In this document: positions 1 to 64,000 of the stretch, in pieces
Layout of the letters: the number at the start of each line of letters is the position of its first letter
Numbering within the stretch: position 1 is the first letter of the stretch
Origin: Lachnospiraceae bacterium
GTDB taxonomy: Bacteria; Bacillota; Clostridia; Lachnospirales; Lachnospiraceae
Assembly: GCA_902363665.1 (NCBI GenBank)
Contig: CABJAW010000006.1
Span: 124,001-188,000 of the forward strand
Direction: 5' to 3'
Length of the DNA stretch: 64,000 bases
Made by a program: the position numbers and the translations under genes
Notes under the pieces: generated by a model
The model's input: only the letters and a program-made list of their open reading frames with translations
Databases searched by the model: none
What the model was told of the DNA's origin: nothing

Positions 1-255
1 GTATTCTTCAAAATCGAAATCGTAAAAGGAGATAAGGGCTTCGATTTGGACGTTACAGAGCCTCAGCTTCAGGAAGCAGTAAAAACTATGCAGATGAACC
101 AGAAGGATGCTGTAGCTCATATTAGAGACACTGTAGAGGATAATACAGTGCTTATCTTTCTGAATGCAGTAGATTCGAGAACTGCTGTAAAGAAAGAAGC
201 TGAAACTAAGGCGAAGAGCCTTGGAGAACTGGAGGAAAGCGCAGGTGATGCCTGA
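1..255 (+). CDS. phage structural-operon protein, C-terminal part
   Basis: An open frame runs in from the left edge of the window (first codons read VFFKIEIVKGDKGFDL) to a TGA at 253-255, so the beginning of the gene is missing. About 84 residues are visible, charged and predicted helical at the end, with no motif I recognise. It overlaps the next gene by ATGA and therefore belongs to the head-to-tail block of the prophage. By position it could be the end of a head protein or a small protein just after the capsid gene. A TTG at 46 could act as a start, but the frame continues upstream without a stop and that site has no good ribosome binding site. Confidence 0.6.
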   Translation, partial: VFFKIEIVKGDKGFDLDVTEPQLQEAVKTMQMNQKDAVAHIRDTVEDNTVLIFLNAVDSRTAVKKEAETKAKSLGELEESAGDA

Positions 256-698
256 TGCCTGGAACATATCAGTACGAACCGGGAAATATTGCTGAATACG
301 GAAAAGACCGTATGCGTTTTGAACTCGGAGATGTAATGGTCGAGGGAAAAGAAAAGACTTGTGCGCTCTGCGATGAGGAATACAATGCGGTACTTCCAGA
401 AAAGATTCCAACTACAAGGCAATGGAAAAAGGCAAAACTCCGATGTCTTGAAAGCATTATGCGTAAGTTTGCATTCGAACCTGATACGAAAGTAGGCCCG
501 CTCTCCTTATCCATGGGGGAACGGGCGAAGCTGTGGAAAGAAATGTATGAGGATCTGAAAAAAGATCTGAAAGCCAGTGCAGCTTCGGTAGAAGCAATTC
601 TTCCGTTGGCAGAAAATCCAGAAACAGGGCGGATAACACCGCCTTATTTTTATGCCGGAATGATGTCGCATGAGGAAACAGAGGGGGAAGACATATGA
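255..698 (+). CDS. phage head-tail connector (adaptor-like) protein
   Basis: This 147-residue protein overlaps the preceding stop codon (TGATG) and the next start, so it is translationally coupled. The sequence has a small all-helical look with the stretch VGPLSLSMGERAKLWKEMY, which resembles the gp6/YqbG-type adaptor proteins that sit under the portal in siphoviruses and myoviruses. Its place directly before a head-closure-like gene and an HK97 gp10-like gene fits that role. The family assignment rests on this similarity and on gene order. The two cysteines in the CALC motif near residue 37 are not a known catalytic feature. Confidence 0.6.
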   Translation: MPGTYQYEPGNIAEYGKDRMRFELGDVMVEGKEKTCALCDEEYNAVLPEKIPTTRQWKKAKLRCLESIMRKFAFEPDTKVGPLSLSMGERAKLWKEMYEDLKKDLKASAASVEAILPLAENPETGRITPPYFYAGMMSHEETEGEDI

Positions 699-1057
699 TG
701 TTTGGAAACGCAATGTACCTTCGTCCGGGGAATCTCTGGAAGAACTTCCGGGTATTGAAGATGCATGTGGACAATGTAGATGGATATGCAAAGAACTCAT
801 ATGAGGATACGGGAACTATAGTGGATGGAATTCTTGCACAGGCGACTTCGAATGAGAGGGAGCTGACAAAACACCTATGGGACCAGAAACTGCATTCCCT
901 GACGCATACCCTTGTGGTATCTGGAAGATGTGATCTCAAAAAGTCAGATATTCTTGCATATGAGGAAAAAGCATATTTAGTTCTTGCTGTTGATAATGCC
1001 GGAGACCTTGGGTTTGCCGGCATTGCCTATCTTGAAGAAAGGAATGATCTGAAATGA
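695..1057 (+). CDS. phage head closure / head-tail joining protein
   Basis: This 120-residue protein begins inside the end of the connector gene (ATGATG) and overlaps the following gene by 4 bases. The size, a predicted beta-rich C-terminal half and the position between adaptor-like and gp10-like genes match head-closure (stopper) proteins of the SPP1 gp16 / HK97 gp8 kind, which plug the connector before tail joining. No catalytic residues are expected. The call is positional with modest sequence support. Confidence 0.5.
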   Translation: MMFGNAMYLRPGNLWKNFRVLKMHVDNVDGYAKNSYEDTGTIVDGILAQATSNERELTKHLWDQKLHSLTHTLVVSGRCDLKKSDILAYEEKAYLVLAVDNAGDLGFAGIAYLEERNDLK

Positions 1058-1431
1058 GTCCGGAGGCAGCAGCGGCAGCTGTACAGGAAGAAGTAAAGAA
1101 CCGCGTAGAGCAAACCAAACGACAGGTTGATGTAAAGATGATGCAGGGTGCCAATGAACTCAGGAACGCCGCTCTTACGGTATTGGCCAATCCAAGTCCT
1201 TCAGCTCCCGGAAGTCCACCTGGTGTAAGGAGTGGAAACCTGAGAAGAAACTGGAATATGTACAGTTCTGGCGGTGGAGGAAATGGCATATTCGGAATCC
1301 AATCTGGAATGCACTACTCGGGATACCTGGAACATGGAACAAGCAAAATGGCAGCCCGTCCTTATGTTGAAAAAATCAAAGAAACTGCAATGCCGGAGAT
1401 TCTGGCATTGTTCTCGGAGTTAGGAGGATAA
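1054..1431 (+). CDS. HK97 gp10-like tail completion / neck protein
   Basis: This 125-residue protein carries the hallmark of the HK97 gp10 family: a central glycine-rich loop followed by YLEHGTSKMAARPYV near residues 91-105. Members form the neck or tail-completion ring that joins filled heads to tails. The long N-terminal helix (about residues 3-45, rich in E, K, Q and R) is also typical. It overlaps the preceding gene by ATGA. The AGGAGG at 1422-1427 near its end serves as the ribosome binding site of the next gene. Confidence 0.8.
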   Translation: MSPEAAAAAVQEEVKNRVEQTKRQVDVKMMQGANELRNAALTVLANPSPSAPGSPPGVRSGNLRRNWNMYSSGGGGNGIFGIQSGMHYSGYLEHGTSKMAARPYVEKIKETAMPEILALFSELGG

Positions 1432-1734
1432 ATGTTACTGACTGAAGAAACAAAGAAAGTTATAAATCTTGCTGAAATCGGAAGAGGATCTCTTGTCTCG
1501 GCAAAAAATAAAACCTGGGATAAAGCGCAGTCTGGAATAGTAACAGAAGTGACTGCTGACACCATCACAGTTTTATTCCTTCCGGAAACACAGAATATCC
1601 AGAATCATTTCGCAATCCAGGCTGAGGCTATTGAAAAAGGAATGTGGACTATCAGATATTCTTCTGACGGAATGGAAACGGTGAACGTATATGAGGGGAG
1701 TGTAGAAAATGGATCTGAATCAGTTGCTGTATAG
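1432..1734 (+). CDS. small conserved phage protein of unknown function
   Basis: The gene follows the preceding stop codon directly (TAAATG) with AGGAGG at 1422-1427. The 100-residue product looks like a small beta barrel: alternating hydrophobic strands such as GIVTEVTADTITVLFLP and WTIRYSSDGMETVNVYE. Similar proteins occur between gp10-like and tail terminator genes in clostridial contractile phages, but I cannot assign a role. Its last 26 bases overlap the next gene in another frame. Confidence 0.6.
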   Translation: MLLTEETKKVINLAEIGRGSLVSAKNKTWDKAQSGIVTEVTADTITVLFLPETQNIQNHFAIQAEAIEKGMWTIRYSSDGMETVNVYEGSVENGSESVAV

Positions 1735-2578
1735 AAGATTATCTCAGGACAACCTTCTGAACGGAACTCTGTCCAAGTACGCAGATAAGCCGGCCATCTT
1801 TAACACAGAGTTTCCTCCTGATCAGCAGGAGGGATGGAATGGGAAAAGCCAGTATCCGAGGATTTCTTATGTCTTCAACAAACAGGTGGATACAAAGCGG
1901 TCTTCATCTGGCCAGCTTGATGTCGCATTGTACGACATCATGGATCCGCTTGAAGTAGAGAAGATAGAAGTTGCTATCAGGAATTGTCTTCAGGACGTGG
2001 TGATGAAACCAGAAGGGGAGGCACCTATGTGCTTTGCATGGGCCAGAAGCGAACCTTACATCTTGGAAGGAAACGCAGTGCTGTGCAAAGAAATTGTGTT
2101 CGATATTCTGGAATACCCTGCACAGGAAACTACGGATCCAGATCCCGTTATGGCGTTGAACAGGTATATTAAGAAGCTTTTCCCAGAATGCATAGTTTTT
2201 GGAATTGATGAGTTATCAGAATACACCATTCCGGCAGATACTCCTGTTTTCTATTCTGGACTGAAATCAATTGACAGCACAGATGGTCATTGCAGGAGTA
2301 GCCTGTCGTGGTTCAATGCAGTTATTTCGGTGCATCTCCTGTGCCCGAAACCGTCATTGCGGTTGAAGATGATGGCCGCACTTCACCAGAGCTTAGCGAA
2401 GGATGAAGAGATCATCATGTTTGATGATTCCCCAATGGTCGTGAAAGCTCTGAAAATGAACAACAATGCTGATTACCTTAGAGAGGGGCAGATGTCTCTG
2501 ACAGGGTATTATGCGTGCTTAAAAGACGCATTTAAGCAGCCTGGTATATCAGGCGTAACAGTCAACGATCTTACATGA
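1709..2578 (+). CDS. putative tail terminator / minor structural protein
   Basis: This 289-residue protein starts inside the previous gene, preceded by GAGGGGAG. Its N-terminal half (TEFPPDQQEGWNGKSQYPRI followed by a basic beta region) resembles tail-completion proteins that normalise tail length at the head-proximal end. The C-terminal half is longer than in the usual ~130-residue terminators and may be an added domain. Position immediately before the sheath and tube genes supports the role. The function is inferred. Confidence 0.5.
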   Translation: MDLNQLLYRRLSQDNLLNGTLSKYADKPAIFNTEFPPDQQEGWNGKSQYPRISYVFNKQVDTKRSSSGQLDVALYDIMDPLEVEKIEVAIRNCLQDVVMKPEGEAPMCFAWARSEPYILEGNAVLCKEIVFDILEYPAQETTDPDPVMALNRYIKKLFPECIVFGIDELSEYTIPADTPVFYSGLKSIDSTDGHCRSSLSWFNAVISVHLLCPKPSLRLKMMAALHQSLAKDEEIIMFDDSPMVVKALKMNNNADYLREGQMSLTGYYACLKDAFKQPGISGVTVNDLT

Positions 2579-2590
2579 AAGGAGTAAGCA

Positions 2591-2812
2591 ATGGCAGAAA
2601 AAGATATCAAGAAGACACCGGCTGCGACACAAACAGTACAGCCGTCCGCTGACAAGTACACCATCCAGGAACTTGAAAATGCAAGCACAAAAGTATTTGG
2701 AGTTCCTCGCGAATGTGCAGTAGCAGCCTTCAAAGGCTGCAAAAAAACAGAAATGACTGTTGCGGAAGCGAAACAGATCATTGATAGATTCATGAAAAAG
2801 GAGGTCAAATAA
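2591..2812 (+). CDS. small phage protein preceding the tail sheath
   Basis: The product has 73 residues with AAAGGAG upstream. It has a low-complexity N-terminus (T, A, P and Q) and a C-terminal predicted helical domain ending in VAEAKQIIDRFMKKEVK. The stretch YTIQELENASTKVFGVPREC looks like a small helix-hairpin fold. Genes like this commonly sit just upstream of the sheath gene in PBSX-like tails. The function is unknown, perhaps a tail assembly helper. Confidence 0.55.
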   Translation: MAEKDIKKTPAATQTVQPSADKYTIQELENASTKVFGVPRECAVAAFKGCKKTEMTVAEAKQIIDRFMKKEVK

Positions 2813-4222
2813 ATGGCAGGTTATTTTTCTCTTGGAGAAAACAAAATCCGTCCCGGTGCATACTTCAATGTACAGAAAAGAGGGGACGAAACAAACTTTG
2901 GAGCAATTGATGGTGTTGTAGCAGTGCTTTTCAAGTCTTCAATCGGACCACTTGGAAAAGCTACAGTTCTTCCGGCATCTGAAGGATATGAAAATACCTT
3001 TGGTACTGGAGGCACCACAGATGCATTAAGAGAAGCGTTCTATGGAGGCGCTGTCAAACTTATCGCTGTTCGAGTAGGAAACGGTGGTACGGTTGGCAGC
3101 GCCTCTCTTGCTTGTGCAACAGGCAAGGCAAAGCTTTCAACAAAATATCCAAGCGGTGCAAAATTTACAGCAACAATCAGAGAGAAGCTTGGCGATTCCT
3201 CAAAGAAGGAGTGCATCGTATATTTGGATGGCTCTGAGTTCGAAAAGGTAACATTTGCAGCAGGAGCAGAAGAAGCTACTGCACTGAAAGAAGCATTTGC
3301 TTCCTCAAAGAACTTTGTAGTCGATATTACTGACGCATCAGGAGCCGTTACAGCGGTTAGCCAGTCGGCTTTCGCAGATGGTGCAGATCCGACAGTAACA
3401 AACGCAGACTACAGTGCCGGATTAAAAGAAGTGGAGAAATATTACTTCAACACCATTTGTGTTGATACAGAAGACGCCGCTGTCCATGCATTGGTAGCGG
3501 CATTTCTTGACCGAATTTATCTGGCTGGCTCTTTTGGAATGGCAATTGTCACTCCAAAACCTTCCTCTTCACTGGAAGATAGGATGACATCCATCTCCAG
3601 CTTCGATACCGAAAACGTAATCGCGCCGCTGAATGCGAATGCCAATGCCGGCAATGAAGAGCTGAAAGGATATCAGGTGGCTGCGTATATTGCGGGTGTT
3701 GTAGCCGCTACTCCTGCGAACCAGTCCGTGACACACGCTACTCTTAGCAGATACAGCGTTCTGAATGAAATCCTTACAAATACAGAGATGGAAGTAGCTG
3801 AAGAAAAAGGCTGCCTGGTCCTCTCTACGGCTTCTGATGGGGCTGTATGGCTTGACAATGGTGTTAATACCTTGGTTCATCCGGATGCCAACCACGACAG
3901 CGGATGGAAGAAAATCCGTAGAACAAAGACCCGTTATGAACTTCTGAACAGAGCAAATGCAGCAGCTGACGCACTGGTTGGAAAGGTTGATAACGATACA
4001 AACGGAAGAGCCACTATCATGGCAGCTATCCAGGGTATCTGCAATGCCATGGAGGCAGAAGGAAAGATCCAGTACGGCAATGTAACTGAATCTACAACTG
4101 TTACTACTGATGGAGACACCTGTGGATTTGATATCGAAGTGATCGATCTGGATTCTGCAGAGCACATCTATCTGAATTACTACTTCCAGTTCAGCACTAT
4201 TGTTGCTGCATCTGGAGAATAA
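2813..4222 (+). CDS. phage tail sheath protein (XkdK-like)
   Basis: The contractile sheath protomer has 469 residues, close to the size of PBSX XkdK. The N-terminus (PGAYFNVQKRG and the GVVAVLFKSSIGPLGKA stretch) and the C-terminal domain I after about residue 330 match the family pattern of a discontinuous core with inserted domains. The sheath surrounds the tube and shortens on infection, so its presence defines the particle as myovirus-type. The start codon follows AAGGAGG within the end of the previous gene, and the tube gene begins 18 bases downstream. Confidence 0.92.
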   Translation: MAGYFSLGENKIRPGAYFNVQKRGDETNFGAIDGVVAVLFKSSIGPLGKATVLPASEGYENTFGTGGTTDALREAFYGGAVKLIAVRVGNGGTVGSASLACATGKAKLSTKYPSGAKFTATIREKLGDSSKKECIVYLDGSEFEKVTFAAGAEEATALKEAFASSKNFVVDITDASGAVTAVSQSAFADGADPTVTNADYSAGLKEVEKYYFNTICVDTEDAAVHALVAAFLDRIYLAGSFGMAIVTPKPSSSLEDRMTSISSFDTENVIAPLNANANAGNEELKGYQVAAYIAGVVAATPANQSVTHATLSRYSVLNEILTNTEMEVAEEKGCLVLSTASDGAVWLDNGVNTLVHPDANHDSGWKKIRRTKTRYELLNRANAAADALVGKVDNDTNGRATIMAAIQGICNAMEAEGKIQYGNVTESTTVTTDGDTCGFDIEVIDLDSAEHIYLNYYFQFSTIVAASGE

Positions 4223-4240
4223 GAAAAGGGGGAATAAATA

Positions 4241-4696
4241 ATGCTGAATAAGAGCGCGGCTACTGATGCCAGACACAGCAGATCCGGCAAAGATGCGATG
4301 CTTTATAACTCTGCTGGAAAACCATTTGCACAGGTTGAAAGTTTCACTACTAAAGGTTCATTTAATAACTACAAATATGCGCCTCTTGGCCAGAACAGAG
4401 AGCTTGAGGTTAATGGAACCGTAGGAGTTACCGTAAACATTTCCGAAATCGTAGTTCTTGATGGTGAGCTGTTTAATGCGGTTATCAATGCTATTGCAAA
4501 CGGAGAATCTCCTGTTCTGATGTTTACAGGAGTTATCGAAGGAAGAAATGGATCACAGGAACGTGTGACCTACAGAGAGTGTATCCTTTCCGGAGACAGC
4601 GATATCCAGAACGTAGCTACAGGCGATGTGCTGAAAAGATCTTTTGCCCTGCACTGCAATGGCAAGGTTGAGAATAAGAGCAAACTGACAATCTGA
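4241..4696 (+). CDS. phage tail tube protein (XkdM-like)
   Basis: This 151-residue beta-sandwich-type protein follows the sheath gene, as the tube gene does in PBSX (XkdM). Stretches such as VESFTTKGSFNNYKYAPLGQ and the ending FALHCNGKVENKSKLTI are typical of contractile-phage tube proteins that stack as hexameric rings around the tape measure. A ribosome binding site (AAAAGGGGG) precedes it. A clear rho-independent terminator lies 11 bases after its stop, so part of the transcription probably ends here, giving more sheath and tube than tape measure. Confidence 0.9.
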   Translation: MLNKSAATDARHSRSGKDAMLYNSAGKPFAQVESFTTKGSFNNYKYAPLGQNRELEVNGTVGVTVNISEIVVLDGELFNAVINAIANGESPVLMFTGVIEGRNGSQERVTYRECILSGDSDIQNVATGDVLKRSFALHCNGKVENKSKLTI

Positions 4697-4706
4697 TTTC
4701 TATTAA

Positions 4707-4735
4707 GAGGGGCTGGGCATCAGCCCCTCGTTTTT
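4707..4735 (+). terminator. rho-independent terminator after tube gene
   Basis: A perfect 8-bp stem GAGGGGCT / AGCCCCTC with a 7-base loop is followed by GTTTTT. It lies between the tube and tail assembly chaperone genes and probably attenuates rather than stops transcription of the downstream morphogenesis genes. Confidence 0.85.
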
Positions 4736-4751
4736 AACAGGAGGAAAAGAA

Positions 4752-5267
4752 ATGGCAAATAAAGACTTTATGGATCCGGAATTAACTGAGGAAGAGAAAA
4801 GAGAAACTATCCTTGCAAACGAGGATGATTATCTGGAAGGATTATTGGCAGCTGCTGATAATGCAGCAAATGACACAAAGAAGATCGAGATCATTCGTAA
4901 CGAACGGAAGTATTTCTCCTTCAGTATTCATTCGCTGACTGATGAAATGTTAAAAGATATTCGAAAAAAATACACAAAATATACAAAGAATCGCCGCCAG
5001 GGCATCCGGGTTGCGGACGAACTGGATATGCCAAAGTACAGGGCTTCCGTGATCTACAACTCTACTACGGAAGAAGACAAGGCCAAACTGTGGGATAATC
5101 CGGCTGTCAAAAAGGGCCTGGAAGCAAAAGGCATCTGTATTATCAATGCTCTCGATGTAATTGACGCTGTTCTCCTTCCGGGAGAAAAAGACCGCATTAT
5201 GGAGATTATTGATGATGTTAATGGTTTCAATAATGAAGAAGTGAAGGCTGAAACTGCAAAAAACTGA
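4752..5267 (+). CDS. tail assembly chaperone, short form (XkdN-like)
   Basis: The product has 171 residues with GGAGG upstream. It is acidic and helical, as expected for the G-type tail assembly chaperone that coats the tape measure during tail building. It sits between tube and tape measure, the conserved place for this gene. It ends GCA AAA AAC TGA, which contains a canonical -1 slippery heptamer exactly at the end of the frame. A longer chaperone with an added 51-residue T-type domain can be made by frameshifting (next entries). Confidence 0.8.
   Translation: MANKDFMDPELTEEEKRETILANEDDYLEGLLAAADNAANDTKKIEIIRNERKYFSFSIHSLTDEMLKDIRKKYTKYTKNRRQGIRVADELDMPKYRASVIYNSTTEEDKAKLWDNPAVKKGLEAKGICIINALDVIDAVLLPGEKDRIMEIIDDVNGFNNEEVKAETAKN
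5258..5264 (+). promoter_or_regulatory. programmed -1 ribosomal frameshift site (A AAA AAC)
   Basis: The heptamer A-AAA-AAC lies in the zero-frame phasing X XXY YYZ immediately before the TGA of the chaperone gene. A slip back by one base reads CTG ATT ATG GCC and on for 51 codons. The adjacent stop codon may add to stalling. I did not find an obvious strong downstream pseudoknot by eye. Confidence 0.7.
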
Positions 5268-5419
5268 TTATGGCCGGTGGAAAGTCAACATTGCTCCACC
5301 ACATATTTCAACGCCAAGGTTTATTGCCGAGTGAAGTAATGAGTTTGCCCTCTGGAGAGAGGGCTTTTCTTTTTGCTTCAACCAGGCTATGGATCGAGGC
5401 GAATACGAAAAAGGGGTGA
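5264..5419 (+). CDS. tail assembly chaperone frameshift extension
   Basis: This 51-codon frame is reached by -1 frameshifting from the upstream chaperone and ends at TGA 5417-5419. The peptide contains GLLPSEVMSLPSGERAFLFA, which matches the usual T-domain pattern of these chaperones (a short helical segment with a LP-x-G-ERAFLFAS core). The internal ATG at 5270 has no ribosome binding site, so expression as a fusion is more likely than separate initiation. It ends 8 bases before the tape measure start. Confidence 0.68.
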   Translation: MIMAGGKSTLLHHIFQRQGLLPSEVMSLPSGERAFLFASTRLWIEANTKKG

Positions 5420-5427
5420 CATGGTAA

Positions 5428-8400
5428 ATGGGAGAAACAATTAGAATTGAAATTCCTGTATCTGTGAATGATAATACAGACCCTGGCCTATCAAATATCA
5501 CGAATAAGATGAACACCCTGGCCACTGCCGCCCAGAAGGTAAATCGGATCCTGTCATCTGGATTAAAAACCAGAGGGATTGAACGAACAGCAGAGAGAGT
5601 GGAACGAACGCTTGGACGTGAGCACTCTATTGAAGTTTCGGCAGATGACAATGCCACTCCGGTTCTTTCAAGAGTCGAAGATGCAGCTGAAAGAGTAGGA
5701 GGAATTTCAGCAGATATTGAGATAGGAGCAAACGACAATGCTACTGCCGAAATATCTGGTGTCGAGGATGCAGCAGTAACCCTTGACGGAACAAGTACTG
5801 ATGTAGAACTGGGGGCGGATGATAATGCCACCGGGGTGGTAAATAGTGTTGGAGATTCACTGTCTGTTCTAAACGGAAATGAAGCGGTAGTAGAGCTTAC
5901 TGCGGACGACAATGCTACGATGCAAATTATGGATGTGGAGGATGCACTGGCCGCCTTGAATGGTGAAGTGGCTGTGGCCTCAGTGGAAGCTGATGATACA
6001 GCCACGGAGATAATCCGAAGTGCCGAAGATGCAGTGGCCACATTCGATGGAACTTCCGGGACAGCGGAACTGGGGGCAGATGATAATGCAAGTCCGATCA
6101 TCGACGATGTGAGGGACAAAGCAAAAGCCTGGGACGGAAGCGTTTTTACGGCAACTATGAGTATAGTAGATGCTGCTACTGCTCCAATGGGAGCGGTTTT
6201 AAATGCTGCAAAGAATCCAATAGCACAGGGCGCAACATTCCTTGGAGTGAGCGCAGGACTGGCTGATACTGTGAATACATACAAAGGGTTTGAGAGTATG
6301 ATGTCGCAGGTCCAGGCTATATCTGGCGCTGCAGGGAAAGAGTTTGATGATCTGACCGCAAAAGCACAGGAAATGGGTGCAACTACGAAGTTTACTGCTA
6401 CTGAAGCGGCTCAGGCATTTAATTACATGGCTATGGCAGGTTGGAAACCAGAACAAATGACCGCTGGTATATCCGGTATTATGAGCCTGGCAGCAGCTTC
6501 CGGCGAAGATCTGGCAAGCACCTCGGATATTGTTACGGATGCTTTGACAGCTTTTGGACTGAAAGCAAAAGATGCCGGGCATTTCTCGGATGTCCTTGCA
6601 AAGGCGTCCGCTAGTTCGAATACAAACGTAGGCATGCTGGGTGAATCATTCAAATATGTTGCTCCGGTCGCAGGAGCCATGAAATATAGCGTCGAAGATA
6701 CTTCTTTGGCATTAGGACTTATGGCTAACAGTTCAATTAAAGGAAGCATGGCCGGTACAGCCTTAAAGACATCCCTGGCTAACATGGCAGCGCCAACTAA
6801 CAGCATGGCAGAGGCTATGGACAAATACGGCATTAGCCTGACCGACAGCTCTGGAAACATGAAAACGCTGAAAGGTGTCATGGATAATTTGCGAAGCAGT
6901 TTAGGAGGTCTTTCTGAGACTGAACAGACAGCGGCGGCATCCACCATTTTTGGAAAAGAGGCTATGAGCGGTATGCTTGCTATCATTAATGCTTCAGAAC
7001 AGGATTATAACGATCTTTCCAATGCAATCGGAAATTCAAAAGATGCCGCACAGGATATGGCTGACACCATGTTGGACAACCTGGCAGGCTCTATGACTCT
7101 TATGCAGTCAGCTGTAGAGGGCGTTCAAAACAGTTTTGGACAGAGGCTCACTCCTTATGTCAGAGGATTCGTTGATTCCATTACGGACGCAATGCCGGCT
7201 GTAACGGTTGCTCTGAATGATTTTATGGACACTGTGGACAAAAAAGCAGCACACATGAAGACAGTAATCGGAACCATGACGGCATCTGATGAGTGGCAGA
7301 ATGCGGATATGTTCGGAAAGATGGACATTGCATGGGATACTCTTATCGGCCAGCCTTTCTCCGACTGGATTGGCGGAGATGGAAAACATCTGATTTCTTC
7401 CGGCCTCGGAACATTATTCTCCAGTGCGTCTGCTATTCTTCCGGGAGGAAAGAAAGCAGGTCTTTCTTCTGTGCTCAGCTCTATGCTGATCGCAAAGGGA
7501 GCATCTGGGATTATTGGAAACGCAAAAAATATTGCAACAACATTACAGCCAATTGGAAATGCTATCAAAAGCATTGGGCTTGCAGCGCAGACAGCCCCAA
7601 GTGTAGGTGCTTTTATCAGCGATTTGGGCGCTATGGTTCCAACAGCTGCTAAATTCGGACTTGCGGCAGCGGCAGTAACAGCGGCAGTGATTGGAATTGG
7701 TGTTGCAGTTGATAACTACAACCAGAAAGCTCTGAGCAGTAATCTGGAAGAACATTTCGGAAACATCAAACTATCAGCTCAGGAAGTGCAGGATATTGCT
7801 TCTGGAATTCTTGATCAGAAATACCTGGCCAATGTGGAGGTTGCCTTAAATGAGGTAAAGAACGCTGATAAGCTTAGAGAAGATGCTCAGAAGGCGTTGG
7901 AATCCAATGATGTTCTGGAGTTTAAGAGCAGAGTGGGAATTAAACTTACGACAGAAGAACAGGAAGATTACACAAGCAATATCGAAACTTTTGTTAAGAG
8001 CAAGATTGAAGAACTGGAAAGCCGGACATTTGCAGCGCATATCCACGTCCAGACATACCTTGGCGGGACGTTGGAAGGAAATACACTTGCACAGGATATT
8101 GAGAAATGGGCTACGGCAGATTACCTCGAACTGAATGACTTATCCAATAAATTGTCTGCAAAAGTGGAGAAAGCGCTTGAAGACGGAATAATTAGTGTCC
8201 GAGAAGAAGGCGCTATCAGTGCTTTGCAGGAAAAGATGAACAGTATAACTGCCCGGTGGAAAGAATCGGAAGCACAGGCAAAATGGGACTGGATAAACCA
8301 GGAATACGGTAGCCTGAATGCAGCTGATTTGGAAAGCGGTTCGTTCACCGACTTGCTGGGAGCAATGAGAGACCAGAGGCAATCTGCAAAAGAAAGCGTA

Positions 8401-10680
8401 CAGGCAGATGTTGAACAGTGGTATTCGGAGTTGAATTCAATGGAATCGGCCGGCAGGATCACAGCTGCTCAGAATAAGCAGTACCATGACATGACTGGTT
8501 GGTATGTAAAGGGGCAGGAAGGAAGTGAACTGTCTAAGAGCTTACAGCTTGGTTCAAACACTCTGGATTCTGCATATGCAGAGAAAATTCAGAGCAACAG
8601 GCAGAGCCTTGCGGAAAATACGCAGTTTTCTATTGATTCAGCACAGAAACAGTTAGAGAGCGGAGATACATCCGCTATGACCAGCGCATTGATGTACGGG
8701 TTCAACGAACTTGGCAATGGAAAAACATTAGGAATTACAACTGATGCTACACAGAATGCCTTGAGTACCATGTATGAGAGTATGAAACCTGATGTAACAC
8801 AGATGCAGGGCCTAATTGACGATTACCGGGAAGCGGGGAAAGCAGTTCCACAAAGCCTTATGGATTCATTTAATGATGCTATTGAGGTTGGAGCAGCTGC
8901 TGGCGATACGTCTGCAACATGGCAGAACTATGCTAATCAGATCTGGAAGAATGGAAGTGATGAATTAAAAGCATCACTTACGGATCCGAGCAATCCAATG
9001 TATGAAACGGTCCGCAGTCAGTTGCCTCCTGAACTTGCAGAAGCGATTGACAGGGCGGCGGCAGAGACTACAACTGAAGATGTGACACTTGAAGGACTGA
9101 AAGCTTCTGTTGATGGAGACGTTGATATTGACAAAGATGCATGGACTTCAAAGCTGAATGAAGCTCTTGGTGACTTGGGTGAAACACAGGAGGTTACCGC
9201 TGATCATGTAAAGATTAAGGTTGATCAAGGCGATTGCCTGTGGGAAATTGGCAACGCTCTTGGAATTGACTGGCAGACCATTGCAGAACAGAATGGCATC
9301 GAAAGCCCGTATGTTATTCACCCAGACCAGGAACTGACTATTTCCATGGATACGTTGACTGCAGAAGTTGACGGAGACAAGGCTCAGGCTGCTATCGAGC
9401 AGGCTATGTCGGCTCTGGATGCAGAAGGAGCAGAAATGTCTGTGACAGCAGAAGGAGTCAAAGTTGATCTGGCAGATGTAGAAGTGGATTCCGATACAGC
9501 GGCGGCTCAGATTGAGGCAGCTCTCGGCATGGAATCCGGGACACTTGCGGCAAATGGAATTGAAGTGCAGGCAGGCGCATCTGTTACTATCCCATCAGAA
9601 CTGGTAACGGTGGATACATCTGGCATGCAGTCTGCAACCGAACAGGCAGCAGATGAAACGGAAACAGAGCCTATTGAGCAGGAAGCATCTGCAAATGTAA
9701 ATGTCACAAATACAACGACCGATACCTCCGGAATGCAGGCACAGGCGGAAGAAGATGCAAAAGGTGCTGTAGGAGATGTACCAGTTGAAGGCAGTGCAAA
9801 TGTTACCTTCTCAGGCACGACAACAGACACTTCTGGCGTTGCTGAGCAGGTAACAACGGATCTTGAAAGCGCATTAACCGATGTTCCGGCCAATGGTCAT
9901 GCGAGCATTACGTTAGATCAGTCCAATAATGCGGCTGAGATTTATTCTCTCGCAACAGCTGATGTAGTATCTGCTTTCTCGGAGACAATTCCAGCAGACG
10001 GACATGTTGATGTCACACTTGACCAGACGAATAATGCGGCAGCTATTTACTCAGAATGTGCCGGACAGGTACAAAGCACATTCTCACAGGGCTTCACTGC
10101 ATCTGCAGATGTTGCGGTTACATTGAACTGGCATATTACGAATCCATCAGCTAGCATATCCACATCAAGTAGCGGATCATCTGTATCAGCCACTATAGCC
10201 GGGCACGCTTCAGGTGGTGAAGTCGGATTGAATGGAGCTGAGTTGTCGTGGGTAGGTGAGGAAGGATTGGAATATATCATTCCTACAGTGCCGGCCAGAC
10301 GGCAGAGAGGTATTGAATTGTGGAAATCCGCAGGACGGACACTGGGAGTTCTTGGTCCTGATGATGAGATATCAGCGCATGCGAACGGAGGAATTGTTGG
10401 AAAAGAAGTATCAAATACGACACCTTATTTCGACACAGATTCCAGTTCACAAGATTCTGAAAAAACAGAGAAAGAAACTGTACCAACGAATGTAGTGTCA
10501 GATAAATCTGGCGTTGTGGTGCAAGTCAACCTTTCTCCGCAGTTCAATATATCAGATACAAATGACAGTGATGTTATTCGGCTCATCAAAGCGCACATCA
10601 AGGAGCTGGCTGACGATCTTGGAAGCGAAATTGCAACAATGCTCAGCGAAGCTTATGAGAATACGCCTGTTACAACATAA
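5428..10680 (+). CDS. phage tail tape measure protein with repeats and LysM domain
   Basis: The tape measure protein (1750 residues) sets tail length and lines the tube. Residues 72-245 hold six repeats of exactly 29 residues, each opening with A-D/N-D-N/T-A-T/S, plus a degenerate seventh. The TP901-type tape measure core starts near residue 287 (FESMMSQVQAISG) and runs to about 600. A hydrophobic alanine-rich stretch near 740-770 could insert in membranes. A LysM-like peptidoglycan-binding domain lies at about 1260-1305 (GDCLWEIGNALGIDWQTIAE). Before the C-terminus there are further imperfect repeats (TTTDTSGM, LDQSNNAAEIYS). The start ATG follows GGGGTGAC. The length predicts a long tail. 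Confidence 0.93.
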   Translation: MGETIRIEIPVSVNDNTDPGLSNITNKMNTLATAAQKVNRILSSGLKTRGIERTAERVERTLGREHSIEVSADDNATPVLSRVEDAAERVGGISADIEIGANDNATAEISGVEDAAVTLDGTSTDVELGADDNATGVVNSVGDSLSVLNGNEAVVELTADDNATMQIMDVEDALAALNGEVAVASVEADDTATEIIRSAEDAVATFDGTSGTAELGADDNASPIIDDVRDKAKAWDGSVFTATMSIVDAATAPMGAVLNAAKNPIAQGATFLGVSAGLADTVNTYKGFESMMSQVQAISGAAGKEFDDLTAKAQEMGATTKFTATEAAQAFNYMAMAGWKPEQMTAGISGIMSLAAASGEDLASTSDIVTDALTAFGLKAKDAGHFSDVLAKASASSNTNVGMLGESFKYVAPVAGAMKYSVEDTSLALGLMANSSIKGSMAGTALKTSLANMAAPTNSMAEAMDKYGISLTDSSGNMKTLKGVMDNLRSSLGGLSETEQTAAASTIFGKEAMSGMLAIINASEQDYNDLSNAIGNSKDAAQDMADTMLDNLAGSMTLMQSAVEGVQNSFGQRLTPYVRGFVDSITDAMPAVTVALNDFMDTVDKKAAHMKTVIGTMTASDEWQNADMFGKMDIAWDTLIGQPFSDWIGGDGKHLISSGLGTLFSSASAILPGGKKAGLSSVLSSMLIAKGASGIIGNAKNIATTLQPIGNAIKSIGLAAQTAPSVGAFISDLGAMVPTAAKFGLAAAAVTAAVIGIGVAVDNYNQKALSSNLEEHFGNIKLSAQEVQDIASGILDQKYLANVEVALNEVKNADKLREDAQKALESNDVLEFKSRVGIKLTTEEQEDYTSNIETFVKSKIEELESRTFAAHIHVQTYLGGTLEGNTLAQDIEKWATADYLELNDLSNKLSAKVEKALEDGIISVREEGAISALQEKMNSITARWKESEAQAKWDWINQEYGSLNAADLESGSFTDLLGAMRDQRQSAKESVQADVEQWYSELNSMESAGRITAAQNKQYHDMTGWYVKGQEGSELSKSLQLGSNTLDSAYAEKIQSNRQSLAENTQFSIDSAQKQLESGDTSAMTSALMYGFNELGNGKTLGITTDATQNALSTMYESMKPDVTQMQGLIDDYREAGKAVPQSLMDSFNDAIEVGAAAGDTSATWQNYANQIWKNGSDELKASLTDPSNPMYETVRSQLPPELAEAIDRAAAETTTEDVTLEGLKASVDGDVDIDKDAWTSKLNEALGDLGETQEVTADHVKIKVDQGDCLWEIGNALGIDWQTIAEQNGIESPYVIHPDQELTISMDTLTAEVDGDKAQAAIEQAMSALDAEGAEMSVTAEGVKVDLADVEVDSDTAAAQIEAALGMESGTLAANGIEVQAGASVTIPSELVTVDTSGMQSATEQAADETETEPIEQEASANVNVTNTTTDTSGMQAQAEEDAKGAVGDVPVEGSANVTFSGTTTDTSGVAEQVTTDLESALTDVPANGHASITLDQSNNAAEIYSLATADVVSAFSETIPADGHVDVTLDQTNNAAAIYSECAGQVQSTFSQGFTASADVAVTLNWHITNPSASISTSSSGSSVSATIAGHASGGEVGLNGAELSWVGEEGLEYIIPTVPARRQRGIELWKSAGRTLGVLGPDDEISAHANGGIVGKEVSNTTPYFDTDSSSQDSEKTEKETVPTNVVSDKSGVVVQVNLSPQFNISDTNDSDVIRLIKAHIKELADDLGSEIATMLSEAYENTPVTT

Positions 10681-10689
10681 GGAGGGAAC

Positions 10690-11388
10690 ATGGGAGCGAT
10701 ATTAAAAGAATTGCATAATTCGGCATCGAAGTTCCAGTTCCCTTCGATGCCAAAAGATGATGTTGATGTAAAAAGAGAAACAGCATATCAGGAATATAAC
10801 ATTCTTGGAAAAGGAAAAATGAGTTACCCATCTGGTATGGGTGCTCAGATTATAAAATGGTCTGGATATTTCTGGGGGGCAGGCAGAAAAAAGCTTGCCT
10901 CCGTAAACCAGAAATGGATAGCGCCAAAAACCTGCGCCAGCAAACTGAAAAGCTGGCAGACAAAAAAGACACCGTTAAATCTGGTGGTTTCTGAAGCTGG
11001 TATCAATGAAGATGTTACTATCAAATCTTTTGAGTATAAGCCTTTTGGCGGACATGGGGACTATTCGTACGAGATATCTTTTGTTCCATATGTCGAGATG
11101 AAGATTTATACAACAAAGGAACTGGGGACTGAGAAAAAAGCTAAAAAGAAAAAGAAAAACACCAGGCCAAGTACCAAGAAATCCACTAAAAAGAAAAAGA
11201 CCTACAGGATTGTCCAAGGCGATACACTTTGCGGAATATCTCGTAAGAAATATAAAACTGAATCAAAGTGGAGAAATATCTACAATGCCAATAAGAAGGT
11301 TATTGAAGCGGCTGCTAAGAAACATGGCCGGCGCAATAGCGACAACGGGCATTGGATATACCCAGGAACAGTACTGACTTTACCATAA
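10690..11388 (+). CDS. LysM-containing baseplate/tail protein (XkdP-like)
   Basis: The product has 232 residues with GGAGGGAAC before the ATG. The N-terminal ~145 residues resemble the XkdP tail hub wedge. A lysine-rich linker follows (about residues 148-172, almost all K, T and S). A LysM domain closes the protein (YRIVQGDTLCGISRKKY at about 175-191, ending WIYPGTVLTLP). It follows the tape measure as in PBSX. LysM here probably attaches the baseplate hub to peptidoglycan or to the tape measure end rather than cutting the wall. Confidence 0.85.
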   Translation: MGAILKELHNSASKFQFPSMPKDDVDVKRETAYQEYNILGKGKMSYPSGMGAQIIKWSGYFWGAGRKKLASVNQKWIAPKTCASKLKSWQTKKTPLNLVVSEAGINEDVTIKSFEYKPFGGHGDYSYEISFVPYVEMKIYTTKELGTEKKAKKKKKNTRPSTKKSTKKKKTYRIVQGDTLCGISRKKYKTESKWRNIYNANKKVIEAAAKKHGRRNSDNGHWIYPGTVLTLP

Positions 11389-11401
11389 GGAGGCGAGAGT
11401 A

Positions 11402-12658
11402 TTGATAAATCCGATGAAATATAAATACCTCGTGGCCATTATGACTGCAGATAAAAAGGCTTACGACATCACGCAATTTGTCGAAGATGTATCCTGGGAA
11501 GAGGGAGAGAACCAGCTTGCGGCTAGAATTAGTTTTACGGCCAAGAACGATAAAACTTCAAAGGGAAGAATTTCTTCTCTTGCCAAGCCTGGGTGTTATG
11601 CAGCACTTTTGTATTCCTATAATGGCGGCAAAAATGCCGAAGCAACCAGAGGAAAAATAGTTGAATGGAATCCTTCAGCGAGAACATCCGGAGAGAAGTT
11701 TAAGGTAAAGGCATACGATGTTCTATATGATCTGCAGGAATCACAAGATCATGTATATTTTTCAGCCGGCGTAAAGACAAAGTCAGCCATAGTCCAAGTG
11801 TTGAAACGCTGGGGCATAAAGGTCACATCTTACAGTGGACCAAATGTGAAGCATGGGAAACTGGCTTATAAGTCTGAAAAGCTTGGAACAGTGGTTGTGA
11901 AAATCCTCAAGGAAGCCAAAAAGAAAGGTGGCATTGAGGCATGTCTGCGGGCTGTGAAAATGAATGTGACCGTAGTTGGTTTTGGAACAAATAAAACAGT
12001 ATATCATTTTGAAGAAACACAGCATCTTACAGAAGTAAACCATAAGATCAGCACTACCGGGATGGTTACAAGGGTAAAAATCATCGGAAAAGCAAATGAT
12101 GATGGATGCTCACCTGTTGAGGCTACAGTTGATGGAAAGACAAGCTACGGAATCCGACAGAAGATTGTTTCCAGGGGAACCAATGATACTTTGGATGAGG
12201 CAAAAAAAGAAGCGAGAGAGATTCTTGCAGATGATGGCAAACCAAAGGAAGAAATCACGATAAAACTCCCGGATATTCCTATCATTCGGAAGGGTGACAA
12301 GATCCATATAAAAACAGCTTCAATAAGTGCTGGGTATTATATCGTAATATCTGCTACGCATGATGTAGATAAAATGCTTATGACACTGGGATTGAAAAAA
12401 GCACCGGCAGCAAAAAAAAGCAGTGGGAATAAAAAAACAAAAGCAAAATCATACGATGTTGGGGATATTGTTAATTTCCATGGTGGTAAGCATTATGTCA
12501 GCAGTTATCCAGATGCCAGAGGATACAGTGTAGGAGCCGGAAAAGCAAAAATCACGATCAAAGGTGGTTCCGGAAAAGCACACCCATGGCATCTGGTTAC
12601 ACAAAACTGGAATCAGACTCATGTCTGGGGCTGGGTTGACGATGGATCATTTGACTGA
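11402..12658 (+). CDS. baseplate hub protein (XkdQ / gp27-like)
   Basis: This 418-residue hub protein belongs to the family that forms the ring to which the spike attaches. I chose the TTG at 11402 because AAGGAGG at 11387-11393 is 8 bases upstream of it, whereas the ATG at 11414 would be 20 bases away. The first ~340 residues carry the hub fold (MTADKKAYDITQFVEDVSWE at the start). The last ~70 residues form a separate SH3-like module (VGDIVNFHGGKHYVSSYPDA to WVDDGSFD), common as an add-on in clostridial phage hub proteins and probably cell-wall contacting. Confidence 0.85.
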   Translation: MINPMKYKYLVAIMTADKKAYDITQFVEDVSWEEGENQLAARISFTAKNDKTSKGRISSLAKPGCYAALLYSYNGGKNAEATRGKIVEWNPSARTSGEKFKVKAYDVLYDLQESQDHVYFSAGVKTKSAIVQVLKRWGIKVTSYSGPNVKHGKLAYKSEKLGTVVVKILKEAKKKGGIEACLRAVKMNVTVVGFGTNKTVYHFEETQHLTEVNHKISTTGMVTRVKIIGKANDDGCSPVEATVDGKTSYGIRQKIVSRGTNDTLDEAKKEAREILADDGKPKEEITIKLPDIPIIRKGDKIHIKTASISAGYYIVISATHDVDKMLMTLGLKKAPAAKKSSGNKKTKAKSYDVGDIVNFHGGKHYVSSYPDARGYSVGAGKAKITIKGGSGKAHPWHLVTQNWNQTHVWGWVDDGSFD

Positions 12659-12671
12659 CAGGAGGAACATT

Positions 12672-13031
12672 ATGTCAAAAATGGAAAAAAATGGAATGGA
12701 AAAGCTTGCAAAGGTATTGGATTCGAGAATGGGAGAACACTCAGGAGGAGGATTTTCGTTCGACTTTGGAGTGATTAAGAAAGATTATTCCCTTGTTTCC
12801 AATACTTTTCCTTTGCCTATTCCTAAAAAGGATTATTCTGTCTGCAGACTTTTGGCCAATCTATCAACAAACGTATCTGGAGGAACGCACGGAGGGCATA
12901 ACAGCGGAACGGGATCACATAGCCATAAGGTGGTTATGCCTAAGTTAAAACCGGGAGATCGTGTGCTTATCGTATGGGTTGAGGGAGAACCTGTAGTCGT
13001 AGATGTAGTAGTCAAGGCAAGTGGATTATAG
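12672..13031 (+). CDS. DUF2577-type baseplate protein (XkdR-like)
   Basis: This 119-residue protein has its start at the ATG 7 bases after GGAGG; an upstream in-frame ATG at 12564 lies inside the hub gene and is unlikely. The C-terminus LKPGDRVLIVWVEGEPVVVD is the DUF2577/XkdR signature, an OB-fold spike-associated protein. A histidine- and glycine-rich stretch (SGGTHGGHNSGTGSHSHK, near residues 76-93) precedes it and could bind a metal ion in the spike, as histidine-rich spike tips do. That last point is inference. Confidence 0.8.
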   Translation: MSKMEKNGMEKLAKVLDSRMGEHSGGGFSFDFGVIKKDYSLVSNTFPLPIPKKDYSVCRLLANLSTNVSGGTHGGHNSGTGSHSHKVVMPKLKPGDRVLIVWVEGEPVVVDVVVKASGL

Positions 13032-13039
13032 GAGGCAAT

Positions 13040-13501
13040 ATGGAAGAAGAATCAAAAAATTTACTGCCGACTGTGGATGTTCCAGATTTTGTGGATGAGG
13101 AGGAAGACGAAGAATATGACGTTGACTATAAACCATCGCCAATGTGGGATCTTGAAAAAGGAGATTTCGTTCGCACCGCCGCAAATAATGTACCAATGAA
13201 CGATGGATATGAAGCATATAAAATATGGTGTGTAAAAACGGTATCTACAGAAAGATATTCTTGTCTGGGATATTCGGATGATCATGGAACTGAAACGGAA
13301 GATATAACAAGAGAATCTGACCAAAGCACTGTAGAACTTTCTCTAGAAAGGACAATCCAGGAAGCTCTGATGGTCAATCCGCGGACATCATCGGTAGAAG
13401 AGTTTTCTTTTGAATGGGGTACTGGGAGGGTAAAAGTATCATTTATAGTTTATTCGGTTGATGGAGAACCCTTTACCGTTGATTCAATCATAGAAGTTTA
13501 G
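13040..13501 (+). CDS. DUF2634 baseplate wedge protein (XkdS / gp25-like)
   Basis: The product has 153 residues with GGAGG 9 bases upstream. The strongly acidic N-terminus (VDEEEDEEYDVDY) is followed by the W-D-x-x-x-G-D-F segment (MWDLEKGDFVRTAANN) that identifies the XkdS/gp25-like sheath initiator. This protein sits on the baseplate and nucleates sheath assembly. Its place between XkdR-like and baseplate J genes matches PBSX exactly. Confidence 0.85.
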   Translation: MEEESKNLLPTVDVPDFVDEEEDEEYDVDYKPSPMWDLEKGDFVRTAANNVPMNDGYEAYKIWCVKTVSTERYSCLGYSDDHGTETEDITRESDQSTVELSLERTIQEALMVNPRTSSVEEFSFEWGTGRVKVSFIVYSVDGEPFTVDSIIEV

Positions 13502-13515
13502 AGGAGGTGGTTAAT

Positions 13516-14655
13516 ATGGCTAGACCAGAATTTGAAGTTCCGGAATTTGTGTCAGAAAGTGATTCTGACCAGATACAGGAGAGGATGATGGGAAACCTTC
13601 CGGCGGATATATCGGATATGGAAGGTGATTTCCCATATGATTTTACCATGCCTACGGCCATCGAGATATCTCAGCTTGTACAGTTCAATCTTGTTCGCTG
13701 CCTGATGGTTGCGTTTCCGGAATATTCCTGGGGCGATTGGATGGATCTGCATGGCGCAGAAGCAGGAGTGACAAGGAAAGAAGCTGTAGCAGCAACTGGA
13801 ACAGTGTCTGTTACGGCGGCTTATGGCACAGTATTGGCAGCAGGCACAGTCTTTGCAGTTCCTGCAACAGATCAGATGGAAGCTGTTGAGTTCCAGACTT
13901 TACGAACTGTTACATTCGCAGAGAATGAAACCATGGACCTTGCGGTTGAAGCGGTCGCTCCGGGGGTATCCGGGAATGTTCCGGCAAATACGATTACAAT
14001 TATGGCATCACCGATCAATGGCGTTACAGCAATTACCAACAGCGAGAAAACATCGGGTGGTGCTGAAGAAGAAAATGATGAAGATTATTATGAACGAATC
14101 CATGCAGAATTCCAAGATTCGCAGTTCTATGTAGCGAATGATGCTGACTATATTAAGTGGGCCAAAGAAGTCCCCGGGATTGGAGATTGTATTGTAGAAC
14201 CAGCTGTTGAAGGACCAGGAACAGTGGGATTGATCTTAGTTGATAGCAACGGACAGCCCGCATCAAGTACACTGGTCACAGCAGTTTACAACCATATCGT
14301 TTCTCCGGACGACAGGAGCAAAAGACTGTTGCCTACTGGATCGTCTAAGCTGATCGTCAAGTCAGCTACGGTAAAAACTGTAGATTTTGCCTGTACAGGA
14401 CTTGTTCTGGATGGCGTTGGAATGGATGATGTAATCTCGACATTCAAAACTGAAATGATGGCAGTCTATTCTGCGGCGAAAGAAACAAATATCCTTCGCT
14501 ACAATTCAGCTCGAACAGTATTGTCAACCATAACCGGAGTAAGCGATTTCATAGATTTTACGATGGATGGAAAGAGAGAAAACATTCACCTTTCATCAAG
14601 CGAGTATGCAGATACCGGTAATGTGACATTTACATTAGAGGGGGCTGAGACATGA
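13516..14655 (+). CDS. baseplate J-like protein (XkdT-like)
   Basis: This 379-residue baseplate wedge component belongs to the baseplate J / gp6 family. The ATG at 13516 is preceded by GAGGAGG with good spacing; an in-frame GTG at 13507 overlaps that site and is rejected. Family features are the LDLHGAEAGVTR-like WMDLHGAEAGVTRKEAV segment near residue 78, the beta-rich middle (GNVPANTIT) and the conserved EENDEDYYERI near 189. It overlaps the next gene by 4 bases. Confidence 0.9.
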   Translation: MARPEFEVPEFVSESDSDQIQERMMGNLPADISDMEGDFPYDFTMPTAIEISQLVQFNLVRCLMVAFPEYSWGDWMDLHGAEAGVTRKEAVAATGTVSVTAAYGTVLAAGTVFAVPATDQMEAVEFQTLRTVTFAENETMDLAVEAVAPGVSGNVPANTITIMASPINGVTAITNSEKTSGGAEEENDEDYYERIHAEFQDSQFYVANDADYIKWAKEVPGIGDCIVEPAVEGPGTVGLILVDSNGQPASSTLVTAVYNHIVSPDDRSKRLLPTGSSKLIVKSATVKTVDFACTGLVLDGVGMDDVISTFKTEMMAVYSAAKETNILRYNSARTVLSTITGVSDFIDFTMDGKRENIHLSSSEYADTGNVTFTLEGAET

Positions 14656-15860
14656 GTATAGATCTGGAAAGATTCCCATGGAGCGATTCGGCCAACAGAA
14701 TGCTGACATATGTAACTAAAGGCTGGTATGATAAATCCTATGTCGGAAAATGGATATACGAAGTTATGGGCAGAGAGCTTGATCTGGCCACTGTGCATAT
14801 TGAAGAACTTCCATACCAGATGTTTATCGATACAGCTACATGGGGACTTAAATATCATGAGATCAAGTATGGACTGCCCGTAAGAGAAGACCTGTCATAT
14901 GAAGAAAGACGACGGTTGCTCCGTGAAAAGAAAAACACAAAAGCACCAATGACCCCATGGCGAATGGAACAGATTTTAAAAGGCGTGACGGATTATGATG
15001 TCCAGGTTCATGATTGTAATGAGCCGGGACATTATTTTTCTCACCCTAACATATTCAGCGTTCAATTGGAAGGTGAAACAGAGGTAGAACTAGGAGAAGT
15101 TAAGAGTAAAGTCGATAAGCTGAAGCAATCACACACAGTATATCTTCTTTCTGTTATCCTCATGCTTATTGAATGCACAGAGAGCTTTGAACAGAGAGTG
15201 ACGTATCATTCAGATTTTTCATGGTGGAAGTATTCTCTTGATGGTTCCTTCGCTCTTGATGGCAGTATCAATCTGAATCATTGGTATCCGACAGAATTTC
15301 GCCCGGTCTATCCATTTGAAACAGTCGTAACTGAGAACTTTATAGCAGATCGAATTTTCCACCGGATTCCAGATATACATCATGAAAATATATTTAAGCC
15401 TTCCTTTTCCGTACGAAGTGATTTTGTATGGTGGGAAGGTTTTCTTGATGGAAACTTTTCTCTGGATGGAACAAGAAGGCTTGATTCTTGGTATCCGATG
15501 GAAACTTTTATCGGGCATAGGCTGTTTATCGGCAATCAGGAGGCTTTTGAAACGAAACAGTGTATTTCATTGCCTGCTATGATTACTGCTGAGAAAGCTG
15601 ATTTTAGAGGCATACAGAGGGTAATTATGGGCTGGCGTGACGGGAATAAGATTCTGGACGGCAACTGTTTGTTAGACGGGACTTTATTGCTTGATGCAGG
15701 AGAACCACCATATCTGCAGACAGTCCGGATCCGTGCGCCCGTTAAGCATGAAGAAGAAGTAGAGGTCACAATGGTTATTCCTTCACGGGCCGCAAGACTG
15801 GATGGAACGTGTAGGCTAGATGGAAGTGTAAAACTAAATTCAGGAAGGGAGGTCCTTTAA
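14652..15860 (+). CDS. DUF2313 baseplate protein (XkdU-like) with LDG-repeat tail
   Basis: This 402-residue protein is overlapped by the upstream stop (ATGA). The first ~180 residues match YmfQ/XkdU (gpI-like) proteins, including a segment LPVREDLSYEERRRLLREK typical of the family. The C-terminal ~210 residues are an unusual extension with four repeats of the form LDG-x-x-x-LDG-x-x-x-L near residues 195, 264, 334 and 383. The first two are followed by WYP. These repeats may form a beta structure that links the wedge to the tail fibre. XkdU homologues usually end before this extension. Confidence 0.8.
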   Translation: MSIDLERFPWSDSANRMLTYVTKGWYDKSYVGKWIYEVMGRELDLATVHIEELPYQMFIDTATWGLKYHEIKYGLPVREDLSYEERRRLLREKKNTKAPMTPWRMEQILKGVTDYDVQVHDCNEPGHYFSHPNIFSVQLEGETEVELGEVKSKVDKLKQSHTVYLLSVILMLIECTESFEQRVTYHSDFSWWKYSLDGSFALDGSINLNHWYPTEFRPVYPFETVVTENFIADRIFHRIPDIHHENIFKPSFSVRSDFVWWEGFLDGNFSLDGTRRLDSWYPMETFIGHRLFIGNQEAFETKQCISLPAMITAEKADFRGIQRVIMGWRDGNKILDGNCLLDGTLLLDAGEPPYLQTVRIRAPVKHEEEVEVTMVIPSRAARLDGTCRLDGSVKLNSGREVL

Positions 15861-16241
15861 ATGGCAGGGACTACAGTTACAACACTGGCTAAGAAAAAAA
15901 TGGTAAAAGCAAGAGCGGGGATTTCATCGCTCCCAAAGATTGTAGGTATGGCTTTTGGCGATGGAGGTGTAGATTCGGGCGGAACAGTAAAACCACACAG
16001 TGCCGATCAGAACACCTTACATCATGAATTACTTCGCAAGAACGTTGATGGTTATGAGGTTCTTTCTGATACAAAAATCAGATATCGCTGCACACTGGCA
16101 GAAAATGAGCTGGCAAACACTTATATTTCTGAAGTTGGGTTGTATGATGCAGATGGGGATATGGTGGCCATGAAAGCGTTTTTGAAGAAAGGAAAAGATG
16201 CAGACATGGAATGCGTGTTCGAGTGTGATGATACATTCTAA
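15861..16241 (+). CDS. tail-collar fibre protein, short
   Basis: The product has 126 residues beginning one base after the preceding stop codon, with GGGAGG upstream. The sequence MAGTTVTTLAKKKMVKARAG and the ending LKKGKDADMECVFECDDTF resemble the N-terminal attachment domain of phage tail-collar fibres. It probably connects the baseplate to the following DGR-diversified fibre protein. No receptor-binding module is present in this gene itself. Confidence 0.7.
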   Translation: MAGTTVTTLAKKKMVKARAGISSLPKIVGMAFGDGGVDSGGTVKPHSADQNTLHHELLRKNVDGYEVLSDTKIRYRCTLAENELANTYISEVGLYDADGDMVAMKAFLKKGKDADMECVFECDDTF

Positions 16242-16309
16242 CGTATTTCGATATTTTGTAACAAGTAATCGGATAATGATAGATAAATGTTATCATAAGG
16301 AGGTAGAAA

Positions 16310-17998
16310 ATGTCGTATTTCGATATTTCTGGAGCAACATTTGATGAAAATTTGCGAAAACTGGAAACTTCTGATCCAGCACACGCAGATGTATTTAATG
16401 CTCTTTTAGGACAGCTGATCAATAATGATGTAGCTCTGAAAGAAGCAGTTACAAAATTTGCAGCTTCAAAAAATGAACAAGCATTATTTCTTTTGAACCT
16501 GCATAAAGATGGCAAGAAATATGGAGTGCATTTTGATAATTATGATGTAACTCCATCAAGCAATGGAACCCGGCTTTTTGATGCTGTAGGCATGGCAGCT
16601 GCACCAAGCACAAATACAGTGAGAGCAATAAATGATTTTGACGGAAAAGGATGCTTTGCATATCTGGAAGTCAATGGATCGGTTGATGAGAATGGGGAAT
16701 TTCAAGTTCAGTACATCAAAGACATTGATAATGAGTTTTCTCGGACAAAATACGATACATGGTGTCTGTATTTAACACAGTATGTATATCGTAAATTTGA
16801 CAGTAATGGCGAGGATACCGTTATTTCTGATACCAGACATTCTGCAGAGTGGCTGCCGGAGGGCGGCGCAATCCGACCAGACGGAACAATCCGGCCATTT
16901 GTGGCAATTGCAAAATATATGTCTGGTGACAATGCGGACGGTGTTGCGTCCTCGATTAGTGGTGTATCTCCGAAAAACTACAGCTTCCAGAGTTCCCTCA
17001 CAAAGTTCAGGGCGAAAGGCACGCAGTATTGTGCTGAAACCTCACAGGACTCCGAGAGAATGACAAGACTTATGGAGATTGCCTTTGCAACTCGAAATAG
17101 CCAGTCGGTGATGGCAGGATGCAACTGGTGGTGGACACAGACACCTGCCACAGTACAGGAGAATGATGTGGAACGTATCATTATATCCAAAAGTGCTGCT
17201 AAAGAACTTGTCGTTGGAGGAACTGTTTCCATTGGAAATGCTTCTTCGTTAACAAGCGATAGTAAACCAGAAACAGATAGAGGAAATACTGGCCTCAACG
17301 CAAAGGCCAATAGGGTACGAATCACCAAAATCGAAGACTATGACGATAATAGTTCGGCTGTCTATGTGGATAATGGAGGACAGAAGTTTTCAACAGCATC
17401 AACTACGGTTTCGGGAGTGACGTGCCCGACAATGTTATCTACAATGCCTTGGAATACTGGTGGTTGCGATGACGTGCTTGGTTCCTGCGGATCACCGACA
17501 AGTAACGCCAGTGGAAAAGAGCCATATATTTTGTTTGGTGTGGAGATGTCTTCTGGTTTTTGGGAACCAAAGGGTAACACAGTCATGAAGATTGAGAACC
17601 ATGTTATGCGTCCGTATATCTGCTACGACTGTACAAAAATAACGACAGCTGGCGCAACAACAGAGGACTGGATTGCTCTCGGCTATGTGATTCCGGACAA
17701 TAAAGGAAGCTGGAAATATATTAGCAAGCTTGGGTATTCAGCTGATGATCCAGAGGTTAGATATCCAGTAGAAGTAAATGCTTCTTCAAGTAATGGTTAC
17801 GCTGACGGGTGCTATACAGAGGACCTCGAAAAGGCTGGCGACGGCCAGCGAGAGGTTCTTGGCTCCGGCTACCTGGCCAACGGTACGGTTGACGGCCGTC
17901 GGGCTGCGCCCCTGGGCATTGGGCTCGGTGGCGGCTGGTGGTACTGCGCCGCTCGTCTTTCTGCCTGTGGGCGTTGCGGACGCAGAGCGGCTGCATAA
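16310..17998 (+). CDS. DGR-diversified tail fibre / receptor-binding protein
   Basis: This 562-residue protein with AAGGAGG upstream is the target of the adjacent diversity-generating retroelement. Residues 1-90 are helical and probably join the tail. The central part contains a WWWTQTPATVQEND segment and the C-terminal ~70 residues contain GSGYLANGTVDGRRAAPLGI followed by variable residues GGGWWYCAARLSAC. Such tryptophan-rich endings are typical of the C-type-lectin-like fold that displays DGR diversity. The codons that differ from the template repeat are G541, G542, Y546, C547, L552 and later ones (approximate numbering). The last residues are GRCGRRAAA. Ligand-binding variation at the fibre tip would change host range. 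Confidence 0.88.
   Translation: MSYFDISGATFDENLRKLETSDPAHADVFNALLGQLINNDVALKEAVTKFAASKNEQALFLLNLHKDGKKYGVHFDNYDVTPSSNGTRLFDAVGMAAAPSTNTVRAINDFDGKGCFAYLEVNGSVDENGEFQVQYIKDIDNEFSRTKYDTWCLYLTQYVYRKFDSNGEDTVISDTRHSAEWLPEGGAIRPDGTIRPFVAIAKYMSGDNADGVASSISGVSPKNYSFQSSLTKFRAKGTQYCAETSQDSERMTRLMEIAFATRNSQSVMAGCNWWWTQTPATVQENDVERIIISKSAAKELVVGGTVSIGNASSLTSDSKPETDRGNTGLNAKANRVRITKIEDYDDNSSAVYVDNGGQKFSTASTTVSGVTCPTMLSTMPWNTGGCDDVLGSCGSPTSNASGKEPYILFGVEMSSGFWEPKGNTVMKIENHVMRPYICYDCTKITTAGATTEDWIALGYVIPDNKGSWKYISKLGYSADDPEVRYPVEVNASSSNGYADGCYTEDLEKAGDGQREVLGSGYLANGTVDGRRAAPLGIGLGGGWWYCAARLSACGRCGRRAAA
17855..17968 (+). repeat. DGR variable repeat (VR)
   Basis: The first 75 bases (17855-17929) are identical to the template repeat. 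The next 39 bases differ at 11 positions, and every one of them is an adenine in the template (six to G, three to T, two to C). Only one of 12 template adenines in that part is unchanged. Similarity fades after 17968. The repeat lies at the very 3' end of the fibre gene, the standard place. Confidence 0.93.
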
Positions 17999-18025
17999 GC
18001 CTGGGGGTGAATTGCGACAGCAAGA

Positions 18026-18062
18026 GGGGATCTCCCCATTATTGTTTCCCGGCGTAGCCGGG
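18026..18062 (+). promoter_or_regulatory. hairpins downstream of VR
   Basis: Just after the fibre stop codon there is a short GGGG-ATCT-CCCC hairpin (18026-18037) and a perfect 6-bp stem CCCGGC-GTA-GCCGGG (18048-18062). Hairpins or cruciforms at this place are needed for efficient retrohoming in the Bordetella phage DGR, so these are candidates for the same role. They lack a T-run and are not good terminators. Confidence 0.5.
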
Positions 18063-18105
18063 TGAATAGATTTTAAAATTTAGGACTTACAGCACAGTGG
18101 CTTCC

Positions 18106-18219
18106 GTTCTTGGCTCCGGCTACCTGGCCAACGGTACGGTTGACGGCCGTCGGGCTGCGCCCCTGGGCATTGGGCTCGGTAACAACTGGTGGAACTACGC
18201 CGCTCGAATTTCTGCATAA
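18106..18219 (+). repeat. DGR template repeat (TR)
   Basis: This non-coding copy, 251 bases downstream of the VR, matches it over 114 bases with changes only at adenines. It reads in the VR frame to GLGNNWWNYAARISA and then TAA. Placement between the target gene and the reverse transcriptase is the usual DGR order. The first 75 bases contain adenines that are unchanged in the VR, so mutagenesis appears confined to the 3' third. Only this copy and the VR were found in the window. Confidence 0.93.
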
Positions 18220-18300
18220 TATCGATGTGCTGTATTTCGTTTCCTCAGAGGAAACCCCGAAAGGGCTTGGGCGGAATGCCCGAAATAGACAAACCAGCAT

Positions 18301-18324
18301 GTGACCGACATTTATGTCGGTCAC
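18301..18324 (+). ncRNA. 10-bp hairpin in TR-RT spacer RNA
   Basis: GTGACCGACA-TTTA-TGTCGGTCAC is a perfect 10-bp stem with a four-base loop, placed between template repeat and reverse transcriptase. It is followed by ACCCTG and not by a T-run, so it does not look like a terminator. In studied DGRs the RNA downstream of TR is structured and needed for cDNA priming. A further GGGC-GGAAT-GCCC stem lies just upstream near 18271. Confidence 0.6.
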
Positions 18325-18399
18325 ACCCTGTGGCGGTAGTGGACACAGGAGGGGACTAGTAGTAAAACCGAAAGTCCTTGAAGCAGAAAGAAAGGAAAA

Positions 18400-19749
18400 A
18401 TGAAAACATATTGTAAAGGCCTGGTTGTATCTGATACAGCCAAAATAGAAAATAGCATTGATGATTATTTCCATAATAAATACAAAAAGAATAGCACTGT
18501 ACGCTTCATCTCTGGTTATGCATCGCAGAGCAGAGAATACGTAAGGGAAAACTTTAAACCTGGAAGTTCTTTTTGGAAAGAGACACTTCACTTGTTAAGT
18601 GAGGAAATGGCAGCTAATATTGCGGAAAGAACCATGAAGGAACATATTCTTATGTGGTGTCAAACCGCACCGGCAATCCGTTATACGAAGATTACTGACA
18701 AGGGAAGCGGCAAAATTCGAGATCTCGGATTAGAAACGGTACTTTTCCGATTGTATGAGGCAGTTGCAGGAGATGCTGCAAAACCTTTGTGGAAAGCAAA
18801 ATTTGGAACCTATCAAGTAGCATCTATAAAAGGGAGAGGCCAAAGTTATGGAAAGAAAGCAGTAAAGAAATGGCTTTCTTCTGATGCAGATGGAACAAAA
18901 TATATGACTCAATGCGATATAAGACGGTGTTATCCTTCGATTTCTCATGAAAAGTTGAGGGGATACCTGAAACGGGATCTACATAAATCGCACGAACTTT
19001 TGTATATGTTTATGACTTTTATAGAACTGTACGAAGAGTTCCCGAATCCGGAATCCAAAGACACTATGCGAGGAATTCTCATAGGATCTCCTGTTAGCAA
19101 GGATCTCTGTAATTATTTTCTTTCCTATGCATATCATTATGCAAGTGAAAAACTGGTAAAAATCTCTACCCGCAGAGGGAAGGCACGAGAAAAAAGACTT
19201 ATATCACACGTTATATTTTATGCGGATGATATTGTATTGTTTTCCGGGAATAAGAAAGACGTCCATATGGCACAAAGAATGCTCATAGAATATATGAATA
19301 AGATTCTTGATCTGGATATAAAGCCTGACTGGAAAATGACAAAGGCTATGTATGAAGACAGGAATGGAAAAGCCAGAGGCTCTCTTTTGGACTATATGGG
19401 ATTTCGATTTCATGGAGGAAATACAGTCTCAAAAGGATACCTGGGAAAACAGGTAAAGCATAGAAAAACGTGGGTCACAATAAGAAAACGTATATTTTTG
19501 GCTGCTCGCCGCAAAAGAAAGATATTTTCCGATAAACTGCGTAAGAAAATTCAAGTAAAAATGAAATTTGTACAGAGCGTGGTTTCTCAATTCGGATGGT
19601 TCAAAAGTACGAATATGGCTCATTACCGGAAAAAGAATCGGGTTGATCAACTTATAAAAATAGCTCGAAAAATAGTCAGCGATTATGCCAAGGGAAAAGA
19701 ATATAGCACTGAAAAGTATTATAAAATGTGGAGGAAAAATTATGCATAA
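18400..19749 (+). CDS. DGR reverse transcriptase
   Basis: The product has 449 residues with AAAGGAAAA before the ATG. The catalytic aspartates are visible as D173 in QCDIRRCYPSIS and D276/D277 in FYADDIVLFSG. Motif 4 reads IGSPVSK at residues 228-234, where DGR enzymes usually show IGxxxSQ; the isoleucine is kept and the final Q is K. There is no maturase/thumb X domain with HNH as in group II introns, and the adjacent TR/VR pair proves the DGR context. It copies TR RNA with errors opposite adenine and the cDNA replaces the VR. No accessory Avd gene is seen nearby. The stop overlaps the next start by 8 bases. Confidence 0.93.
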   Translation: MKTYCKGLVVSDTAKIENSIDDYFHNKYKKNSTVRFISGYASQSREYVRENFKPGSSFWKETLHLLSEEMAANIAERTMKEHILMWCQTAPAIRYTKITDKGSGKIRDLGLETVLFRLYEAVAGDAAKPLWKAKFGTYQVASIKGRGQSYGKKAVKKWLSSDADGTKYMTQCDIRRCYPSISHEKLRGYLKRDLHKSHELLYMFMTFIELYEEFPNPESKDTMRGILIGSPVSKDLCNYFLSYAYHYASEKLVKISTRRGKAREKRLISHVIFYADDIVLFSGNKKDVHMAQRMLIEYMNKILDLDIKPDWKMTKAMYEDRNGKARGSLLDYMGFRFHGGNTVSKGYLGKQVKHRKTWVTIRKRIFLAARRKRKIFSDKLRKKIQVKMKFVQSVVSQFGWFKSTNMAHYRKKNRVDQLIKIARKIVSDYAKGKEYSTEKYYKMWRKNYA

Positions 19750-20431
19750 AACGAATTGTCCTGTATCACAGGGAAAAATCACTTATGCTACTTTACCCGA
19801 TGGGACTGCAGATGTATGGATCCGCAAAAACGAAACTCAGCTTCCAGAAAGCGAGGAAGGCCCACAGGGAGTGGAAGCAGATGAAATCTATTTTAAGGTT
19901 ACAGTGGACACTGTAACAAAAGAAGAAATATCTGCAGACATTGACTTCTGGTTCGACCAGTTAAAAGAGAAGGAGGAAGGTCTGAACGCAGATTATCTTT
20001 CTATTGAAACTTATCGTGCAAATAAGAAGAAAGAGATTTCGCAGATTTGCCAGAGTACAGTATTTGCAGGCGTGGACATTTCTATTTCTTCAGGAACAGA
20101 ACACTTTAGCCTTAAAAATGAAGATCAGTTAAATCTCTTTGGAAAACAGGCTCAGCTGACCGCTGGCATCAAAAAACTGGAATACCATGAAGACGGCAAT
20201 CCGTGCCGGTATTATTCTGCTGAGGATATGCAGAAGATTATTAATGGTGCAATGGAATTCAAGAGTTATCACACAACATATGGAAACTCTGTAAATATGT
20301 GGATTAAAGGATGTGCGAAAGCTTCGGAAATCGCCAAGATTGAATACGGAGCGCCGATCCCGGAAGAATATCAGTCAGAAGTTTTAAAGGACTATCTGGC
20401 CGAAATGGCAGCCGACAAGGAGGTTAAATGA
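19742..20431 (+). CDS. DUF4376-like tail-fibre-associated protein
   Basis: The product has 229 residues. I chose the ATG at 19742 with GTGGAGG upstream, which overlaps the RT stop; a more distant in-frame ATG lies inside the RT gene. The C-terminal ~110 residues (QSTVFAGVDISISSGTEHFS to HTTYGNSVNMWI) match DUF4376-type proteins that follow tail fibre genes and are thought to assist fibre assembly. The N-terminal 60 residues resemble a small fibre-tip adaptor. The DGR cassette has thus been placed between the fibre and its helper, or uses it as part of its operon. Confidence 0.65.
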   Translation: MHKTNCPVSQGKITYATLPDGTADVWIRKNETQLPESEEGPQGVEADEIYFKVTVDTVTKEEISADIDFWFDQLKEKEEGLNADYLSIETYRANKKKEISQICQSTVFAGVDISISSGTEHFSLKNEDQLNLFGKQAQLTAGIKKLEYHEDGNPCRYYSAEDMQKIINGAMEFKSYHTTYGNSVNMWIKGCAKASEIAKIEYGAPIPEEYQSEVLKDYLAEMAADKEVK

Positions 20432-20853
20432 ATACTCTGAAGACCATAGGCAGAAACGCTGTGCTTTTCGCTATAGGAGGTACGATTTACTACATGATCG
20501 AACTGATATGGCGAGGGTACAGTTCACTGCCTATGGTACTGGTTGGCGGACTTTGCTTCTTGTTTTGCGGTTCGATAAATGAATTTCTAAGATGGGATAT
20601 GCTCATATGGAAACAGATGTTTATCTGTGCTGTCGGGATAACTGCAATTGAGTTCCTTTCCGGATACATTTTGAATATTGTATTGGGGCTTGGAATATGG
20701 GATTACAGCAATATGCCCTTTAATATAATTGGACAGATATGTCTTCCTTTTACTGTGGCATGGTATATCCTATCTCTATTAGCTATTGTATTGGATGATC
20801 ATCTGAGGTATTGGATATTTGGTGAAGAAAAACCAAGATACAAGTGGAGGTAA
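20428..20853 (+). CDS. four-TM membrane protein, CmpB-like
   Basis: This 141-residue protein overlaps the previous gene by 4 bases. Four hydrophobic segments are visible near residues 10-28, 33-50, 62-88 and 100-122. The pattern GLGIWDYSNMPFNIIGQICL is typical of the small membrane family annotated as ABC-type CmpB permease domain. In phages such genes occur next to the lysis module. A role in host envelope modification or lysis control is possible but not shown. Confidence 0.6.
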   Translation: MNTLKTIGRNAVLFAIGGTIYYMIELIWRGYSSLPMVLVGGLCFLFCGSINEFLRWDMLIWKQMFICAVGITAIEFLSGYILNIVLGLGIWDYSNMPFNIIGQICLPFTVAWYILSLLAIVLDDHLRYWIFGEEKPRYKWR

Positions 20854-20858
20854 CGACG

Positions 20859-21080
20859 ATGGATGAAAACCAGGTTTTAGAACTTGTGGAATTCTATGAA
20901 GATATGATTGAAAAGCAGGATGAAATCATAGTGAGGCAGAGCAGGTTCATCAAGAGCCTGGCAACCGAACTTTCTCATTTGCGAAATATGCTGAATGTAG
21001 AAGCGAGCGAAGATGAAAGACTTGACGCAGGGATTATTGAAGAAGTAAAGGAAGAGTATGTAAGCATGAGGGAACCGTAG
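20859..21080 (+). CDS. small coiled-coil phage protein
   Basis: The product has 73 residues from the ATG at 20859, 8 bases after GGAGG; an in-frame GTG at 20844 overlaps the upstream gene and is less likely. It is acidic and helical with heptad-like spacing (VEFYEDMIEKQDEIIVRQSR). No domain is recognised. A hairpin terminator overlaps its stop codon. Confidence 0.6.
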   Translation: MDENQVLELVEFYEDMIEKQDEIIVRQSRFIKSLATELSHLRNMLNVEASEDERLDAGIIEEVKEEYVSMREP

Positions 21081-21094
21081 AGGTTCCCTTTTTT
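21070..21094 (+). terminator. rho-independent terminator
   Basis: A 7-bp stem GGGAACC / GGTTCCC with loop GTAGA is followed by TTTTTT. It includes the stop codon of the preceding gene. Confidence 0.8.
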
Positions 21095-21108
21095 CATGGA
21101 GGTAAGGT

Positions 21109-21204
21109 ATGGTGCATGCGAGAGATAGACCTTTTAGGCGCAACACATTGGCATCTATTAATGGCGAAAGGAGGTTCTTATGCGAAAACTGGTGGATTGG
21201 TTAA
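21109..21204 (+). CDS. possible tiny ORF, 31 residues
   Basis: ATG at 21109 is preceded by GGAGG with 6-base spacing and reads MVHARDRPFRRNTLASINGE onward to TAA at 21204. The 3' part overlaps the next tiny gene in another frame. The ribosome binding site is good, but the peptide has no recognised family, so this is a weak call. Confidence 0.3.
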   Translation: MVHARDRPFRRNTLASINGERRFLCENWWIG

Positions 21205-21254
21205 TCGGAGGTAATCTGGATCGGCTCTTAAAAGCACTCGGAGGGGAAGAGTAA
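21180..21254 (+). CDS. tiny amphipathic peptide gene, 24 residues
   Basis: ATG at 21180 follows AAAGGAGG with ideal spacing and encodes MRKLVDWLIGGNLDRLLKAL plus GGEE. Its TAA overlaps the ATG of the next gene (TAATG), a translational coupling arrangement. The peptide would form an amphipathic helix. It could be a small regulator of lysis or just a leader that couples translation. Its function is unknown. Confidence 0.5.
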   Translation: MRKLVDWLIGGNLDRLLKALGGEE

Positions 21255-21577
21255 TGCTCGAAACATTTTGTCTATCTGTGCTTGGCAGCGGAGGTGTTGC
21301 CGGCATTTTTTTTGCTCTGATTCGTCACTATATTGAGCGAAGGCTCATGGAAGTGGAGGCACGAGAGCAGGAACGCATTAAGTATAAAATTGAACAGAGA
21401 AAAGCGGATGAAGAAATTACACATGCTACGGGGCGCGTGCTCTTTTGGCTACATCATGCAATTGTAAAAGGAGAGCATAATGGCGAGCTCGAAGAAGCAT
21501 TTGAAAATCTTCAGCGCGCAGAAGCACACAAAAAAGAAATGGACAGAGAAGTTCTGGCCAAATACAGCATTGATTAG
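21254..21577 (+). CDS. single-TM phage protein, holin-like or lysis accessory
   Basis: This 107-residue protein has one N-terminal hydrophobic segment (about residues 5-24, SVLGSGGVAGIFFALIRHYI) and a long charged coiled-coil tail. It is coupled to the preceding tiny gene and followed 12 bases later by the LLH holin gene. Pairs of small membrane proteins before an endolysin commonly act as holin and antiholin, so this may be the partner of the holin. The specific role is inferred. Confidence 0.55.
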   Translation: MLETFCLSVLGSGGVAGIFFALIRHYIERRLMEVEAREQERIKYKIEQRKADEEITHATGRVLFWLHHAIVKGEHNGELEEAFENLQRAEAHKKEMDREVLAKYSID

Positions 21578-21589
21578 GAGGAATTACTT

Positions 21590-21949
21590 ATGGAATTACT
21601 TAACTTTTTAAAACAGATTCCGTTCCCAGTATTACTGGTTGCGGTGTTAATTTTGCTTGTAGTGACTTTGGTTATTGCGTTTCAGTATGCCAAGCATAAA
21701 GGATTGGAAGGTATCCGTGAACAGGTATACCAGCTGATCCTGAAAGCGGAACATATGTATAAAGAATCGGGAACGGGACAGCAGAAATTGAAATGGGTTG
21801 TTCAGCAGGCGAGAGGATTACTGCCAAAGTGGCTGCAGGTTATTGTGTCGGAAGATGCGCTGCTTAAGATAATTGATGTGTGGTTTTGCGGCGTGAAAGA
21901 TCTTTTGGACGATGGAAAAATAAATGGTTCACAGAAGGAAGGGGCTTAA
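21590..21949 (+). CDS. phage holin, LLH family
   Basis: The product has 119 residues with AGGAGG upstream. One N-terminal transmembrane segment (PFPVLLVAVLILLVVTLVIA) precedes a soluble domain with QKLKWVVQQARGLLPKWLQ and a final WFCGVKDLLDDGK, the signature of LL-H type holins. The holin permeabilises the membrane so that endolysin can reach the wall. A terminator overlaps its stop and the endolysin gene starts 25 bases downstream. Confidence 0.85.
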   Translation: MELLNFLKQIPFPVLLVAVLILLVVTLVIAFQYAKHKGLEGIREQVYQLILKAEHMYKESGTGQQKLKWVVQQARGLLPKWLQVIVSEDALLKIIDVWFCGVKDLLDDGKINGSQKEGA

Positions 21950-21963
21950 GCCCTTTCCTTTTT
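21935..21963 (+). terminator. rho-independent terminator between holin and endolysin
   Basis: The arms AAGGAAGGGGCTT and AAGCCCTTTCCTT pair with one G-T pair and almost no loop, followed by further T residues. It overlaps the holin stop codon. Because the endolysin gene has no separate promoter I can see, this is more likely partial termination. Confidence 0.7.
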
Positions 21964-21974
21964 AGGGGGATATT

Positions 21975-23423
21975 ATGAAAACGAATATAATGGGAACTGC
22001 AGTTGCTACGGTCCAGCAGATGCAGTCATATATACAGAAAGTTAATCCGGCAGTACCTAAATCCGTAATCGATATGGTTGAATATTATATATTAGAAGGA
22101 AAAACGGAAGGAGTAAGGGGAGATATCGCCTTTGCACAAAGTTGCCTCGAAACAGGTAATTTCACATTCAATGGTTCTGCCGTAACATTGGACCAGAACA
22201 ATTTTGCCGGAATCGGCGTTACAAAAAATGGTATGAAAGGGAATTCGTTCTCTCATCCATGGATCGGCATCCGGGCACAGATCCAGCATCTTAAAGCATA
22301 TGCATCTAACGAAAAACTGTACGGTGTATGCGTGGATCCTCGTTTCTGTTATGTGAAAAGAGGAATAGCCCCATATGTTGAATGGCTTGGGATACAGGAA
22401 AATCCACAGGGCGGAGGCTGGGCCGCAGGGAAGAATTATGGATCAAAGATATTGGAAATTCTGGCGAAGATAATTGCGATGCCAGAAGCGAATAAGGAGG
22501 ATGTTACAATGAATCTTAACACAAGTTTAATCAGCAATAACAACAGCTATGCAAATCAGGTACCTAAATACATCGTTATCCATAATACAGATAACTTTGC
22601 TAAAGGAGCAAATGCAAAGGCACATGCAAAGGCCCAGCATGACGGAAATTTCTCCGGCTACTCTGCTCATGTATACGTTGATGATACCGAGGCTTATCAG
22701 GCAACTCCATTCGACAGAGGCGCTTGGCATGTCGGCGTTAACTACGGAGGTGGTCTTTTCGGAATTTGCAACAACCACAATTCCATTGGCATTGAGATGT
22801 GTGTGCAGGCAGGGTATAATTACGAAAAAGCGTTCCAGAACACTGTTGAGATCTGCAAGATGCTGATGAAGAAGTTTGGAATTGACGCAAATCATGTGGT
22901 ATCCCACTATGATGTGTGTGCGAAGAATTGCCCTTCTGCAATCCGGGCAAAAGGTGACTGGAACCGTTTCAAGCAGCTGATCGGTGCAAAGACGGCAGCT
23001 ACAACTGTAGATAAATATTACAGAATCCGGAAAACCTGGGGCGACAGTAAGAGTCAGATCGGAGCGTACAAAAATCTTGAAAACGCAAAGAAAAACTGGA
23101 AAGAAGGTTACACAATCTTCGATTGGAACGGAAAAGCCGTATATCCAGAACAGAAAAAAGACACTTCATCAAGCGAAACAAAAGTTAGCCTGACCGAGAA
23201 ATTAAATATTCAGCTTCCAGTGCTGCAGTCCGGAGCAGAAGGTTCGGCAGTACGTTGCCTGCAGGCAATACTCGGAGTTGCCGTTGATGGAGATTTTGGA
23301 AAGAATACCAAGACGGCACTTAAAACATTCCAGAAGAATGTCGGCATCGATGATGATGGTTGCTGTGGCCAGAATACATGGAAGAAAATTGCTGACCACA
23401 TGAATGCAAATACATTCAAATAA
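21975..23423 (+). CDS. two-enzyme endolysin: glucosaminidase plus amidase
   Basis: This 482-residue endolysin has its start after AGGGGGATATT. Residues 1-165 form an N-acetylglucosaminidase domain (FAQSCLETGNFTFNG, QNNFAGIG). Residues 197-335 form an N-acetylmuramoyl-L-alanine amidase_2 domain with zinc-ligand H203 in YIVIHNTDN and VVSHYDVCAKNCPS near the end. A connecting domain around 345-395 (YYRIRKTWGDSKSQIGAYKN) is SPOR-like. A peptidoglycan-binding_1 domain occupies about 415-480. An internal ATG with an excellent ribosome site lies between the two catalytic domains (next entry), so a 304-residue amidase form may also be made. Confidence 0.93.
   Translation: MKTNIMGTAVATVQQMQSYIQKVNPAVPKSVIDMVEYYILEGKTEGVRGDIAFAQSCLETGNFTFNGSAVTLDQNNFAGIGVTKNGMKGNSFSHPWIGIRAQIQHLKAYASNEKLYGVCVDPRFCYVKRGIAPYVEWLGIQENPQGGGWAAGKNYGSKILEILAKIIAMPEANKEDVTMNLNTSLISNNNSYANQVPKYIVIHNTDNFAKGANAKAHAKAQHDGNFSGYSAHVYVDDTEAYQATPFDRGAWHVGVNYGGGLFGICNNHNSIGIEMCVQAGYNYEKAFQNTVEICKMLMKKFGIDANHVVSHYDVCAKNCPSAIRAKGDWNRFKQLIGAKTAATTVDKYYRIRKTWGDSKSQIGAYKNLENAKKNWKEGYTIFDWNGKAVYPEQKKDTSSSETKVSLTEKLNIQLPVLQSGAEGSAVRCLQAILGVAVDGDFGKNTKTALKTFQKNVGIDDDGCCGQNTWKKIADHMNANTFK
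22494..22511 (+). promoter_or_regulatory. internal in-frame translation start in endolysin gene
   Basis: AAGGAGG at 22494-22500 is followed 8 bases later by ATG at 22509, which is in frame as codon 179 of the endolysin. The protein from here starts MNLNTSLISNNNS and carries the amidase and wall-binding domains only. Internal starts making shorter endolysin isoforms are known in several Gram-positive phages. Confidence 0.65.
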
Positions 23424-23510
23424 TAACAAAACAGGTGCTTTTTAAAATATGTTTGCTTCAAAATTTGCCTTACAGGGTATAAAATATATCACGCAGTTTA
23501 TAACAGTATT

Positions 23511-23519
23511 TGATATAAT
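23511..23519 (+). promoter_or_regulatory. extended -10 promoter
   Basis: TGATATAAT is an extended -10 hexamer (TGnTATAAT) 60 bases before the small repressor gene. No good -35 is seen at 17 bases, which is acceptable with an extended -10. Confidence 0.5.
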
Positions 23520-23579
23520 CTAACAAAAGTCCTTCCGATATATCAAGAGGTGCTAAATTATAACGGAAGGAGCAATGGC

Positions 23580-23840
23580 ATGATTAAAATTTTACTGTCA
23601 AAAAAGCTTGGGGAGATGAGACTTACTCAGGCAGATTTGGCGAGGGCAACCGGAATAAGACCCAACACCATCAACGAGTTGTACCACGAGCTTGCAGATA
23701 GGGTGAATCTGGAACACCTCGACTTGATTTGCGAAGCCCTGGATTGTGAGCTGGATGAATTGATTGTTAGGGTACCGAACAAGGAATCAGCCATAACCCA
23801 CACTCGCCAGGGAACTCAAAAACCCGGCAGAAAGAGGTAA
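23580..23840 (+). CDS. Cro/C1-type HTH regulator
   Basis: This 86-residue protein starts at the ATG 8 bases after GGAAGGAG; upstream in-frame codons are rejected because they precede the ribosome site. The HTH_3 fold is evident (LTQADLARATGIRPNTINEL at residues 16-35, then HLDLICEALDCELDELI). It lies between the lysis module and the opposite-strand conversion cassette and ends inside a strong terminator. It may repress the cassette or control late prophage functions. Confidence 0.8.
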   Translation: MIKILLSKKLGEMRLTQADLARATGIRPNTINELYHELADRVNLEHLDLICEALDCELDELIVRVPNKESAITHTRQGTQKPGRKR

Positions 23841-23864
23841 CCGCTGCAACGGTTACCTCTTATT
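23833..23864 (+). terminator. rho-independent terminator
   Basis: A perfect stem AGAGGTAACCG / CGGTTACCTCT with a 6-base loop is followed by TATT. It overlaps the stop of the HTH gene. Confidence 0.75.
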
Positions 23865-23886
23865 AAAGAGGGGATTTCCCCTCTTT
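23865..23886. terminator. bidirectional terminator between convergent genes
   Basis: AAAGAGGGG-ATTT-CCCCTCTTT gives a 9-bp stem flanked by A/T runs on both sides. It separates the + strand HTH gene from the - strand cyclotransferase-like gene. Confidence 0.75.
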
Positions 23887-24328
23887 ATTTCACTTCTTTT
23901 AAATTATAATCCAATGAATCGTACAAATAATCTGTATCAAATCCCATATCTTTGTAACCTTGCAATACAGTTTTAACATAACGGCTAGATGGCCTTCCCA
24001 CAGTGGCTGAGTCAGGCAGGAGGTATATCATAGCCTTTTTCCTAGTGCCGTTTTTTAATTGTACAAATACATTTCTCTTTTTATAAAATCTCGGATATCC
24101 CTCGTACAGATCAAGAGCCTTCTCATTTTTGCTATCGATATTCCAAACAGCAACAGGAACCCTACTTCCTTTTTGCCTTTTGACGGTTGCATAAGATCCT
24201 GTGTGGCTTCCTCTGTAAAGCAATTTCCAATTTATCAGATATCCGGTAAATGCGACTGTCGCTCCAGGACAACGGTATGACATTTGCTGTACGTTAAGAT
24301 TACTTCCGTATGCTACATATAAACTCAT
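23885..24328 (-). CDS. gamma-glutamylcyclotransferase (AIG2/GGCT)-like protein
   Basis: The product has 147 residues. The N-terminal YVAYGSNL (residues 4-11) is the substrate-binding loop of the GGCT/AIG2 fold and E76 in DLYEGYPRFY is the expected catalytic glutamate. These enzymes release 5-oxoproline from gamma-glutamyl amines or peptides. It lies 47 bases downstream of the amidoligase on the same strand, so the two are probably one operon. Iyer and colleagues predicted that GGCT proteins trim or remove peptide tags made by phage amidoligases, and this arrangement fits that idea. Confidence 0.85.
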   Translation of the reverse strand: MSLYVAYGSNLNVQQMSYRCPGATVAFTGYLINWKLLYRGSHTGSYATVKRQKGSRVPVAVWNIDSKNEKALDLYEGYPRFYKKRNVFVQLKNGTRKKAMIYLLPDSATVGRPSSRYVKTVLQGYKDMGFDTDYLYDSLDYNLKEVK

Positions 24329-24375
24329 GGTATTTCCTTTCTCCCCGTAAAGCCGTTAGGTCAGCCGATTTGTGA

Positions 24376-25302
24376 TTAAGCTACATGTTCTGCATTTGCA
24401 TTCTCACGAAGCTGTTTCATCATGTGAAGTCTGCATGTTTTGAACTCATCACCATAAAGTCCAAGTCTGTTTGTGAGGATATTATACATTAAAGTGACTT
24501 TTTTCTTTGCTGTGTATCCGTTCATGGTTCTGAATACGACTTTATCATCAGATTCGATGGACCATGCAGAGAGTGCTAAACAAAACTGTACATATGCTTT
24601 GATCTTTCCTGCATGAAGAGTGCTGTTAAAAAGTCTGAATTCGACAGTTCCTTTCTGGAAGAAGCTATGAAGATTCAATGCGTGGTATCTTGTAGAGTTA
24701 TAATGCTGATGATTGATTCCACCACAGTAGCCATCGTTTGCTGGGCTGTACCAAATTTTCTCAACGGAATCGGTTGTGATGTTTTTGTCTTTTTTCATGG
24801 TATCAAGTAAATTCTTGCAAACTGGCTGACACCAACGATATTTTCTGTCACCTACTGCAAGCGCATCATAAATGATTTCCTGTCTGCTATACATGAAATT
24901 TACCAGACGGCGAAGAGAAGTTGCGGTATGGTTCGCTCCGTCTACATGAATATGGATTCCGCATGAACTGTGAGGAACTCCACCGATTTCTCTGAATTTA
25001 CGGATGATTGCCTGCAGTGTATCAAGATCTTCGTATTTAAGAACCGGTGTTACGAATTCAACTCTGTATTCGTCCATGTTCTCGGTTCCAACTTTACGAA
25101 TTGGATGAATTGAGCTGTCTCGCATTACCTTCCATTTTCTTCCCTGTGAATCCTGAATGGTTCTTGTCTGGTAGCAAGTGCGATCTGGTCTGGAAGCTGC
25201 AGTTCCGATAATTTCTGCAACTGCATCCGCAGCCATTTTTCTTGAAATACCTGTAAATTCAACCTCAACACCGTAGTTCTGTTTCTTTAAAAGTTCTGAC
25301 AT
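24376..25302 (-). CDS. amidoligase-family (COOH-NH2 ligase) enzyme
   Basis: This 308-residue protein has AGGAGG 6 bases before the ATG. Motifs of the glutamine-synthetase-like amidoligase family are visible: GVEVEF at residues 11-16, CGIHIHVD at 114-121, RYHALN at 205-210 and EFRLFN at 221-226. The family joins a carboxylate to an amine with ATP, modifying proteins, wall peptides or small metabolites. It is the first gene of a two-gene operon with a GGCT-like partner on the strand opposite the lysis genes. Position at the prophage end suggests a function expressed in the lysogen. The substrate is unknown. Confidence 0.85.
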   Translation of the reverse strand: MSELLKKQNYGVEVEFTGISRKMAADAVAEIIGTAASRPDRTCYQTRTIQDSQGRKWKVMRDSSIHPIRKVGTENMDEYRVEFVTPVLKYEDLDTLQAIIRKFREIGGVPHSSCGIHIHVDGANHTATSLRRLVNFMYSRQEIIYDALAVGDRKYRWCQPVCKNLLDTMKKDKNITTDSVEKIWYSPANDGYCGGINHQHYNSTRYHALNLHSFFQKGTVEFRLFNSTLHAGKIKAYVQFCLALSAWSIESDDKVVFRTMNGYTAKKKVTLMYNILTNRLGLYGDEFKTCRLHMMKQLRENANAEHVA

Positions 25303-25374
25303 ATCATTTTCCTCCTATTATCTCTCAAACCTCGCACCGTCTATGCGAATGTTTGTTCTGTTGTTTATGCTTGT

Positions 25375-25402
25375 ATATTACCATATGTACCGTACATGTC
25401 AA
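25375..25402 (-). promoter_or_regulatory. promoter with palindromic operator for amidoligase operon
   Basis: Reading the minus strand, TTGACA (25402-25397) and TAATAT (25380-25375) are 16 bases apart. The palindrome ATGTAC-C-GTACAT (25385-25397) fills the spacer and touches the -35, so a repressor bound there would block transcription. One of the two small HTH proteins nearby may bind it. Confidence 0.65.
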
Positions 25403-25443
25403 TAGTTTATTGAAGAAAATCTCTAAAATAATGAAGAAAAATG

Positions 25444-25472
25444 TTGACAAAATGAAGATATAGTGATAAACT
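25444..25472 (+). promoter_or_regulatory. divergent promoter for small gene
   Basis: TTGACA at 25444-25449 with TAAACT at 25467-25472 (17-base spacer) precedes the 45-residue gene. A perfect TATAAT at 25472 is 22 bases away and is too far for that -35. The promoter diverges from the amidoligase promoter. Confidence 0.5.
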
Positions 25473-25512
25473 ATAATTGTAGCAAGGAGATAGCAGGAAA
25501 GGAGTTAGAGAA

Positions 25513-25650
25513 ATGGAAAAAGATATAATGACTACATTAGAATTTAAAACCGTTATGGAAATGGTCGTGTTGATCATTGAGAACAGTAAAAATAAAGAAG
25601 AGGCACTTGAAAAAATCAAGAACCTCTCCATTTTAAAAGAAAATAATTAA
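25513..25650 (+). CDS. small hypothetical prophage protein, 45 residues
   Basis: AAAGGAG precedes the ATG by 8 bases. The product MEKDIMTTLEFKTVMEMVVL and onward has a hydrophobic stretch (VVLIIE) and a charged C-terminal helix (KNKEEALEKIKNL). It may be a small helical regulator. I do not recognise a family. It sits between two divergent promoters and a large hairpin. Confidence 0.5.
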   Translation: MEKDIMTTLEFKTVMEMVVLIIENSKNKEEALEKIKNLSILKENN

Positions 25651-25667
25651 GAACTAAGCGAATAGAC

Positions 25668-25704
25668 ACCGAGCGGACTCCGAAACTTCCTGCTTCCGCT
25701 CGGT
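25668..25704 (+). terminator. hairpin, possible terminator
   Basis: ACCGAGCGGA and TCCGCTCGGT form a perfect 10-bp stem with a 17-base loop. No T-run follows, so it may be an RNA structure or a weak terminator. Confidence 0.4.
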
Positions 25705-25760
25705 ACCTAAGAAAATAATAGCAGGAAGAAAAAAATAAGTCAACAGAAAGTTGGTGTATT

Positions 25761-25961
25761 ATGATATCGTACAATCCGCTTTGGCACACGCTTCTTGATA
25801 GAGGTATGAATAAGGGAGATCTAAAAGACGCAACCGGATTAAGTTATGGGACTATGGCTTCCATGGGAAAGAATGAGCCAGTCAATCTGAAACAGATAGA
25901 TAGAATATGTAAAGCTCTTAATTGCGGCATCAGTGATGTGATAGAGTATATACCTGATTAA
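25761..25961 (+). CDS. short Cro/C1-type HTH regulator
   Basis: This 66-residue HTH_26-type protein contains MNKGDLKDATGLSYGTMASM (residues 16-35) and KQIDRICKALNCGISDVIEY. Proteins like this are common as minimal phage or ICE repressors. It is the last clear gene of the prophage arm and may control the nearby palindromic operator at 25385-25397. There is no strong Shine-Dalgarno; the upstream AGAAAGTTGG is weak. Confidence 0.75.
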   Translation: MISYNPLWHTLLDRGMNKGDLKDATGLSYGTMASMGKNEPVNLKQIDRICKALNCGISDVIEYIPD

Positions 25962-26002
25962 CATCACTGCAATAAATAATACGATTTATTCCCGTGATGT
26001 TA
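25959..26002 (+). terminator. long hairpin after HTH gene
   Basis: TAACATCAC (25959-25967) pairs with GTGATGTTA (25994-26002), and inside it AATAAAT pairs with ATTTATT. The structure includes the stop codon. No T-run follows, so it could also be a protein-binding inverted repeat. Confidence 0.45.
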
Positions 26003-26516
26003 GAGTGATGTTTGGAACTATTGCAAATAATAATACAACGTGGTATATTTAATAAAAGCCCGCCTCTTTTATTTTATTTAATACACGGTAACACGAAAAA
26101 GCGGCCTAGTGTTATTGAATTCGAGTAGCGGATTAAATTGCGAAAAAGCCCATAAATAAAGGTTTTGCGGGCTGTCTGGATGTTCCGGTGGAGTGCAAAT
26201 GGAGTTAAAAAATCTTTTTTTTCTTTGTTTTCTTTCCGGAGTTATCTGAGATTTTCGCAAAAGTAACTATGCTCAGAAAATATAATTAGTGTGAATATGA
26301 AGAACAGTTTGTTTTGATGGAAATATTTTCCGTCAGGGCAGACTGTTTTTTTATACCCTTTTTCAATGATATTAACTCCATGGTTCAGCGATAACACATA
26401 TGGAAACTGTAAAATTAAAATAATTTGCTAAATTTCGGAAAATGATGTCCGATTTTACATCTGCCAGTACAGAGTATATGAAGAGATAAATATTCAAAAT
26501 ACAGGAGGTACTGATT
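26003..26516. other. gene-free prophage / element junction region
   Basis: No credible gene is present in this AT-rich stretch. It contains a GTAACAC / GTGTTA inverted repeat near 26086-26114 and a terminator at 26303-26353. The phage genes end before it and mobile-element genes begin after it, so an attachment site probably lies here. I could not identify the core because the left end of the prophage is outside the window. Confidence 0.5.
26303..26353 (+). terminator. rho-independent terminator
   Basis: An outer stem AACAGTTTG / CAGACTGTT and an inner stem TGATGGAAA / TTTCCGTCA (both with G-T pairs) end in TTTTTTTA. Confidence 0.65.
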
Positions 26517-26645
26517 ATGCAGAACAAATTATTTTTAAAGGCAGCCGATATATGTGAACTTCTGGAGGTAAAACAGACATCGGCTTATGAGATCATTGGC
26601 AATCTGAATAAGGAGCTGGAAGAACAGGGATATTTGACGCTTAGT
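26517..26645 (+). pseudogene. truncated excisionase-like / HTH protein
   Basis: AGGAGG precedes an ATG encoding 42 residues: MQNKLFLKAADICELLEVKQ then TSAYEIIGNLNKELEEQGYL and TP. This is the start of a small winged-helix DNA-binding protein common in clostridial conjugative elements, but the usual C-terminal half (a glycine and basic wing) is absent because a TAG occurs early. I read it as a remnant of an integrated element. Confidence 0.55.
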
Positions 26646-26742
26646 TGCAGTGATTGAAGTTGTGAAATGTGGATTACAGGACTTTATTTTTGGATGATTG
26701 TGGAAAATATAGTGGCGCTATATGGAAAGGCAGAAATAAACA

Positions 26743-27387
26743 ATGGAAGAATTATATAAAGTGATGGATGATTTGCTTGAGGTGGAATTTCAGATGAAAG
26801 CAGGGATGGATATCCTGAAAGAACTGGAAGAGTTTTATATGCTGGAAAAAGAAACCGAAAAATCGGATGCTAGAAAAGTAGCTGTGCTGATGAAAGGATA
26901 TCTGCAGTCGATGAAGTCAAATATTCGAGAAATCATTCGTTATATTGATGACACGACACTTGAAAAATCAAATGATAAAAAGAAAGATAAACAGGAATCT
27001 ACGAGTACCATACCAGAGGAAGTGCAGGAATTTGTGAATCTGACAATTACAGAGCATATGGGGAAAGCATATTCAGAATGGAAGTTAAATCAGGATAAAG
27101 AGGCGGTAAGTGAGATTGATAAGAAATACCAGGAATTACTGGAAACGTTATCACCAGAACAGGAAGAAGTGATTACGGAATACTGTAATGCAATTTTTAG
27201 CAGTGGAGCAGAACACAAAAAGGAGCTAATTCTTATGAAATCTCTATTTGAGGAAATGGGTGTCACTTATGCTGCTCAGTGCCAAGCAGGAAGCGTCTCG
27301 TCTGCTTGGAGAGGATGCAGAAGAAAGGCAGGTGCGGCAACTTCTTATTCGCAGAAATCAAGAGCTGTATCGAAATTCTCACAGTAA
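26743..27387 (+). CDS. hypothetical mobile-element protein
   Basis: The 214-residue product is acidic and mainly helical. Two blocks are visible: MEELYKVMDDLLEVEFQMKA to about residue 70, and EVQEFVNLTITEHMGKAYSE to about residue 165. The last ~35 residues are low-complexity and overlap a better gene in another frame, so the natural C-terminus may be shortened or altered. No function is recognised. Similar helical proteins occur in Lachnospiraceae integrative elements. Confidence 0.5.
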   Translation: MEELYKVMDDLLEVEFQMKAGMDILKELEEFYMLEKETEKSDARKVAVLMKGYLQSMKSNIREIIRYIDDTTLEKSNDKKKDKQESTSTIPEEVQEFVNLTITEHMGKAYSEWKLNQDKEAVSEIDKKYQELLETLSPEQEEVITEYCNAIFSSGAEHKKELILMKSLFEEMGVTYAAQCQAGSVSSAWRGCRRKAGAATSYSQKSRAVSKFSQ

Positions 27388-27415
27388 ACGAAAAAGAAAT
27401 GACCCTGAGCGGTAA
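27269..27415 (+). CDS. small basic ICE protein, 48 residues
   Basis: This frame overlaps the 3' end of the preceding gene. It reads MLLSAKQEASRLLGEDAEER then QVRQLLIRRNQELYRNSHSK and ends KRKRNDPER. The composition is coherent (acidic helix followed by a basic tail) while the overlapping frame is low complexity, so I think it is real. It resembles small proteins of Firmicutes conjugative elements but no function is known. Confidence 0.45.
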   Translation: MLLSAKQEASRLLGEDAEERQVRQLLIRRNQELYRNSHSKRKRNDPER

Positions 27416-27417
27416 TC

Positions 27418-27461
27418 ATGTATAAAGACGGTGGCTCATACGAGTCGCCGTCTCTATACAT
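27418..27461. other. long imperfect inverted repeat
   Basis: CATGTATA (27418-27425) pairs with TATACATG (27454-27461), and AGACGGTGGCT pairs with AGTCGCCGTCT inside it, with single unpaired bases between. The hairpin is 44 bases with a 6-base loop and no T-run. It could be a recombination or protein-binding site. Confidence 0.45.
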
Positions 27462-27587
27462 GGGCCATGTCGTCGAGCGTTGTGCAGATCGTTCCACAGG
27501 AAGATTATTGCAGATATCATATGTCGTTCATGTTGTGTTAATTCCTGCTTTTTTCTTGTAATCAATCCATCCGTGCAATATGAAACA

Positions 27588-27637
27588 AAAAGGGTATCAG
27601 AACGCAGCATTTGAATGCTTCGCTCTGATGCCCTTTT
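27588..27637. terminator. bidirectional terminator-like hairpin
   Basis: AAAAGGGTATCAGA (27588-27601) pairs with TCTGATGCCCTTTT (27624-27637) with one G-T pair. A/T runs are present on both sides, and a smaller AGCATTTGAATGCT palindrome sits in the loop. Confidence 0.55.
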
Positions 27638-27747
27638 ACGATATAGTTTCTTTTACCGCGGCAACAGCGATTACCGGTTACCGGAATTCCAGCGTCTCTT
27701 TCTGAAACACTGCCTCCTTTTGATTAGCGTTTTTTTCTCAGCACCTC

Positions 27748-27805
27748 TTGCAAACCAGAAAGAAGCACGGTATAATATGACCAAAAGAACCAAAGCGGTC
27801 ATATT
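27748..27805 (+). promoter_or_regulatory. promoter and TetR operator
   Basis: TTGCAA (27748-27753) and TATAAT (27771-27776) are 17 bases apart. A 9-bp inverted repeat, AATATGACC (27774-27782) and GGTCATATT (27797-27805), overlaps the -10 and reaches the ribosome site. This is the expected layout for autorepression by the TetR-family protein encoded next. Confidence 0.8.
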
Positions 27806-27820
27806 TAAGGGGGCGTGGGC

Positions 27821-28399
27821 TTGGCTTTTACCGATTACGAGACTGAGCAGCTCCGCAAGGCGTTGCTGAAGGAAACGAGGCGCTGCGCCGTCACGCTGGG
27901 GATGAAAAAAACCTCCGTGGATCAGCTGACGAAGGCGGTCGGCATTGCGAAGGGCTCGTTCTATAAATTCTACGAATCCAAGGAAATGCTTTTCTTCGCG
28001 GTTTTGGAGAACATTCACTCCGAGCTTTACGGAGTGGCTGACCGCGCGCTGCGTGAATCTGACGGCTTGCCGCCGTCGGAACGTGCGGCAAAGGCTGTTC
28101 TTGCCGTTTGTCAGCGGCTGTCCGATACCGGTGATATGATTTTCATCGAAAACGATGCGAAGCTGCTTTTGCAAAGGCTGCCGGAGGATGTGAAAAGCAT
28201 CCATTACCACGACGGCGAGACGCACATCCGTCAGCTGTTGGAGAAGCACGACCTTGCGCCAAAACACGGTGCGCCCTTGGCTGCCGCCACAGTGCGCGGA
28301 CTGATTCTGACCGTCTCACACAAGGAGCAAATAGGAGGACTGTACCCGCAGGTGCTGGAAACGTTAGTGTACGGCGCTTGCAGGGAGTTATTTAAATAA
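27821..28399 (+). CDS. TetR/AcrR-family transcriptional regulator
   Basis: The product has about 192 residues. The most likely start is the TTG at 27821, because AAGGGGG at 27807-27813 is 7 bases upstream; a GTG at 27815 is too close. The N-terminal HTH is clear (TSVDQLTKAVGIAKGSFYKF, then YESKEMLF). The C-terminal ligand domain is not diagnostic. GC content is visibly higher than in the prophage, marking the start of a transferred segment. It probably represses itself through the inverted repeat in its promoter and may control the methyltransferase cluster that follows. Confidence 0.85.
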   Translation: MAFTDYETEQLRKALLKETRRCAVTLGMKKTSVDQLTKAVGIAKGSFYKFYESKEMLFFAVLENIHSELYGVADRALRESDGLPPSERAAKAVLAVCQRLSDTGDMIFIENDAKLLLQRLPEDVKSIHYHDGETHIRQLLEKHDLAPKHGAPLAAATVRGLILTVSHKEQIGGLYPQVLETLVYGACRELFK

Positions 28400-28439
28400 G
28401 CGGAAGGCCGCAGAGATGCGGCTTTTCCAAGACACGATA

Positions 28440-28491
28440 GTTAGCTACATCTAACCGAAAGAAGTGTGCACATAGGTTAGGTGCATCTAAC
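28440..28491 (+). promoter_or_regulatory. two GTTAG-N6-CTAAC operator boxes
   Basis: GTTAGCTACATCTAAC (28440-28455) and GTTAGGTGCATCTAAC (28476-28491) lie just before the first methyltransferase gene. The second is a palindrome with one mismatched pair. Their half-site TTAG resembles the TTAGGTTAG half-site of DtxR/IdeR boxes. The DtxR-family protein at 42821 is a candidate ligand. Confidence 0.6.
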
Positions 28492-28510
28492 GACTGGAGG
28501 GATGATAGCG

Positions 28511-29125
28511 ATGCGAAAACACAAGAACTTCTGGGACAAAAATGCCGATCGTTACGACCGCTTTATGCGAAAGGATCGGGCGGCGTATGAAGAGATGTAT
28601 GCGCTGATCCGGCCGGTTGTAAAAGCCAAGACGGTGCTGGAGCTTGCTACCGGCACGGGATTGATCGCAAAACACATCGTGAACGCGGCGGCACACATCG
28701 AGGCGACGGACGCCTCCCCGGAGATGATTGCCGAGGCGAAGCGGGATAATCAATCTACAAAGCTGCACTTTTCCGTGCAGGATATGTTCTGCCTGCCCTA
28801 TGCGGACAAGTCCTTTGATGTGGTGATCGTGTCCAACGCGCTGCACATCGTGCCGCAGCCGGAGAAGGCCCTGCAAGAGATAAAACGGGTACTGAAAGAT
28901 GATGGCGTGTTGATTGCGCCCACCTTTACCCACGCGGGAAATTCCTTTTCCGGCAAGGTCAGGGCATTTTTCATGAAGCTGGCGGGCTTTCCTCTCCGCA
29001 GTAAGTGGACGAGCGCGGAATACCTGCGCTTTCTAAGTCAGAATGGCTGGACGGTGCGGAAAAGCGCTGTTCTGAAGGCATCCTTCCCGCTGACCTATGC
29101 GGAATGTGTGAAATCGGAGGTGTGA
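28511..29125 (+). CDS. class I SAM-dependent methyltransferase 1
   Basis: This 204-residue protein starts at the ATG 9 bases after TGGAGGG; the ATG at 28502 touches the ribosome site. Motif I is VLELATGTGLIA (residues 42-53), acidic motif II EATDASPEM follows and the FDVVIVSNALHIVPQPEKAL segment is Methyltransf_11-like. The C-terminal part has a hydrophobic helix, suggesting a lipophilic or quinone-like substrate. It is the first gene of a likely operon with three other methyltransferases and hydrolases. Confidence 0.85.
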   Translation: MRKHKNFWDKNADRYDRFMRKDRAAYEEMYALIRPVVKAKTVLELATGTGLIAKHIVNAAAHIEATDASPEMIAEAKRDNQSTKLHFSVQDMFCLPYADKSFDVVIVSNALHIVPQPEKALQEIKRVLKDDGVLIAPTFTHAGNSFSGKVRAFFMKLAGFPLRSKWTSAEYLRFLSQNGWTVRKSAVLKASFPLTYAECVKSEV

Positions 29126-29129
29126 TAAG

Positions 29130-29735
29130 ATGTCATTTTTTGAGAACACCAGAAAGCCTGTGGGGCTTGGCGGGAAAATCATGGTCGCCATGATGAATCT
29201 GGGTCACAGCCCTGTGGCGCAGTGGGGACTTCAATTTCTGAATGTTGCGCCGGACGCCAAGGTGCTGGACTGCGGCTGCGGCGGCGGGGCGAACATGAAA
29301 AGGCTGCTGAAAAAATGCCCACAGGGTATTGTCAAGGGCATTGACTATTCCCCCGTCAGCGTGGAGAAATCCAAAAAGGTCAACGACGCCGCCATCGCGG
29401 AGGGGCGCTGCGCCGTTCTGCAAGGCAGCGTGGCGGATATGATGTTTGCAAACAACTGGTTCGATGCGGTAACGGCCTTTGAAACCGTCTATTTCTGGCC
29501 TGACCTGCCCCGGTGTTTCCGGGAGGTCTATCGGGTGCTGAAGGTCGGCGGGACATTACTCATCTGCAACGAAAGCAACGGCGATACGGACAAGGACAAA
29601 AAGTGGACGGAGATCATCAGCGGCATGACCATCTACAAGGACGCCGAGCTGAAGACGTATCTGGAGCAGGCGGGCTTTCACGATGTGCAGATACACAAAA
29701 AGAAAAGCTGGCTCTGCATTATGGCGTGGAAATGA
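29130..29735 (+). CDS. class I SAM-dependent methyltransferase 2
   Basis: This 201-residue protein starts 4 bases after the stop of methyltransferase 1, with GGAGGTG upstream. Motif I is VLDCGCGGGANM (near residues 45-56), followed by GIDYSPVSVEKSKK and FDAVTAFETVYFWPDL. The cysteine-rich motif I and WPD segment are common in small-molecule methyltransferases of Clostridia. The substrate is unknown. Confidence 0.85.
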   Translation: MSFFENTRKPVGLGGKIMVAMMNLGHSPVAQWGLQFLNVAPDAKVLDCGCGGGANMKRLLKKCPQGIVKGIDYSPVSVEKSKKVNDAAIAEGRCAVLQGSVADMMFANNWFDAVTAFETVYFWPDLPRCFREVYRVLKVGGTLLICNESNGDTDKDKKWTEIISGMTIYKDAELKTYLEQAGFHDVQIHKKKSWLCIMAWK

Positions 29736-29747
29736 GGGGGCTAAATC

Positions 29748-30653
29748 ATGAGTATCTTTGCATCTATCTTACGCAGCGTATACAAGCTCTCCGGCGCGAA
29801 AAAGGCGTTTGCCTTGCCGGAGGATGCACTGCGAAAGGAAATTGAAAAGCAGAACCGGCATCGTGGCGTTTTTACGCCCACCGACAGCAAGGCACATTAT
29901 GAAACGATCGCGGTAAATGGCTTTCCCTGCCTGATCGTGCGGGAGCATCCGAAGCCGTCCGAGCGCGCGATTCTCTATTTCTTCGGCGGCGGCATGGTGA
30001 TCGGTCCGGACAGGGGCGACCTGCCCGTGATGCGCAAGCTGTGCCGGGAAACGGGCTGTGATGTGTGGTTTCCATTTTACCCGCTCTGCATGGAGTATTG
30101 TATCACCGAAACCTATGCGATGGTTTACGAATGTTACCGGAAAATGATTGGGCTGTACGGCGGCGGGAATGTCAGCACCTGCGGCTTTTCCTCTGGCGGT
30201 GCGCTGGCGCTTGGCATTGCGGCACACAACAACGCGCAGCCCGAGCCGCTGCCGCAGCCAAGGCACATCATCGCCGTATCCCCCGGCGAGGTGCCGTGGA
30301 ACGACGCGGAAAAGGTACGGATGCAGGCGCTCAATGAAAGGGATGTTTCCATCGACTATGCCTTTATGGTGACGGTGGAGAAGTTCATGCGGCATGGCTG
30401 TAAGAATGTGCCGGACTATATGCTCTCCGGCTCCCGGGGAGATTTTACCGGCGTAGGCGATATCCACTTCTTCTATTCTGCCGACGAGGTGCTCTACGGT
30501 GCTTTGCCGGACTTCGAGGAAGCCTGCAAACGGGCAAATGTCCGCTACACGGTGTCCGCCCGCCCGAAGATGGTGCATTGCTACTGTATGCTGCCGATCT
30601 TCAAGGAGGCAAAGGAGGACTTTGCGAAAATCGTGGAGATTTTGAAGAAATGA
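29748..30653 (+). CDS. alpha/beta hydrolase (HSL-like esterase)
   Basis: This 301-residue protein has GAGGGGG before the ATG. The nucleophile is S148 in GFSSG (146-150) and the oxyanion stretch FFGGGMV (79-85) is the HGGG-type motif with F in place of H. An HCY segment near the C-terminus (PKMVHCYCM) could provide the catalytic histidine. The family includes steryl acetyl hydrolases and siderophore or macrolide esterases. It is embedded between methyltransferase genes. Confidence 0.8.
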   Translation: MSIFASILRSVYKLSGAKKAFALPEDALRKEIEKQNRHRGVFTPTDSKAHYETIAVNGFPCLIVREHPKPSERAILYFFGGGMVIGPDRGDLPVMRKLCRETGCDVWFPFYPLCMEYCITETYAMVYECYRKMIGLYGGGNVSTCGFSSGGALALGIAAHNNAQPEPLPQPRHIIAVSPGEVPWNDAEKVRMQALNERDVSIDYAFMVTVEKFMRHGCKNVPDYMLSGSRGDFTGVGDIHFFYSADEVLYGALPDFEEACKRANVRYTVSARPKMVHCYCMLPIFKEAKEDFAKIVEILKK

Positions 30654-30697
30654 GCTCGGAAACGGTCGTGTGATGACTGAAACACGGAGGGAAAATC

Positions 30698-31381
30698 ATG
30701 GAACGAAAAGAAGTCATTTGCAGTGCCTATCGGCTGACAGGTGGAAATAGCTTTTATGACGGCATGATCACCTGCTCCACCCTGAGCGGGAAAGCGGTGT
30801 GCCGCTTGGTGTGGGCAATGAACAAGGCGGAAAACAACGCCTATCTGGAAAAGGCAATGTCCGGTATTCCGGAGCATTTCTCTGGCAAGCTGCTGGAAGT
30901 GCCGGTGGGAACAGGGATTCTGACCATGCCGGTTTATCAGACTATGCCAGAGGCGGACATTACCTGTCTCGATTATTCGCCCGATATGATGAGGCAGGCA
31001 CGGGAAAAGGCTGACCGCCTGCACCTGAAAAATGTAACCTTCCGGCAGGGAGATGTGGGGGCGCTCCCCTATGCAGACGACACCTTTGACATCGTTTTGT
31101 CACTGAACGGCTTTCACGCTTTCCCTGAAAAGGAGGCAGCTTATCGGGAGATTTTCCGGGTCTTGAGACCCGGCGGAACATTCTGCGGATGCTTTTATGT
31201 GAAGGGCGAGCAGAAGCGGACGGATTGGTTTGTCCGGCACGTTTATGAAAAAGCGGGATTTTTCACGCCGCCGTATGAGACGGCTTCCAGCCTGAAAGCA
31301 CGGCTGGATGGAATGTACGCGGATGTGGACATGAGAAACCTGAAAAGCATGGCGTGGTTTGTCTGCCGGAAAGCGGATTAA
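30698..31381 (+). CDS. class I SAM-dependent methyltransferase 3
   Basis: The product has 227 residues with ACGGAGGG upstream. The N-terminal ~60 residues are an extension seen in some UbiE-like enzymes. Motif I is LLEVPVGTGILT, then CLDYSPDMMRQAREKA and FDIVLSLNGFHAFPEKEAAY. The motif I acidic residue is present but the second glycine is V, a small departure. It probably methylates a small molecule. Confidence 0.83.
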   Translation: MERKEVICSAYRLTGGNSFYDGMITCSTLSGKAVCRLVWAMNKAENNAYLEKAMSGIPEHFSGKLLEVPVGTGILTMPVYQTMPEADITCLDYSPDMMRQAREKADRLHLKNVTFRQGDVGALPYADDTFDIVLSLNGFHAFPEKEAAYREIFRVLRPGGTFCGCFYVKGEQKRTDWFVRHVYEKAGFFTPPYETASSLKARLDGMYADVDMRNLKSMAWFVCRKAD

Positions 31382-31432
31382 ATCTAAGACGGTCTCATGC
31401 ACGCAAGAAAGAACAAGGAGGGAGGCAATCAG

Positions 31433-32134
31433 ATGAAGGACAACGAGCTTCTATTCGACCGCAAAAGCCATGTGCTGTATTCTAAACCCTGCAAGAAGGA
31501 GATACGGGCGAAGATCGCCCTGCACTATCCGGAAGCAGAGCGGGAGACAGTATGGGAAAAGGTGCAGCGGCAGTACGCGGTCTTTCTCTCCGACTGGCGC
31601 ACCGACTTGGGCGGCAAAAAGAACTTCCACAACGGCGTAGGCGGCACCTACGACTGCATCGCCATCATGAGCTATTATGTGGTCTGCAAAGCCGTCACAT
31701 CGTTCCGTGAGATCGAGGAGATGGAGGAAAATCTGATTCTTCCGACCTTCCGCAAGCTGCGGTTCGTGGACTGCAACAAGCCGTTCTGGAGGAAGCTGAT
31801 GCACAGAGCGTTTGTGCGGGCGAAAAGCGGCTGCGACAAATGGCACGATTATGAGATGTCGGTTGCGCCTTATGAAACCGACAATCCTATTTATTATGAA
31901 TTTACATCGTGTCCGGCAGCGGAGTTTGCTATCAAGCACGGTCTTACGGATATTATGCCCGCCCTGTGCAATGTGGACTATGCGTCCATGGAGCTGCTCC
32001 ACGCAAGGCTGGTGCGGACGACTACCTGCGTGGACGGCTGCCGGTGCGACTACACCATCTGCGGCGATAAAAACCCGTACTTGAAGGGACATCCCGAATA
32101 CCGGGATGAGGCGGGCTTCAGGAGGAATCGGTAA
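31433..32134 (+). CDS. L-2-amino-thiazoline-4-carboxylic acid hydrolase family protein
   Basis: The product has 233 residues; AAGGAGGGAGG lies 7 bases before this ATG. The C-terminal half carries the family hallmark cysteines and polar residues (FTSCPAAEFAIKHG, CNVDYASMEL, and TTTCVDGCRCDYTIC). The founding enzyme opens the thiazoline ring of ATC in Pseudomonas cysteine synthesis, but most members have no proven substrate. Its presence with methyltransferases and a YbtPQ-like transporter makes a thiazoline-containing metallophore an attractive but unproven substrate. It overlaps the next gene (TAATG). Confidence 0.8.
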   Translation: MKDNELLFDRKSHVLYSKPCKKEIRAKIALHYPEAERETVWEKVQRQYAVFLSDWRTDLGGKKNFHNGVGGTYDCIAIMSYYVVCKAVTSFREIEEMEENLILPTFRKLRFVDCNKPFWRKLMHRAFVRAKSGCDKWHDYEMSVAPYETDNPIYYEFTSCPAAEFAIKHGLTDIMPALCNVDYASMELLHARLVRTTTCVDGCRCDYTICGDKNPYLKGHPEYRDEAGFRRNR

Positions 32135-32628
32135 TGCTTTTACAGGTGATTTTGGAAGGCATCGGGCTGGGCGTTCTGCTCATTTTGGTTTGCGCCATCG
32201 GTATCCGCAAGGGCGCGGTGGGCATGGTGCATCTTTACAGCCAGGAGGTGCAGGAGCGGTGCGTAACGCTGGGACTTACAACACACGCGAAAATCAAGCG
32301 AAATGCTTTGATTTTCAAAGCGGTATGCGTTCCCGGTTATATTGCCTATGTGCTGGTCTGTGTCTATGGGATAAACGGTGCGCGTGGTTTTCTTGCGGGC
32401 TTCTGGCAGCTGCTGGTGATCTTATCCATTATGAATCTGATCGACCGCTTTTTAATCGATGGTTACTGGGTGGGACATACGAGCGCATGGGAAATCCCGG
32501 GAACGGAAGACCTGAAGCCCTATATCACCACCAAGGACAAGGGCAAAAAGTGGCTGTTTGGCACGGTGGGCATGGCAGTCATAGCGGCGGTGCTTGCGGG
32601 AATTATGATGCTTTTTACGGAAAGCTGA
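32134..32628 (+). CDS. four-TM membrane protein of unknown function
   Basis: This 164-residue protein is coupled to the previous gene (TAATG). Hydrophobic segments are at about residues 5-25, 62-82, 88-108 and 142-160. A DRFLIDGYWVGHTSAWEIPG segment between the third and fourth is conserved-looking and could face the substrate. I do not recognise the family. Its place in the operon suggests transport or a membrane-bound step. Confidence 0.65.
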   Translation: MLLQVILEGIGLGVLLILVCAIGIRKGAVGMVHLYSQEVQERCVTLGLTTHAKIKRNALIFKAVCVPGYIAYVLVCVYGINGARGFLAGFWQLLVILSIMNLIDRFLIDGYWVGHTSAWEIPGTEDLKPYITTKDKGKKWLFGTVGMAVIAAVLAGIMMLFTES

Positions 32629-32638
32629 GGTGATATCA

Positions 32639-33412
32639 ATGCTGTTTCAAACTTATGGCAACAGGAATCATCCTGCGGTGCTGTTCTTTCATGCTATGGG
32701 CGTGACGGGAGAAAGCAGCGAACCGGTTGCGAACTACTTACAGGATAGGTATTTCTGTATTCTGCCTACCTCCACCGTGTACTGCGAGGGGCAGAAATAT
32801 GTCAGCAAGCTGGACGAAATACGGCAGGTGGAGGGCTTTCTGCATCGACAGGGCGTGGAGCGGCTGGCGATGGTGGTCGCTTCTTCCATCGGTGCAGACC
32901 TTGCCATGGCGTTTCTGACGCAGACGAAGCTGCCCGTGGAGCACGCTTTCTTTGACGGCGGGCAGTTTGCGCAAATCGGAAAAGGTACGCGCCGCATGAT
33001 AACGCCGTTTCTGTATTTCGCTATCAGGAGCCTGTACTGGTCGAAGGGCGGCACACTGAAAAAGATTCTGTGGTGTGACGACGATTCCATAAAGCCATAT
33101 TTTATCGCCGCAGGGGAAAATCTGACCTATACAAATTTGAGGCGGCATATTCTGGAAAGCCTGGAGGATAAACCCTTTCCGTCCCTTCCCGAAGAACTGC
33201 AAAAGCATATCTATTTCGAGTTTGGCAGCATAGAGGATCATTTCAAATACCGTCAGGCAGTGATGAAAGCCTACCCAAGCGGCAATTACCCCGTATTTGA
33301 GGGATACGATCACATGCAATATCAGATACGCGATCCAAAGGGGTTCGCCGAAATGCTGACCCACATCGCCGAGCGTGACTGTATGCCGGAACTGCCATTT
33401 ATCAGAAAGTGA
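32639..33412 (+). CDS. alpha/beta hydrolase 2
   Basis: This 257-residue protein starts at the ATG after GAGGTGATATCA; an upstream GTG at 32630 overlaps that site. The beta-strand and oxyanion segment AVLFFHAMGVTGES is followed by the nucleophile elbow VVASSIGADLAM, where the usual GxSxG is A-S-S-I-G. A histidine in GYDHMQYQIRDP near the C-terminus is the likely third triad member. The weak elbow suggests an altered substrate. It is the second hydrolase of the cluster. Confidence 0.75.
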   Translation: MLFQTYGNRNHPAVLFFHAMGVTGESSEPVANYLQDRYFCILPTSTVYCEGQKYVSKLDEIRQVEGFLHRQGVERLAMVVASSIGADLAMAFLTQTKLPVEHAFFDGGQFAQIGKGTRRMITPFLYFAIRSLYWSKGGTLKKILWCDDDSIKPYFIAAGENLTYTNLRRHILESLEDKPFPSLPEELQKHIYFEFGSIEDHFKYRQAVMKAYPSGNYPVFEGYDHMQYQIRDPKGFAEMLTHIAERDCMPELPFIRK

Positions 33413-33421
33413 GTGATACCC

Positions 33422-34264
33422 ATGAAATACAAAATCGAGAAAAACACCGTGCAGGAGACGCTGATCATTCCGCTATATGCGCGGAAGGTCTGCTCAGAAC
33501 TATACCCGAATCTCTACCGGGACGAAACAGCGGTTCGCCTGATTGACGAGATCGACTACGATTTTTCTGAGGCGGAGAAAAAATCCCGCAGCCTGATGCA
33601 GCGTTTCGGTTCACTGGAAGTCGCCATGCGGCAGAATGACCTTGCCTTGGAGGTACGGGATTATCTGAAATCTCACCCCAATGCGGCGGTGGTCAACCTC
33701 GGCTGCGGGCTGGACAGCACCGGGAGAAGCTGCGACAACGGCAGCTGCAAAATATACAATCTGGACTTTCCCGATGTCATTACCGTGCGCAACGAGCTGC
33801 TGCCCGCCGGAGAGCGGGAGAAAAATATCCCCTGCAATCTGAACGATACAGCATGGTTTTCTGGAATCGACGCTTCGGGCGGCGCGGTGTTCTTTGCCTC
33901 CGGCGTGTTCTACTACTTTTTGACCGAGCAAGTCAAGACTTTGGTTCAAAAAATGGCGGACGCTTTCCCCGGCGGCGTGCTGGTATTTGACGCAGCGAAC
34001 CGGACGGCGGTAAAGATGATTGCCAAAACATGGCTCAAGAGCGCGAAAATCAAGGATGTGGGCGCGTATTTTGCGGTTTCAGACGCTCCCCAAGAGATCG
34101 GTGCGTGGGATAGCCGTTTGCGGGTCTCGAGCCGCGGCTATATGCTGGGCTACACCGATTTGAAAGACCCATCCGTCAGCGGATTTTTCCGTTTTCTCGC
34201 CAGGGTCGGTGACGGAATGATGAAGATGCAGATTGTAAAGATCAGATTTGGAGGCAAGCAATGA
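33422..34264 (+). CDS. SAM methyltransferase 4, leucine-carboxyl-methyltransferase-like
   Basis: The product has 280 residues. The ATG at 33422 was preferred over an in-frame GTG at 33413 next to the upstream stop. The protein matches the PPM/LCM fold: ETLIIPLYARKVCSELYPNL at the start, motif I VVNLGCGLDSTGR and FFASGVFYYFLTEQVKTLVQ. Polyketide and peptide biosynthetic O-methyltransferases of this type occur in gut Firmicutes. It overlaps the next gene by 4 bases. Confidence 0.82.
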   Translation: MKYKIEKNTVQETLIIPLYARKVCSELYPNLYRDETAVRLIDEIDYDFSEAEKKSRSLMQRFGSLEVAMRQNDLALEVRDYLKSHPNAAVVNLGCGLDSTGRSCDNGSCKIYNLDFPDVITVRNELLPAGEREKNIPCNLNDTAWFSGIDASGGAVFFASGVFYYFLTEQVKTLVQKMADAFPGGVLVFDAANRTAVKMIAKTWLKSAKIKDVGAYFAVSDAPQEIGAWDSRLRVSSRGYMLGYTDLKDPSVSGFFRFLARVGDGMMKMQIVKIRFGGKQ

Positions 34265-34941
34265 AAATTCTGGTATATGGTGCAGGTGTTTTAGGGTGCA
34301 ATCTGGCAAGGAATCTGTTTCACGCCGGAAAGGATGTGACCCTGCTTGCCCGGGGAAACTGGGCAGAGGAAATCAGGAAGAACGGACTGCGGATCAAGGA
34401 TCAATTCTCCCTCCGCACATCGGTCAGCAATATTCCTGTGGTGACGGAACTGGCACCGAATGTCCGGTACGATGTGATATTTGTCGTTCTGCGATATACG
34501 CAGCTGGATTCTGCTCTGGAAACCTTGCGGGCGAATCAGACGAAAAATATTGTTTTTGTGGGTAACAATGTGCAGGCAAGAGCGCTGGCGGCGGCACTGC
34601 CGGAGAAAAATGTCTTGTTTGCCTTTGCGCTCTCTGCCGGGCATCGGGAACCTGACCGGGTCGTTTCTATCGACCTGAAAAAAATCACCATTGGGCAGTT
34701 GCGTGGGGCGGTCTCCAATGCGGAACTGATCGGAGAGATTTTCGGCGGTACCAAATACAAGGTCGTCTATGAGCCGAATATGGAGGACTATCTGCTCTGC
34801 CATGCGGCCTTTGTGATGCCTGCGGCCTTCGCCTGCTATAAGACGGACGGCGATCTGAAAAAGCTTAGGAGAAATACGGTGTACCTTGGACGGGTGATCG
34901 ATGCCAATATTGAAGGCTATACTCAACCTAAAACTTTATGA
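34261..34941 (+). pseudogene. truncated ketopantoate reductase (PanE/ApbA) family protein
   Basis: The product has 226 residues where intact members have about 300. The Rossmann motif GAGVLGCNLARNLFHAGKDV opens the protein and the C-terminal helical domain begins near residue 165, but after ANIEGY the sequence switches to TQPKTL and stops. The missing part would include most of the substrate domain. At this junction a TnpV-like frame begins, so an insertion or deletion has cut the gene. It may still make an inactive protein. Confidence 0.75.
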
Positions 34942-35233
34942 ACAGCCGGAAACTTCTATCGGCAAGTACGGCAGAATGCGAAAATCCTACCTAAAGGAAC
35001 ATCGCCCCATTCTCTACAACCATCTGCTGATGAGCGAGAAGCTGTATCCACACCTGTTAGAGATTGACCGGACAGCGCAGGAGCGCGTGGACACCATGTT
35101 GCCTTACATGATGGAGGCGGCGGGCGTTACCGAGGAACTGAAAGCCCGTGACCCCATGCGCTGGGTGGGGTTGATGAACACGCTGAAAGCGCAGGTGGAG
35201 GAAGTGTTGTTGCAGGAATTAGTTTATATCTGA
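34901..35233 (+). CDS. TnpV-like transposon protein (probably 5' altered)
   Basis: The product has up to 110 residues. From about residue 19 the sequence (TSIGKYGRMRKSYLKEHRPI then LYNHLLMSEKLYPHLLEIDR and QVEEVLLQELVYI) matches TnpV, a small protein encoded by Tn4451/Tn1549-like Clostridia elements. The first 18 residues come from the junction with the reductase gene, so the true start is uncertain. The function of TnpV is unknown. It marks an element boundary or insertion scar. Confidence 0.7.
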   Translation: MPILKAILNLKLYEQPETSIGKYGRMRKSYLKEHRPILYNHLLMSEKLYPHLLEIDRTAQERVDTMLPYMMEAAGVTEELKARDPMRWVGLMNTLKAQVEEVLLQELVYI

Positions 35234-35290
35234 TTTTGGGCATAGATGAAGCCGGGATTTTGCAAGCCAGCAAGCAATCCCGGCTTTATC

Positions 35291-36283
35291 TTATATATTT
35301 TCCAGTTTTTTTGACCGCCGGTATTCCAGCGGCGATAGTCCAAACTGCTTTTTGAACACGGCTGCAAATTTCCCTTGATTAGAATAGCCGACCTGTTCGG
35401 ATATTTCGGCAATCGGACGCTTTGTGTCCGAAAGAAGTCTTGCGGCTTCGTTCATACGGATTTCCCGTAGCCAAGTGGATATATTTTGTCCATATATGCC
35501 TCGAAAATAGTTTTTCAGGCTGGTTTCACTGACCGAAAAGCGTTCTGCAATCTGCCGTACAGGAATGTGCTGGCGAAGATCATCGGAAAGGATTTGCGCT
35601 GCCCTTTTTGCAATTTCAACCTGCGTTTCCGTGTAGAAGCCGCAGGTTTTCGGAGGCCGGATTTCCATGTTGAGAAGCCGGTGGAGAAGTTCAAGCGTAT
35701 AGATTTGCAAATGAAAGATAGAAGGCCTTTCAGAAAGCCGCCAGAGGTTTTGAAATATATTTTCCAGTTCGCTATCTGCTTCGTTGATATATGTCTTATG
35801 ATTGCCGCAATAACTTTCTTCCAAATTGGGGAGGTCAAGCGAAAAAGATTTCAAAAGCTCACCGCAGGACTGAAGAAGAAGTGACAGGTCAAAGTATATT
35901 TTTATCCCCTGATACTGCTTCGTAGGAAAGATATATTCTTTTTGTGCGGTCTGTTCACTGACACAAAAATCATTTTCCTTCAGGTAAATGTAGGAGCCGT
36001 CATCCAGGAGCAATTCACTTCTGCCCGAAATGCAATAGTTAATCAACAAAGGCTTTAGATTTGAATTTTCATCCGACTCCGGCCATACGGGAGCGTTTAC
36101 AAAAATAAAAGCTAAGGTCATCCCCGGAAAGAGTGTATGGAATGTCATGTGTCCCTTGCCATCTGCCCGATCCAAAAGCAATGTGCTGCTATTTGGACTG
36201 TTTTTCAAAGTCACACCAGAAACAGCATCGCTGTTTTCTAAAATGTTGTATATCATGTCACGCAACTGCTTCGCCCCTTTCAT
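35291..36283 (-). CDS. AraC-family transcriptional regulator (YbtA-like)
   Basis: This 330-residue protein has an ATG at 36283, preceded directly by an in-frame GTG. Residues ~225-325 form the AraC HTH pair (IPVRQIAERFSVSETSLKNY and RPIAEISEQVGYSNQGKFAA, ending FGLSPLEYRR). The N-terminal domain would bind an effector. It is divergent from the ECF/ABC transporter operon. AraC proteins of this layout (YbtA, AlcR) sense siderophores and activate their importers, so this is the probable local activator. Confidence 0.88.
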   Translation of the reverse strand: MKGAKQLRDMIYNILENSDAVSGVTLKNSPNSSTLLLDRADGKGHMTFHTLFPGMTLAFIFVNAPVWPESDENSNLKPLLINYCISGRSELLLDDGSYIYLKENDFCVSEQTAQKEYIFPTKQYQGIKIYFDLSLLLQSCGELLKSFSLDLPNLEESYCGNHKTYINEADSELENIFQNLWRLSERPSIFHLQIYTLELLHRLLNMEIRPPKTCGFYTETQVEIAKRAAQILSDDLRQHIPVRQIAERFSVSETSLKNYFRGIYGQNISTWLREIRMNEAARLLSDTKRPIAEISEQVGYSNQGKFAAVFKKQFGLSPLEYRRSKKLENI

Positions 36284-36421
36284 CACGCAAAATCGTTGAT
36301 ATTATTATACCGGCGAGAAAATTCCCAGTCAATGGATATTCTGGCAAAACGAAAAAACTCCTTGCTATACGGGCCTAAAATGCTGATATGTGCATAGAAG
36401 CATAATCGGATCTGTGCTACC

Positions 36422-36447
36422 ATTAGATTTGGTTAGTGATGTCTAAT
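36422..36447 (+). promoter_or_regulatory. operator box before the transporter operon
   Basis: GTTAGTGATGTCTAAT (36432-36447) matches the GTTAG-N6-CTAAY boxes before the methyltransferase cluster. An overlapping inverted repeat ATTAGA / TCTAAT spans 36422-36447. It lies 30 bases before the ATG of the S-component gene, in the right place to repress this operon. Confidence 0.6.
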
Positions 36448-36477
36448 CAGAAAGCAATCATGTTAGGAGGTTTCATA

Positions 36478-37059
36478 ATGAACAACAAATTGCAAGGGAA
36501 GGATCTCATCAACATCGGTATTTTCACGGCGATTTATTTTATCGTCATTTTCGCTGCGGCGTCCATCGGTTTTATCCCGATTTTTATTCCGCTTATCAGC
36601 GTAATTGTGCCGCTTGTGGGCGGTATTCCGATGATGTTGTTCTTCTCCAAAATCAAGAAATTCGGTATGCTTACCATTTGCGGAGTGTTGCTCGGTATCA
36701 TTATGCTGCTGACCGGCATGGGCTGGTGGTGCATTCCTACCGGGCTGATCTTCGGGCTGATTTCTGATTTTATGATGAAAGCCTGTGACTACAAGAACGC
36801 CAAGCGTGAAGTGCTGATCCACGGCGTTTTTTCCATGTGGGTAATCGGGGCGTTTATTCCCATCGTTGTGACGCGTGACGCTTACTACCAGAACCTGCTC
36901 CCCGGTTACGGTCAGGAATATGCCGACACACTCATGGCCTATATGCCCGACTGGATTTTGCCGGTACTGCTTATTGCTGCTTTCGTCAGTGGTCTTGTCG
37001 GTGGCCTGATTGGACGAAAGATTTTCAAAAAGCACTTTGAGCGGGCGGGAATTGTGTAA
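36478..37059 (+). CDS. ECF transporter S component, MptD/Trep_Strep family
   Basis: This 193-residue protein starts at the ATG after TTAGGAGG; upstream in-frame codons precede that site. Five or six hydrophobic helices are visible (for example IGIFTAIYFIVIFAAASIGF and ILPVLLIAAFVSGLVGGLIG). The MNNKLQGKDLINIGIFTAIY start is typical of the Trep_Strep S-component family. It binds the substrate of the ECF transporter and couples to the EcfT and EcfA proteins next. The substrate for this family is not established; metallophore or metal uptake fits the context. Confidence 0.85.
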   Translation: MNNKLQGKDLINIGIFTAIYFIVIFAAASIGFIPIFIPLISVIVPLVGGIPMMLFFSKIKKFGMLTICGVLLGIIMLLTGMGWWCIPTGLIFGLISDFMMKACDYKNAKREVLIHGVFSMWVIGAFIPIVVTRDAYYQNLLPGYGQEYADTLMAYMPDWILPVLLIAAFVSGLVGGLIGRKIFKKHFERAGIV

Positions 37060-37796
37060 TGAGCCGCGAACTTCTTGCAAGTCAAAAAAACAATCGCGGA
37101 ATTTTATTAGACCCCCGGACAAAACTGGCGGTACTGATTACCATAGCTGTCTTTATTTTAGGCGGTTCGTATGAAGGCATCATGCAGTATTACATCATCG
37201 TGTTGGCGGCGATCCCGCTGTTACTTTTGTCAGCGGCCAGAAAATGGAAAGGCGCTGTTCTCTATATCCTGATTTTTGGAGGCAGTCTGTGCCTGGAAAT
37301 GTTCGGTCTGTCCCGACTGGCTGGCGTAGCAAACTACATTGCAGTAGCCATTGTTGGCATTCTGCTGAGGTTCACCCCCAGCGTGGTCATGGGATATTTC
37401 GTGGTAACGACAACCACGGTCAGCGAATTTGTTGCGGCGATGGAACGGCTCCACCTGCCGCAGCAGATCACCATTCCTATGTCTGTGATGTTTCGCTTCT
37501 TTCCCACGGTTGCGGAAGAATGGAGCGCTATTGGGGACGCCATGCGGATGCGTGGTGTCCGCTTTGGTGGTGGAAAAGTCGGTGCGATTTTAGAGTATCG
37601 GATTGTCCCCATGATGATCTGCTCCGTCAAAATCGGAGAGGAACTGTCCCAGGCAGCCCTTACGCGGGGATTGGGAGGCCCGGTAAAACGGACGAATATC
37701 TGTAAGCTGGGTTTTCATGTGCAGGATGTTATTTTTCTGCTGATCTGTCTGGGAGCATTTGCAGCGCAAATCTATGTGCTTGCCGCAAGGGGGTGA
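37059..37796 (+). CDS. ECF transporter transmembrane component EcfT (CbiQ-like)
   Basis: This 245-residue protein is coupled to the S-component gene (TAATG). The start LLDPRTKLAVLITIAVFILG is typical of CbiQ/EcfT. The coupling helices with A-x-R-x-R-G motifs are visible as AMRMRGVRF (near residue 166) and ALTRGLGGP (near 204). It links the S component to the fused ATPase. Confidence 0.9.
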   Translation: MSRELLASQKNNRGILLDPRTKLAVLITIAVFILGGSYEGIMQYYIIVLAAIPLLLLSAARKWKGAVLYILIFGGSLCLEMFGLSRLAGVANYIAVAIVGILLRFTPSVVMGYFVVTTTTVSEFVAAMERLHLPQQITIPMSVMFRFFPTVAEEWSAIGDAMRMRGVRFGGGKVGAILEYRIVPMMICSVKIGEELSQAALTRGLGGPVKRTNICKLGFHVQDVIFLLICLGAFAAQIYVLAARG

Positions 37797-37801
37797 AGAA
37801 A

Positions 37802-39316
37802 ATGATTGAATGTCAAGATGTGTCCTTTTCCTATCCGGCCAGCGCCCTTCATGACAGTGAGAGGCAAACCGGTGGCGCTTTGAAACATATTTCCTGCACC
37901 ATTGAGGACGGTTCTTTTGTCCTGCTCTGCGGGACTTCCGGCTGCGGAAAAACGACCATGACCCGGTTGTTTAACGGACTGATCCCTCATTACCATGAGG
38001 GGACTTATACCGGCTCCGTCTATCTGGATGGAAAGGACACCCGTGACCTGTCACTGTTTGATATTTCTCTGAAAGTCGGCTCTGTATTTCAAAATCCGCG
38101 TTCTCAGTTTTTCAATGTGGACACGACCAGCGAACTGGCTTTCGGCCCGGAAAACCACGGGATGCCGGAAGATATTGTGCGCGACCGTGTAAAGTGTGTA
38201 GCTACACAACTAAAGCTGGAGCCGCTGCTTGATAGAAGTATTTTTTCTTTGTCCGGCGGTGAAAAGCAAAAAATCGCCTGCGGATCAGCAGCGGCGATTG
38301 CCCCGGATGTTTATGTGCTGGATGAGCCATCATCAAACCTTGACGCATACGCTATCGCTGATTTCCGGCAGCTTCTCTTTACTTTGAAATCGCAGGGAAA
38401 GACCATCATCATCTCTGAGCATCGGCTGTATTATCTGTCCGGCCTCTTTGACCGTGTCCTGTACCTGAAAGATGGAGAAATCGAAGGTGATTATACAGCA
38501 GAGGAATTTTGCGGCCTGTCGGCAAAACAGCGCGATGATATGGGATTGCGGCCCCTTGACCTTGCGGGGCTTTCAGAAGTTGAAGGCTCGCCGCAGAGAA
38601 TCAACGAGGCGGTTTGGACGATAAAGAATGTGTCCTTCGCCTATAAGCATGAGCCGGAAACCTTGCATATAACGGAAACCTCTTTCCCATCCGGCAGCGC
38701 CACGGCCATCATCGGACATAATGGTGCGGGAAAATCCACCTTTGCTCGGTGCCTCTGCGGGTTGGAAAAGCACTTCAAGGGAACGGTGCAGGATCAAAGC
38801 AAGAACTATTCCAGAAAAGAACGATTGAAACTCTGCTATATGGTCATGCAGGATGTAAACCACCAGCTCTTTACCGAAAGTGTTCTGGATGAAATTCTGC
38901 TCAGTATGAGAACCGAGGATAAACAGAAGGCAAGAGAAATCTTGCAGGAGATGGACTTGCTTTCCTTTGAGGACTGCCACCCGATGGGGCTGTCCGGCGG
39001 CCAAAAGCAGCGTGTGGCGGTTGCCTCTGCGATTGCTTCGGGGCGGCCTCTGATTTTATTTGATGAACCGACCAGCGGCCTTGACCTGTTTCACATGAGG
39101 CAGGTCGCTAATGTTGTCAATCAGGTGGCAAATGCCGGAAGAACCGCGCTTGTGGTAACGCATGACCCGGAATTTATTCTACGCTGTTGCAATTATGTCC
39201 TTCACTTAGAAAATGGGCAAATTCAGGAAAGTTATTCCATAGAGGACAGCGATGGCCGAAAACGCCTGCTAAAGTTTTTCCTGAGTGATATGAAGAAGGA
39301 GGTGTCCACAGAATGA
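37802..39316 (+). CDS. ECF transporter double ATPase (fused EcfA1-EcfA2)
   Basis: The product has 504 residues. The ATG at 37802 follows AAGGGGG by 9 bases; a GTG at 37793 is closer and less suitable. Two ABC domains are fused: Walker A CGTSGCGKTT with signature LSGGEKQK in the first, and GHNGAGKST with LSGGQKQR in the second. Walker B sequences are VYVLDEPSS and LILFDEPTS. Fusion of the two halves is common in this family and replaces separate EcfA proteins. It energises uptake through EcfT and the S component. Confidence 0.92.
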   Translation: MIECQDVSFSYPASALHDSERQTGGALKHISCTIEDGSFVLLCGTSGCGKTTMTRLFNGLIPHYHEGTYTGSVYLDGKDTRDLSLFDISLKVGSVFQNPRSQFFNVDTTSELAFGPENHGMPEDIVRDRVKCVATQLKLEPLLDRSIFSLSGGEKQKIACGSAAAIAPDVYVLDEPSSNLDAYAIADFRQLLFTLKSQGKTIIISEHRLYYLSGLFDRVLYLKDGEIEGDYTAEEFCGLSAKQRDDMGLRPLDLAGLSEVEGSPQRINEAVWTIKNVSFAYKHEPETLHITETSFPSGSATAIIGHNGAGKSTFARCLCGLEKHFKGTVQDQSKNYSRKERLKLCYMVMQDVNHQLFTESVLDEILLSMRTEDKQKAREILQEMDLLSFEDCHPMGLSGGQKQRVAVASAIASGRPLILFDEPTSGLDLFHMRQVANVVNQVANAGRTALVVTHDPEFILRCCNYVLHLENGQIQESYSIEDSDGRKRLLKFFLSDMKKEVSTE

Positions 39317-41058
39317 AGGAGGAAAAGAAAGAGTCGCCCATAGGCGTCTTATGGGGATGGAGCAAGCCCTATCATGGAAAATTCATCGGCAGTGTTATCC
39401 TTGCGGTATTAGGCGTGGCCTGCCAGATGGTGCCCTATTTCTGCGTGGCGCATATTGTCACAATGATGTTGTCTGGGGAACAGAATTTTTCCCGCTATGT
39501 GACCGCTGGTATTATTGCATTGTGCGGCTACTTTGGGAAGGTGCTGTTTTCCTGCCTTTCTACAACGATTTCCCACACAGCGACCTATTACACGCTGTGT
39601 GATCTGCGGGAGAATATCACCGCAAAGCTGGCTCGCGTCCCGATGGGGACGATTTTAGATACTCCGTCCGGCCAGTATAAAACGACGATTGTTGACCGGG
39701 TTGAAGGCATGGAATCGACCTTCGCACACCTGATCCCGGAAATGACCGCAAATGTGCTGGTGCCGCTTGTAATCGCCGTGTACCTGTTCCTTTTGGACTG
39801 GCGCATGGCGCTCCTGTCCCTTGTTACGCTGGTGGTGGGCCTTGCTGTCATGTCTGCCGGTATGAAGAATTATCCCGTCAAATGGGAGGGTGCTGTCAAG
39901 GCAGGCAAGCAGATGGCAAATGCCATTGTAGAGTACATCGGCGGGATTGAGGTGGTAAAGGCGTTCAGCCAATCCGCCGGTTCCTACAAAAAATATTCTG
40001 ACGCGGTGAATTATAACGCCAACTACTATGTGGACTGGATGCGGGAAAACCAGAAAACCATGAGCGCCTACAATGCCATCCTGCCATCGGTGCTGATCTG
40101 CGTACTGCCTTGCGGCTTTGCGTTCTGGCTTTCCGGCAGTCTGGAGCTTTCCACCTTCCTGTCCATTGTGATTTTCTCGCTGGGGCTGATTGGGCCGATT
40201 ATTGCGGCCTTTACCTTTACGGACGATTTGGCTGTACTGGGGACAAATGTGGAAGAAATCAGCCAGCTTCTGAACGCCGAAGAACTGAACCATAAAGAAA
40301 CGCCGATCAAGCTGGAAGATACCGGCATTTCTCTTAGGTCTGTGTCGTTTTCCTATGACGGGACAACAGAGGTTTTGCATGATGTGAATCTCGCCATCCA
40401 CCCCGGAACCATGACCGCCCTTGTAGGGCCGTCCGGCTCCGGCAAGTCTACGGTGGCGAAGCTGATTGCCGGGTATTGGGATGTTACATCCGGCAGCATT
40501 ACCCTCGGCGGCCATGAGCTGAAGGATATACCTCTGTCTGAAATTGCAGACCAGATTTCCTATGTGTCCCAGGACAACTACCTGTTTAACCGCAGTATCC
40601 GGGAGAATATCCGCATGGGAAGGCCCGGTGCCACGGACGCAGAGGTGGAACAGGCAGCCAAACAAAGCGGCTGCGACGCTTTTATCCGCAAGCTGGATAA
40701 TGGCTATGATACGGTTGTTGGCAGCGCCGGTTCCCATCTTTCCGGTGGTGAACGCCAGCGGATTGCCATCGCCCGCGCCATGCTGAAAAATGCGCCGGTT
40801 GTCATTTTGGACGAGGCAACTGCCTATATCGACCCAGAGAATGAGGCGCTGGTGCAGAAAGCCATTTCCACTTTAACTGTCGGCAAGACCCTGATTGTGA
40901 TCGCACACCGGCTGTCTACCATTGTTGGCGCAGATAACATCGTTGTGGTGAAGGATGGAACCATCCACGCACAGGGTACGCATGAGAAGCTGCTGGAAAC
41001 CTGCCCCCTCTACCGGGATATGTGGCAGGCGCACATCGGCGCGAAAGACCAGATGTAA
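39313..41058 (+). CDS. ABC transporter, TMD-NBD fusion (YbtP-like)
   Basis: This 581-residue protein overlaps the ECF ATPase gene by 4 bases. The N-terminal ~320 residues hold six transmembrane helices of exporter fold. The C-terminal ABC domain has Walker A GPSGSGKST, signature LSGGERQR and Walker B VVILDEATAYID. It pairs with the next gene as a heterodimer. YbtP and YbtQ are siderophore importers with exporter fold, and this pair next to an AraC regulator and DtxR repressor suits that function. Export of a metallophore or drug is the alternative. Confidence 0.88.
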   Translation: MKEEKKESPIGVLWGWSKPYHGKFIGSVILAVLGVACQMVPYFCVAHIVTMMLSGEQNFSRYVTAGIIALCGYFGKVLFSCLSTTISHTATYYTLCDLRENITAKLARVPMGTILDTPSGQYKTTIVDRVEGMESTFAHLIPEMTANVLVPLVIAVYLFLLDWRMALLSLVTLVVGLAVMSAGMKNYPVKWEGAVKAGKQMANAIVEYIGGIEVVKAFSQSAGSYKKYSDAVNYNANYYVDWMRENQKTMSAYNAILPSVLICVLPCGFAFWLSGSLELSTFLSIVIFSLGLIGPIIAAFTFTDDLAVLGTNVEEISQLLNAEELNHKETPIKLEDTGISLRSVSFSYDGTTEVLHDVNLAIHPGTMTALVGPSGSGKSTVAKLIAGYWDVTSGSITLGGHELKDIPLSEIADQISYVSQDNYLFNRSIRENIRMGRPGATDAEVEQAAKQSGCDAFIRKLDNGYDTVVGSAGSHLSGGERQRIAIARAMLKNAPVVILDEATAYIDPENEALVQKAISTLTVGKTLIVIAHRLSTIVGADNIVVVKDGTIHAQGTHEKLLETCPLYRDMWQAHIGAKDQM

Positions 41059-41072
41059 GGGGGTGTTGTCAG

Positions 41073-42809
41073 ATGTATGGAACATTGAAAAAAATCTTTG
41101 CTTTTGCAGGCAGCAAAAAGGGTCTTCTAAAAAAATCCCTGTTATTCTCATTCCTGTCCGGGCTGTTTTCAGCCATGCAGTTTGCCGCCCTCTTTGTAGT
41201 GATCGGCGCGTTAGTATCTGACAACCGGGACGGAAAGTTTATCTGCATTTCGCTGGGAATTATGGCCGTTTCCCTCATTGGGCGTATCATCACGACCTAT
41301 TTTTCCACGATGGAGCAGACGGAAACCGGCTATTGCATGGTGGCGGAAAAGCGTATCCACATCGGAGATCGGCTGCGCTACATCCCGATGGGCTACTTCA
41401 ACAAGAATAGTATCGGGAATATTACCGCCATTGTTACAACAACTTTGGGTGATGTAGAGAACTCAGCAGCCCGTGTCCTGGTGTCAGTGCTGGGCGGTTT
41501 TTTCAACTCGGTTGCCCTCGTCATCGTCCTGTTGGTATTTGACTGGCGGATCGGTCTTGTGGCCGCTGCCGGTGTCCTGATTTACCTTGCGGCGGCGGAA
41601 CTGGCGCTTCGCAAATCTGCCGCGCTCAGCGGGGTACGCCAGCACACACAGGAGTCCCTTGTGGAGTCTGTGTTGGAGTACATTCAGGGGATGGGGATTG
41701 TCAAAGCATTTGGACTGGAACGGGACAGCACGCAGTCTATCGGCAGTGCAATTAAGGCGAGCTGCCGGGATAACCTGAAATTGACAAAGGCCAGCGTTCC
41801 CTATGACGCTATCAAACAGGCTGTTGTCCGAGTGTTCAGCGTCCTGTTGCTTTTGGCCTCGGTCTGGTTCTGGCTGGACGGCTCCCTGCCGCTGGCCTAC
41901 GGTCTGATTTTGGTGATTGCTTCTTTCATGGTGTTCAACGATTTGGAGAACGCCGGGAATATGGCCTCTTTGCTGCAAATGCTGGCGGCCTCGATGGATA
42001 CGGCAAACTCCATTGATGACACGCCGGTAATGGACGAGAAAGGCGCTGATATTACGCCGAAGTCCAGCGAGATCGTGTTTAACAAGGTGGATTTTTCCTA
42101 CGCAGACCGTAAGATATTAGATCAGGTCAGCTTTACCATTACCGAAAAAACGACTACGGCCATTGTCGGCCCTTCCGGGGCAGGAAAGACAACGATGTGC
42201 AACTTGATTGCCCGTTTTTGGGATGTGAATGCCGGGAAGATTACCATAGGCGGTACGGATGTACGAGATTTCAAGCTGGACAGCCTGATGAAGAATATCT
42301 CGATGGTGTTCCAGAGCGTGTACCTATTTGCAGATACGATTGAGAACAATATCAAGTTTGGCTGCCCGGATGCTACCCATGAACAAGTGGTTGAAGCGGC
42401 GAAAAAGGCTTGCTGCCATAACTTTATTTCTGCCCTGCCGGATGGCTATGACACCGTGATTGGCGAGGGAGGCGGTACTTTGTCCGGCGGCGAGAAACAG
42501 CGGATTTCCATCGCCCGCGCCATGCTGAAGGACGCACCTATCATCATTTTGGACGAGGCAACAAGCAGCGTTGACCCGGAGAATGAGGATGAATTGCAGC
42601 GGGCTATCGAGGCATTGACCCATGACAAGACCATCCTCATGATTGCCCACCGTCTGAAAACCGTCCGCAACGCCGATCAGATCCTTGTACTGGACAACGC
42701 TCATATCGTCCAGCGCGGCACTCATGCGGAGCTGATCCAGCAAAAGGGCCTGTATGCCGATTTTGTATCGGCCAGACAGGAGGCCATCGGCTGGAAGCTG
42801 GCTCAGTAA
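41073..42809 (+). CDS. ABC transporter, TMD-NBD fusion (YbtQ-like)
   Basis: The product has 578 residues, starting at the ATG 9 bases after AAGGGGG; longer in-frame versions would lie inside the previous gene. Six transmembrane helices are followed by an ABC domain with GPSGAGKTT, LSGGEKQR and IIILDEATSSVDPE. It forms the second half of the heterodimeric transporter. The stop is 11 bases before the DtxR gene, so all six genes from 36478 to 43192 are probably one operon. Confidence 0.88.
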   Translation: MYGTLKKIFAFAGSKKGLLKKSLLFSFLSGLFSAMQFAALFVVIGALVSDNRDGKFICISLGIMAVSLIGRIITTYFSTMEQTETGYCMVAEKRIHIGDRLRYIPMGYFNKNSIGNITAIVTTTLGDVENSAARVLVSVLGGFFNSVALVIVLLVFDWRIGLVAAAGVLIYLAAAELALRKSAALSGVRQHTQESLVESVLEYIQGMGIVKAFGLERDSTQSIGSAIKASCRDNLKLTKASVPYDAIKQAVVRVFSVLLLLASVWFWLDGSLPLAYGLILVIASFMVFNDLENAGNMASLLQMLAASMDTANSIDDTPVMDEKGADITPKSSEIVFNKVDFSYADRKILDQVSFTITEKTTTAIVGPSGAGKTTMCNLIARFWDVNAGKITIGGTDVRDFKLDSLMKNISMVFQSVYLFADTIENNIKFGCPDATHEQVVEAAKKACCHNFISALPDGYDTVIGEGGGTLSGGEKQRISIARAMLKDAPIIILDEATSSVDPENEDELQRAIEALTHDKTILMIAHRLKTVRNADQILVLDNAHIVQRGTHAELIQQKGLYADFVSARQEAIGWKLAQ

Positions 42810-42820
42810 AGGAGGTTCAG

Positions 42821-43192
42821 ATGAAACTTCATGCGTCCGGGGAGGACTACCTGGAAACCATCCTTGTTCTCCAAAAGAAACGCGGTATGGTGCGCTCCGT
42901 AGATGTGGCCCGGCACATGGAGGTGTCAAAGCCCAGCGTGTGCCATGCAGTGGCTACCTTGCGGGACGGCGGCTTTCTTATGATGGACGAAGATCACTTT
43001 CTCCATCTGACCGATGTGGGCCGCGAGGTAGCCGAAAAAATCTACGAGCGTCACTGCTTCTTTACCGAGCAGCTTATCACCGCAGGCGTTGACCTCAGGA
43101 CTGCGGAGGCTGACGCCTGCCGGATTGAACACATCATCAGCGATGAGAGTTTTGACCGGCTGAAAGAGGCAGCCGAACAAGAGCAAAACTAA
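42821..43192 (+). CDS. DtxR/MntR-family metal-dependent repressor
   Basis: This 123-residue protein with AGGAGG upstream carries a DtxR winged helix (RSVDVARHMEVSKPSVCHAV) and a dimer domain. Metal-site residues can be placed: D9 and E12 at the N-terminus as in MntR, H78, and C100-x-x-E103-H104 as in DtxR. It lacks the C-terminal SH3 domain found in full-length DtxR. It closes the transporter operon and probably represses it and the methyltransferase cluster when metal is present. Confidence 0.88.
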   Translation: MKLHASGEDYLETILVLQKKRGMVRSVDVARHMEVSKPSVCHAVATLRDGGFLMMDEDHFLHLTDVGREVAEKIYERHCFFTEQLITAGVDLRTAEADACRIEHIISDESFDRLKEAAEQEQN

Positions 43193-43391
43193 AACCGAAT
43201 AAGCCAAGCGATCCTGCCCCGCAAGACGGGGAAAGAAAAAAAACGTTGCAGGGCAGGCAGCTTTGTGCGCCCAAAATGGATTTTCCGGGTACTGCGGCGG
43301 TTTTGAGTAACATCAAGGCCGCCGTTCCTTATGCCCTCGACAAAGGATTGACGACTACACGCTGACACGGCGGCTTTAGGAGGGGACAGCA
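43193..43391. other. intergenic stretch with short hairpin
   Basis: No gene is seen. CCCCG-CAAGA-CGGGG (43217-43231) makes a 5-bp stem but no T-run follows on this strand. Below it the sequence leads into the mosaic pseudogene. Confidence 0.4.
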
Positions 43392-43679
43392 CAGGAAGCA
43401 GCCGCAGCGATTGGATTTTTCATTTATAGAACGGAAGAGATGGCAGAACTTATCTCCTATATGCGCCAGTACAATGAAAGTGCATTGGAAGGCGAAGACC
43501 TTCGCTTTTACGGTTTTGATATGCAGAGGATTTCTTACAGCATGAGGTTTGTGGGACCTTCCGGAAGTGGAAAAAGTACCATTTCAAAACTAATTGCACG
43601 TTTTTGGGATATTCAAAAAGGAAAAATTACGATTGGAGGAAAAGATATAAAGGCTATGGAGCCAGAAAGCCTACTGTAA
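43392..43679 (+). pseudogene. mosaic fragment: erythromycin-esterase-like joined to ABC ATPase
   Basis: One open frame joins two unrelated pieces. The first (QEAAAAIGFFIYRTEEMAEL then ISYMRQYNESALEGEDLRFY and GFDMQR) matches the N-terminal part of the erythromycin esterase family. The second (VGPSGSGKSTISKLIARFWD then IQKGKITIGGKDIKAMEPES) is a Walker A segment of an ABC transporter. The junction is near 43535-43550. Neither part is complete, so the product would be inactive. It records at least two deletions or recombinations. Confidence 0.7.
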
Positions 43680-43680
43680 C

Positions 43681-43965
43681 GGTAATTGCCTGTTACTGGA
43701 CGATGGCGAGGAATGTGTTTGCGTACAAAGCATTTCCTATTCGCTGCTGTGCCGGTGGTTTCAGGCAGCCGTCCTCCCATTGGACGCTGCCCTGTACGCC
43801 GAAATCATCAAAGACCGGGATGAAGTGAAACGCTGCTGCGAGTGTGGGGCCACGTTCCAGCCGAAGTCTAACCGGGCCAAATACTGCGCGGCCTGCGCCA
43901 AACGGATGCGACGCCGTAAGGAGGCCGAGCGCCAGCGGAAAAGATACTGGCAGCACGAAGCATAA
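43681..43965 (+). CDS. cysteine-rich zinc-finger-like ICE protein, 5' end lost
   Basis: About 94 residues read in a different frame from the ABC fragment that abuts it. The end CCECGATFQPKSNRAKYCAA then CAKRMRRRKEAERQRKRYWQ is a zinc-ribbon-like and basic tail found in a small protein located next to sigma-like and relaxase genes of Clostridia mobile elements. The N-terminal part (GNCLLLDDGEECVCVQSISY) is retained, but the usual start and about 20 residues seem to be missing. An internal ATG at 43780 would make only the zinc-ribbon part. Confidence 0.6.
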   Translation, partial: GNCLLLDDGEECVCVQSISYSLLCRWFQAAVLPLDAALYAEIIKDRDEVKRCCECGATFQPKSNRAKYCAACAKRMRRRKEAERQRKRYWQHEA

Positions 43966-44003
43966 GAAAAGACGCCGGACACAGGCGGCCACATGGCCGC
44001 CGC
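43964..44003. repeat. 40-bp repeat, copy 1
   Basis: AAGAAAAGACGCCGGAC followed by a GCGGCCACATGGCCGC palindrome. A nearly identical block occurs at 58226-58265. The palindrome may act as a terminator stem, but the copies 14 kb apart also suggest recombination or shared module ends. Confidence 0.6.
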
Positions 44004-44016
44004 GCCCGGCGCTTTG

Positions 44017-44250
44017 CTATCTGCTGTTACAGACAATCGCATAAATGAGTTTGTTTTGAAGGCGGTGCTTCATGTACTCGTCTACGCATACATGGAGCTG
44101 GCCGCAATCGTCATAGAGCGTCCGGGTACAGAGCTTGTTTATGTAACCGTTGTAATACTGCAAGACCTGTTCCACGACCCCGGCGTCACCGGCGCGGGCC
44201 GCCTCGATCACTGCAAGGGGCAAAGGCTCCTTATATCTGGCCTGCTTCAT
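44017..44250 (-). CDS. helix-turn-helix conjugative-element regulator (Tn916 Orf8-like)
   Basis: This 77-residue protein contains VIEAARAGDAGVVEQVLQYY then NGYINKLCTRTLYDDCGQLH, a well known small HTH_16 protein in Tn916/Tn1549-like elements. It follows the sigma-like gene with a 4-base overlap on the minus strand. It probably helps the sigma-like factor control transfer genes. Confidence 0.85.
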   Translation of the reverse strand: MKQARYKEPLPLAVIEAARAGDAGVVEQVLQYYNGYINKLCTRTLYDDCGQLHVCVDEYMKHRLQNKLIYAIVCNSR

Positions 44251-44672
44251 TCTGCAATACCTCCCGTCAGTCTTGTTCTCATGGTTTCCAGCGTCTTAGT
44301 CCTGTGCCGCTGGACGGCGCTGCGGGACATTCCCACCACCGCGCCGATCTCGCCGTCCGTCAGTTCCAGGACACAATGCAGTATCAAGATGCTTTGTCCC
44401 GGCTGGGGCAAGCTGGCAAAGGCAGCGGCCACCAGCCCGTCGCTGATCTGAAGCTCACAGCCATAGGCCGGAAATATAAAACTGTCGCTGGGGTACTGAT
44501 CTATCGTGCATAGCGTGTCCAGTTCCGAAAGCGGCAGCGTTTCAAAGGATGTTTCCCAGCCACGCTGACGCTTCCTTTCCCGGAAGTAGTCAACGGTTTC
44601 ATGGTACAGTACCAGCTTGCAAAAATGGTCAAACTGGCAGCGCCTCCCGTAATCATCAGGGGTAACTTTCAT
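44247..44672 (-). CDS. sigma-70-like regulator of mobile element (Orf7-like)
   Basis: The product has 141 residues. A short region 2-like segment (FDHFCKLVLYHETVDYFRER) is followed by a region 4 HTH (ELTDGEIGAVVGMSRSAVQR then HRTKTLETMR). Such short sigma-like factors with a partner HTH gene regulate excision or transfer in Tn916-type elements. It is transcribed away from the relaxase gene and precedes the HTH gene in its operon. Confidence 0.85.
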   Translation of the reverse strand: MKVTPDDYGRRCQFDHFCKLVLYHETVDYFRERKRQRGWETSFETLPLSELDTLCTIDQYPSDSFIFPAYGCELQISDGLVAAAFASLPQPGQSILILHCVLELTDGEIGAVVGMSRSAVQRHRTKTLETMRTRLTGGIAE

Positions 44673-44809
44673 CTTCTCACCCCCTTTCCGTGGGGAGTGA
44701 GCAGGATGATCCTGTCCGTTGTCAGGGGCCTATGCTGGCCCTGGTCTGCTGACCGCCTCCTTTTCCATCTGATTTTTTGCCGGAAATGACAATCCGCGAA
44801 AATCGACAA

Positions 44810-44849
44810 AAATCGCCCGGCAGGTCGTAAACCTACCGGGCGACGATTT
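44810..44849. other. candidate oriT inverted repeat upstream of relaxase
   Basis: CGCCCGGCAGGT (44814-44825) pairs with ACCTACCGGGCG (44831-44842) with one G-T pair and a 5-base loop, and AAATCG / CGATTT extends the arms with a 3-base bulge. Such imperfect inverted repeats next to a relaxase gene are typical of nic-site regions. It lies 58 bases before the relaxase start. A terminator role is also possible, though there is no clean T-run. Confidence 0.5.
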
Positions 44850-44906
44850 GAAGCGTTTTGTTGTTTTCTTACATGCCTTGAAAGACGGCTGAAAGGAGGG
44901 TTGCTT

Positions 44907-46316
44907 ATGGCCACAACCTACCTCAAATCTCACAAGCGGGCCGATAAGCGGACGGCCCTGCAAAGCCTGAAAGACCGCTTTGACTATGGCCTGAACCCGG
45001 AGAAGCTGGGGGCCGTTTCCTCCTACCTCTGCGATCCGGCCACGGCACACGCCGAGTTTATGCTGGTCAAAAATCAGTATCAGGGCGAAACTGACCGCAG
45101 GGCCGGACACGGGGCGCTGTGCTACCAGATCCGGCAGGCGTTCCCCCACGGCGAGGTGACGGCGGCGGAGGCCAACCGCATCGGCTATGAAACGGCGATA
45201 CGCTGGACAAAGGGCAAGTATCAATTCTTTGTCTGTACCCATATAGACAAAGAGCACATTCATAATCACATCTACTACAATTCCACCGCCTATGACCGCT
45301 CCCGGAAGTTCCGCAACTTCATCGGCTCCTCGTTCGCCCTGCGGCGGCTGTCTGACCGGGTATGTCTGGAGCACGATCTGTCCGTGATTGCAAATCCCAA
45401 GCTCCACTGCAAGGGGCGGTATCTGCACTACGGTCAATGGCTGGGGGAAAATCAAAAGCTCTCACAGAAAGAACAGATCCGCCTTGCCATTGACGCAGCC
45501 CTGACGGAGCGCCCCGAGGACTTCGCAGATTTCCTCCGACGCATGGAAACGGCAGGCATACAGGTTAAGCGTGGGCGCGGCGGCGTGATCTCGTTCCTTG
45601 TGCCAGGGCAACAGCGGGCGGCCCGTTTCCGGGCGTCCACGCTGGGGGACGGCTACGGCCCCGAGGACGTACAGGCCGTCATTGACGGCAAGGCTCCCAC
45701 ACACAAAACCCCAATGCGGAGAACGCCCGCGCCCCGCCGTGTCAATCTGCTGATCGACATTCAGGAACGGATGCGTCAGGGCAAAGGCCCAGCCTATGAA
45801 CGCTGGGCCAAGGTGTATAACCTTAAACAGATGGCGGCTGCGCTACAATATCTGAAAGAGCACCAGCTCTTTGAATATGACGATCTGGCCGCAAAGACCG
45901 ACGCCGCCACGGAGCGGTTTCACACGCTGGCCGGGAACATTCAGCAGACCGAGGCCGAGCTTTTCCGTGTGTCTGATCTGATGGCCGCCGTGGTGCAGTA
46001 CGCCAAGACCCGCCCTGCGTTCGATGGGTACAAGGCCGCCAAGTACAGCCGGAAATACCTTGCCGAGCATGAGGCGGAGTTGGCCGACTACCGGGCAGCC
46101 AAGGCGACAATGGCCGAACTGCTGGGCGGCGAGAAGCTCCCCAAAATGGACGTACTAAAAGAAAAACGTCGCCAACTGGCAGCGCGGAAAAAGGCTTTTT
46201 ATTTGGAATACCGCAAAGCCCAGCAGGATATGCGGGAGCTGGTGGCGGTCAAGGGCAGCGTGGATCACCTGCGCGGGCTGACGAACAACCAGCGCAATAA
46301 GGAGCAGGCCCGTTAG
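44907..46316 (+). CDS. MOBP-type relaxase / mobilisation nuclease
   Basis: This 469-residue protein starts at the ATG 6 bases after AAAGGAGGG; a TTG at 44901 is too near that site. The three-histidine motif is THIDKEHIHNHIYYNS at residues 111-126 (metal ligands H112, H117, H119 or H121). A possible catalytic tyrosine lies in the first 30 residues. The C-terminal 200 residues are helical and basic, typical for DNA and coupling protein binding. It nicks oriT so that the element can be moved by a conjugation system in trans; no coupling protein or type IV secretion genes are in the window, so this is a mobilisable rather than self-transmissible unit. Confidence 0.92.
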   Translation: MATTYLKSHKRADKRTALQSLKDRFDYGLNPEKLGAVSSYLCDPATAHAEFMLVKNQYQGETDRRAGHGALCYQIRQAFPHGEVTAAEANRIGYETAIRWTKGKYQFFVCTHIDKEHIHNHIYYNSTAYDRSRKFRNFIGSSFALRRLSDRVCLEHDLSVIANPKLHCKGRYLHYGQWLGENQKLSQKEQIRLAIDAALTERPEDFADFLRRMETAGIQVKRGRGGVISFLVPGQQRAARFRASTLGDGYGPEDVQAVIDGKAPTHKTPMRRTPAPRRVNLLIDIQERMRQGKGPAYERWAKVYNLKQMAAALQYLKEHQLFEYDDLAAKTDAATERFHTLAGNIQQTEAELFRVSDLMAAVVQYAKTRPAFDGYKAAKYSRKYLAEHEAELADYRAAKATMAELLGGEKLPKMDVLKEKRRQLAARKKAFYLEYRKAQQDMRELVAVKGSVDHLRGLTNNQRNKEQAR

Positions 46317-46371
46317 GGACGGCGACGCAGACAATGGTTCTTCTGGTCACGGTGGCCAGAAGTCCAGCGGG

Positions 46372-46432
46372 TTTGGGGGCACCCCAACAAGCATTTCCGC
46401 AGCGCGGAAATTGCAAGTGTCAATATACTTGC
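46372..46432. other. cluster of inverted repeats after relaxase
   Basis: Three short inverted repeats lie in a row: TTGGGG-GCA-CCCCAA near 46372-46386, ATTTCCGC-AGC-GCGGAAAT at 46393-46411, and GCAAGT-GTCAATAT-ACTTGC at 46413-46432. Such arrays occur at oriT or at recombination sites of MOBP elements. Coding capacity between 46317 and 46493 is absent. Confidence 0.45.
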
Positions 46433-46493
46433 CTTGCTTGCCGCTAACGCGCTCCCCCGGAAACCCGGCGAAAAACGGAGGCAGCGCCGTTTC

Positions 46494-46853
46494 TTACGCT
46501 CCCTCCGTTCCACGGTTTTCTATGATTGCGTCGATAATTCCCTCGACGAGCCGCAGCTCGCTTTCATTGAGGGAATTAAGCTGAATATTGATCCGCTTCT
46601 TTGCAGCTTCATCGGCTCCCATATCGGGATAAAAGTATTCGTCCACGGAGATACCGAACATTGTTACCATTTGGAAAAAGGCGTTTAGGCTCGGATGCTG
46701 TCCGTCATTTTCGTGATACATAATGGTACGCGGATCGCGGTCAACAATGTATCCTAATTGTTCCTGCGTCATGCCCTCACGCTCACGGGCTTTCTTGATA
46801 GCAAGTCCAATCCCGTGAAAGCCAAATTTGCGTTCGTCCCGTTCAATTTTCAT
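46494..46853 (-). CDS. Cro/C1-type HTH regulator
   Basis: This 119-residue protein contains GLAIKKAREREGMTQEQLGY with the HTH, then VDRDPRTIMYHENDGQHPSL. The C-terminal helical part (LNSLNESELRLVEGIIDAII) is typical of regulators in clostridial mobile elements. It is divergent from the LytTR regulator gene and its promoter region faces 46854-46940. Confidence 0.82.
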   Translation of the reverse strand: MKIERDERKFGFHGIGLAIKKAREREGMTQEQLGYIVDRDPRTIMYHENDGQHPSLNAFFQMVTMFGISVDEYFYPDMGADEAAKKRINIQLNSLNESELRLVEGIIDAIIENRGTEGA

Positions 46854-46949
46854 AGCATCACCACCTGATGTAATTTTACATTTCAGGTGCCATTATTTGA
46901 ACGACATACAATTTCATTTATCTGACTATTTAATTTCGCCCCTTACTGC

Positions 46950-46978
46950 TTGTACCTTTGGGCGAAAAAGATTATAAT
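46950..46978 (+). promoter_or_regulatory. promoter of LytTR two-component operon
   Basis: TTGTAC (46950-46955) and TATAAT (46973-46978) are exactly 17 bases apart, 53 bases before the response regulator start. It is a good vegetative promoter. Confidence 0.7.
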
Positions 46979-47031
46979 ATAATTAATTTGTAAAATTCAA
47001 AGATAAAAGATAATAGTGGAGAACCATCATA

Positions 47032-47745
47032 ATGAGTAAAATATTATTAGTAGAGGATAATCCAAATGCAGTAAAAAGGATAATCCGATATATCAATAAA
47101 ATATTCTCTGAATTGGACGTGGCTTCTTTTCCCGAAGCAGGCGAAGCCCTGCAATACGCAAAAGCGAACGATGTTTCCCTGTTTATCCTCGATATTCAGT
47201 TAGAGGACTATAAAGGAACCAGTTTAGCAAAGCAGCTCCGCGAATTGCCGGAATATAAATATACGCCGATCATTTTTGAAACGGCATTGGCAGGAGAAGA
47301 ACTTTCAGCTTATCGAGATGCGAAGTGTTACAGTTTTCTTGTAAAGCCATTTAGCGAAGAAGAATTTGCGGTGGCATTTCGTGACGCGCTGGGATTGTCT
47401 AAACAGATGAACCAACAAGCCAAAACCATCCAGATTGAGCAGAAGCAATTCATTTTAGAATATGCTGCACAGGATATTGCCTATATCGAAGCCTTTGGAA
47501 AAAAACTTGTGATCCATACCATCAGCCGTCTGTCCGGTATCAAAGAAGATACTATTTCTGGGTACACTTTGTCTGGACTATTGGCATTGCTTGATGATCC
47601 GGCATTTGTTCAGTGCCATAAGAGTTATGTCGTGAACAAATCCCATATCGAGAAAATTGACAAATCCGGGCGGAAGATTTTTCTGAAAGGATTTACAGAT
47701 ACAATCCCCATCGGAAATAAATATCAGGCCGAATTATGGGGGTAA
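47032..47745 (+). CDS. LytTR-type response regulator
   Basis: This 237-residue regulator is AgrA/ComE-like. Residues 1-125 form the receiver domain with phosphorylated D54 in FILDIQLEDY. Residues ~140-237 form the LytTR DNA-binding domain (FILEYAAQDIAYIEAFGKKL, VQCHKSYVVNKSHIEKIDKS). It overlaps the kinase gene region by TAAGC and is followed by an ABC transporter operon it likely controls. Confidence 0.9.
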   Translation: MSKILLVEDNPNAVKRIIRYINKIFSELDVASFPEAGEALQYAKANDVSLFILDIQLEDYKGTSLAKQLRELPEYKYTPIIFETALAGEELSAYRDAKCYSFLVKPFSEEEFAVAFRDALGLSKQMNQQAKTIQIEQKQFILEYAAQDIAYIEAFGKKLVIHTISRLSGIKEDTISGYTLSGLLALLDDPAFVQCHKSYVVNKSHIEKIDKSGRKIFLKGFTDTIPIGNKYQAELWG

Positions 47746-47747
47746 GC

Positions 47748-49070
47748 ATGGACTTTCTAATGAATCTGATACAGTTAGGATTGGATGCGGGAATACTGGC
47801 TCTTTGCTGTGAAGTCGTTTTCCGGCAAAAAGCAGAAATAAAGGCAAAGGATTTTTTCATTTTTCCTATTCTTCTTGTACTTTGTGTTGTGCCGAGAGTG
47901 GATTTCTCTATTGGCACAAATATGACAGCGTCTTTCCGCAGTGAAGGTTTTGAAATACTACCAGCAGACAATATTGTTGGATTGCTGTTTTTGGTTTTTG
48001 CAGTATTGTTGTTGAGCAGTATTTTCTTCGGCTCCAAATCCAGCAGAACGGTTTTCTGCGGCACAATGGCGGCCTTCTCCATTTTTCTGCTCGTCAAATG
48101 CCTGTGCGCGGTTCTGTTTGCTGTCTGCGGAGCTACGGATGATTTACTCATGTTAGGCAGCCGCATAGCGGCGTTATGCCTTATAATCGTGCTGGGTTTC
48201 ACTCCAATTTTCGGGTTGCTCCATCAACTCGTTCAAAGAAACGATTTTACAGTTTTGAGCGTATCTTCCAATATCGCTGTGCTTCTCATGGCAGTGCTTT
48301 CGATTCTCTCTTTTGATGTGGATAGGCTTCTTGCCAACCTATGGATAATTATTATACTGATCCTTGCGGTACTGCTGCTGGACAGTATATTGCTGTTCCT
48401 ACATCAGCGTCGAATGCAGGAGCAAAAGCGAATCCACATGATTGAGCAGTATGTGCCTATTGTAGAAGAATTGATCTCACAGGTTAGGGCAAGGCAGCAT
48501 GAATTTAATAACCGGATGATGGCGATTGAAGCTGCCGTTGTCTCTGCTGATACTATAGAAGAAGCTCGGAAAGAAGTGACGGCTCTCACGGGAAGTATTG
48601 GAATCAGTCTTAATGACCGGGAACTGCTCTCATGCGACAGCAAAATGATTGCCGGGATGCTGTTTGGAAAAATAAAGCAGGCAGAAGCGGCAAATCGTCA
48701 CATAGAATTATCTTTACATGGTCTTTTCAAGAAAACTGTCACCCCGGAAACAGAATGGATCGAGGCCATTGGAATTTTATTGGATAATGCAATCGAGGCT
48801 TCACCGAAAGGAAGTACGGTTTTTTTATCCAGTAAGAAACAGGGGGACTTTCTGGAATTGACAGTTTCCAATCCAGCTCCTCCGCTTTCAAATACTGAAT
48901 TTATGGCCTTGTTTGAAAAAGGTGTAACTACAAAGGTAAATCGGGACGGCCACGGCTTTGGCCTGTATAACATCCTACGCATGACGGAACGGTATCATGG
49001 AAAAATCCTGACCCGCAACGAATCCATTTTGAATGAAAATTATGTTGTCTTTGGCGTACTCATGCCATAA
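47748..49070 (+). CDS. GHKL sensor histidine kinase
   Basis: The product has 440 residues. The ATG at 47748 follows GGGGG by 6 bases; an ATG at 47736 is inside the regulator gene. About six transmembrane helices occupy residues 1-205. The phospho-acceptor region contains RARQHEFNNRMMAIEAA, and the ATPase has ILLDNAIEASPKGS and GHGFGLYN. This is the HPK10-type kinase that pairs with LytTR regulators and senses peptides. It probably detects an antimicrobial or signalling peptide. Confidence 0.9.
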   Translation: MDFLMNLIQLGLDAGILALCCEVVFRQKAEIKAKDFFIFPILLVLCVVPRVDFSIGTNMTASFRSEGFEILPADNIVGLLFLVFAVLLLSSIFFGSKSSRTVFCGTMAAFSIFLLVKCLCAVLFAVCGATDDLLMLGSRIAALCLIIVLGFTPIFGLLHQLVQRNDFTVLSVSSNIAVLLMAVLSILSFDVDRLLANLWIIIILILAVLLLDSILLFLHQRRMQEQKRIHMIEQYVPIVEELISQVRARQHEFNNRMMAIEAAVVSADTIEEARKEVTALTGSIGISLNDRELLSCDSKMIAGMLFGKIKQAEAANRHIELSLHGLFKKTVTPETEWIEAIGILLDNAIEASPKGSTVFLSSKKQGDFLELTVSNPAPPLSNTEFMALFEKGVTTKVNRDGHGFGLYNILRMTERYHGKILTRNESILNENYVVFGVLMP

Positions 49071-49083
49071 AAAGGGTATGAAC

Positions 49084-49129
49084 GAGGGTTTTAAGGGAAC
49101 GAAATTTATCTTGTTCCCTTAAAACCCTC
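49084..49129 (+). terminator. 17-bp hairpin between kinase and transporter genes
   Basis: GAGGGTTTTAAGGGAAC (49084-49100) pairs perfectly with GTTCCCTTAAAACCCTC (49113-49129) around a 12-base loop, followed by TCTTGTTT. It may terminate the two-component transcript or act as an attenuator. Confidence 0.7.
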
Positions 49130-49200
49130 TCTTGTTTCCGGGCTATTGAAGCGCCTGAAAGAGTTCGATATACTGAAAAAAAAGAAAGGGAGGAATGAAT

Positions 49201-49956
49201 ATGATAGACCTTGTGAGAAATGAGTGGAAAAAAGTTTTTCTGCCGGTGCTATTGACAACAGTTCTTCTGGCAGTCGCCATGAGTGTGTTGTCCTGCACAA
49301 TTTATCAAAACTATGCACTGCACTACGATTTGGAGGCATGGGAAGTTGGAACAGAACTGTTTTCTCTGCTTTATCCGCTGTTTGTTGTGGTGCCGCTATG
49401 CTGGAATTTGTATTACGAGCGCAAAAACAACTTCCTGCTCTATGTCCTGCCGCGAGTGAAAATTAAGAACTACCTGACTGCCAAATGGATTGCGTATGCG
49501 CTGGGAACCCTTTGTATTATTGTAATCCCTTATATACTATCGGCAGTGTTTGCCCTCTATGTAAAAACGCCCGTGGTTCCTTTCGTTGAAAATCCGTTTA
49601 GCCATATATTTGAAAACGCATTTATAAAGACTCCACTGTTATATGCAGTTGCCCTGTCCCTTTGGAGAGGCATAGTCAGCCTTTTTGTAATGACCTTCGG
49701 ATTTGTACTTGCCTTATACTGCAAGAACATCTTTGTAATCCTTACCGGACCGTTTATGTATTCCATTTTAGAGAATTTTGTTCTGGCTATTCTTCGTTTG
49801 GAGAGATACCGGCTGGTTGTATCTTTTGATCCCATAACAGTTGATCCACGGGTCGTGTCAATCTTCTCTTTCCTCTTTGACCCAATTGTTTTAGGCATTG
49901 TGATCGGTCTGACAGCGTTTCTTCTTTCTAAGAAAAATGCTATCGTAACCATTTAG
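49201..49956 (+). CDS. ABC transporter permease 1 (LytTR-linked)
   Basis: This 251-residue protein starts at the ATG 7 bases after GGGAGG; an ATG at 49195 touches the site. Six hydrophobic segments fit an ABC-2 type permease (for example LLTTVLLAVAMSVLSCTIYQ and TLCIIVIPYILSAVFALYV). The gene and the next two form an operon encoding a transporter of the lantibiotic protection or bacteriocin efflux type. Substrate is not known. Confidence 0.78.
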   Translation: MIDLVRNEWKKVFLPVLLTTVLLAVAMSVLSCTIYQNYALHYDLEAWEVGTELFSLLYPLFVVVPLCWNLYYERKNNFLLYVLPRVKIKNYLTAKWIAYALGTLCIIVIPYILSAVFALYVKTPVVPFVENPFSHIFENAFIKTPLLYAVALSLWRGIVSLFVMTFGFVLALYCKNIFVILTGPFMYSILENFVLAILRLERYRLVVSFDPITVDPRVVSIFSFLFDPIVLGIVIGLTAFLLSKKNAIVTI

Positions 49957-49965
49957 GTGTTCATT

Positions 49966-51465
49966 ATGATTGCGCTTATCAGGAAAAATCTCCATTTGTG
50001 GGGATATGGAAAGTCGCTTGCCCTATTTGCTGGATGTATGCTTTTTTCCATCAGCGGGAGGTTAAACGAAGGAATTGCATACGAGCAGCACATCTTATCG
50101 GCGGTATCAGACCATTACTATCTGACCTATTTTGTGTTGCCGATTGTACTGTTAAGCTGCTTCGCCTTTATTGATGATGATGGAGAGCCGATAATCTTAC
50201 GGTTCCAAAGCTACCATTCCTATTTCCTGAAAAAGTGGGTAGGTGTCGGTTCGATTGCGGTTATTGTGATGGTCGTTCAAACAGGGGCAATTCTTCTGTC
50301 TGGCATTGGATTACCTTTAGGCAACGAATGGAACCTTGCTGCAGGTGCAACGGAAGCCGAGTTGTTTTCCACTCTGGAACAGCTTTTTTCCAGTCCCTTG
50401 CAGGCGTTTGTCTGCTTTACCCTCTATCAGCTTATTGGAAGTTGGCTGATATTTGGAATCTGTATGTGGATTGGGCATTTCACCGGGAGAAAGTGGACGA
50501 TCCGAATTGTAATCGTTCTTTATATCCTCTCAGCTGTGTGGATCAAACTTCCGGCAATTCAAAATATTCCGCTGACGAGTTTTAATCATTTGCTGATTTT
50601 GCACCACAATTTGGGCGTGCCCCATCGTTTCGAGATAACCGTCTTTACCTTGCTGCTCCTTGTTTTGATAATTGCTATATCTATTCGGCTTGCGTGGCGG
50701 GGACAGTTGCCGCATATACAGTTATCCCGCCGTGGTATAGCTGGCTACTATTTTCACGCGCTCATGATCCCTCGCAATCTGCTGATTCTTTTAGGTGTTG
50801 TGTTGGGAGTTTCGATTTACAAAGGGTTAGGCAATGACACCACCCTATCAGGATTGGAATGGATTTATGCCCTGTTTGCAGGACATGGAACCGGATATTT
50901 TCAAGTTTTACCCTTTCTTGAACTGCTGATTACCGGCGGTGCGCCCCTTTACCTGCTTGCCGCTTTTGTGGAGCAAACAGTGAACGGGCAATCTATATTT
51001 GTTTCTGTGCGCTCAAAGGGGCGCAGACATCTGATGAAGGGCATTTTATCGGTCAGCATAAAGTTTCTCATGGTATATACAATCTTTTGGCTTATGGCTG
51101 GCCTTATAGGGGCATCTCTATTCAGCACTGGATTAACAATCGTTTCTTTCAGGCTCCTGCTCTATGCGGTTTTAATGAAGTGCCTTGATATATTGGCGCA
51201 ATATCTGATTATGTTCAGCATCTACATTGCCACAAGACAGGTTACAATCGGTTTCCTTGTGTTAGTGGCGGGAAATCTGCTCTGTATCCTTCCGGGGAAT
51301 TGGGTAGCTTATCTGCCCTTTGGCCTTTCCAGCCTGACGAGAATTTCTGTTGTGGAACCAGGAATTGGAATTTCCACTGTGTTCGCCTTTGGGATAGAGG
51401 CCGCTATTTTAACGCTGATGATTGCAGGAGTCCTTATGTGGGGCTACAAGGAAATATTGAATTAG
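49966..51465 (+). CDS. ABC transporter permease 2, 499 residues
   Basis: The start is taken at the ATG after AGGTGTTCATT; a GTG at 49957 adjoins the upstream stop. About 12 hydrophobic helices are visible and the sequence ends AGVLMWGYKEILN. It is larger than the partner permease, a common asymmetric arrangement in Firmicutes bacteriocin-response transporters. It overlaps no gene and is followed by the ATPase gene after AGGAGG. Confidence 0.75.
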   Translation: MIALIRKNLHLWGYGKSLALFAGCMLFSISGRLNEGIAYEQHILSAVSDHYYLTYFVLPIVLLSCFAFIDDDGEPIILRFQSYHSYFLKKWVGVGSIAVIVMVVQTGAILLSGIGLPLGNEWNLAAGATEAELFSTLEQLFSSPLQAFVCFTLYQLIGSWLIFGICMWIGHFTGRKWTIRIVIVLYILSAVWIKLPAIQNIPLTSFNHLLILHHNLGVPHRFEITVFTLLLLVLIIAISIRLAWRGQLPHIQLSRRGIAGYYFHALMIPRNLLILLGVVLGVSIYKGLGNDTTLSGLEWIYALFAGHGTGYFQVLPFLELLITGGAPLYLLAAFVEQTVNGQSIFVSVRSKGRRHLMKGILSVSIKFLMVYTIFWLMAGLIGASLFSTGLTIVSFRLLLYAVLMKCLDILAQYLIMFSIYIATRQVTIGFLVLVAGNLLCILPGNWVAYLPFGLSSLTRISVVEPGIGISTVFAFGIEAAILTLMIAGVLMWGYKEILN

Positions 51466-51476
51466 GAGGACAGAAT

Positions 51477-52154
51477 ATGAGTTCATATATTGAAGTAAAA
51501 AACGTATCAAAAAGTTTTAGAGGCAGGGCAATTCTTCAGAATATTTCCCTGTCTGTAGAACAGGGAACAACTGTTGGTTTGGTTGGCGCTAACGGCAGCG
51601 GAAAGTCGGTGCTGTTCAAGATTATATGCGGCTTTGAGAAGCCAGATCAGGGCAGCGTATATGTGCGCGGTAGGCAGATTGGCAAAAATGGACGTGACTT
51701 CCCCGCAGACATGGGTGTATTTATCAATTCCCCTGGCTTTATCGGTATTTACAGTGGCTTTCAAAACCTGAAATTCCTTGCGGACATTCAAGGAAAAATT
51801 GGAGAGAAAGAAATTCGGCAGACCATGAGCAAAGTGGGGCTTGACCCCGATAATAAAGAGAAAGTAGACAATTATTCTCTTGGCATGAAGCAGAAATTGG
51901 GGCTTGCACAAGCGATTATGGAAGGGCAGGATATTCTGATTTTGGATGAGCCTTTTAACGCATTGGACTACAAAACCTATGAGGATGTAAAGACCATCAT
52001 CCGCATGCTGAAAGCGGAAGGCAAGACCATTTTTCTGACTTCACACCATTTTAAGGACATTGAACAACTATGCGATCAGGTGTATTCGATTGAAGATTGT
52101 CAGCTTCTACCGATTACAGAAGAAATTGCGGTGCGGTATCGAGAAATGGAGTAG
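51477..52154 (+). CDS. ABC transporter ATPase (LytTR-linked)
   Basis: This 225-residue protein starts after AGGAGGACAGAAT. Walker A is GANGSGKSV (the usual T/S after K is S, then V), the signature is YSLGMKQKLG, Walker B is ILILDEPFNALD and the switch histidine is SHH. It energises the two permeases upstream. The SLGMKQ signature is the one seen in LanF and related peptide-immunity ATPases. Confidence 0.9.
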   Translation: MSSYIEVKNVSKSFRGRAILQNISLSVEQGTTVGLVGANGSGKSVLFKIICGFEKPDQGSVYVRGRQIGKNGRDFPADMGVFINSPGFIGIYSGFQNLKFLADIQGKIGEKEIRQTMSKVGLDPDNKEKVDNYSLGMKQKLGLAQAIMEGQDILILDEPFNALDYKTYEDVKTIIRMLKAEGKTIFLTSHHFKDIEQLCDQVYSIEDCQLLPITEEIAVRYREME

Positions 52155-52244
52155 CTTGCAAAAGTATATAGAACATAACTGCCGGACGACGGCAAAATAA
52201 AAACAGCCGTCGTAGAGCAGACACATTTTCACGCGCCTATGAAG

Positions 52245-52276
52245 CGGCGGCTTTGATTTTCAGAGCCGCCGTTTCT
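52245..52276. terminator. terminator hairpin
   Basis: CGGCGGCT (52245-52252) pairs with AGCCGCCG (52264-52271), followed by TTTCTTT on the plus strand. It would end the ATPase transcript. Confidence 0.65.
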
Positions 52277-52532
52277 TTGCGTCTACACAAACTAATGACG
52301 ACTTGTAGGGACACGGTAGCCGATGGGAGGTTATTTTGTCGTGTCCTTCTTTTTGTTTCACAGCATCTATGATCTGCACCAGCTAAAAAAAGCGTAACCC
52401 CTCCGTCGGAGCAGTCCGGCTTTGAATATGAAATTAAGGTATAGTTCATACTCATAGCCGGAATATTCCCGTGGCGGGGCAAGGCTTTTTTTAAGCGGTA
52501 GAAGTGGATTAGATTATAATGATAGTAAAACA

Positions 52533-52564
52533 GCATGGCGGCGTCCTCCCGTGGGCCGCCATGC
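52533..52564. terminator. hairpin, likely terminator of a minus-strand transcript
   Basis: GCATGGCGG pairs with CCGCCATGC over 9 bp with a 14-base loop. The plus strand continues CTTTAA; on the minus strand the stem is followed by TGTTTTACT. It could end the transcript expected from the promoter copy at 52705-52752. Confidence 0.4.
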
Positions 52565-52704
52565 CTTTAACTGCTGGGAATGACAGAAAGAAAGCAGCGG
52601 CCTTGATTTCTCAAAACCGCCACCAGTGAATATAAATTAAGCGTGAAAATGGGTCTGCCCAGCAGCGTTTTTTTTCTTTTCTGCCGCTGGGAAGATGTTT
52701 TTTC

Positions 52705-52752
52705 TTTAGATACATGATAAGAGGAATTTTTGAAGATTCCATAAAGATTTGA
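52705..52752 (-). promoter_or_regulatory. orphan copy of response-regulator promoter
   Basis: The minus strand reads AATCTTTATGGAATCTTC, nearly the same as the block before the LanFEG operon at 57466-57490 (AATCTTTATGAAATCTTC). A -10-like TATCAT follows at similar spacing. The direct AATCTT repeats are 11 bases apart, as for OmpR-family sites. No gene is seen downstream. Confidence 0.5.
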
Positions 52753-52795
52753 AAAATGGACGGACATAAAAGACGTCCATTACACTATCGGAAAA

Positions 52796-54160
52796 TCAGC
52801 AAGGAAGTTTCATAGTAACCTTTGCGCCGCCGGTTTCTTTTGAATTTTCTAAAATAAGCTGACCATTATGTTGTTCCATAATCGAATTTGTAATATATAG
52901 ACCCATACCAAAGTGTAACTTTGAATTGCGGCTTTGATCGCCCATATAGAACCGTTCCTGTGCGTGGCATAATGCCTCTTTAGAAAACCCCGTTCCCTCG
53001 TCTGTGACTGAAATTTCCACGAAACCGTTGTTACTCTGAACATCCACATAAAGCGTTCCGCCTTGCGGGGAGTAGTCCAGCCCATTACTGATAACATTCA
53101 TAATAGTACGTTCTATCAGCACCCTATCAAATTTCAGCATTTGAGGGAGTGAAACAGTATTCATTTGCAGCCGGATTTCTTTTGTCCGGCATAGTGATTC
53201 CATATAACCGAACAAGTGCTGCATGAACGCTGGCAAGTCTATACTTTCAATATGGAGCTGATAACCAACCGCCGCCCGTGATATATCAATCAGGGTTTGA
53301 ATATATGACTGCATCTGGCCGGAGCTTTCCACGACGTAACCAGCGTATAATCGTTGCTCATCATCAAGATTTGTTTCTGTGAGTAAATCAGCATTTCCTT
53401 GAATAACCGTCAGAGGCGTTTTCAAATCATGGGCAAGCGCGGCGATTTGCTCTTTCTGTGTCTGTTCGGTTTTCCATTGCCGTTCTAACGAAATTTTCAG
53501 ATTATCTTTCATATCTGAAAAAGATGCAAGGACATCTTCAAACTCTTTGATTTTGGCGTGTCCTACTTCAAAATCAAGGTTTTGCTTTGAAACCTCCGCA
53601 GTTGCTTCAAAAAGCGGGGTCAGTTGTGTACGCAGGTTCTTAGCAAATCTGGCGGTCAGTATGATAATGACCAGCAGCGAATTTACAGCCATCAGGATAA
53701 ACGCAAGCGTGTCAGGAGATGGAAAATATTCCGGTAGCCATGACACTGTAAATTGAGAACCAATATAATACCTTAAAACGCAAAATTCGTTTTCCCGGAC
53801 AACAAGTGCAAACTGCCTCCCCGTAGCATATTCAATATATTCTCCCTTTGCGTACAGCAGGGCAATTTCTTTTTCATCATCGTCCATATTGCTGTAAAGC
53901 TCATTAAAGTTCTTGTCCAGAATTAAGTAGCCGCATCCCTGTGGAATCACAACCTTTGTAATATCCGGGGCAATCGTCAGCGTTGGAATGATCTCTTTTA
54001 CCTGCAATTCACTTAGATTTGCTCTTGTAGCTAATCCAGCATTTACAGCAAGTCCCTCCAAACCAGAAGGGACAATAATTGCCGCTACCAGCATGACAAT
54101 GAGGGAGATAGCAAACTGGCGAAACAATATTTTCAATGTAGGTTTCTTTTTCACTCCCAT
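52796..54160 (-). CDS. HisKA sensor histidine kinase (VanS/NsrK-like)
   Basis: This 454-residue kinase overlaps the regulator gene by 10 bases. Two transmembrane segments lie at about residues 10-35 and 145-168 with an extracellular loop between them. H244 lies in LAHDLKTPLTVIQGNADLLT, and the ATPase has the N box NVISNGLDYSPQGG, G1 DEGTGFSK and G2 FGMGLYITN. It pairs with the upstream OmpR-type regulator and probably senses a lantibiotic or other envelope-active peptide. Confidence 0.92.
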   Translation of the reverse strand: MGVKKKPTLKILFRQFAISLIVMLVAAIIVPSGLEGLAVNAGLATRANLSELQVKEIIPTLTIAPDITKVVIPQGCGYLILDKNFNELYSNMDDDEKEIALLYAKGEYIEYATGRQFALVVRENEFCVLRYYIGSQFTVSWLPEYFPSPDTLAFILMAVNSLLVIIILTARFAKNLRTQLTPLFEATAEVSKQNLDFEVGHAKIKEFEDVLASFSDMKDNLKISLERQWKTEQTQKEQIAALAHDLKTPLTVIQGNADLLTETNLDDEQRLYAGYVVESSGQMQSYIQTLIDISRAAVGYQLHIESIDLPAFMQHLFGYMESLCRTKEIRLQMNTVSLPQMLKFDRVLIERTIMNVISNGLDYSPQGGTLYVDVQSNNGFVEISVTDEGTGFSKEALCHAQERFYMGDQSRNSKLHFGMGLYITNSIMEQHNGQLILENSKETGGAKVTMKLPC

Positions 54161-54813
54161 TTATATCCTATCCCCCATACGGTGCTGACCGGACTTATTT
54201 TGAAATGCTCCAATTTCGCACGAATATTTTTTATATGCGTTGAGATCGTAGAGTTATCGCCTATTCCATCAAACCCGAAAACGGCTTCATAGATTTGTTC
54301 TTTTGTAAAAACCTGTCCCCGGTTTTTCGCAAGGTATTCACAGATTGAATACTCGCTTTTGGTAAGGGGAACCGGCTGTTCTGAAACATACAGTACCTTT
54401 GCGGAAAGGTCAAATCTTATATCAGGCTCAAATGAAAGTGTGCTGTGATGCTCCCTTTTTTCTCTGCGTAAATGTGCCGCGACACGGGCGCGAAGCTCCT
54501 GAATACGAAAAGGTTTCGTAATATAATCATCCGCACCGATGCCCAATCCAAACAATATATCTTCCTCTAATGTCTTTGCGGTCAGAAAGAGAATCGGGCA
54601 GTCTACCATATTCCTGATCTGTTTGCAAAACTCAAACCCGTCTGTGCCAGGCATCATCACATCCAAAAGAATGAGGTCATAGAAATGCAGCTTTTTGATG
54701 TCTACATCATCCGCATTTTGACAGACTGTTATCAAATATCCATCTTTCCTCAAACTGTTCTTAATCAATTCCAAGATAGAAACTTCATCGTCAACTACAA
54801 GTAAGTGGGTCAA
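54151..54813 (-). CDS. OmpR-family response regulator
   Basis: The product has 220 residues. I chose the TTG at 54813 since GGGAGG is 7 bases upstream; a longer frame begins without a site. The receiver has D8, D9 and phosphorylated D51 (LILLDVMMPG). The winged helix follows (PLTKSEYSICEYLAKNRGQV, NIRAKLEHFK). It likely activates the LanFEG operon through 11-bp spaced AATCTT repeats found at 57466-57490. Confidence 0.92.
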   Translation of the reverse strand: MTHLLVVDDEVSILELIKNSLRKDGYLITVCQNADDVDIKKLHFYDLILLDVMMPGTDGFEFCKQIRNMVDCPILFLTAKTLEEDILFGLGIGADDYITKPFRIQELRARVAAHLRREKREHHSTLSFEPDIRFDLSAKVLYVSEQPVPLTKSEYSICEYLAKNRGQVFTKEQIYEAVFGFDGIGDNSTISTHIKNIRAKLEHFKISPVSTVWGIGYKWE

Positions 54814-54851
54814 AAAATCACCTCCCGCCCCATTATACCACATTGTCGAGG

Positions 54852-55229
54852 TTACTCATCATTATTTTTAATGTCAGCTTTCCGATATTCATTGTTGATA
54901 TTTACAGCTACGGCATTGCTTATATCCACATCCACAATACTGTAAACGTAGCCGAAACTGAAATCTTCCCCCGCCACATTTTTGAAGCGTTTCGATACCT
55001 GCCCGATTTCTTCTTGCAGTTCTGACATTTCAAGACATTCATCCGTTATGGTATATGTCAGGCCGTTATATGAAATTTCATCATAGTTTGCGGCGTTCAG
55101 CTCATAATACGGCAGAGATTCATTTAAGGCCTTATTTTTATCGGCGGTATCGCGGAGCGCACCGCAGGCCGATAAGCATATAAGACTTACAAGCACAATT
55201 ACCACGGCAAACAGGCACTTTTTATTCAC
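54852..55229 (-). CDS. NisI/SpaI-like lantibiotic immunity lipoprotein
   Basis: This 125-residue protein starts at the GTG 8 bases after GGGAGGGAGG. The signal peptide ends in LSAC, a lipobox with the cysteine near residue 22, so it is lipid-anchored outside the membrane. The C-terminal part (FGYVYSIVDVDISNAVAVNI) matches the NisI/SpaI family, which binds lantibiotics before they reach lipid II. It is the last gene of the immunity operon and overlaps the MutG-like gene by 8 bases. Confidence 0.82.
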   Translation of the reverse strand: MNKKCLFAVVIVLVSLICLSACGALRDTADKNKALNESLPYYELNAANYDEISYNGLTYTITDECLEMSELQEEIGQVSKRFKNVAGEDFSFGYVYSIVDVDISNAVAVNINNEYRKADIKNNDE

Positions 55230-55965
55230 TGTTTTTACCTCCCTCCCAACCATGAAACCAAACCAAACTGGCAATCAGCAGACAAACAGTGCAGCATACA
55301 GAAATAATCATACCGCTGAAAAAATCGGTTTTTACCTGTGCATACAGTTGGGGGCTATCCCATGCAAGCACAGTGTAATCCATAGCACGAACGCCCCAGG
55401 CCCAGGGAATATATTTCCATGTAGCGTCACCAAGCCCTGTTATCATAAGGGCAGCTATTAAACTCCCTGCAATTCCCAATCCCATAGATGCACCTTTTCC
55501 GAAGCTCATTCCCACAAACAAATGAATCAGGTAAATGGGAAGCATGGTAATCAACAATAGAATCCCTGCTTTCAGGTAAAGGCTTGCCGGAGCATCCCTA
55601 TATAGTGCAGCGAATGTTCCTAACGCTAAAAATGTTGCGCCAAAAGCACAGATCATCAGAAAACCAAGTTTACCAATATACGTTGCCATGCGAGATGGGA
55701 TTGTTCCCAACAAAAGCTGATAATGCCCGGCCTGATTTTCGATCTGAACAACCAGGCCCACAATAATGCCGATCAGAAACGGGAACGCAACGGCCAGCAC
55801 TTCCAGATAGGCACTGATTTTGGTTGCCAGTTCCCATCTGGATATATGATAGTAACCCGCAAAAATCGCCGCACATATAATCGGAATCATGCTGTGCATA
55901 TAGAGCAAAATGCTATGTTTACACTTCTGATATTCTGCTTTCCAGCAGCGAACCACAGATACCAT
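55222..55965 (-). CDS. lantibiotic immunity ABC permease, MutG/LanG type
   Basis: This 247-residue protein has six predicted helices. The start LRCWKAEYQKCKHSI pattern (here VVRCWKAEYQKCKHSILLYM) is typical of LanG permeases. It forms a heterodimer with the MutE-like permease encoded upstream and is powered by the LanF ATPase. Together they expel lantibiotic from the membrane. Confidence 0.88.
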   Translation of the reverse strand: MVSVVRCWKAEYQKCKHSILLYMHSMIPIICAAIFAGYYHISRWELATKISAYLEVLAVAFPFLIGIIVGLVVQIENQAGHYQLLLGTIPSRMATYIGKLGFLMICAFGATFLALGTFAALYRDAPASLYLKAGILLLITMLPIYLIHLFVGMSFGKGASMGLGIAGSLIAALMITGLGDATWKYIPWAWGVRAMDYTVLAWDSPQLYAQVKTDFFSGMIISVCCTVCLLIASLVWFHGWEGGKNSE

Positions 55966-55967
55966 AG

Positions 55968-56714
55968 TTACCCCACCTCCTTTTTCTCAAACCATCTTGC
56001 AGTTAAAAATGACAGCGCCGCAAACCAGGCCAGCGAAATGACCAATACAAGTATAATCATCCAAAATGCCATTGCCGTACTCTGATCTGCAACCGGCTCA
56101 CCATTAGGCAAAATACCTAACACGGAAATCATAAGATGCGGCACCCAGCTATACGGGCAGATCATCCACAAAGAGGTTGTAGCCGTGAAAATCCCTAAAA
56201 CGCTTCCAAGTCCGGCATTAAGAATAACCGTGACAAAGATACCAACTTTTTTTGATAACCATAAGCACAGCGGAACTTCCCATAGGCTTGCAATGACAAT
56301 ACAAGCTGTTCCGGCCGCAGCCTGCCAAATTCCGATTGTCAGGGGAATTTCGTTGATAACTAATATTGCAAAACCGCCCAACAGATTTAGCGCCAGGAAA
56401 ATGAAATTCCCCACACAGGAGTAAATACCGGCCACTCCAATTTTTGCTTTCCAGACTTTGTTCTGCGAAACAGGCAATGAAGCAACGGCACGATATTTTA
56501 GTTTGCCATTATCCCGCTGTTCAATCAAGGCACAGGTGAGCGTAAGGAATCCAGGATAAAGCAGGATATACCACCAATTATAAGAATTGAGCTGGAACCA
56601 AAGAGGGGCAAAAAAGTTCATAAGTGCAGTTACAAACGGGGCCAGAACGATCAGCGTTTTTGTGAAAGTTCTCTTATGCTTTAGGTTCTCTGCCTGAATA
56701 TATGCCATCTCCAT
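55968..56714 (-). CDS. lantibiotic immunity ABC permease, MutE/LanE type
   Basis: The product has 248 residues. The start YIQAENLKHKRTFTKTLIVL is characteristic of LanE permeases, and six hydrophobic segments follow. It lies directly after the ATPase gene (stop and start are adjacent), with GGAGG before the ATG. It is part of the LanFEG immunity transporter. Confidence 0.88.
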   Translation of the reverse strand: MEMAYIQAENLKHKRTFTKTLIVLAPFVTALMNFFAPLWFQLNSYNWWYILLYPGFLTLTCALIEQRDNGKLKYRAVASLPVSQNKVWKAKIGVAGIYSCVGNFIFLALNLLGGFAILVINEIPLTIGIWQAAAGTACIVIASLWEVPLCLWLSKKVGIFVTVILNAGLGSVLGIFTATTSLWMICPYSWVPHLMISVLGILPNGEPVADQSTAMAFWMIILVLVISLAWFAALSFLTARWFEKKEVG

Positions 56715-57419
56715 TTAATATCCCTCCTTACCATTTCTGCGAATAACATCCATAAAGAGTTGTTCCAAATCTTCACCGGCGCGAAGCTCTCCCTCATATC
56801 CAAGGACGCCGCCAGCAATGATACCCACATGATCTGCAATCTGCTGGACTTCTGACAGAATATGGCTGGACAAAATAACTGTAATCCCTTTGCAGGGAAA
56901 AGAGCGAATTAACTCTCGAAGTTCCTCAATCCCTAAAGGGTCAAGGCCGTTAGTCGGTTCATCCAGAATCAAAAGCTGGGGACTGTTCAGCAATGCAATA
57001 GCAATACCAAGCCGCTGCTTCATACCAAGAGAAAACTGCCCGGCCCGTTTCTTGCCGGTATTCGTGAGCTGGACAATTTGCAATACCTCGTTAATTCGTG
57101 CATCGTCCAGACCGAGCAATGTAGTTCTGACTTTGAGATTTTCGTATGCAGTCAGATTTTCGTAAAGCGGGGGCATCTCAATCAAAGCACCGATATGCTC
57201 CAGATCATTCCGCTTCCACGGGTGGCCGTCAAACTCGATGCTTCCCGATGTGGGGCGCAAAATGCCGGTGAGCATTTTTAAGATCGTGGATTTGCCAGCC
57301 CCATTCGGCCCCAGCAGACCATAAACCGAGTTGCGCCGGATGTTCAGTGACACATTGTTTACCGCCATTTGCCCCTTGAAATTTTTGCAGAGGTCAGTCG
57401 TTTTCAAAATCATATCCAT
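56715..57419 (-). CDS. lantibiotic immunity ABC ATPase, LanF type
   Basis: This 234-residue protein starts at the ATG at 57419, 9 bases after AAAGGA; a longer frame extends into the promoter. Walker A is GPNGAGKST, the signature SLGMKQRLG and Walker B LLILDEPTNGLDP. At the Q-loop position there is an E (LIEMPPLYENL), the E-loop that marks LanF proteins. It drives the two permeases that follow. Confidence 0.92.
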   Translation of the reverse strand: MDMILKTTDLCKNFKGQMAVNNVSLNIRRNSVYGLLGPNGAGKSTILKMLTGILRPTSGSIEFDGHPWKRNDLEHIGALIEMPPLYENLTAYENLKVRTTLLGLDDARINEVLQIVQLTNTGKKRAGQFSLGMKQRLGIAIALLNSPQLLILDEPTNGLDPLGIEELRELIRSFPCKGITVILSSHILSEVQQIADHVGIIAGGVLGYEGELRAGEDLEQLFMDVIRRNGKEGY

Positions 57420-57449
57420 ATAATCAAGTCCTTTCTTTGATTTTACGGA

Positions 57450-57490
57450 TAGCATACCGGGCAATTTTGAAGATTTCATAAAGATTCCCG
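57450..57490 (-). promoter_or_regulatory. promoter with response-regulator direct repeats (LanFEG operon)
   Basis: The minus strand reads GAATCTTTATGAAATCTTC, with AATCTT repeats 11 bases apart, then TATGCT as a -10-like box near 57450-57455. Direct repeats at helical spacing upstream of a -10 are typical of OmpR-family activation. A near copy lies at 52728-52752. Confidence 0.6.
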
Positions 57491-57547
57491 AAAACAGAAT
57501 ATGAACAATACACCGTAACCGTGGAGCATATCGCAACAAAGCACCAA

Positions 57548-57661
57548 CCTACGCATTTAGGGCCTTAAAAAGCCCTATATTTCAAGGTTTTTCCCGCATA
57601 GTCGGCGGGGTATGTGAGTGTTTTATCCTATCCCCGCCATAGTGCCGCTCTAAATGCGTAG
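57548..57661. repeat. ~114-bp repeat A with terminal inverted repeats
   Basis: The ends CCTACGCATTTAG and CTAAATGCGTAG are inverted repeats. Inside are TTTCAAGG, a TCCCGCA and TTTATCCTATCCCCG. Copy B at 58103-58215 shares the same blocks in the same order. It could be a small non-autonomous element or a structured leader. Confidence 0.65.
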
Positions 57662-57750
57662 AATTTACCAGCAGAAAATCGCCGGTTTCTCTGGCTCCAT
57701 ACTCCCAGATATGGTATCATGGAAAAAATCAATCTGACGGGGGTATCAGG

Positions 57751-57987
57751 ATGGACGGACAAGAAAAGCTGCTGGACTATGAAACAATCAAAGCCGCCGT
57801 TGCCGGTGAGAAGTGGGCCACAGAAAAGGTGCTGGCCCACTATGCGGACTACATCGACGAGCTTTCCACGGTGGAGATCAGGCAGCCGGGCGGCAAAGTG
57901 AAAAAAGTCATTGACGAGGATATGCGGCAGCACATTTCCTTAAAGCTGCTGGAAGCGTTGCCGAGCTTCCCGCTGGAACAAGAATAA
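57751..57987 (+). CDS. small HTH regulator of conjugative element
   Basis: This 78-residue protein is a relative of the HTH gene at 44017. It contains LLDYETIKAAVAGEKWATEK then VLAHYADYIDELSTVEIRQP and RQHISLKLLEAL. It starts at the ATG after GGGGGTATCAGG; an in-frame upstream ATG does not match a ribosome site. It is flanked by the two ~114-bp repeats, so it may travel with them. Role: presumed regulator of element genes. Confidence 0.75.
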   Translation: MDGQEKLLDYETIKAAVAGEKWATEKVLAHYADYIDELSTVEIRQPGGKVKKVIDEDMRQHISLKLLEALPSFPLEQE

Positions 57988-58039
57988 CGATCAAGAGGGC
58001 TGCACCCTCTTACGCCGCTTTGCGGCTATCACCTGCATA

Positions 58040-58086
58040 CCCCCGAAACAGATACACCCGCTGCGCGTCTGTACCTGTTTCGGGGG
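58040..58086. terminator. hairpin after HTH gene
   Basis: CCCCCGAAACAG (58040-58051) pairs perfectly with CTGTTTCGGGGG (58075-58086), with a 23-base loop. No T-run follows. It lies between the HTH gene and repeat B. Confidence 0.5.
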
Positions 58087-58102
58087 CTAATAATGACTGT
58101 AA

Positions 58103-58215
58103 CCTACGCCTTTCGGGGCTGATAACCGCCAGTTTCAAGGCTTCTCCCGCACGTTTGCAGAGGTGGGCGAATACTTTATCCTATCCCCGTCAATACTGGG
58201 TTCTAAATGCGTAGG
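58103..58215. repeat. ~113-bp repeat B with terminal inverted repeats
   Basis: The ends CCTACGCCTTTCG and CTAAATGCGTAGG match repeat A, as do the internal TTTCAAGG and TTTATCCTATCCCCG blocks. A and B are in direct orientation 555 bases apart and enclose the small HTH gene. Confidence 0.65.
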
Positions 58216-58225
58216 AACAGGCAAA

Positions 58226-58265
58226 AAGAAAAGACGCCGGACGCAAGCGGCCACATGGCCGCCGC
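58226..58265. repeat. 40-bp repeat, copy 2
   Basis: AAGAAAAGACGCCGGAC then GCGGCCACATGGCCGC, nearly identical to the block at 43964-44003. Here it is followed by CTTTTT, so the palindrome can act as a terminator. Confidence 0.6.
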
Positions 58266-58412
58266 CTTTTTCGGGCTGGTGGCCTGTTTGCTGTCGGCAA
58301 GCTGCTTGCGGATAGATGGCCGGGGCTTGCGAATACTCACATCACGGCGCTCATCTTTGTTAATCATGGCATGCAGTGGATTATGGCAATTTGCAAACCA
58401 CAGAGGGAGTAT

Positions 58413-58763
58413 CAATGTTTGAAAGAATGGGTGGGCAGTATGAAGAAACCGCTAAAGAAACTAATGGGTATGCTAAATCTGAAACTAATAGGTCATTATA
58501 GGTACTATGGCATAAGTTTTAATGGCAGAATGATTTCAAACTACAAACAACAAGTGAGAGGACTTCTGTTTAAGGTGCTGAATAGACGAAGTGACAGAAA
58601 GAGTTATACAAGAGAAGGATTCATTGAAATGCTGAAATATTACCCATTGGCAATGCCAAAGATTTCGTCAGCTTGTTTTGAGACTGTAAATATTATTATG
58701 AAGAGCCGTATGCGGGAAAGCCGCACGTACGGTTCTGTGAGGGGCTTACATTGTGAGGTGTAA
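58413..58763 (+). pseudogene. group II intron reverse transcriptase, C-terminal fragment
   Basis: The frame carries only the maturase (X) end of a group II intron protein: LKEWVGSMKKPLKKLMGMLN then LIGHYRYYGISFNGRMISNY and FIEMLKYYPLAMPKI. The reverse transcriptase motifs that would come before are absent. The upstream 40 bases belong to another sequence, so the intron is 5'-truncated. Domain V and VI follow directly, which is the normal order at an intron 3' end. Confidence 0.82.
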
Positions 58764-58773
58764 GTCTACTCGA
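58703..58773 (+). ncRNA. group II intron domains V and VI
   Basis: GAGCCGTATGCGGGAAAG at 58703-58720, followed by CCGCACGTACGGTTC (58721-58735), folds as the catalytic domain V hairpin. CTTACA / TGTAAG forms domain VI with an unpaired A before the 3' end near 58773. Since the 5' domains are missing the RNA cannot splice. Confidence 0.82.
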
Positions 58774-58802
58774 CTAATTTATACATTTGGAGGTGGTAAA
58801 CA

Positions 58803-59000
58803 ATGAGAAAATGTGCAAAATGCGGAAAAGTTATGATGTCAGATTTAAGACTTAAAGTAAATGGTGGGGGCTATGGGATTGTTGTTCATGTAGATGAAAA
58901 ACAAAAGGCAAAAATTATAGATGATGTAAAAGTTGCGGTCTGTCCAGAGTGTGGTAATATAGAAATGTATTTAGAGGATTTAACTAATTTGAAAGATTAA
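58803..59000 (+). CDS. small zinc-ribbon protein
   Basis: The product has 65 residues with GGAGGTGG before the ATG. Two CxxC pairs (CAKC near residues 4-7 and CPEC near 47-50) make a zinc ribbon. The central part is VNGGGYGIVVHVDEKQKAKI. Such proteins are commonly annotated as nucleic-acid-binding. Function unknown. Confidence 0.65.
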   Translation: MRKCAKCGKVMMSDLRLKVNGGGYGIVVHVDEKQKAKIIDDVKVAVCPECGNIEMYLEDLTNLKD

Positions 59001-59046
59001 GCGATAACTTCCAGATGATAAAGCAGAAGTATAGGGTTTGATTCAT

Positions 59047-59388
59047 ATGATTTCAGTAAAAAAACAGAGAATTGCTGCTATTATGGTTTTAAGTTCCATC
59101 ATGCTGATTTTACTTTTGTCGCTAAATTTCCGAATCTGGAGTGGATATTATGCAGAAGGGGATTTGGAAAGTATAGTCATACAGCAGATGGAATGCTTGG
59201 AAAAGTCAAATAGTGAAAACGATATAAGCGAAAGTATATGTTTGCATTTCTATGAGTGTATATGTTTCGGTGGAATAGAAATAATGGTGCTCTGGGTATA
59301 TGATGGCTTTAAAGACCTCGGACAAGGTGAGTTTTCTTTCAGACCGGGAGTTACCCTTTGCAGTCTATCGGTTCGGATGGATGATTAA
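59047..59388 (+). CDS. small membrane-anchored hypothetical protein, possibly degraded
   Basis: The product has 113 residues. One N-terminal hydrophobic segment (IAAIMVLSSIMLILLLSLNF, about residues 8-27) is followed by a polar region (SGYYAEGDLESIVIQQMECL) and a less coherent C-terminus. The ending may be altered by a frameshift. I do not recognise it. It precedes a BceA-like gene and might be what remains of a regulator or sensor. Confidence 0.4.
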   Translation: MISVKKQRIAAIMVLSSIMLILLLSLNFRIWSGYYAEGDLESIVIQQMECLEKSNSENDISESICLHFYECICFGGIEIMVLWVYDGFKDLGQGEFSFRPGVTLCSLSVRMDD

Positions 59389-59394
59389 ATACTT

Positions 59395-59424
59395 CTGATA
59401 ATCAAATTTAAAATTTATTATCAG
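59395..59424 (+). promoter_or_regulatory. inverted repeat abutting the bceA-like ribosome site
   Basis: CTGATAAT (59395-59402) and ATTATCAG (59417-59424) are inverted, and AAATTT repeats extend the pairing towards the middle. The right arm ends in the first G of the GGAGG ribosome site, so a hairpin or a bound protein could limit translation or transcription of the transporter. Confidence 0.5.
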
Positions 59425-59435
59425 GAGGAACTTCG

Positions 59436-60197
59436 ATGTATGTATTAAATGCAAATCATATTTCAAAAAGTTATAAAACTGCAGGAGAAACTATGCGGAT
59501 TTTGCAGAATGTGAATCTGCAAGTTATGAAAGGAGAAATGGTTGCTATTATGGGACCATCCGGCAGTGGAAAGACTACTCTGCTCCATGTGCTGACCGGG
59601 GTTGACACACCGGACGATGGAGAAATCGTAATAGGAGGAGAAACGTTTTCACAGCTTACGGAAGAAGAGAAGGCATTTTTTCGCAGAAAGCATATGGGAA
59701 TGATTTTTCAGGATTTCCAGCTTTTGGAGAGTTTGACGGTAAAAGAAAATATATTGTTACCACTCATTCTTGAACGAAAAGAAGCAGACATCCAGCAAGA
59801 GCGTTTTTCAAGAATAGCGGATGTGCTCGGCATTGAAAAATTAGCTGACAAAGGAATTACGGAAATATCGGGAGGGCAGAAACAGAGAGTTGCGATTGGC
59901 AGGGCGCTGATCAATGAACCGGATATTATTTTTGGAGATGAGCCAACAGGAAGCCTTGACCGAAAGACCATCGGGGATGTGATGCGATGTATGAAACAGA
60001 TGAATCAACGGTCTGGCATCAGCTTTCTGCTTGTGACACATGATGTTTATACGGCATCCTTTTGTGACCGGGTACTTTTTCTACAGGATGGGAATCTGGC
60101 AAAAGAAGTAAAGAAAGAGAACACTGCCGATAATTTCAGAGAAGATATATGGAAAACGCTGTGCGGTTTGGGAGGTGGAAAAGATGACCTTTTTTGA
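59436..60197 (+). CDS. BceA/MacB-like ABC ATPase
   Basis: This 253-residue protein has AGGAGG upstream. Walker A is GPSGSGKTT, the signature ISGGQKQRVAIGRAL and Walker B DIIFGDEPTGSLD. The sequence resembles the ATPases paired with FtsX-type permeases that remove or shield bacitracin and related peptides. It overlaps the permease gene by 14 bases. Confidence 0.9.
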   Translation: MYVLNANHISKSYKTAGETMRILQNVNLQVMKGEMVAIMGPSGSGKTTLLHVLTGVDTPDDGEIVIGGETFSQLTEEEKAFFRRKHMGMIFQDFQLLESLTVKENILLPLILERKEADIQQERFSRIADVLGIEKLADKGITEISGGQKQRVAIGRALINEPDIIFGDEPTGSLDRKTIGDVMRCMKQMNQRSGISFLLVTHDVYTASFCDRVLFLQDGNLAKEVKKENTADNFREDIWKTLCGLGGGKDDLF

Positions 60198-61956
60198 TAT
60201 TTCCCGAAAGATGCTGAAAGCTGGTTTTTACAAATATCGATTGTACTTTCTATGCAATTTATCTGCAACGGCATTATTCTGTTGTTTTGCAGTTATTTCC
60301 ACAAACAGAACGTTTATGAATGCGTCGATTGTAAATTCATCAATATCCAATAACATTTATCTTCCATTTTTTCTGTCTGCAGTGTTTTTGGTTTTTTTTC
60401 TTCCTGTTTCGTGTCAGGCATTTCTGGCATCAAGAAAACAGGAATACGGCGTGATGTTTTCTCTTGGCATGAGCCGGAAGGAAGCGTTTAGAAACTTACT
60501 TTTTGAAAATGTGATCATATCCGTGCTGGCATTAGCAATAGCACTTGCGGCAGGAACTGTGCTGTCATTTTTATTTTTTTCCGTTATCATTTATGCAATA
60601 GATGTTCACGGAGTGCAATGGCAGTTTTGCCCGGAAGCATATAAGCTTACAGCAGTTCTATATACAGTAGTGGTGGCAGTTGCCTTTATCCTGAATGCCG
60701 GGAGACTTATGCTGGATAAAATCGGAACCCTGCTAAAAGCACAATATCGGGCAGAAAAAACAGGAAAGATCGGTACGTTCTTATGCAGACTTGCACCCAA
60801 CTACATGAGGTTTCATCTGGTGGAATGGTCATTTGTCCGCAGACACAAGAAAGAATGGGGATGTAGGTATATTTTAGCCTCTCTCATAATAGCGGTATGT
60901 GTTATGCTTACGGGGGTATGTGTGACTTTATATCCGGCTTTTCTACAGGATGCAAAAAGTTATTCTCCCTATGACATGGTGTATTCAGAAATCTATGGAA
61001 TGAATCAGGTTTCAGTACAGGATGTCCTTCATATATTGGAGAAAAATGGTGTTACTGTAGAACAGGTCATTCAGCTTCCCTATATCAGAGATGATGTTTT
61101 TAATTACCTTCCGGTGACAGAAATAAACCGGGATTTTGGATGTGATTATCAGATTCAGGAAGGCGAGTTTTTGAATTTGTTTCAGTACAATCTGGAAGAT
61201 GGGTATGAACATAACATACAGCCAGTATCTACTGTAACGATTTCCGGGGACCGAAAGCTGCAGTCTGTTGGAACAGATGTAAAGATACTGTTTAATCAAA
61301 ATCCGACCTTTGCAGATAAAACACTGATCATCAACGATTCTGATTTCGAAAAATTAAGTGCAGATATAACAGGTAGTGCTGGTATCGCAAACTTGTTTCA
61401 GTTTCAGAATTGGGAAGATTCTTATGCGGGAGTATGTGAAGTAAAAGAATATCTGCAGGAAAGCAATCAGTTGAATGAAGATGAGCAGACATATTATGAA
61501 TTGTCTTCGAAAGTGGAGAAATACCAGGATGCAAAGAAATCAGGACAATTTTTATTATTTTTGATGGCATTTGTGATAGGGCTTATGATAATGGCTGAGT
61601 TTCTGTTAATTCATTCACGTATCCAGGCAGAGAAGGAAGAAAATAGCAGGGGCGTTTGTAGTTTGCGAATGTTGGGAATGATAGACAAGGAAATGGTAAA
61701 GTGCCTATGCTATAAGAATTTTCTAAGATTTATACCGCCATCGGTTGTGGGAACAATCCTTTCTTTCCTGCCATCTTATTATCTGAATGAGAGTTATGGA
61801 ATGGGAACGAATGGAATTCTGGCAGAAATCGTATTTGGAGTGATTTTGACAGTCGGAATATTCGTAGTGATACGCAGGTATTCTGAAAAAGAAGAAAAAC
61901 TTTATGAAAGCAGTTTTATAATACAAGGAAGAGGATTTTTCGAGAGGATTTTTTGA
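60184..61956 (+). CDS. BceB-like FtsX-family permease
   Basis: This 590-residue permease starts at the ATG after GGAGGTGG. About ten hydrophobic segments flank a ~200-residue extracellular domain (about residues 275-470) between the seventh and eighth, as in BceB. The cytoplasmic ending has YSEKEEKLYESS. No sensor kinase or regulator is adjacent, unlike usual Bce modules, so control may come from elsewhere. It likely protects against a cyclic or lipid II-binding peptide. Confidence 0.88.
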   Translation: MTFFDISRKMLKAGFYKYRLYFLCNLSATALFCCFAVISTNRTFMNASIVNSSISNNIYLPFFLSAVFLVFFLPVSCQAFLASRKQEYGVMFSLGMSRKEAFRNLLFENVIISVLALAIALAAGTVLSFLFFSVIIYAIDVHGVQWQFCPEAYKLTAVLYTVVVAVAFILNAGRLMLDKIGTLLKAQYRAEKTGKIGTFLCRLAPNYMRFHLVEWSFVRRHKKEWGCRYILASLIIAVCVMLTGVCVTLYPAFLQDAKSYSPYDMVYSEIYGMNQVSVQDVLHILEKNGVTVEQVIQLPYIRDDVFNYLPVTEINRDFGCDYQIQEGEFLNLFQYNLEDGYEHNIQPVSTVTISGDRKLQSVGTDVKILFNQNPTFADKTLIINDSDFEKLSADITGSAGIANLFQFQNWEDSYAGVCEVKEYLQESNQLNEDEQTYYELSSKVEKYQDAKKSGQFLLFLMAFVIGLMIMAEFLLIHSRIQAEKEENSRGVCSLRMLGMIDKEMVKCLCYKNFLRFIPPSVVGTILSFLPSYYLNESYGMGTNGILAEIVFGVILTVGIFVVIRRYSEKEEKLYESSFIIQGRGFFERIF

Positions 61957-62043
61957 TTATAGATAAGTAGAAAAAGATTCAAATCCTGTGTATAATTAAA
62001 AGATAAAGATAGAGACAACTCGGAATTTGTGGAGGGGAGCTCA

Positions 62044-62856
62044 ATGAAAGAAAAAACTTATCATACTCGATGCGGAACGATTCACTATTGGGCAAGCGTG
62101 TCAAACCCGGATGAAATTACCCTTGTTTTTCTGCCGGGATTGACTGCCGATCATAGATTGTTTGATAAGCAGATTCAACATTTCAAGGAGAAGTATAATG
62201 TTGTGGTATGGGATGCACCGGCACACGCCGCTTCATGGCCGTTTCGGTTTGATTTCGATTTGTTCGATAAGGCAAAATGGCTGAACGATATTTTAAATCA
62301 AGATAAAATTGCCAAACCGGTCATTGTTGGGCAGTCTATGGGCGGATATGTTGGGCAGGCTTATGCACAGCTCTATCCAAACCGATTAACAGGTTTTGTC
62401 TCCATTGACTCTGCACCATTGCAACGAAACTATGTGACTGCGGTTGAACTCTGGCTTCTGAAGCGAATGGAACCAGTATATGCTCATTATCCGTGGAAAT
62501 TGCTTTTGAAATCGGGGACGGAAGGAGTTGCCACGTCTGATTATGGCAGAAATCTAATGCGTGAAATGATGCTGGTCTATGATGGTGACCAAAAGCGTTA
62601 TGCGCAAATTGCTGGGCATGGTTTTCGTATTTTGGCAGAGGCAATGGAAAAGAATCTGCCATATGAACTGAAGTGCCCATCTCTGTTAATATGTGGAACT
62701 CAAGACCATGCCGGTTCATGTATAAGGTATAACAAAGCATGGCACCAAAAGAGCAAAATTCCTTTGGAGTGGATTGAAGGAGCTGGACATAATTCTAATA
62801 CAGATAAACCGGAATTGATAAACAATTTAATAGAAGAATTTGCCGCAGGTGTTTAA
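62044..62856 (+). CDS. alpha/beta hydrolase fold protein
   Basis: This 270-residue protein has GGAGGGGAG before the ATG. The nucleophile is S98 in GQSMGGYVG, an acid lies in LLICGTQDHAG and the histidine in GAGHNSNTD. LPGLTADHRLF holds the oxyanion segment. The family is broad (esterases, haloperoxidase-like, small-molecule hydrolases). It stands alone after the BceAB genes with its own plausible -10 TATAAT at 61991. Confidence 0.85.
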   Translation: MKEKTYHTRCGTIHYWASVSNPDEITLVFLPGLTADHRLFDKQIQHFKEKYNVVVWDAPAHAASWPFRFDFDLFDKAKWLNDILNQDKIAKPVIVGQSMGGYVGQAYAQLYPNRLTGFVSIDSAPLQRNYVTAVELWLLKRMEPVYAHYPWKLLLKSGTEGVATSDYGRNLMREMMLVYDGDQKRYAQIAGHGFRILAEAMEKNLPYELKCPSLLICGTQDHAGSCIRYNKAWHQKSKIPLEWIEGAGHNSNTDKPELINNLIEEFAAGV

Positions 62857-62863
62857 TAACAGA

Positions 62864-62900
62864 CAACTCCCAGATTATGTAATCGCAAAATCGGGAGTTG
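62864..62900. terminator. hairpin, possible terminator
   Basis: CAACTCCC (62864-62871) pairs with GGGAGTTG (62893-62900) with inner GATT / AATC pairing. It is not followed by a T-run, and the next gene's ribosome site GGAGG comes directly after. Confidence 0.45.
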
Positions 62901-62915
62901 CGGAGGTGATGGTAT

Positions 62916-63245
62916 ATGGCAAAACATGAGTTTGGAATTATGATGAATACTCCTCGGCAGAGCGAGCGATATGACGAATATGAACCGTGGAAATACGAAT
63001 GCATTTCTGTTGATGATAAAGATTTAGAAGGTGTTGTTGAAAGACTTTCATCCATTGACTTTTATTGGCATACACTTTCTGTTAAAGGCAAAGGGCTTGC
63101 ATATTGTGGTGTTACACTTGTTCCGCCCTGTTCATTAAAGGCGTTTATTGATAGCATTGCTGATATTCCTGAATTGTGCGAATTAAAGAAACTGTTTAAA
63201 AAGGCATTGGACAAAAATAAATGGGTTATTCATTACGGAATTTGA
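62916..63245 (+). CDS. conserved hypothetical protein
   Basis: This 109-residue protein with GGAGGTG upstream is acidic with no signal peptide or membrane segment. The start MAKHEFGIMMNTPRQSERYD then EYEPWKYECISVDDKDLEGV is regular and looks conserved, and the region SVKGKGLAYCGVTLVPPCSL may form the core. It could be an immunity-type protein as found near phage or toxin genes, but I cannot support that from the sequence. Confidence 0.65.
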   Translation: MAKHEFGIMMNTPRQSERYDEYEPWKYECISVDDKDLEGVVERLSSIDFYWHTLSVKGKGLAYCGVTLVPPCSLKAFIDSIADIPELCELKKLFKKALDKNKWVIHYGI

Positions 63246-63301
63246 TTGAGTAACAACTTCTTGTTTGAAAAATTGAGAAAACGTAATATTGAACAAAAAA
63301 G

Positions 63302-63341
63302 AAATGCACAGTTCTTAGCTTATCGTGAACTGTGCATTTTT
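63302..63341. terminator. bidirectional terminator
   Basis: AAATGCACAGTTC (63302-63314) pairs with GAACTGTGCATTT (63327-63339), followed by TTTG on the plus strand and preceded by a stretch of A residues. It serves the gene at 62916 and the convergent cupin gene. Confidence 0.8.
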
Positions 63342-63359
63342 GTAAATAAATACTTTTAA

Positions 63360-63713
63360 TTAGCCGATTACGGCATCCTCTGCTGTAAAATGTTCCAGAG
63401 AATTTTCTTTTACCTGAATGCAGATATAAGTAATTCCAGAAATATCGGATGCAAAAAACTGACGCTTTGCAGCAGGTGCGATTTTTAGCCAGTCTCCAGT
63501 TGAAAGGCTAATTTCTTCTCCATCAATTATGGCTTTGCCGTTACCTGAAAGAATTCCATAGATTTCTTCATTTTCTTTATGAGAATGAACAAATGGGACA
63601 TTTGCTCCTGCAGGTAGTTCGTTTAAACTGATTTCTGCACCTGTTAAAGACAACTTTTCATGCAGCTCAATTCGGTTTTCCTTTCCAATAGTTGTTTTTG
63701 TGTAATTTGCCAT
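63360..63713 (-). CDS. cupin-domain protein
   Basis: The product has 117 residues, starting at the ATG after GGAGGTTATT. Cupin motif 1 appears as VHSHKENEEIYGILSGNGKA with His, His and Glu ligands, and motif 2 as GDWLKIAPAAKRQF. It probably binds one metal ion and may act as a small dioxygenase, isomerase or sensor. It is divergent from the HxlR regulator gene, its likely repressor. Confidence 0.82.
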   Translation of the reverse strand: MANYTKTTIGKENRIELHEKLSLTGAEISLNELPAGANVPFVHSHKENEEIYGILSGNGKAIIDGEEISLSTGDWLKIAPAAKRQFFASDISGITYICIQVKENSLEHFTAEDAVIG

Positions 63714-63757
63714 AATAACCTCCATAGTTAATTTGTAGTTTCTGGTTGCTTGGTATT

Positions 63758-63786
63758 AGTATAGTGTGAGACACATACAAAAACAA
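63758..63786 (-). promoter_or_regulatory. promoter of the cupin gene
   Basis: On the minus strand TTGTTT (63786-63781) and TATACT (63763-63758) are 17 bases apart. A TGTG-AGA-CACA inverted repeat lies over the spacer next to the -10. Confidence 0.6.
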
Positions 63787-63798
63787 GTACGCACCTTT

Positions 63799-63833
63799 TT
63801 GTAACTGTACACTCAAAAATGAATGTGTTACAA
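63799..63833 (+). promoter_or_regulatory. HxlR promoter with inverted repeat
   Basis: TTGTAAC (63799-63805) and GTTACAA (63827-63833) are inverted repeats that overlap a -10-like TACAAT (63829-63834). The arrangement suits autorepression by the HxlR-type protein encoded next. Confidence 0.5.
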
Positions 63834-63853
63834 TAGACTCGGAGGTGAGAATT

Positions 63854-64000
63854 ATGCGAGCAAAAGAAGAATTACCGGAATGCCCAGTTGCAACAGCAGT
63901 ATCTCTTATCGGAGGAAAATGGAAACTGCTGATCTTGCGTAACTTAAAAGAGCGTCCATGGAGATTCAATGAGCTACAACGAAGTATAGATGGTATTTCA
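63854..64000 (+). CDS. HxlR-family transcriptional regulator, N-terminal part
   Basis: ATG at 63854 follows GGAGGTGAG. The 49 visible residues include MRAKEELPECPVATAVSLIG then GKWKLLILRNLKERPWRFNE, the HxlR winged helix. The cysteine in ECPV is the position used by redox or electrophile-sensing members. The gene runs off the right edge. It is divergent from the cupin gene and probably controls it. Confidence 0.85.
   Translation, partial: MRAKEELPECPVATAVSLIGGKWKLLILRNLKERPWRFNELQRSIDGIS

What the first reader, a model, noticed from the sequence alone, without database searches (positions are those of the whole stretch)
16310..19749. Complete diversity-generating retroelement in a contractile-tail prophage
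The fibre gene ends in a variable repeat (17855-17968) matched by a template repeat 251 bases downstream (18106-18219). Bases 17855-17929 and 18106-18180 are identical, and the following 39 bases differ at 11 sites, every one an adenine in the template (six to G, three to T, two to C). A reverse transcriptase with D173 and YADD follows. Adenine-specific change is the mark of DGR mutagenic homing, so this prophage can alter its receptor-binding protein and its host range.
Basis: partly seen in the sequence, partly recalled or inferred. Interest (0 to 1): 0.95.

Follow-up and report, generated by a model that had tools for sequence, protein, structure and literature searches.

The report
Phage's mutation template was itself overwritten
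A bacterial virus carries a cassette that rewrites a likely tail-fibre gene from a master copy thought never to change, but here two thirds of the master copy match the rewritten gene and have lost most of their changeable letters, so the copying likely ran backwards once and would have locked in part of a fibre variant.

Summary
[quoted passage not shown] It diversifies in nature: 120 of 120 listed relatives carry different VRs. But the 75 identical bases need another reading. In sister prophage L004 (97% over 11.3 kb) the TR is adenine-rich. The window TR differs from it at 12 of 110 sites, 11 of them adenines, always with the window VR's letter. 4317 of 4320 relatives' residues (codons 517-552) are reachable from L004's template by A-to-N change; 699 are not from the window TR. 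So the window's template is derived; its first 50-75 bases were most likely overwritten by VR-to-TR transfer. Reachable variants fall from about 1.5e14 to 5e7. Two TR reading frames in the protein database (P0244, P0245) carry other altered tracts, so it probably recurs; among 32 close DGR pairs window/L004 stands alone in extent. Papers describe the TR as unaltered. Separately, this RT clade has SK where DGR RTs have SQ, yet keeps adenine-specific change.

The parts
16310..17998 (+). Target gene: likely tail fibre, 562 aa, VR at its C terminus
   Evidence: no Pfam match; phrog_17147, unknown function, 1.7e-153; C-terminal model best matches the DGR variable protein TaqVP
17855..17964 (+). Variable repeat (VR)
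   Evidence: 120 distinct VRs in the 120 listed relatives
17950..17998 (+). Constant 3' end of VR and gene end (IMH-like): same in window and L004, fixed AA/TC difference from TR
   Evidence: constant in the 120 listed relatives except one R559K (residue tally)
18026..18037 (+). Small hairpin GGGG-ATCT-CCCC after the stop codon; counterpart visible in the nine relatives printed, imperfect in L008
   Evidence: the whole stretch folds little better than shuffles (z -1.55)
18048..18062 (+). Second GC-rich hairpin between VR and TR
18106..18215 (+). Template repeat (TR)
18121..18170 (+). Overwritten tract of the TR (smallest extent; largest 18106-18180): 11 adenines of the L004-type template replaced by the letters of the window's VR, plus one shared C-to-T
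18088..18096 (+). 5' arm (TACAGCACA) of a stem that would close the TR RNA
18226..18234 (+). 3' arm (TGTGCTGTA) of the TR-closing stem
18216..18399 (+). Structured spacer RNA between TR and RT
   Evidence: minimum free energy z -3.59
18400..19749 (+). DGR reverse transcriptase, 449 aa, YADD active site, motif 4 GSPVSK

Best explanation
This is a DGR whose template repeat now carries the window's own VR sequence over its first 50-75 bases, most likely because that tract was copied back from VR to TR, against the normal direction. Shown: the DGR anatomy; adenine-specific VR change in sister and population; adenine-rich templates in the sister and two outgroups; 12 of 12 window TR changes equal to the window VR. 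Inferred: normal mutagenic homing from an adenine-rich TR first made the present VR; then one non-reciprocal transfer (gene conversion-like) wrote the VR's 5' part into the TR, its 3' edge in the shared stretch 18171-18180; the 3' part of the TR, its closing stem and its IMH-like end stayed. Predicted: later homing from this template would keep the residues of codons 523, 527, 532, 534 and 536 fixed and vary most at codons 524, 541, 542 and 545.
For: L004 against window: 97% identical over 11.3 kb, about 0.5% differences in the fibre gene before the VR and in the RT gene, none in the spacer; TR 12 differences in 110, 11 on A (P 1.9e-7 for 11 or more of 12 on A), all 12 equal to the window VR including a non-A C-to-T. 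Polarity: at the 11 sites the TRs of relatives L008 and L007 each have A at 10. No listed VR shares more than 5 of the 10 tract codons with the window. Had the VR been made from the present TR, six adenines stayed unmutated beside six of seven mutated ones; 2 of 120 listed VRs keep the same six, judged from residues (product estimate 0.019). Recurrence: TR frames P0244 and P0245, with TR-only ends on both sides, have 4 of 4 and 5 of 6 changes at A codons, in tracts of different extent. Control: in 31 other close DGR pairs 0-4 TR differences involve A (23 of 67 in sum) while VRs differ at 2-19 sites.
Against: Only one sister DNA locus is held; the window's own assembly is not and no reads can be seen here. 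Equality of the new TR letters with the own VR is not diagnostic alone: in other pairs a TR's non-A letter also equals its own VR nearly always, as normal TR-to-VR copying would give. The direction rests on the six kept adenines (0.019) and on parsimony, not on a seen intermediate. Some other pairs also have a high A share in few differences (4 of 6, 4 of 7). The 5' edge offers only 15 bases of shared sequence, short for ordinary recombination. P0244 and P0245 are single members, their own VRs unread, and could be chimeras. The C-to-T cannot be polarised: L008 has C, L007 T.
Confidence: 0.78

Rival explanations
1. Self-homing: a mutagenised cDNA landed in the TR itself (RT-dependent), and the new 5' tract then reached the VR by a later homing without further change there.
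For: 11 of 12 TR changes are A-type; the cDNA would have perfect homology to the TR; literature describes homing with 8 or more matching bases (PMC3240598 section 12) and no RecA contribution in a reconstituted system (PMC12875486 passages). Equality of VR and TR fits this reading as well.
Against: Needs two unusual events; the TR's 3' seven adenines are untouched; six adenines kept in the VR has an estimate of 0.019.
Confidence: 0.1
2. Assembly, polishing or PCR artefact: the TR was filled with VR reads.
For: VR and TR are near repeats 251 bases apart; the own assembly is not held and reads are not available.
Against: The altered tract is joined to TR-only sequence within 15 bases on the 5' and 10 on the 3' side; the surroundings are near-identical to L004; two other altered TR frames have TR-only ends.
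Confidence: 0.06
3. One reading: the TR is original, and the VR was mutated only in its last third.
For: 0 of 6 adenines changed in bases 1-75, 6 of 7 in bases 76-99.
Against: L004, L007 and L008 templates are adenine-rich there; 699 of 4320 listed residues are unreachable from this TR.
Confidence: 0.03

Closest known systems
Bordetella phage BPP-1 DGR (mtd-VR-avd-TR-brt)
   Same: Target with 3' VR, TR, RT, adenine-specific mutation, hairpin after VR, structured spacer (BPP-1 features from passages of PMC3240598 and PMC12875486)
   Different: No avd-like Pfam match in the eight neighbouring ORFs scanned; order VR-TR-RT; RT motif 4 has SK; the TR is not invariant. Papers say the TR 'remains unchanged' (PMC3240598, passages) and 'remains unaltered' (PMC10907252, passages)
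Thermus aquaticus variable protein TaqVP (PDB 5vf4), a DGR target
   Different: 16% identity over the aligned part; Foldseek E only 0.062; no sequence match in the PDB at E 0.01
Gene-conversion antigenic variation (pilE/pilS, vlsE; recalled, no call)
   Same: Non-reciprocal transfer between a variable expressed copy and a silent copy
   Different: There the silent copies are the normal donors; here the silent template would be the recipient

Membership tests
Diversity-generating retroelement | Reverse transcriptase next to a TR/VR pair | tested here: met
Diversity-generating retroelement | VR differs from TR at template adenines | tested here: met
   9 of 9 in window, 20 of 20 in L004, first 111 bases, fixed 3' differences included
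Diversity-generating retroelement | VR varies among relatives at those sites | tested here: met
   120 distinct VRs of 120 listed; 4317 of 4320 residues reachable from the L004 TR
Diversity-generating retroelement | VR at the C terminus of a fold seen in other DGR variable proteins | tested here: met
Diversity-generating retroelement | VR 3' end (IMH) with fixed differences from TR | tested here: met
   AA/TC at positions 102-103 in both strains; function not tested
Diversity-generating retroelement | Hairpin after VR | tested here: inconclusive
   two hairpins in the fold and counterparts in relatives, but the stretch as a whole has z -1.55
Diversity-generating retroelement | Accessory protein Avd | tested here: inconclusive
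   no such Pfam match in eight neighbouring ORFs; some DGRs lack it (recalled)
SQ-motif DGR reverse transcriptases | (I/V/L)GxxxSQ in RT domain 4 | tested here: not met
   IGSPVSK here; all 66 rows of its clade have K
BPP-1-type DGR behaviour | TR stays unaltered | tested here: not met
   a reported behaviour of DGRs, not used here to define them

The most novel reading that the evidence does not exclude
DGR templates can learn: VR-to-TR back-transfer is a recurrent process that writes parts of successful receptor-binding variants into the template, fixing those residues through later rounds of homing and focusing mutation on the rest, a form of genetic assimilation in a system held to be one-way.
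Probability: 0.15. Interest if true: 0.88.

Novelty: new variant of a known kind. Interest (0 to 1): 0.6.

Why it matters
DGRs are described as one-way: a constant template writes a variable target. A template that takes up target sequence means the source of diversity can erode, or can store part of a selected variant. That bears on why DGR templates differ, on how long a DGR stays useful, and on the use of DGRs as directed-evolution tools, where template stability is assumed. The SK reverse transcriptases also bear on the published proposal that the SQ motif sets adenine-specific mutagenesis.

Tried and rejected
Full-length fibre fold: pLDDT 53.6, not used. RT search by peptide pattern in genome contigs and an exact VR-end pattern there: nothing. 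RT in 145 relatives: 3 distant matches; in 397 family genomes: none at 1e-40; RT profile in 398 genomes of the phylum: 4 with a match at 1e-30. blastn of the locus in phages: none; tblastn of the RT there: 28% at best. Exact TR-end and VR-end patterns in viral contigs found only the L004 record. Tract sharing between listed VRs, which descent from overwritten templates could cause: only pair P0114/P0120 exceeds shuffles, no support for or against. P0246 first looked altered, but its changes are not A-type: taken as another intact template. Host not identified; human-gut origin not shown by any search. That back-transfer is unreported rests on paper searches (open-licence full text only) and on passages of PMC12875486, PMC3240598, PMC6642488, PMC8144416, PMC11792537, PMC6199706, PMC10907252 and PMC3521204; none was read whole. 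One search's ungapped comparison and the base and codon columns had register errors and were replaced.

Full report
OBSERVATION. The letters are as reported. VR 17855-17964 and TR 18106-18215 are 110-base repeats 251 bases apart. Positions 111, 113 and 114 lie past the repeat; positions 102-103 differ in the same way between VR and TR of window and L004, so they are fixed. Six differences are mutagenesis products.

WHAT SURROUNDS IT. The window's left part holds contractile-tail genes: tail sheath, tape measure, baseplate proteins, Mu Gp48-like and tail-collar proteins and an amidase/glucosaminidase endolysin. The VR ends a 562-aa gene without a Pfam match. The RT follows TR and a structured spacer (z -3.59). 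No avd-like family was found in the eight ORFs scanned. A 9-bp inverted repeat brackets the TR; in 27 of 65 loci (window included, relatives not independent) the best stem is reached by at most 5% of 200 shuffles, and its letters differ between loci; in 38 it is not.

IS IT AN ACTIVE KIND OF DGR? The best 120 of 1175 fibre matches were listed (7997 candidates scored). All 120 have different VRs. Within residues 512-562 variation is confined to codons 521, 523, 524, 526-528, 532, 534, 536, 537, 541, 542, 545 and 546, apart from three single rows: L517R, A533V and R559K (residue tallies). 4317 of 4320 residues at codons 517-552 can be made from L004's template by A-to-N change; the three that cannot are R517, V533 and one H546. 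The fibre cluster P0004 stands for 3497 sequences and the RT cluster P0123 for 556. Three scans of viral contigs with RT alignments returned 80, 80 and 54 loci, partly the same contigs. Of 217 loci held 169 have a repeat pair with at least 75% of differences on A in one copy; 106 remain after removal of copies with identical VR, TR and next 100 bases.

THE TEMPLATE WAS OVERWRITTEN. L004 (IMG/VR record IMGVR_UViG_2920277478_000005) is 97% identical to the window over 11.3 kb, with no difference in the spacer. Its TR is adenine-rich: 17 A in the first 75 bases against 6 in the window. The window TR differs from it at 12 sites, 11 of them A in L004, and at all 12 it has the window VR's letter, including a C-to-T. 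Chance of 11 or more of 12 on A is 1.9e-7. At these 11 sites relatives L008 and L007 have A at 10 each. So the window TR is derived. The altered tract spans at least 18121-18170 and at most 18106-18180.

DIRECTION. That the TR's new letters equal the own VR would also follow if a changed TR had been copied to the VR; in other pairs a TR's non-A letter equals its own VR nearly always. What speaks for VR-to-TR is that the VR kept all six adenines of bases 1-75 while six of seven changed in bases 76-99; 2 of 120 listed VRs keep the same six (product estimate 0.019), and that one transfer explains all 12 identities. Self-homing of a cDNA into the TR followed by transfer to the VR needs two unusual events and is kept as the main rival.

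RECURRENCE AND CONTROL. A protein search with the TR's own 40-aa reading frame, window and L004 forms aligned, had 4 candidates and all 4 matched. All have the TR-only start MAS and the TR-only AARISA. P0243 (6 members) is the intact template; P0246 (4 members) another template whose changes are not A-type; P0244 (1 member) has 4 of 4 changes at A codons in the middle; P0245 (1 member) 5 of 6 at A codons in the 5' part. Control: 32 locus pairs with 88% or more identity after the TR. Window/L004 has 11 A-type TR differences of 12; the other 31 pairs have 0-4, 23 of 67 in sum, the highest shares being 4 of 6 and 4 of 7, with VRs differing at 2-19 sites. The pairs share loci and are not independent; A-type was counted in either direction; exact copies had been removed. 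One or few A-site TR changes in other pairs may be short events of the same kind; this was not resolved. So overwriting of this extent is rare in what is deposited.

CONSEQUENCE. By counting reachable amino acids per codon, the L004 template allows about 1.48e14 proteins and the window template 5.18e7 (24 against 13 adenines in 96 bases). Whether this is loss or useful narrowing is not known.

REVERSE TRANSCRIPTASE. Motif 4 reads IGSPVSK. In a quick tree of 105 of 121 RTs (those with a readable motif and 380 or more residues) the window's clade of 66 is all K (SH-aLRT 99); the other 39 are Q 29, K 10. Of the 106 loci the motif could be read in 68; nine are SK, with 122 of 124 VR/TR differences on A. 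These loci had been chosen for 75% or more A, so the count shows that SK and adenine-specific change occur together, not how often. PMC3521204 (section 10 read whole) proposes that SQ drives adenine mutagenesis; PMC4244168 (passages) cites SQ as characteristic and takes deviants as probable inactivation or sequencing errors. The SK loci speak against SQ being needed.

LITERATURE. PMC3240598 (passages and section 12) and PMC10907252 (passages) state that the TR stays unchanged; PMC12875486 (passages) finds TR-VR recombination rare in a reconstituted system. I found no report of VR-to-TR transfer in the searches named under Tried and rejected; the library holds open-licence papers only.

VERDICT. 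A known kind of element, confirmed, with an unusual and well-supported state: a template partly replaced by its own product.

Noticed in passing
18400-19749; alignment A1; L004, L007-L012: RT motif 4 is GSPVSK instead of GxxxSQ throughout a 66-row clade; nine SK loci chosen for an adenine-biased repeat pair have 122 of 124 differences on A.
   Followed up: partly
18088-18096 with 18226-18234, and relatives: An 8-11 bp stem whose letters change in step brackets the TR in many relatives (27 of 65 at p 0.05 or less); it would close the template RNA.
   Followed up: partly
L016 and L017: Two prophages of one genome with identical TR; their VRs share the 5' mutations and differ at 4 sites only, towards the 3' end, as if one homing event replaced only the 3' part.
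   Followed up: no
23885-25302, minus strand: An AIG2-like gamma-glutamylcyclotransferase gene beside an amidoligase gene, just after the endolysin, near the right end of the stretch shared with L004.
   Followed up: no
15200-15800, 20000-20600, 22400-23400, 24200-24744: Blocks of raised divergence between window and L004 in an otherwise near-identical 11 kb: probable mosaic exchange.
   Followed up: no
P0189 and P0194: RT relatives listed with beta-clamp domains (PF00712, PF02767) or an amidase domain (PF01510): fusions or assembly joins.
   Followed up: no
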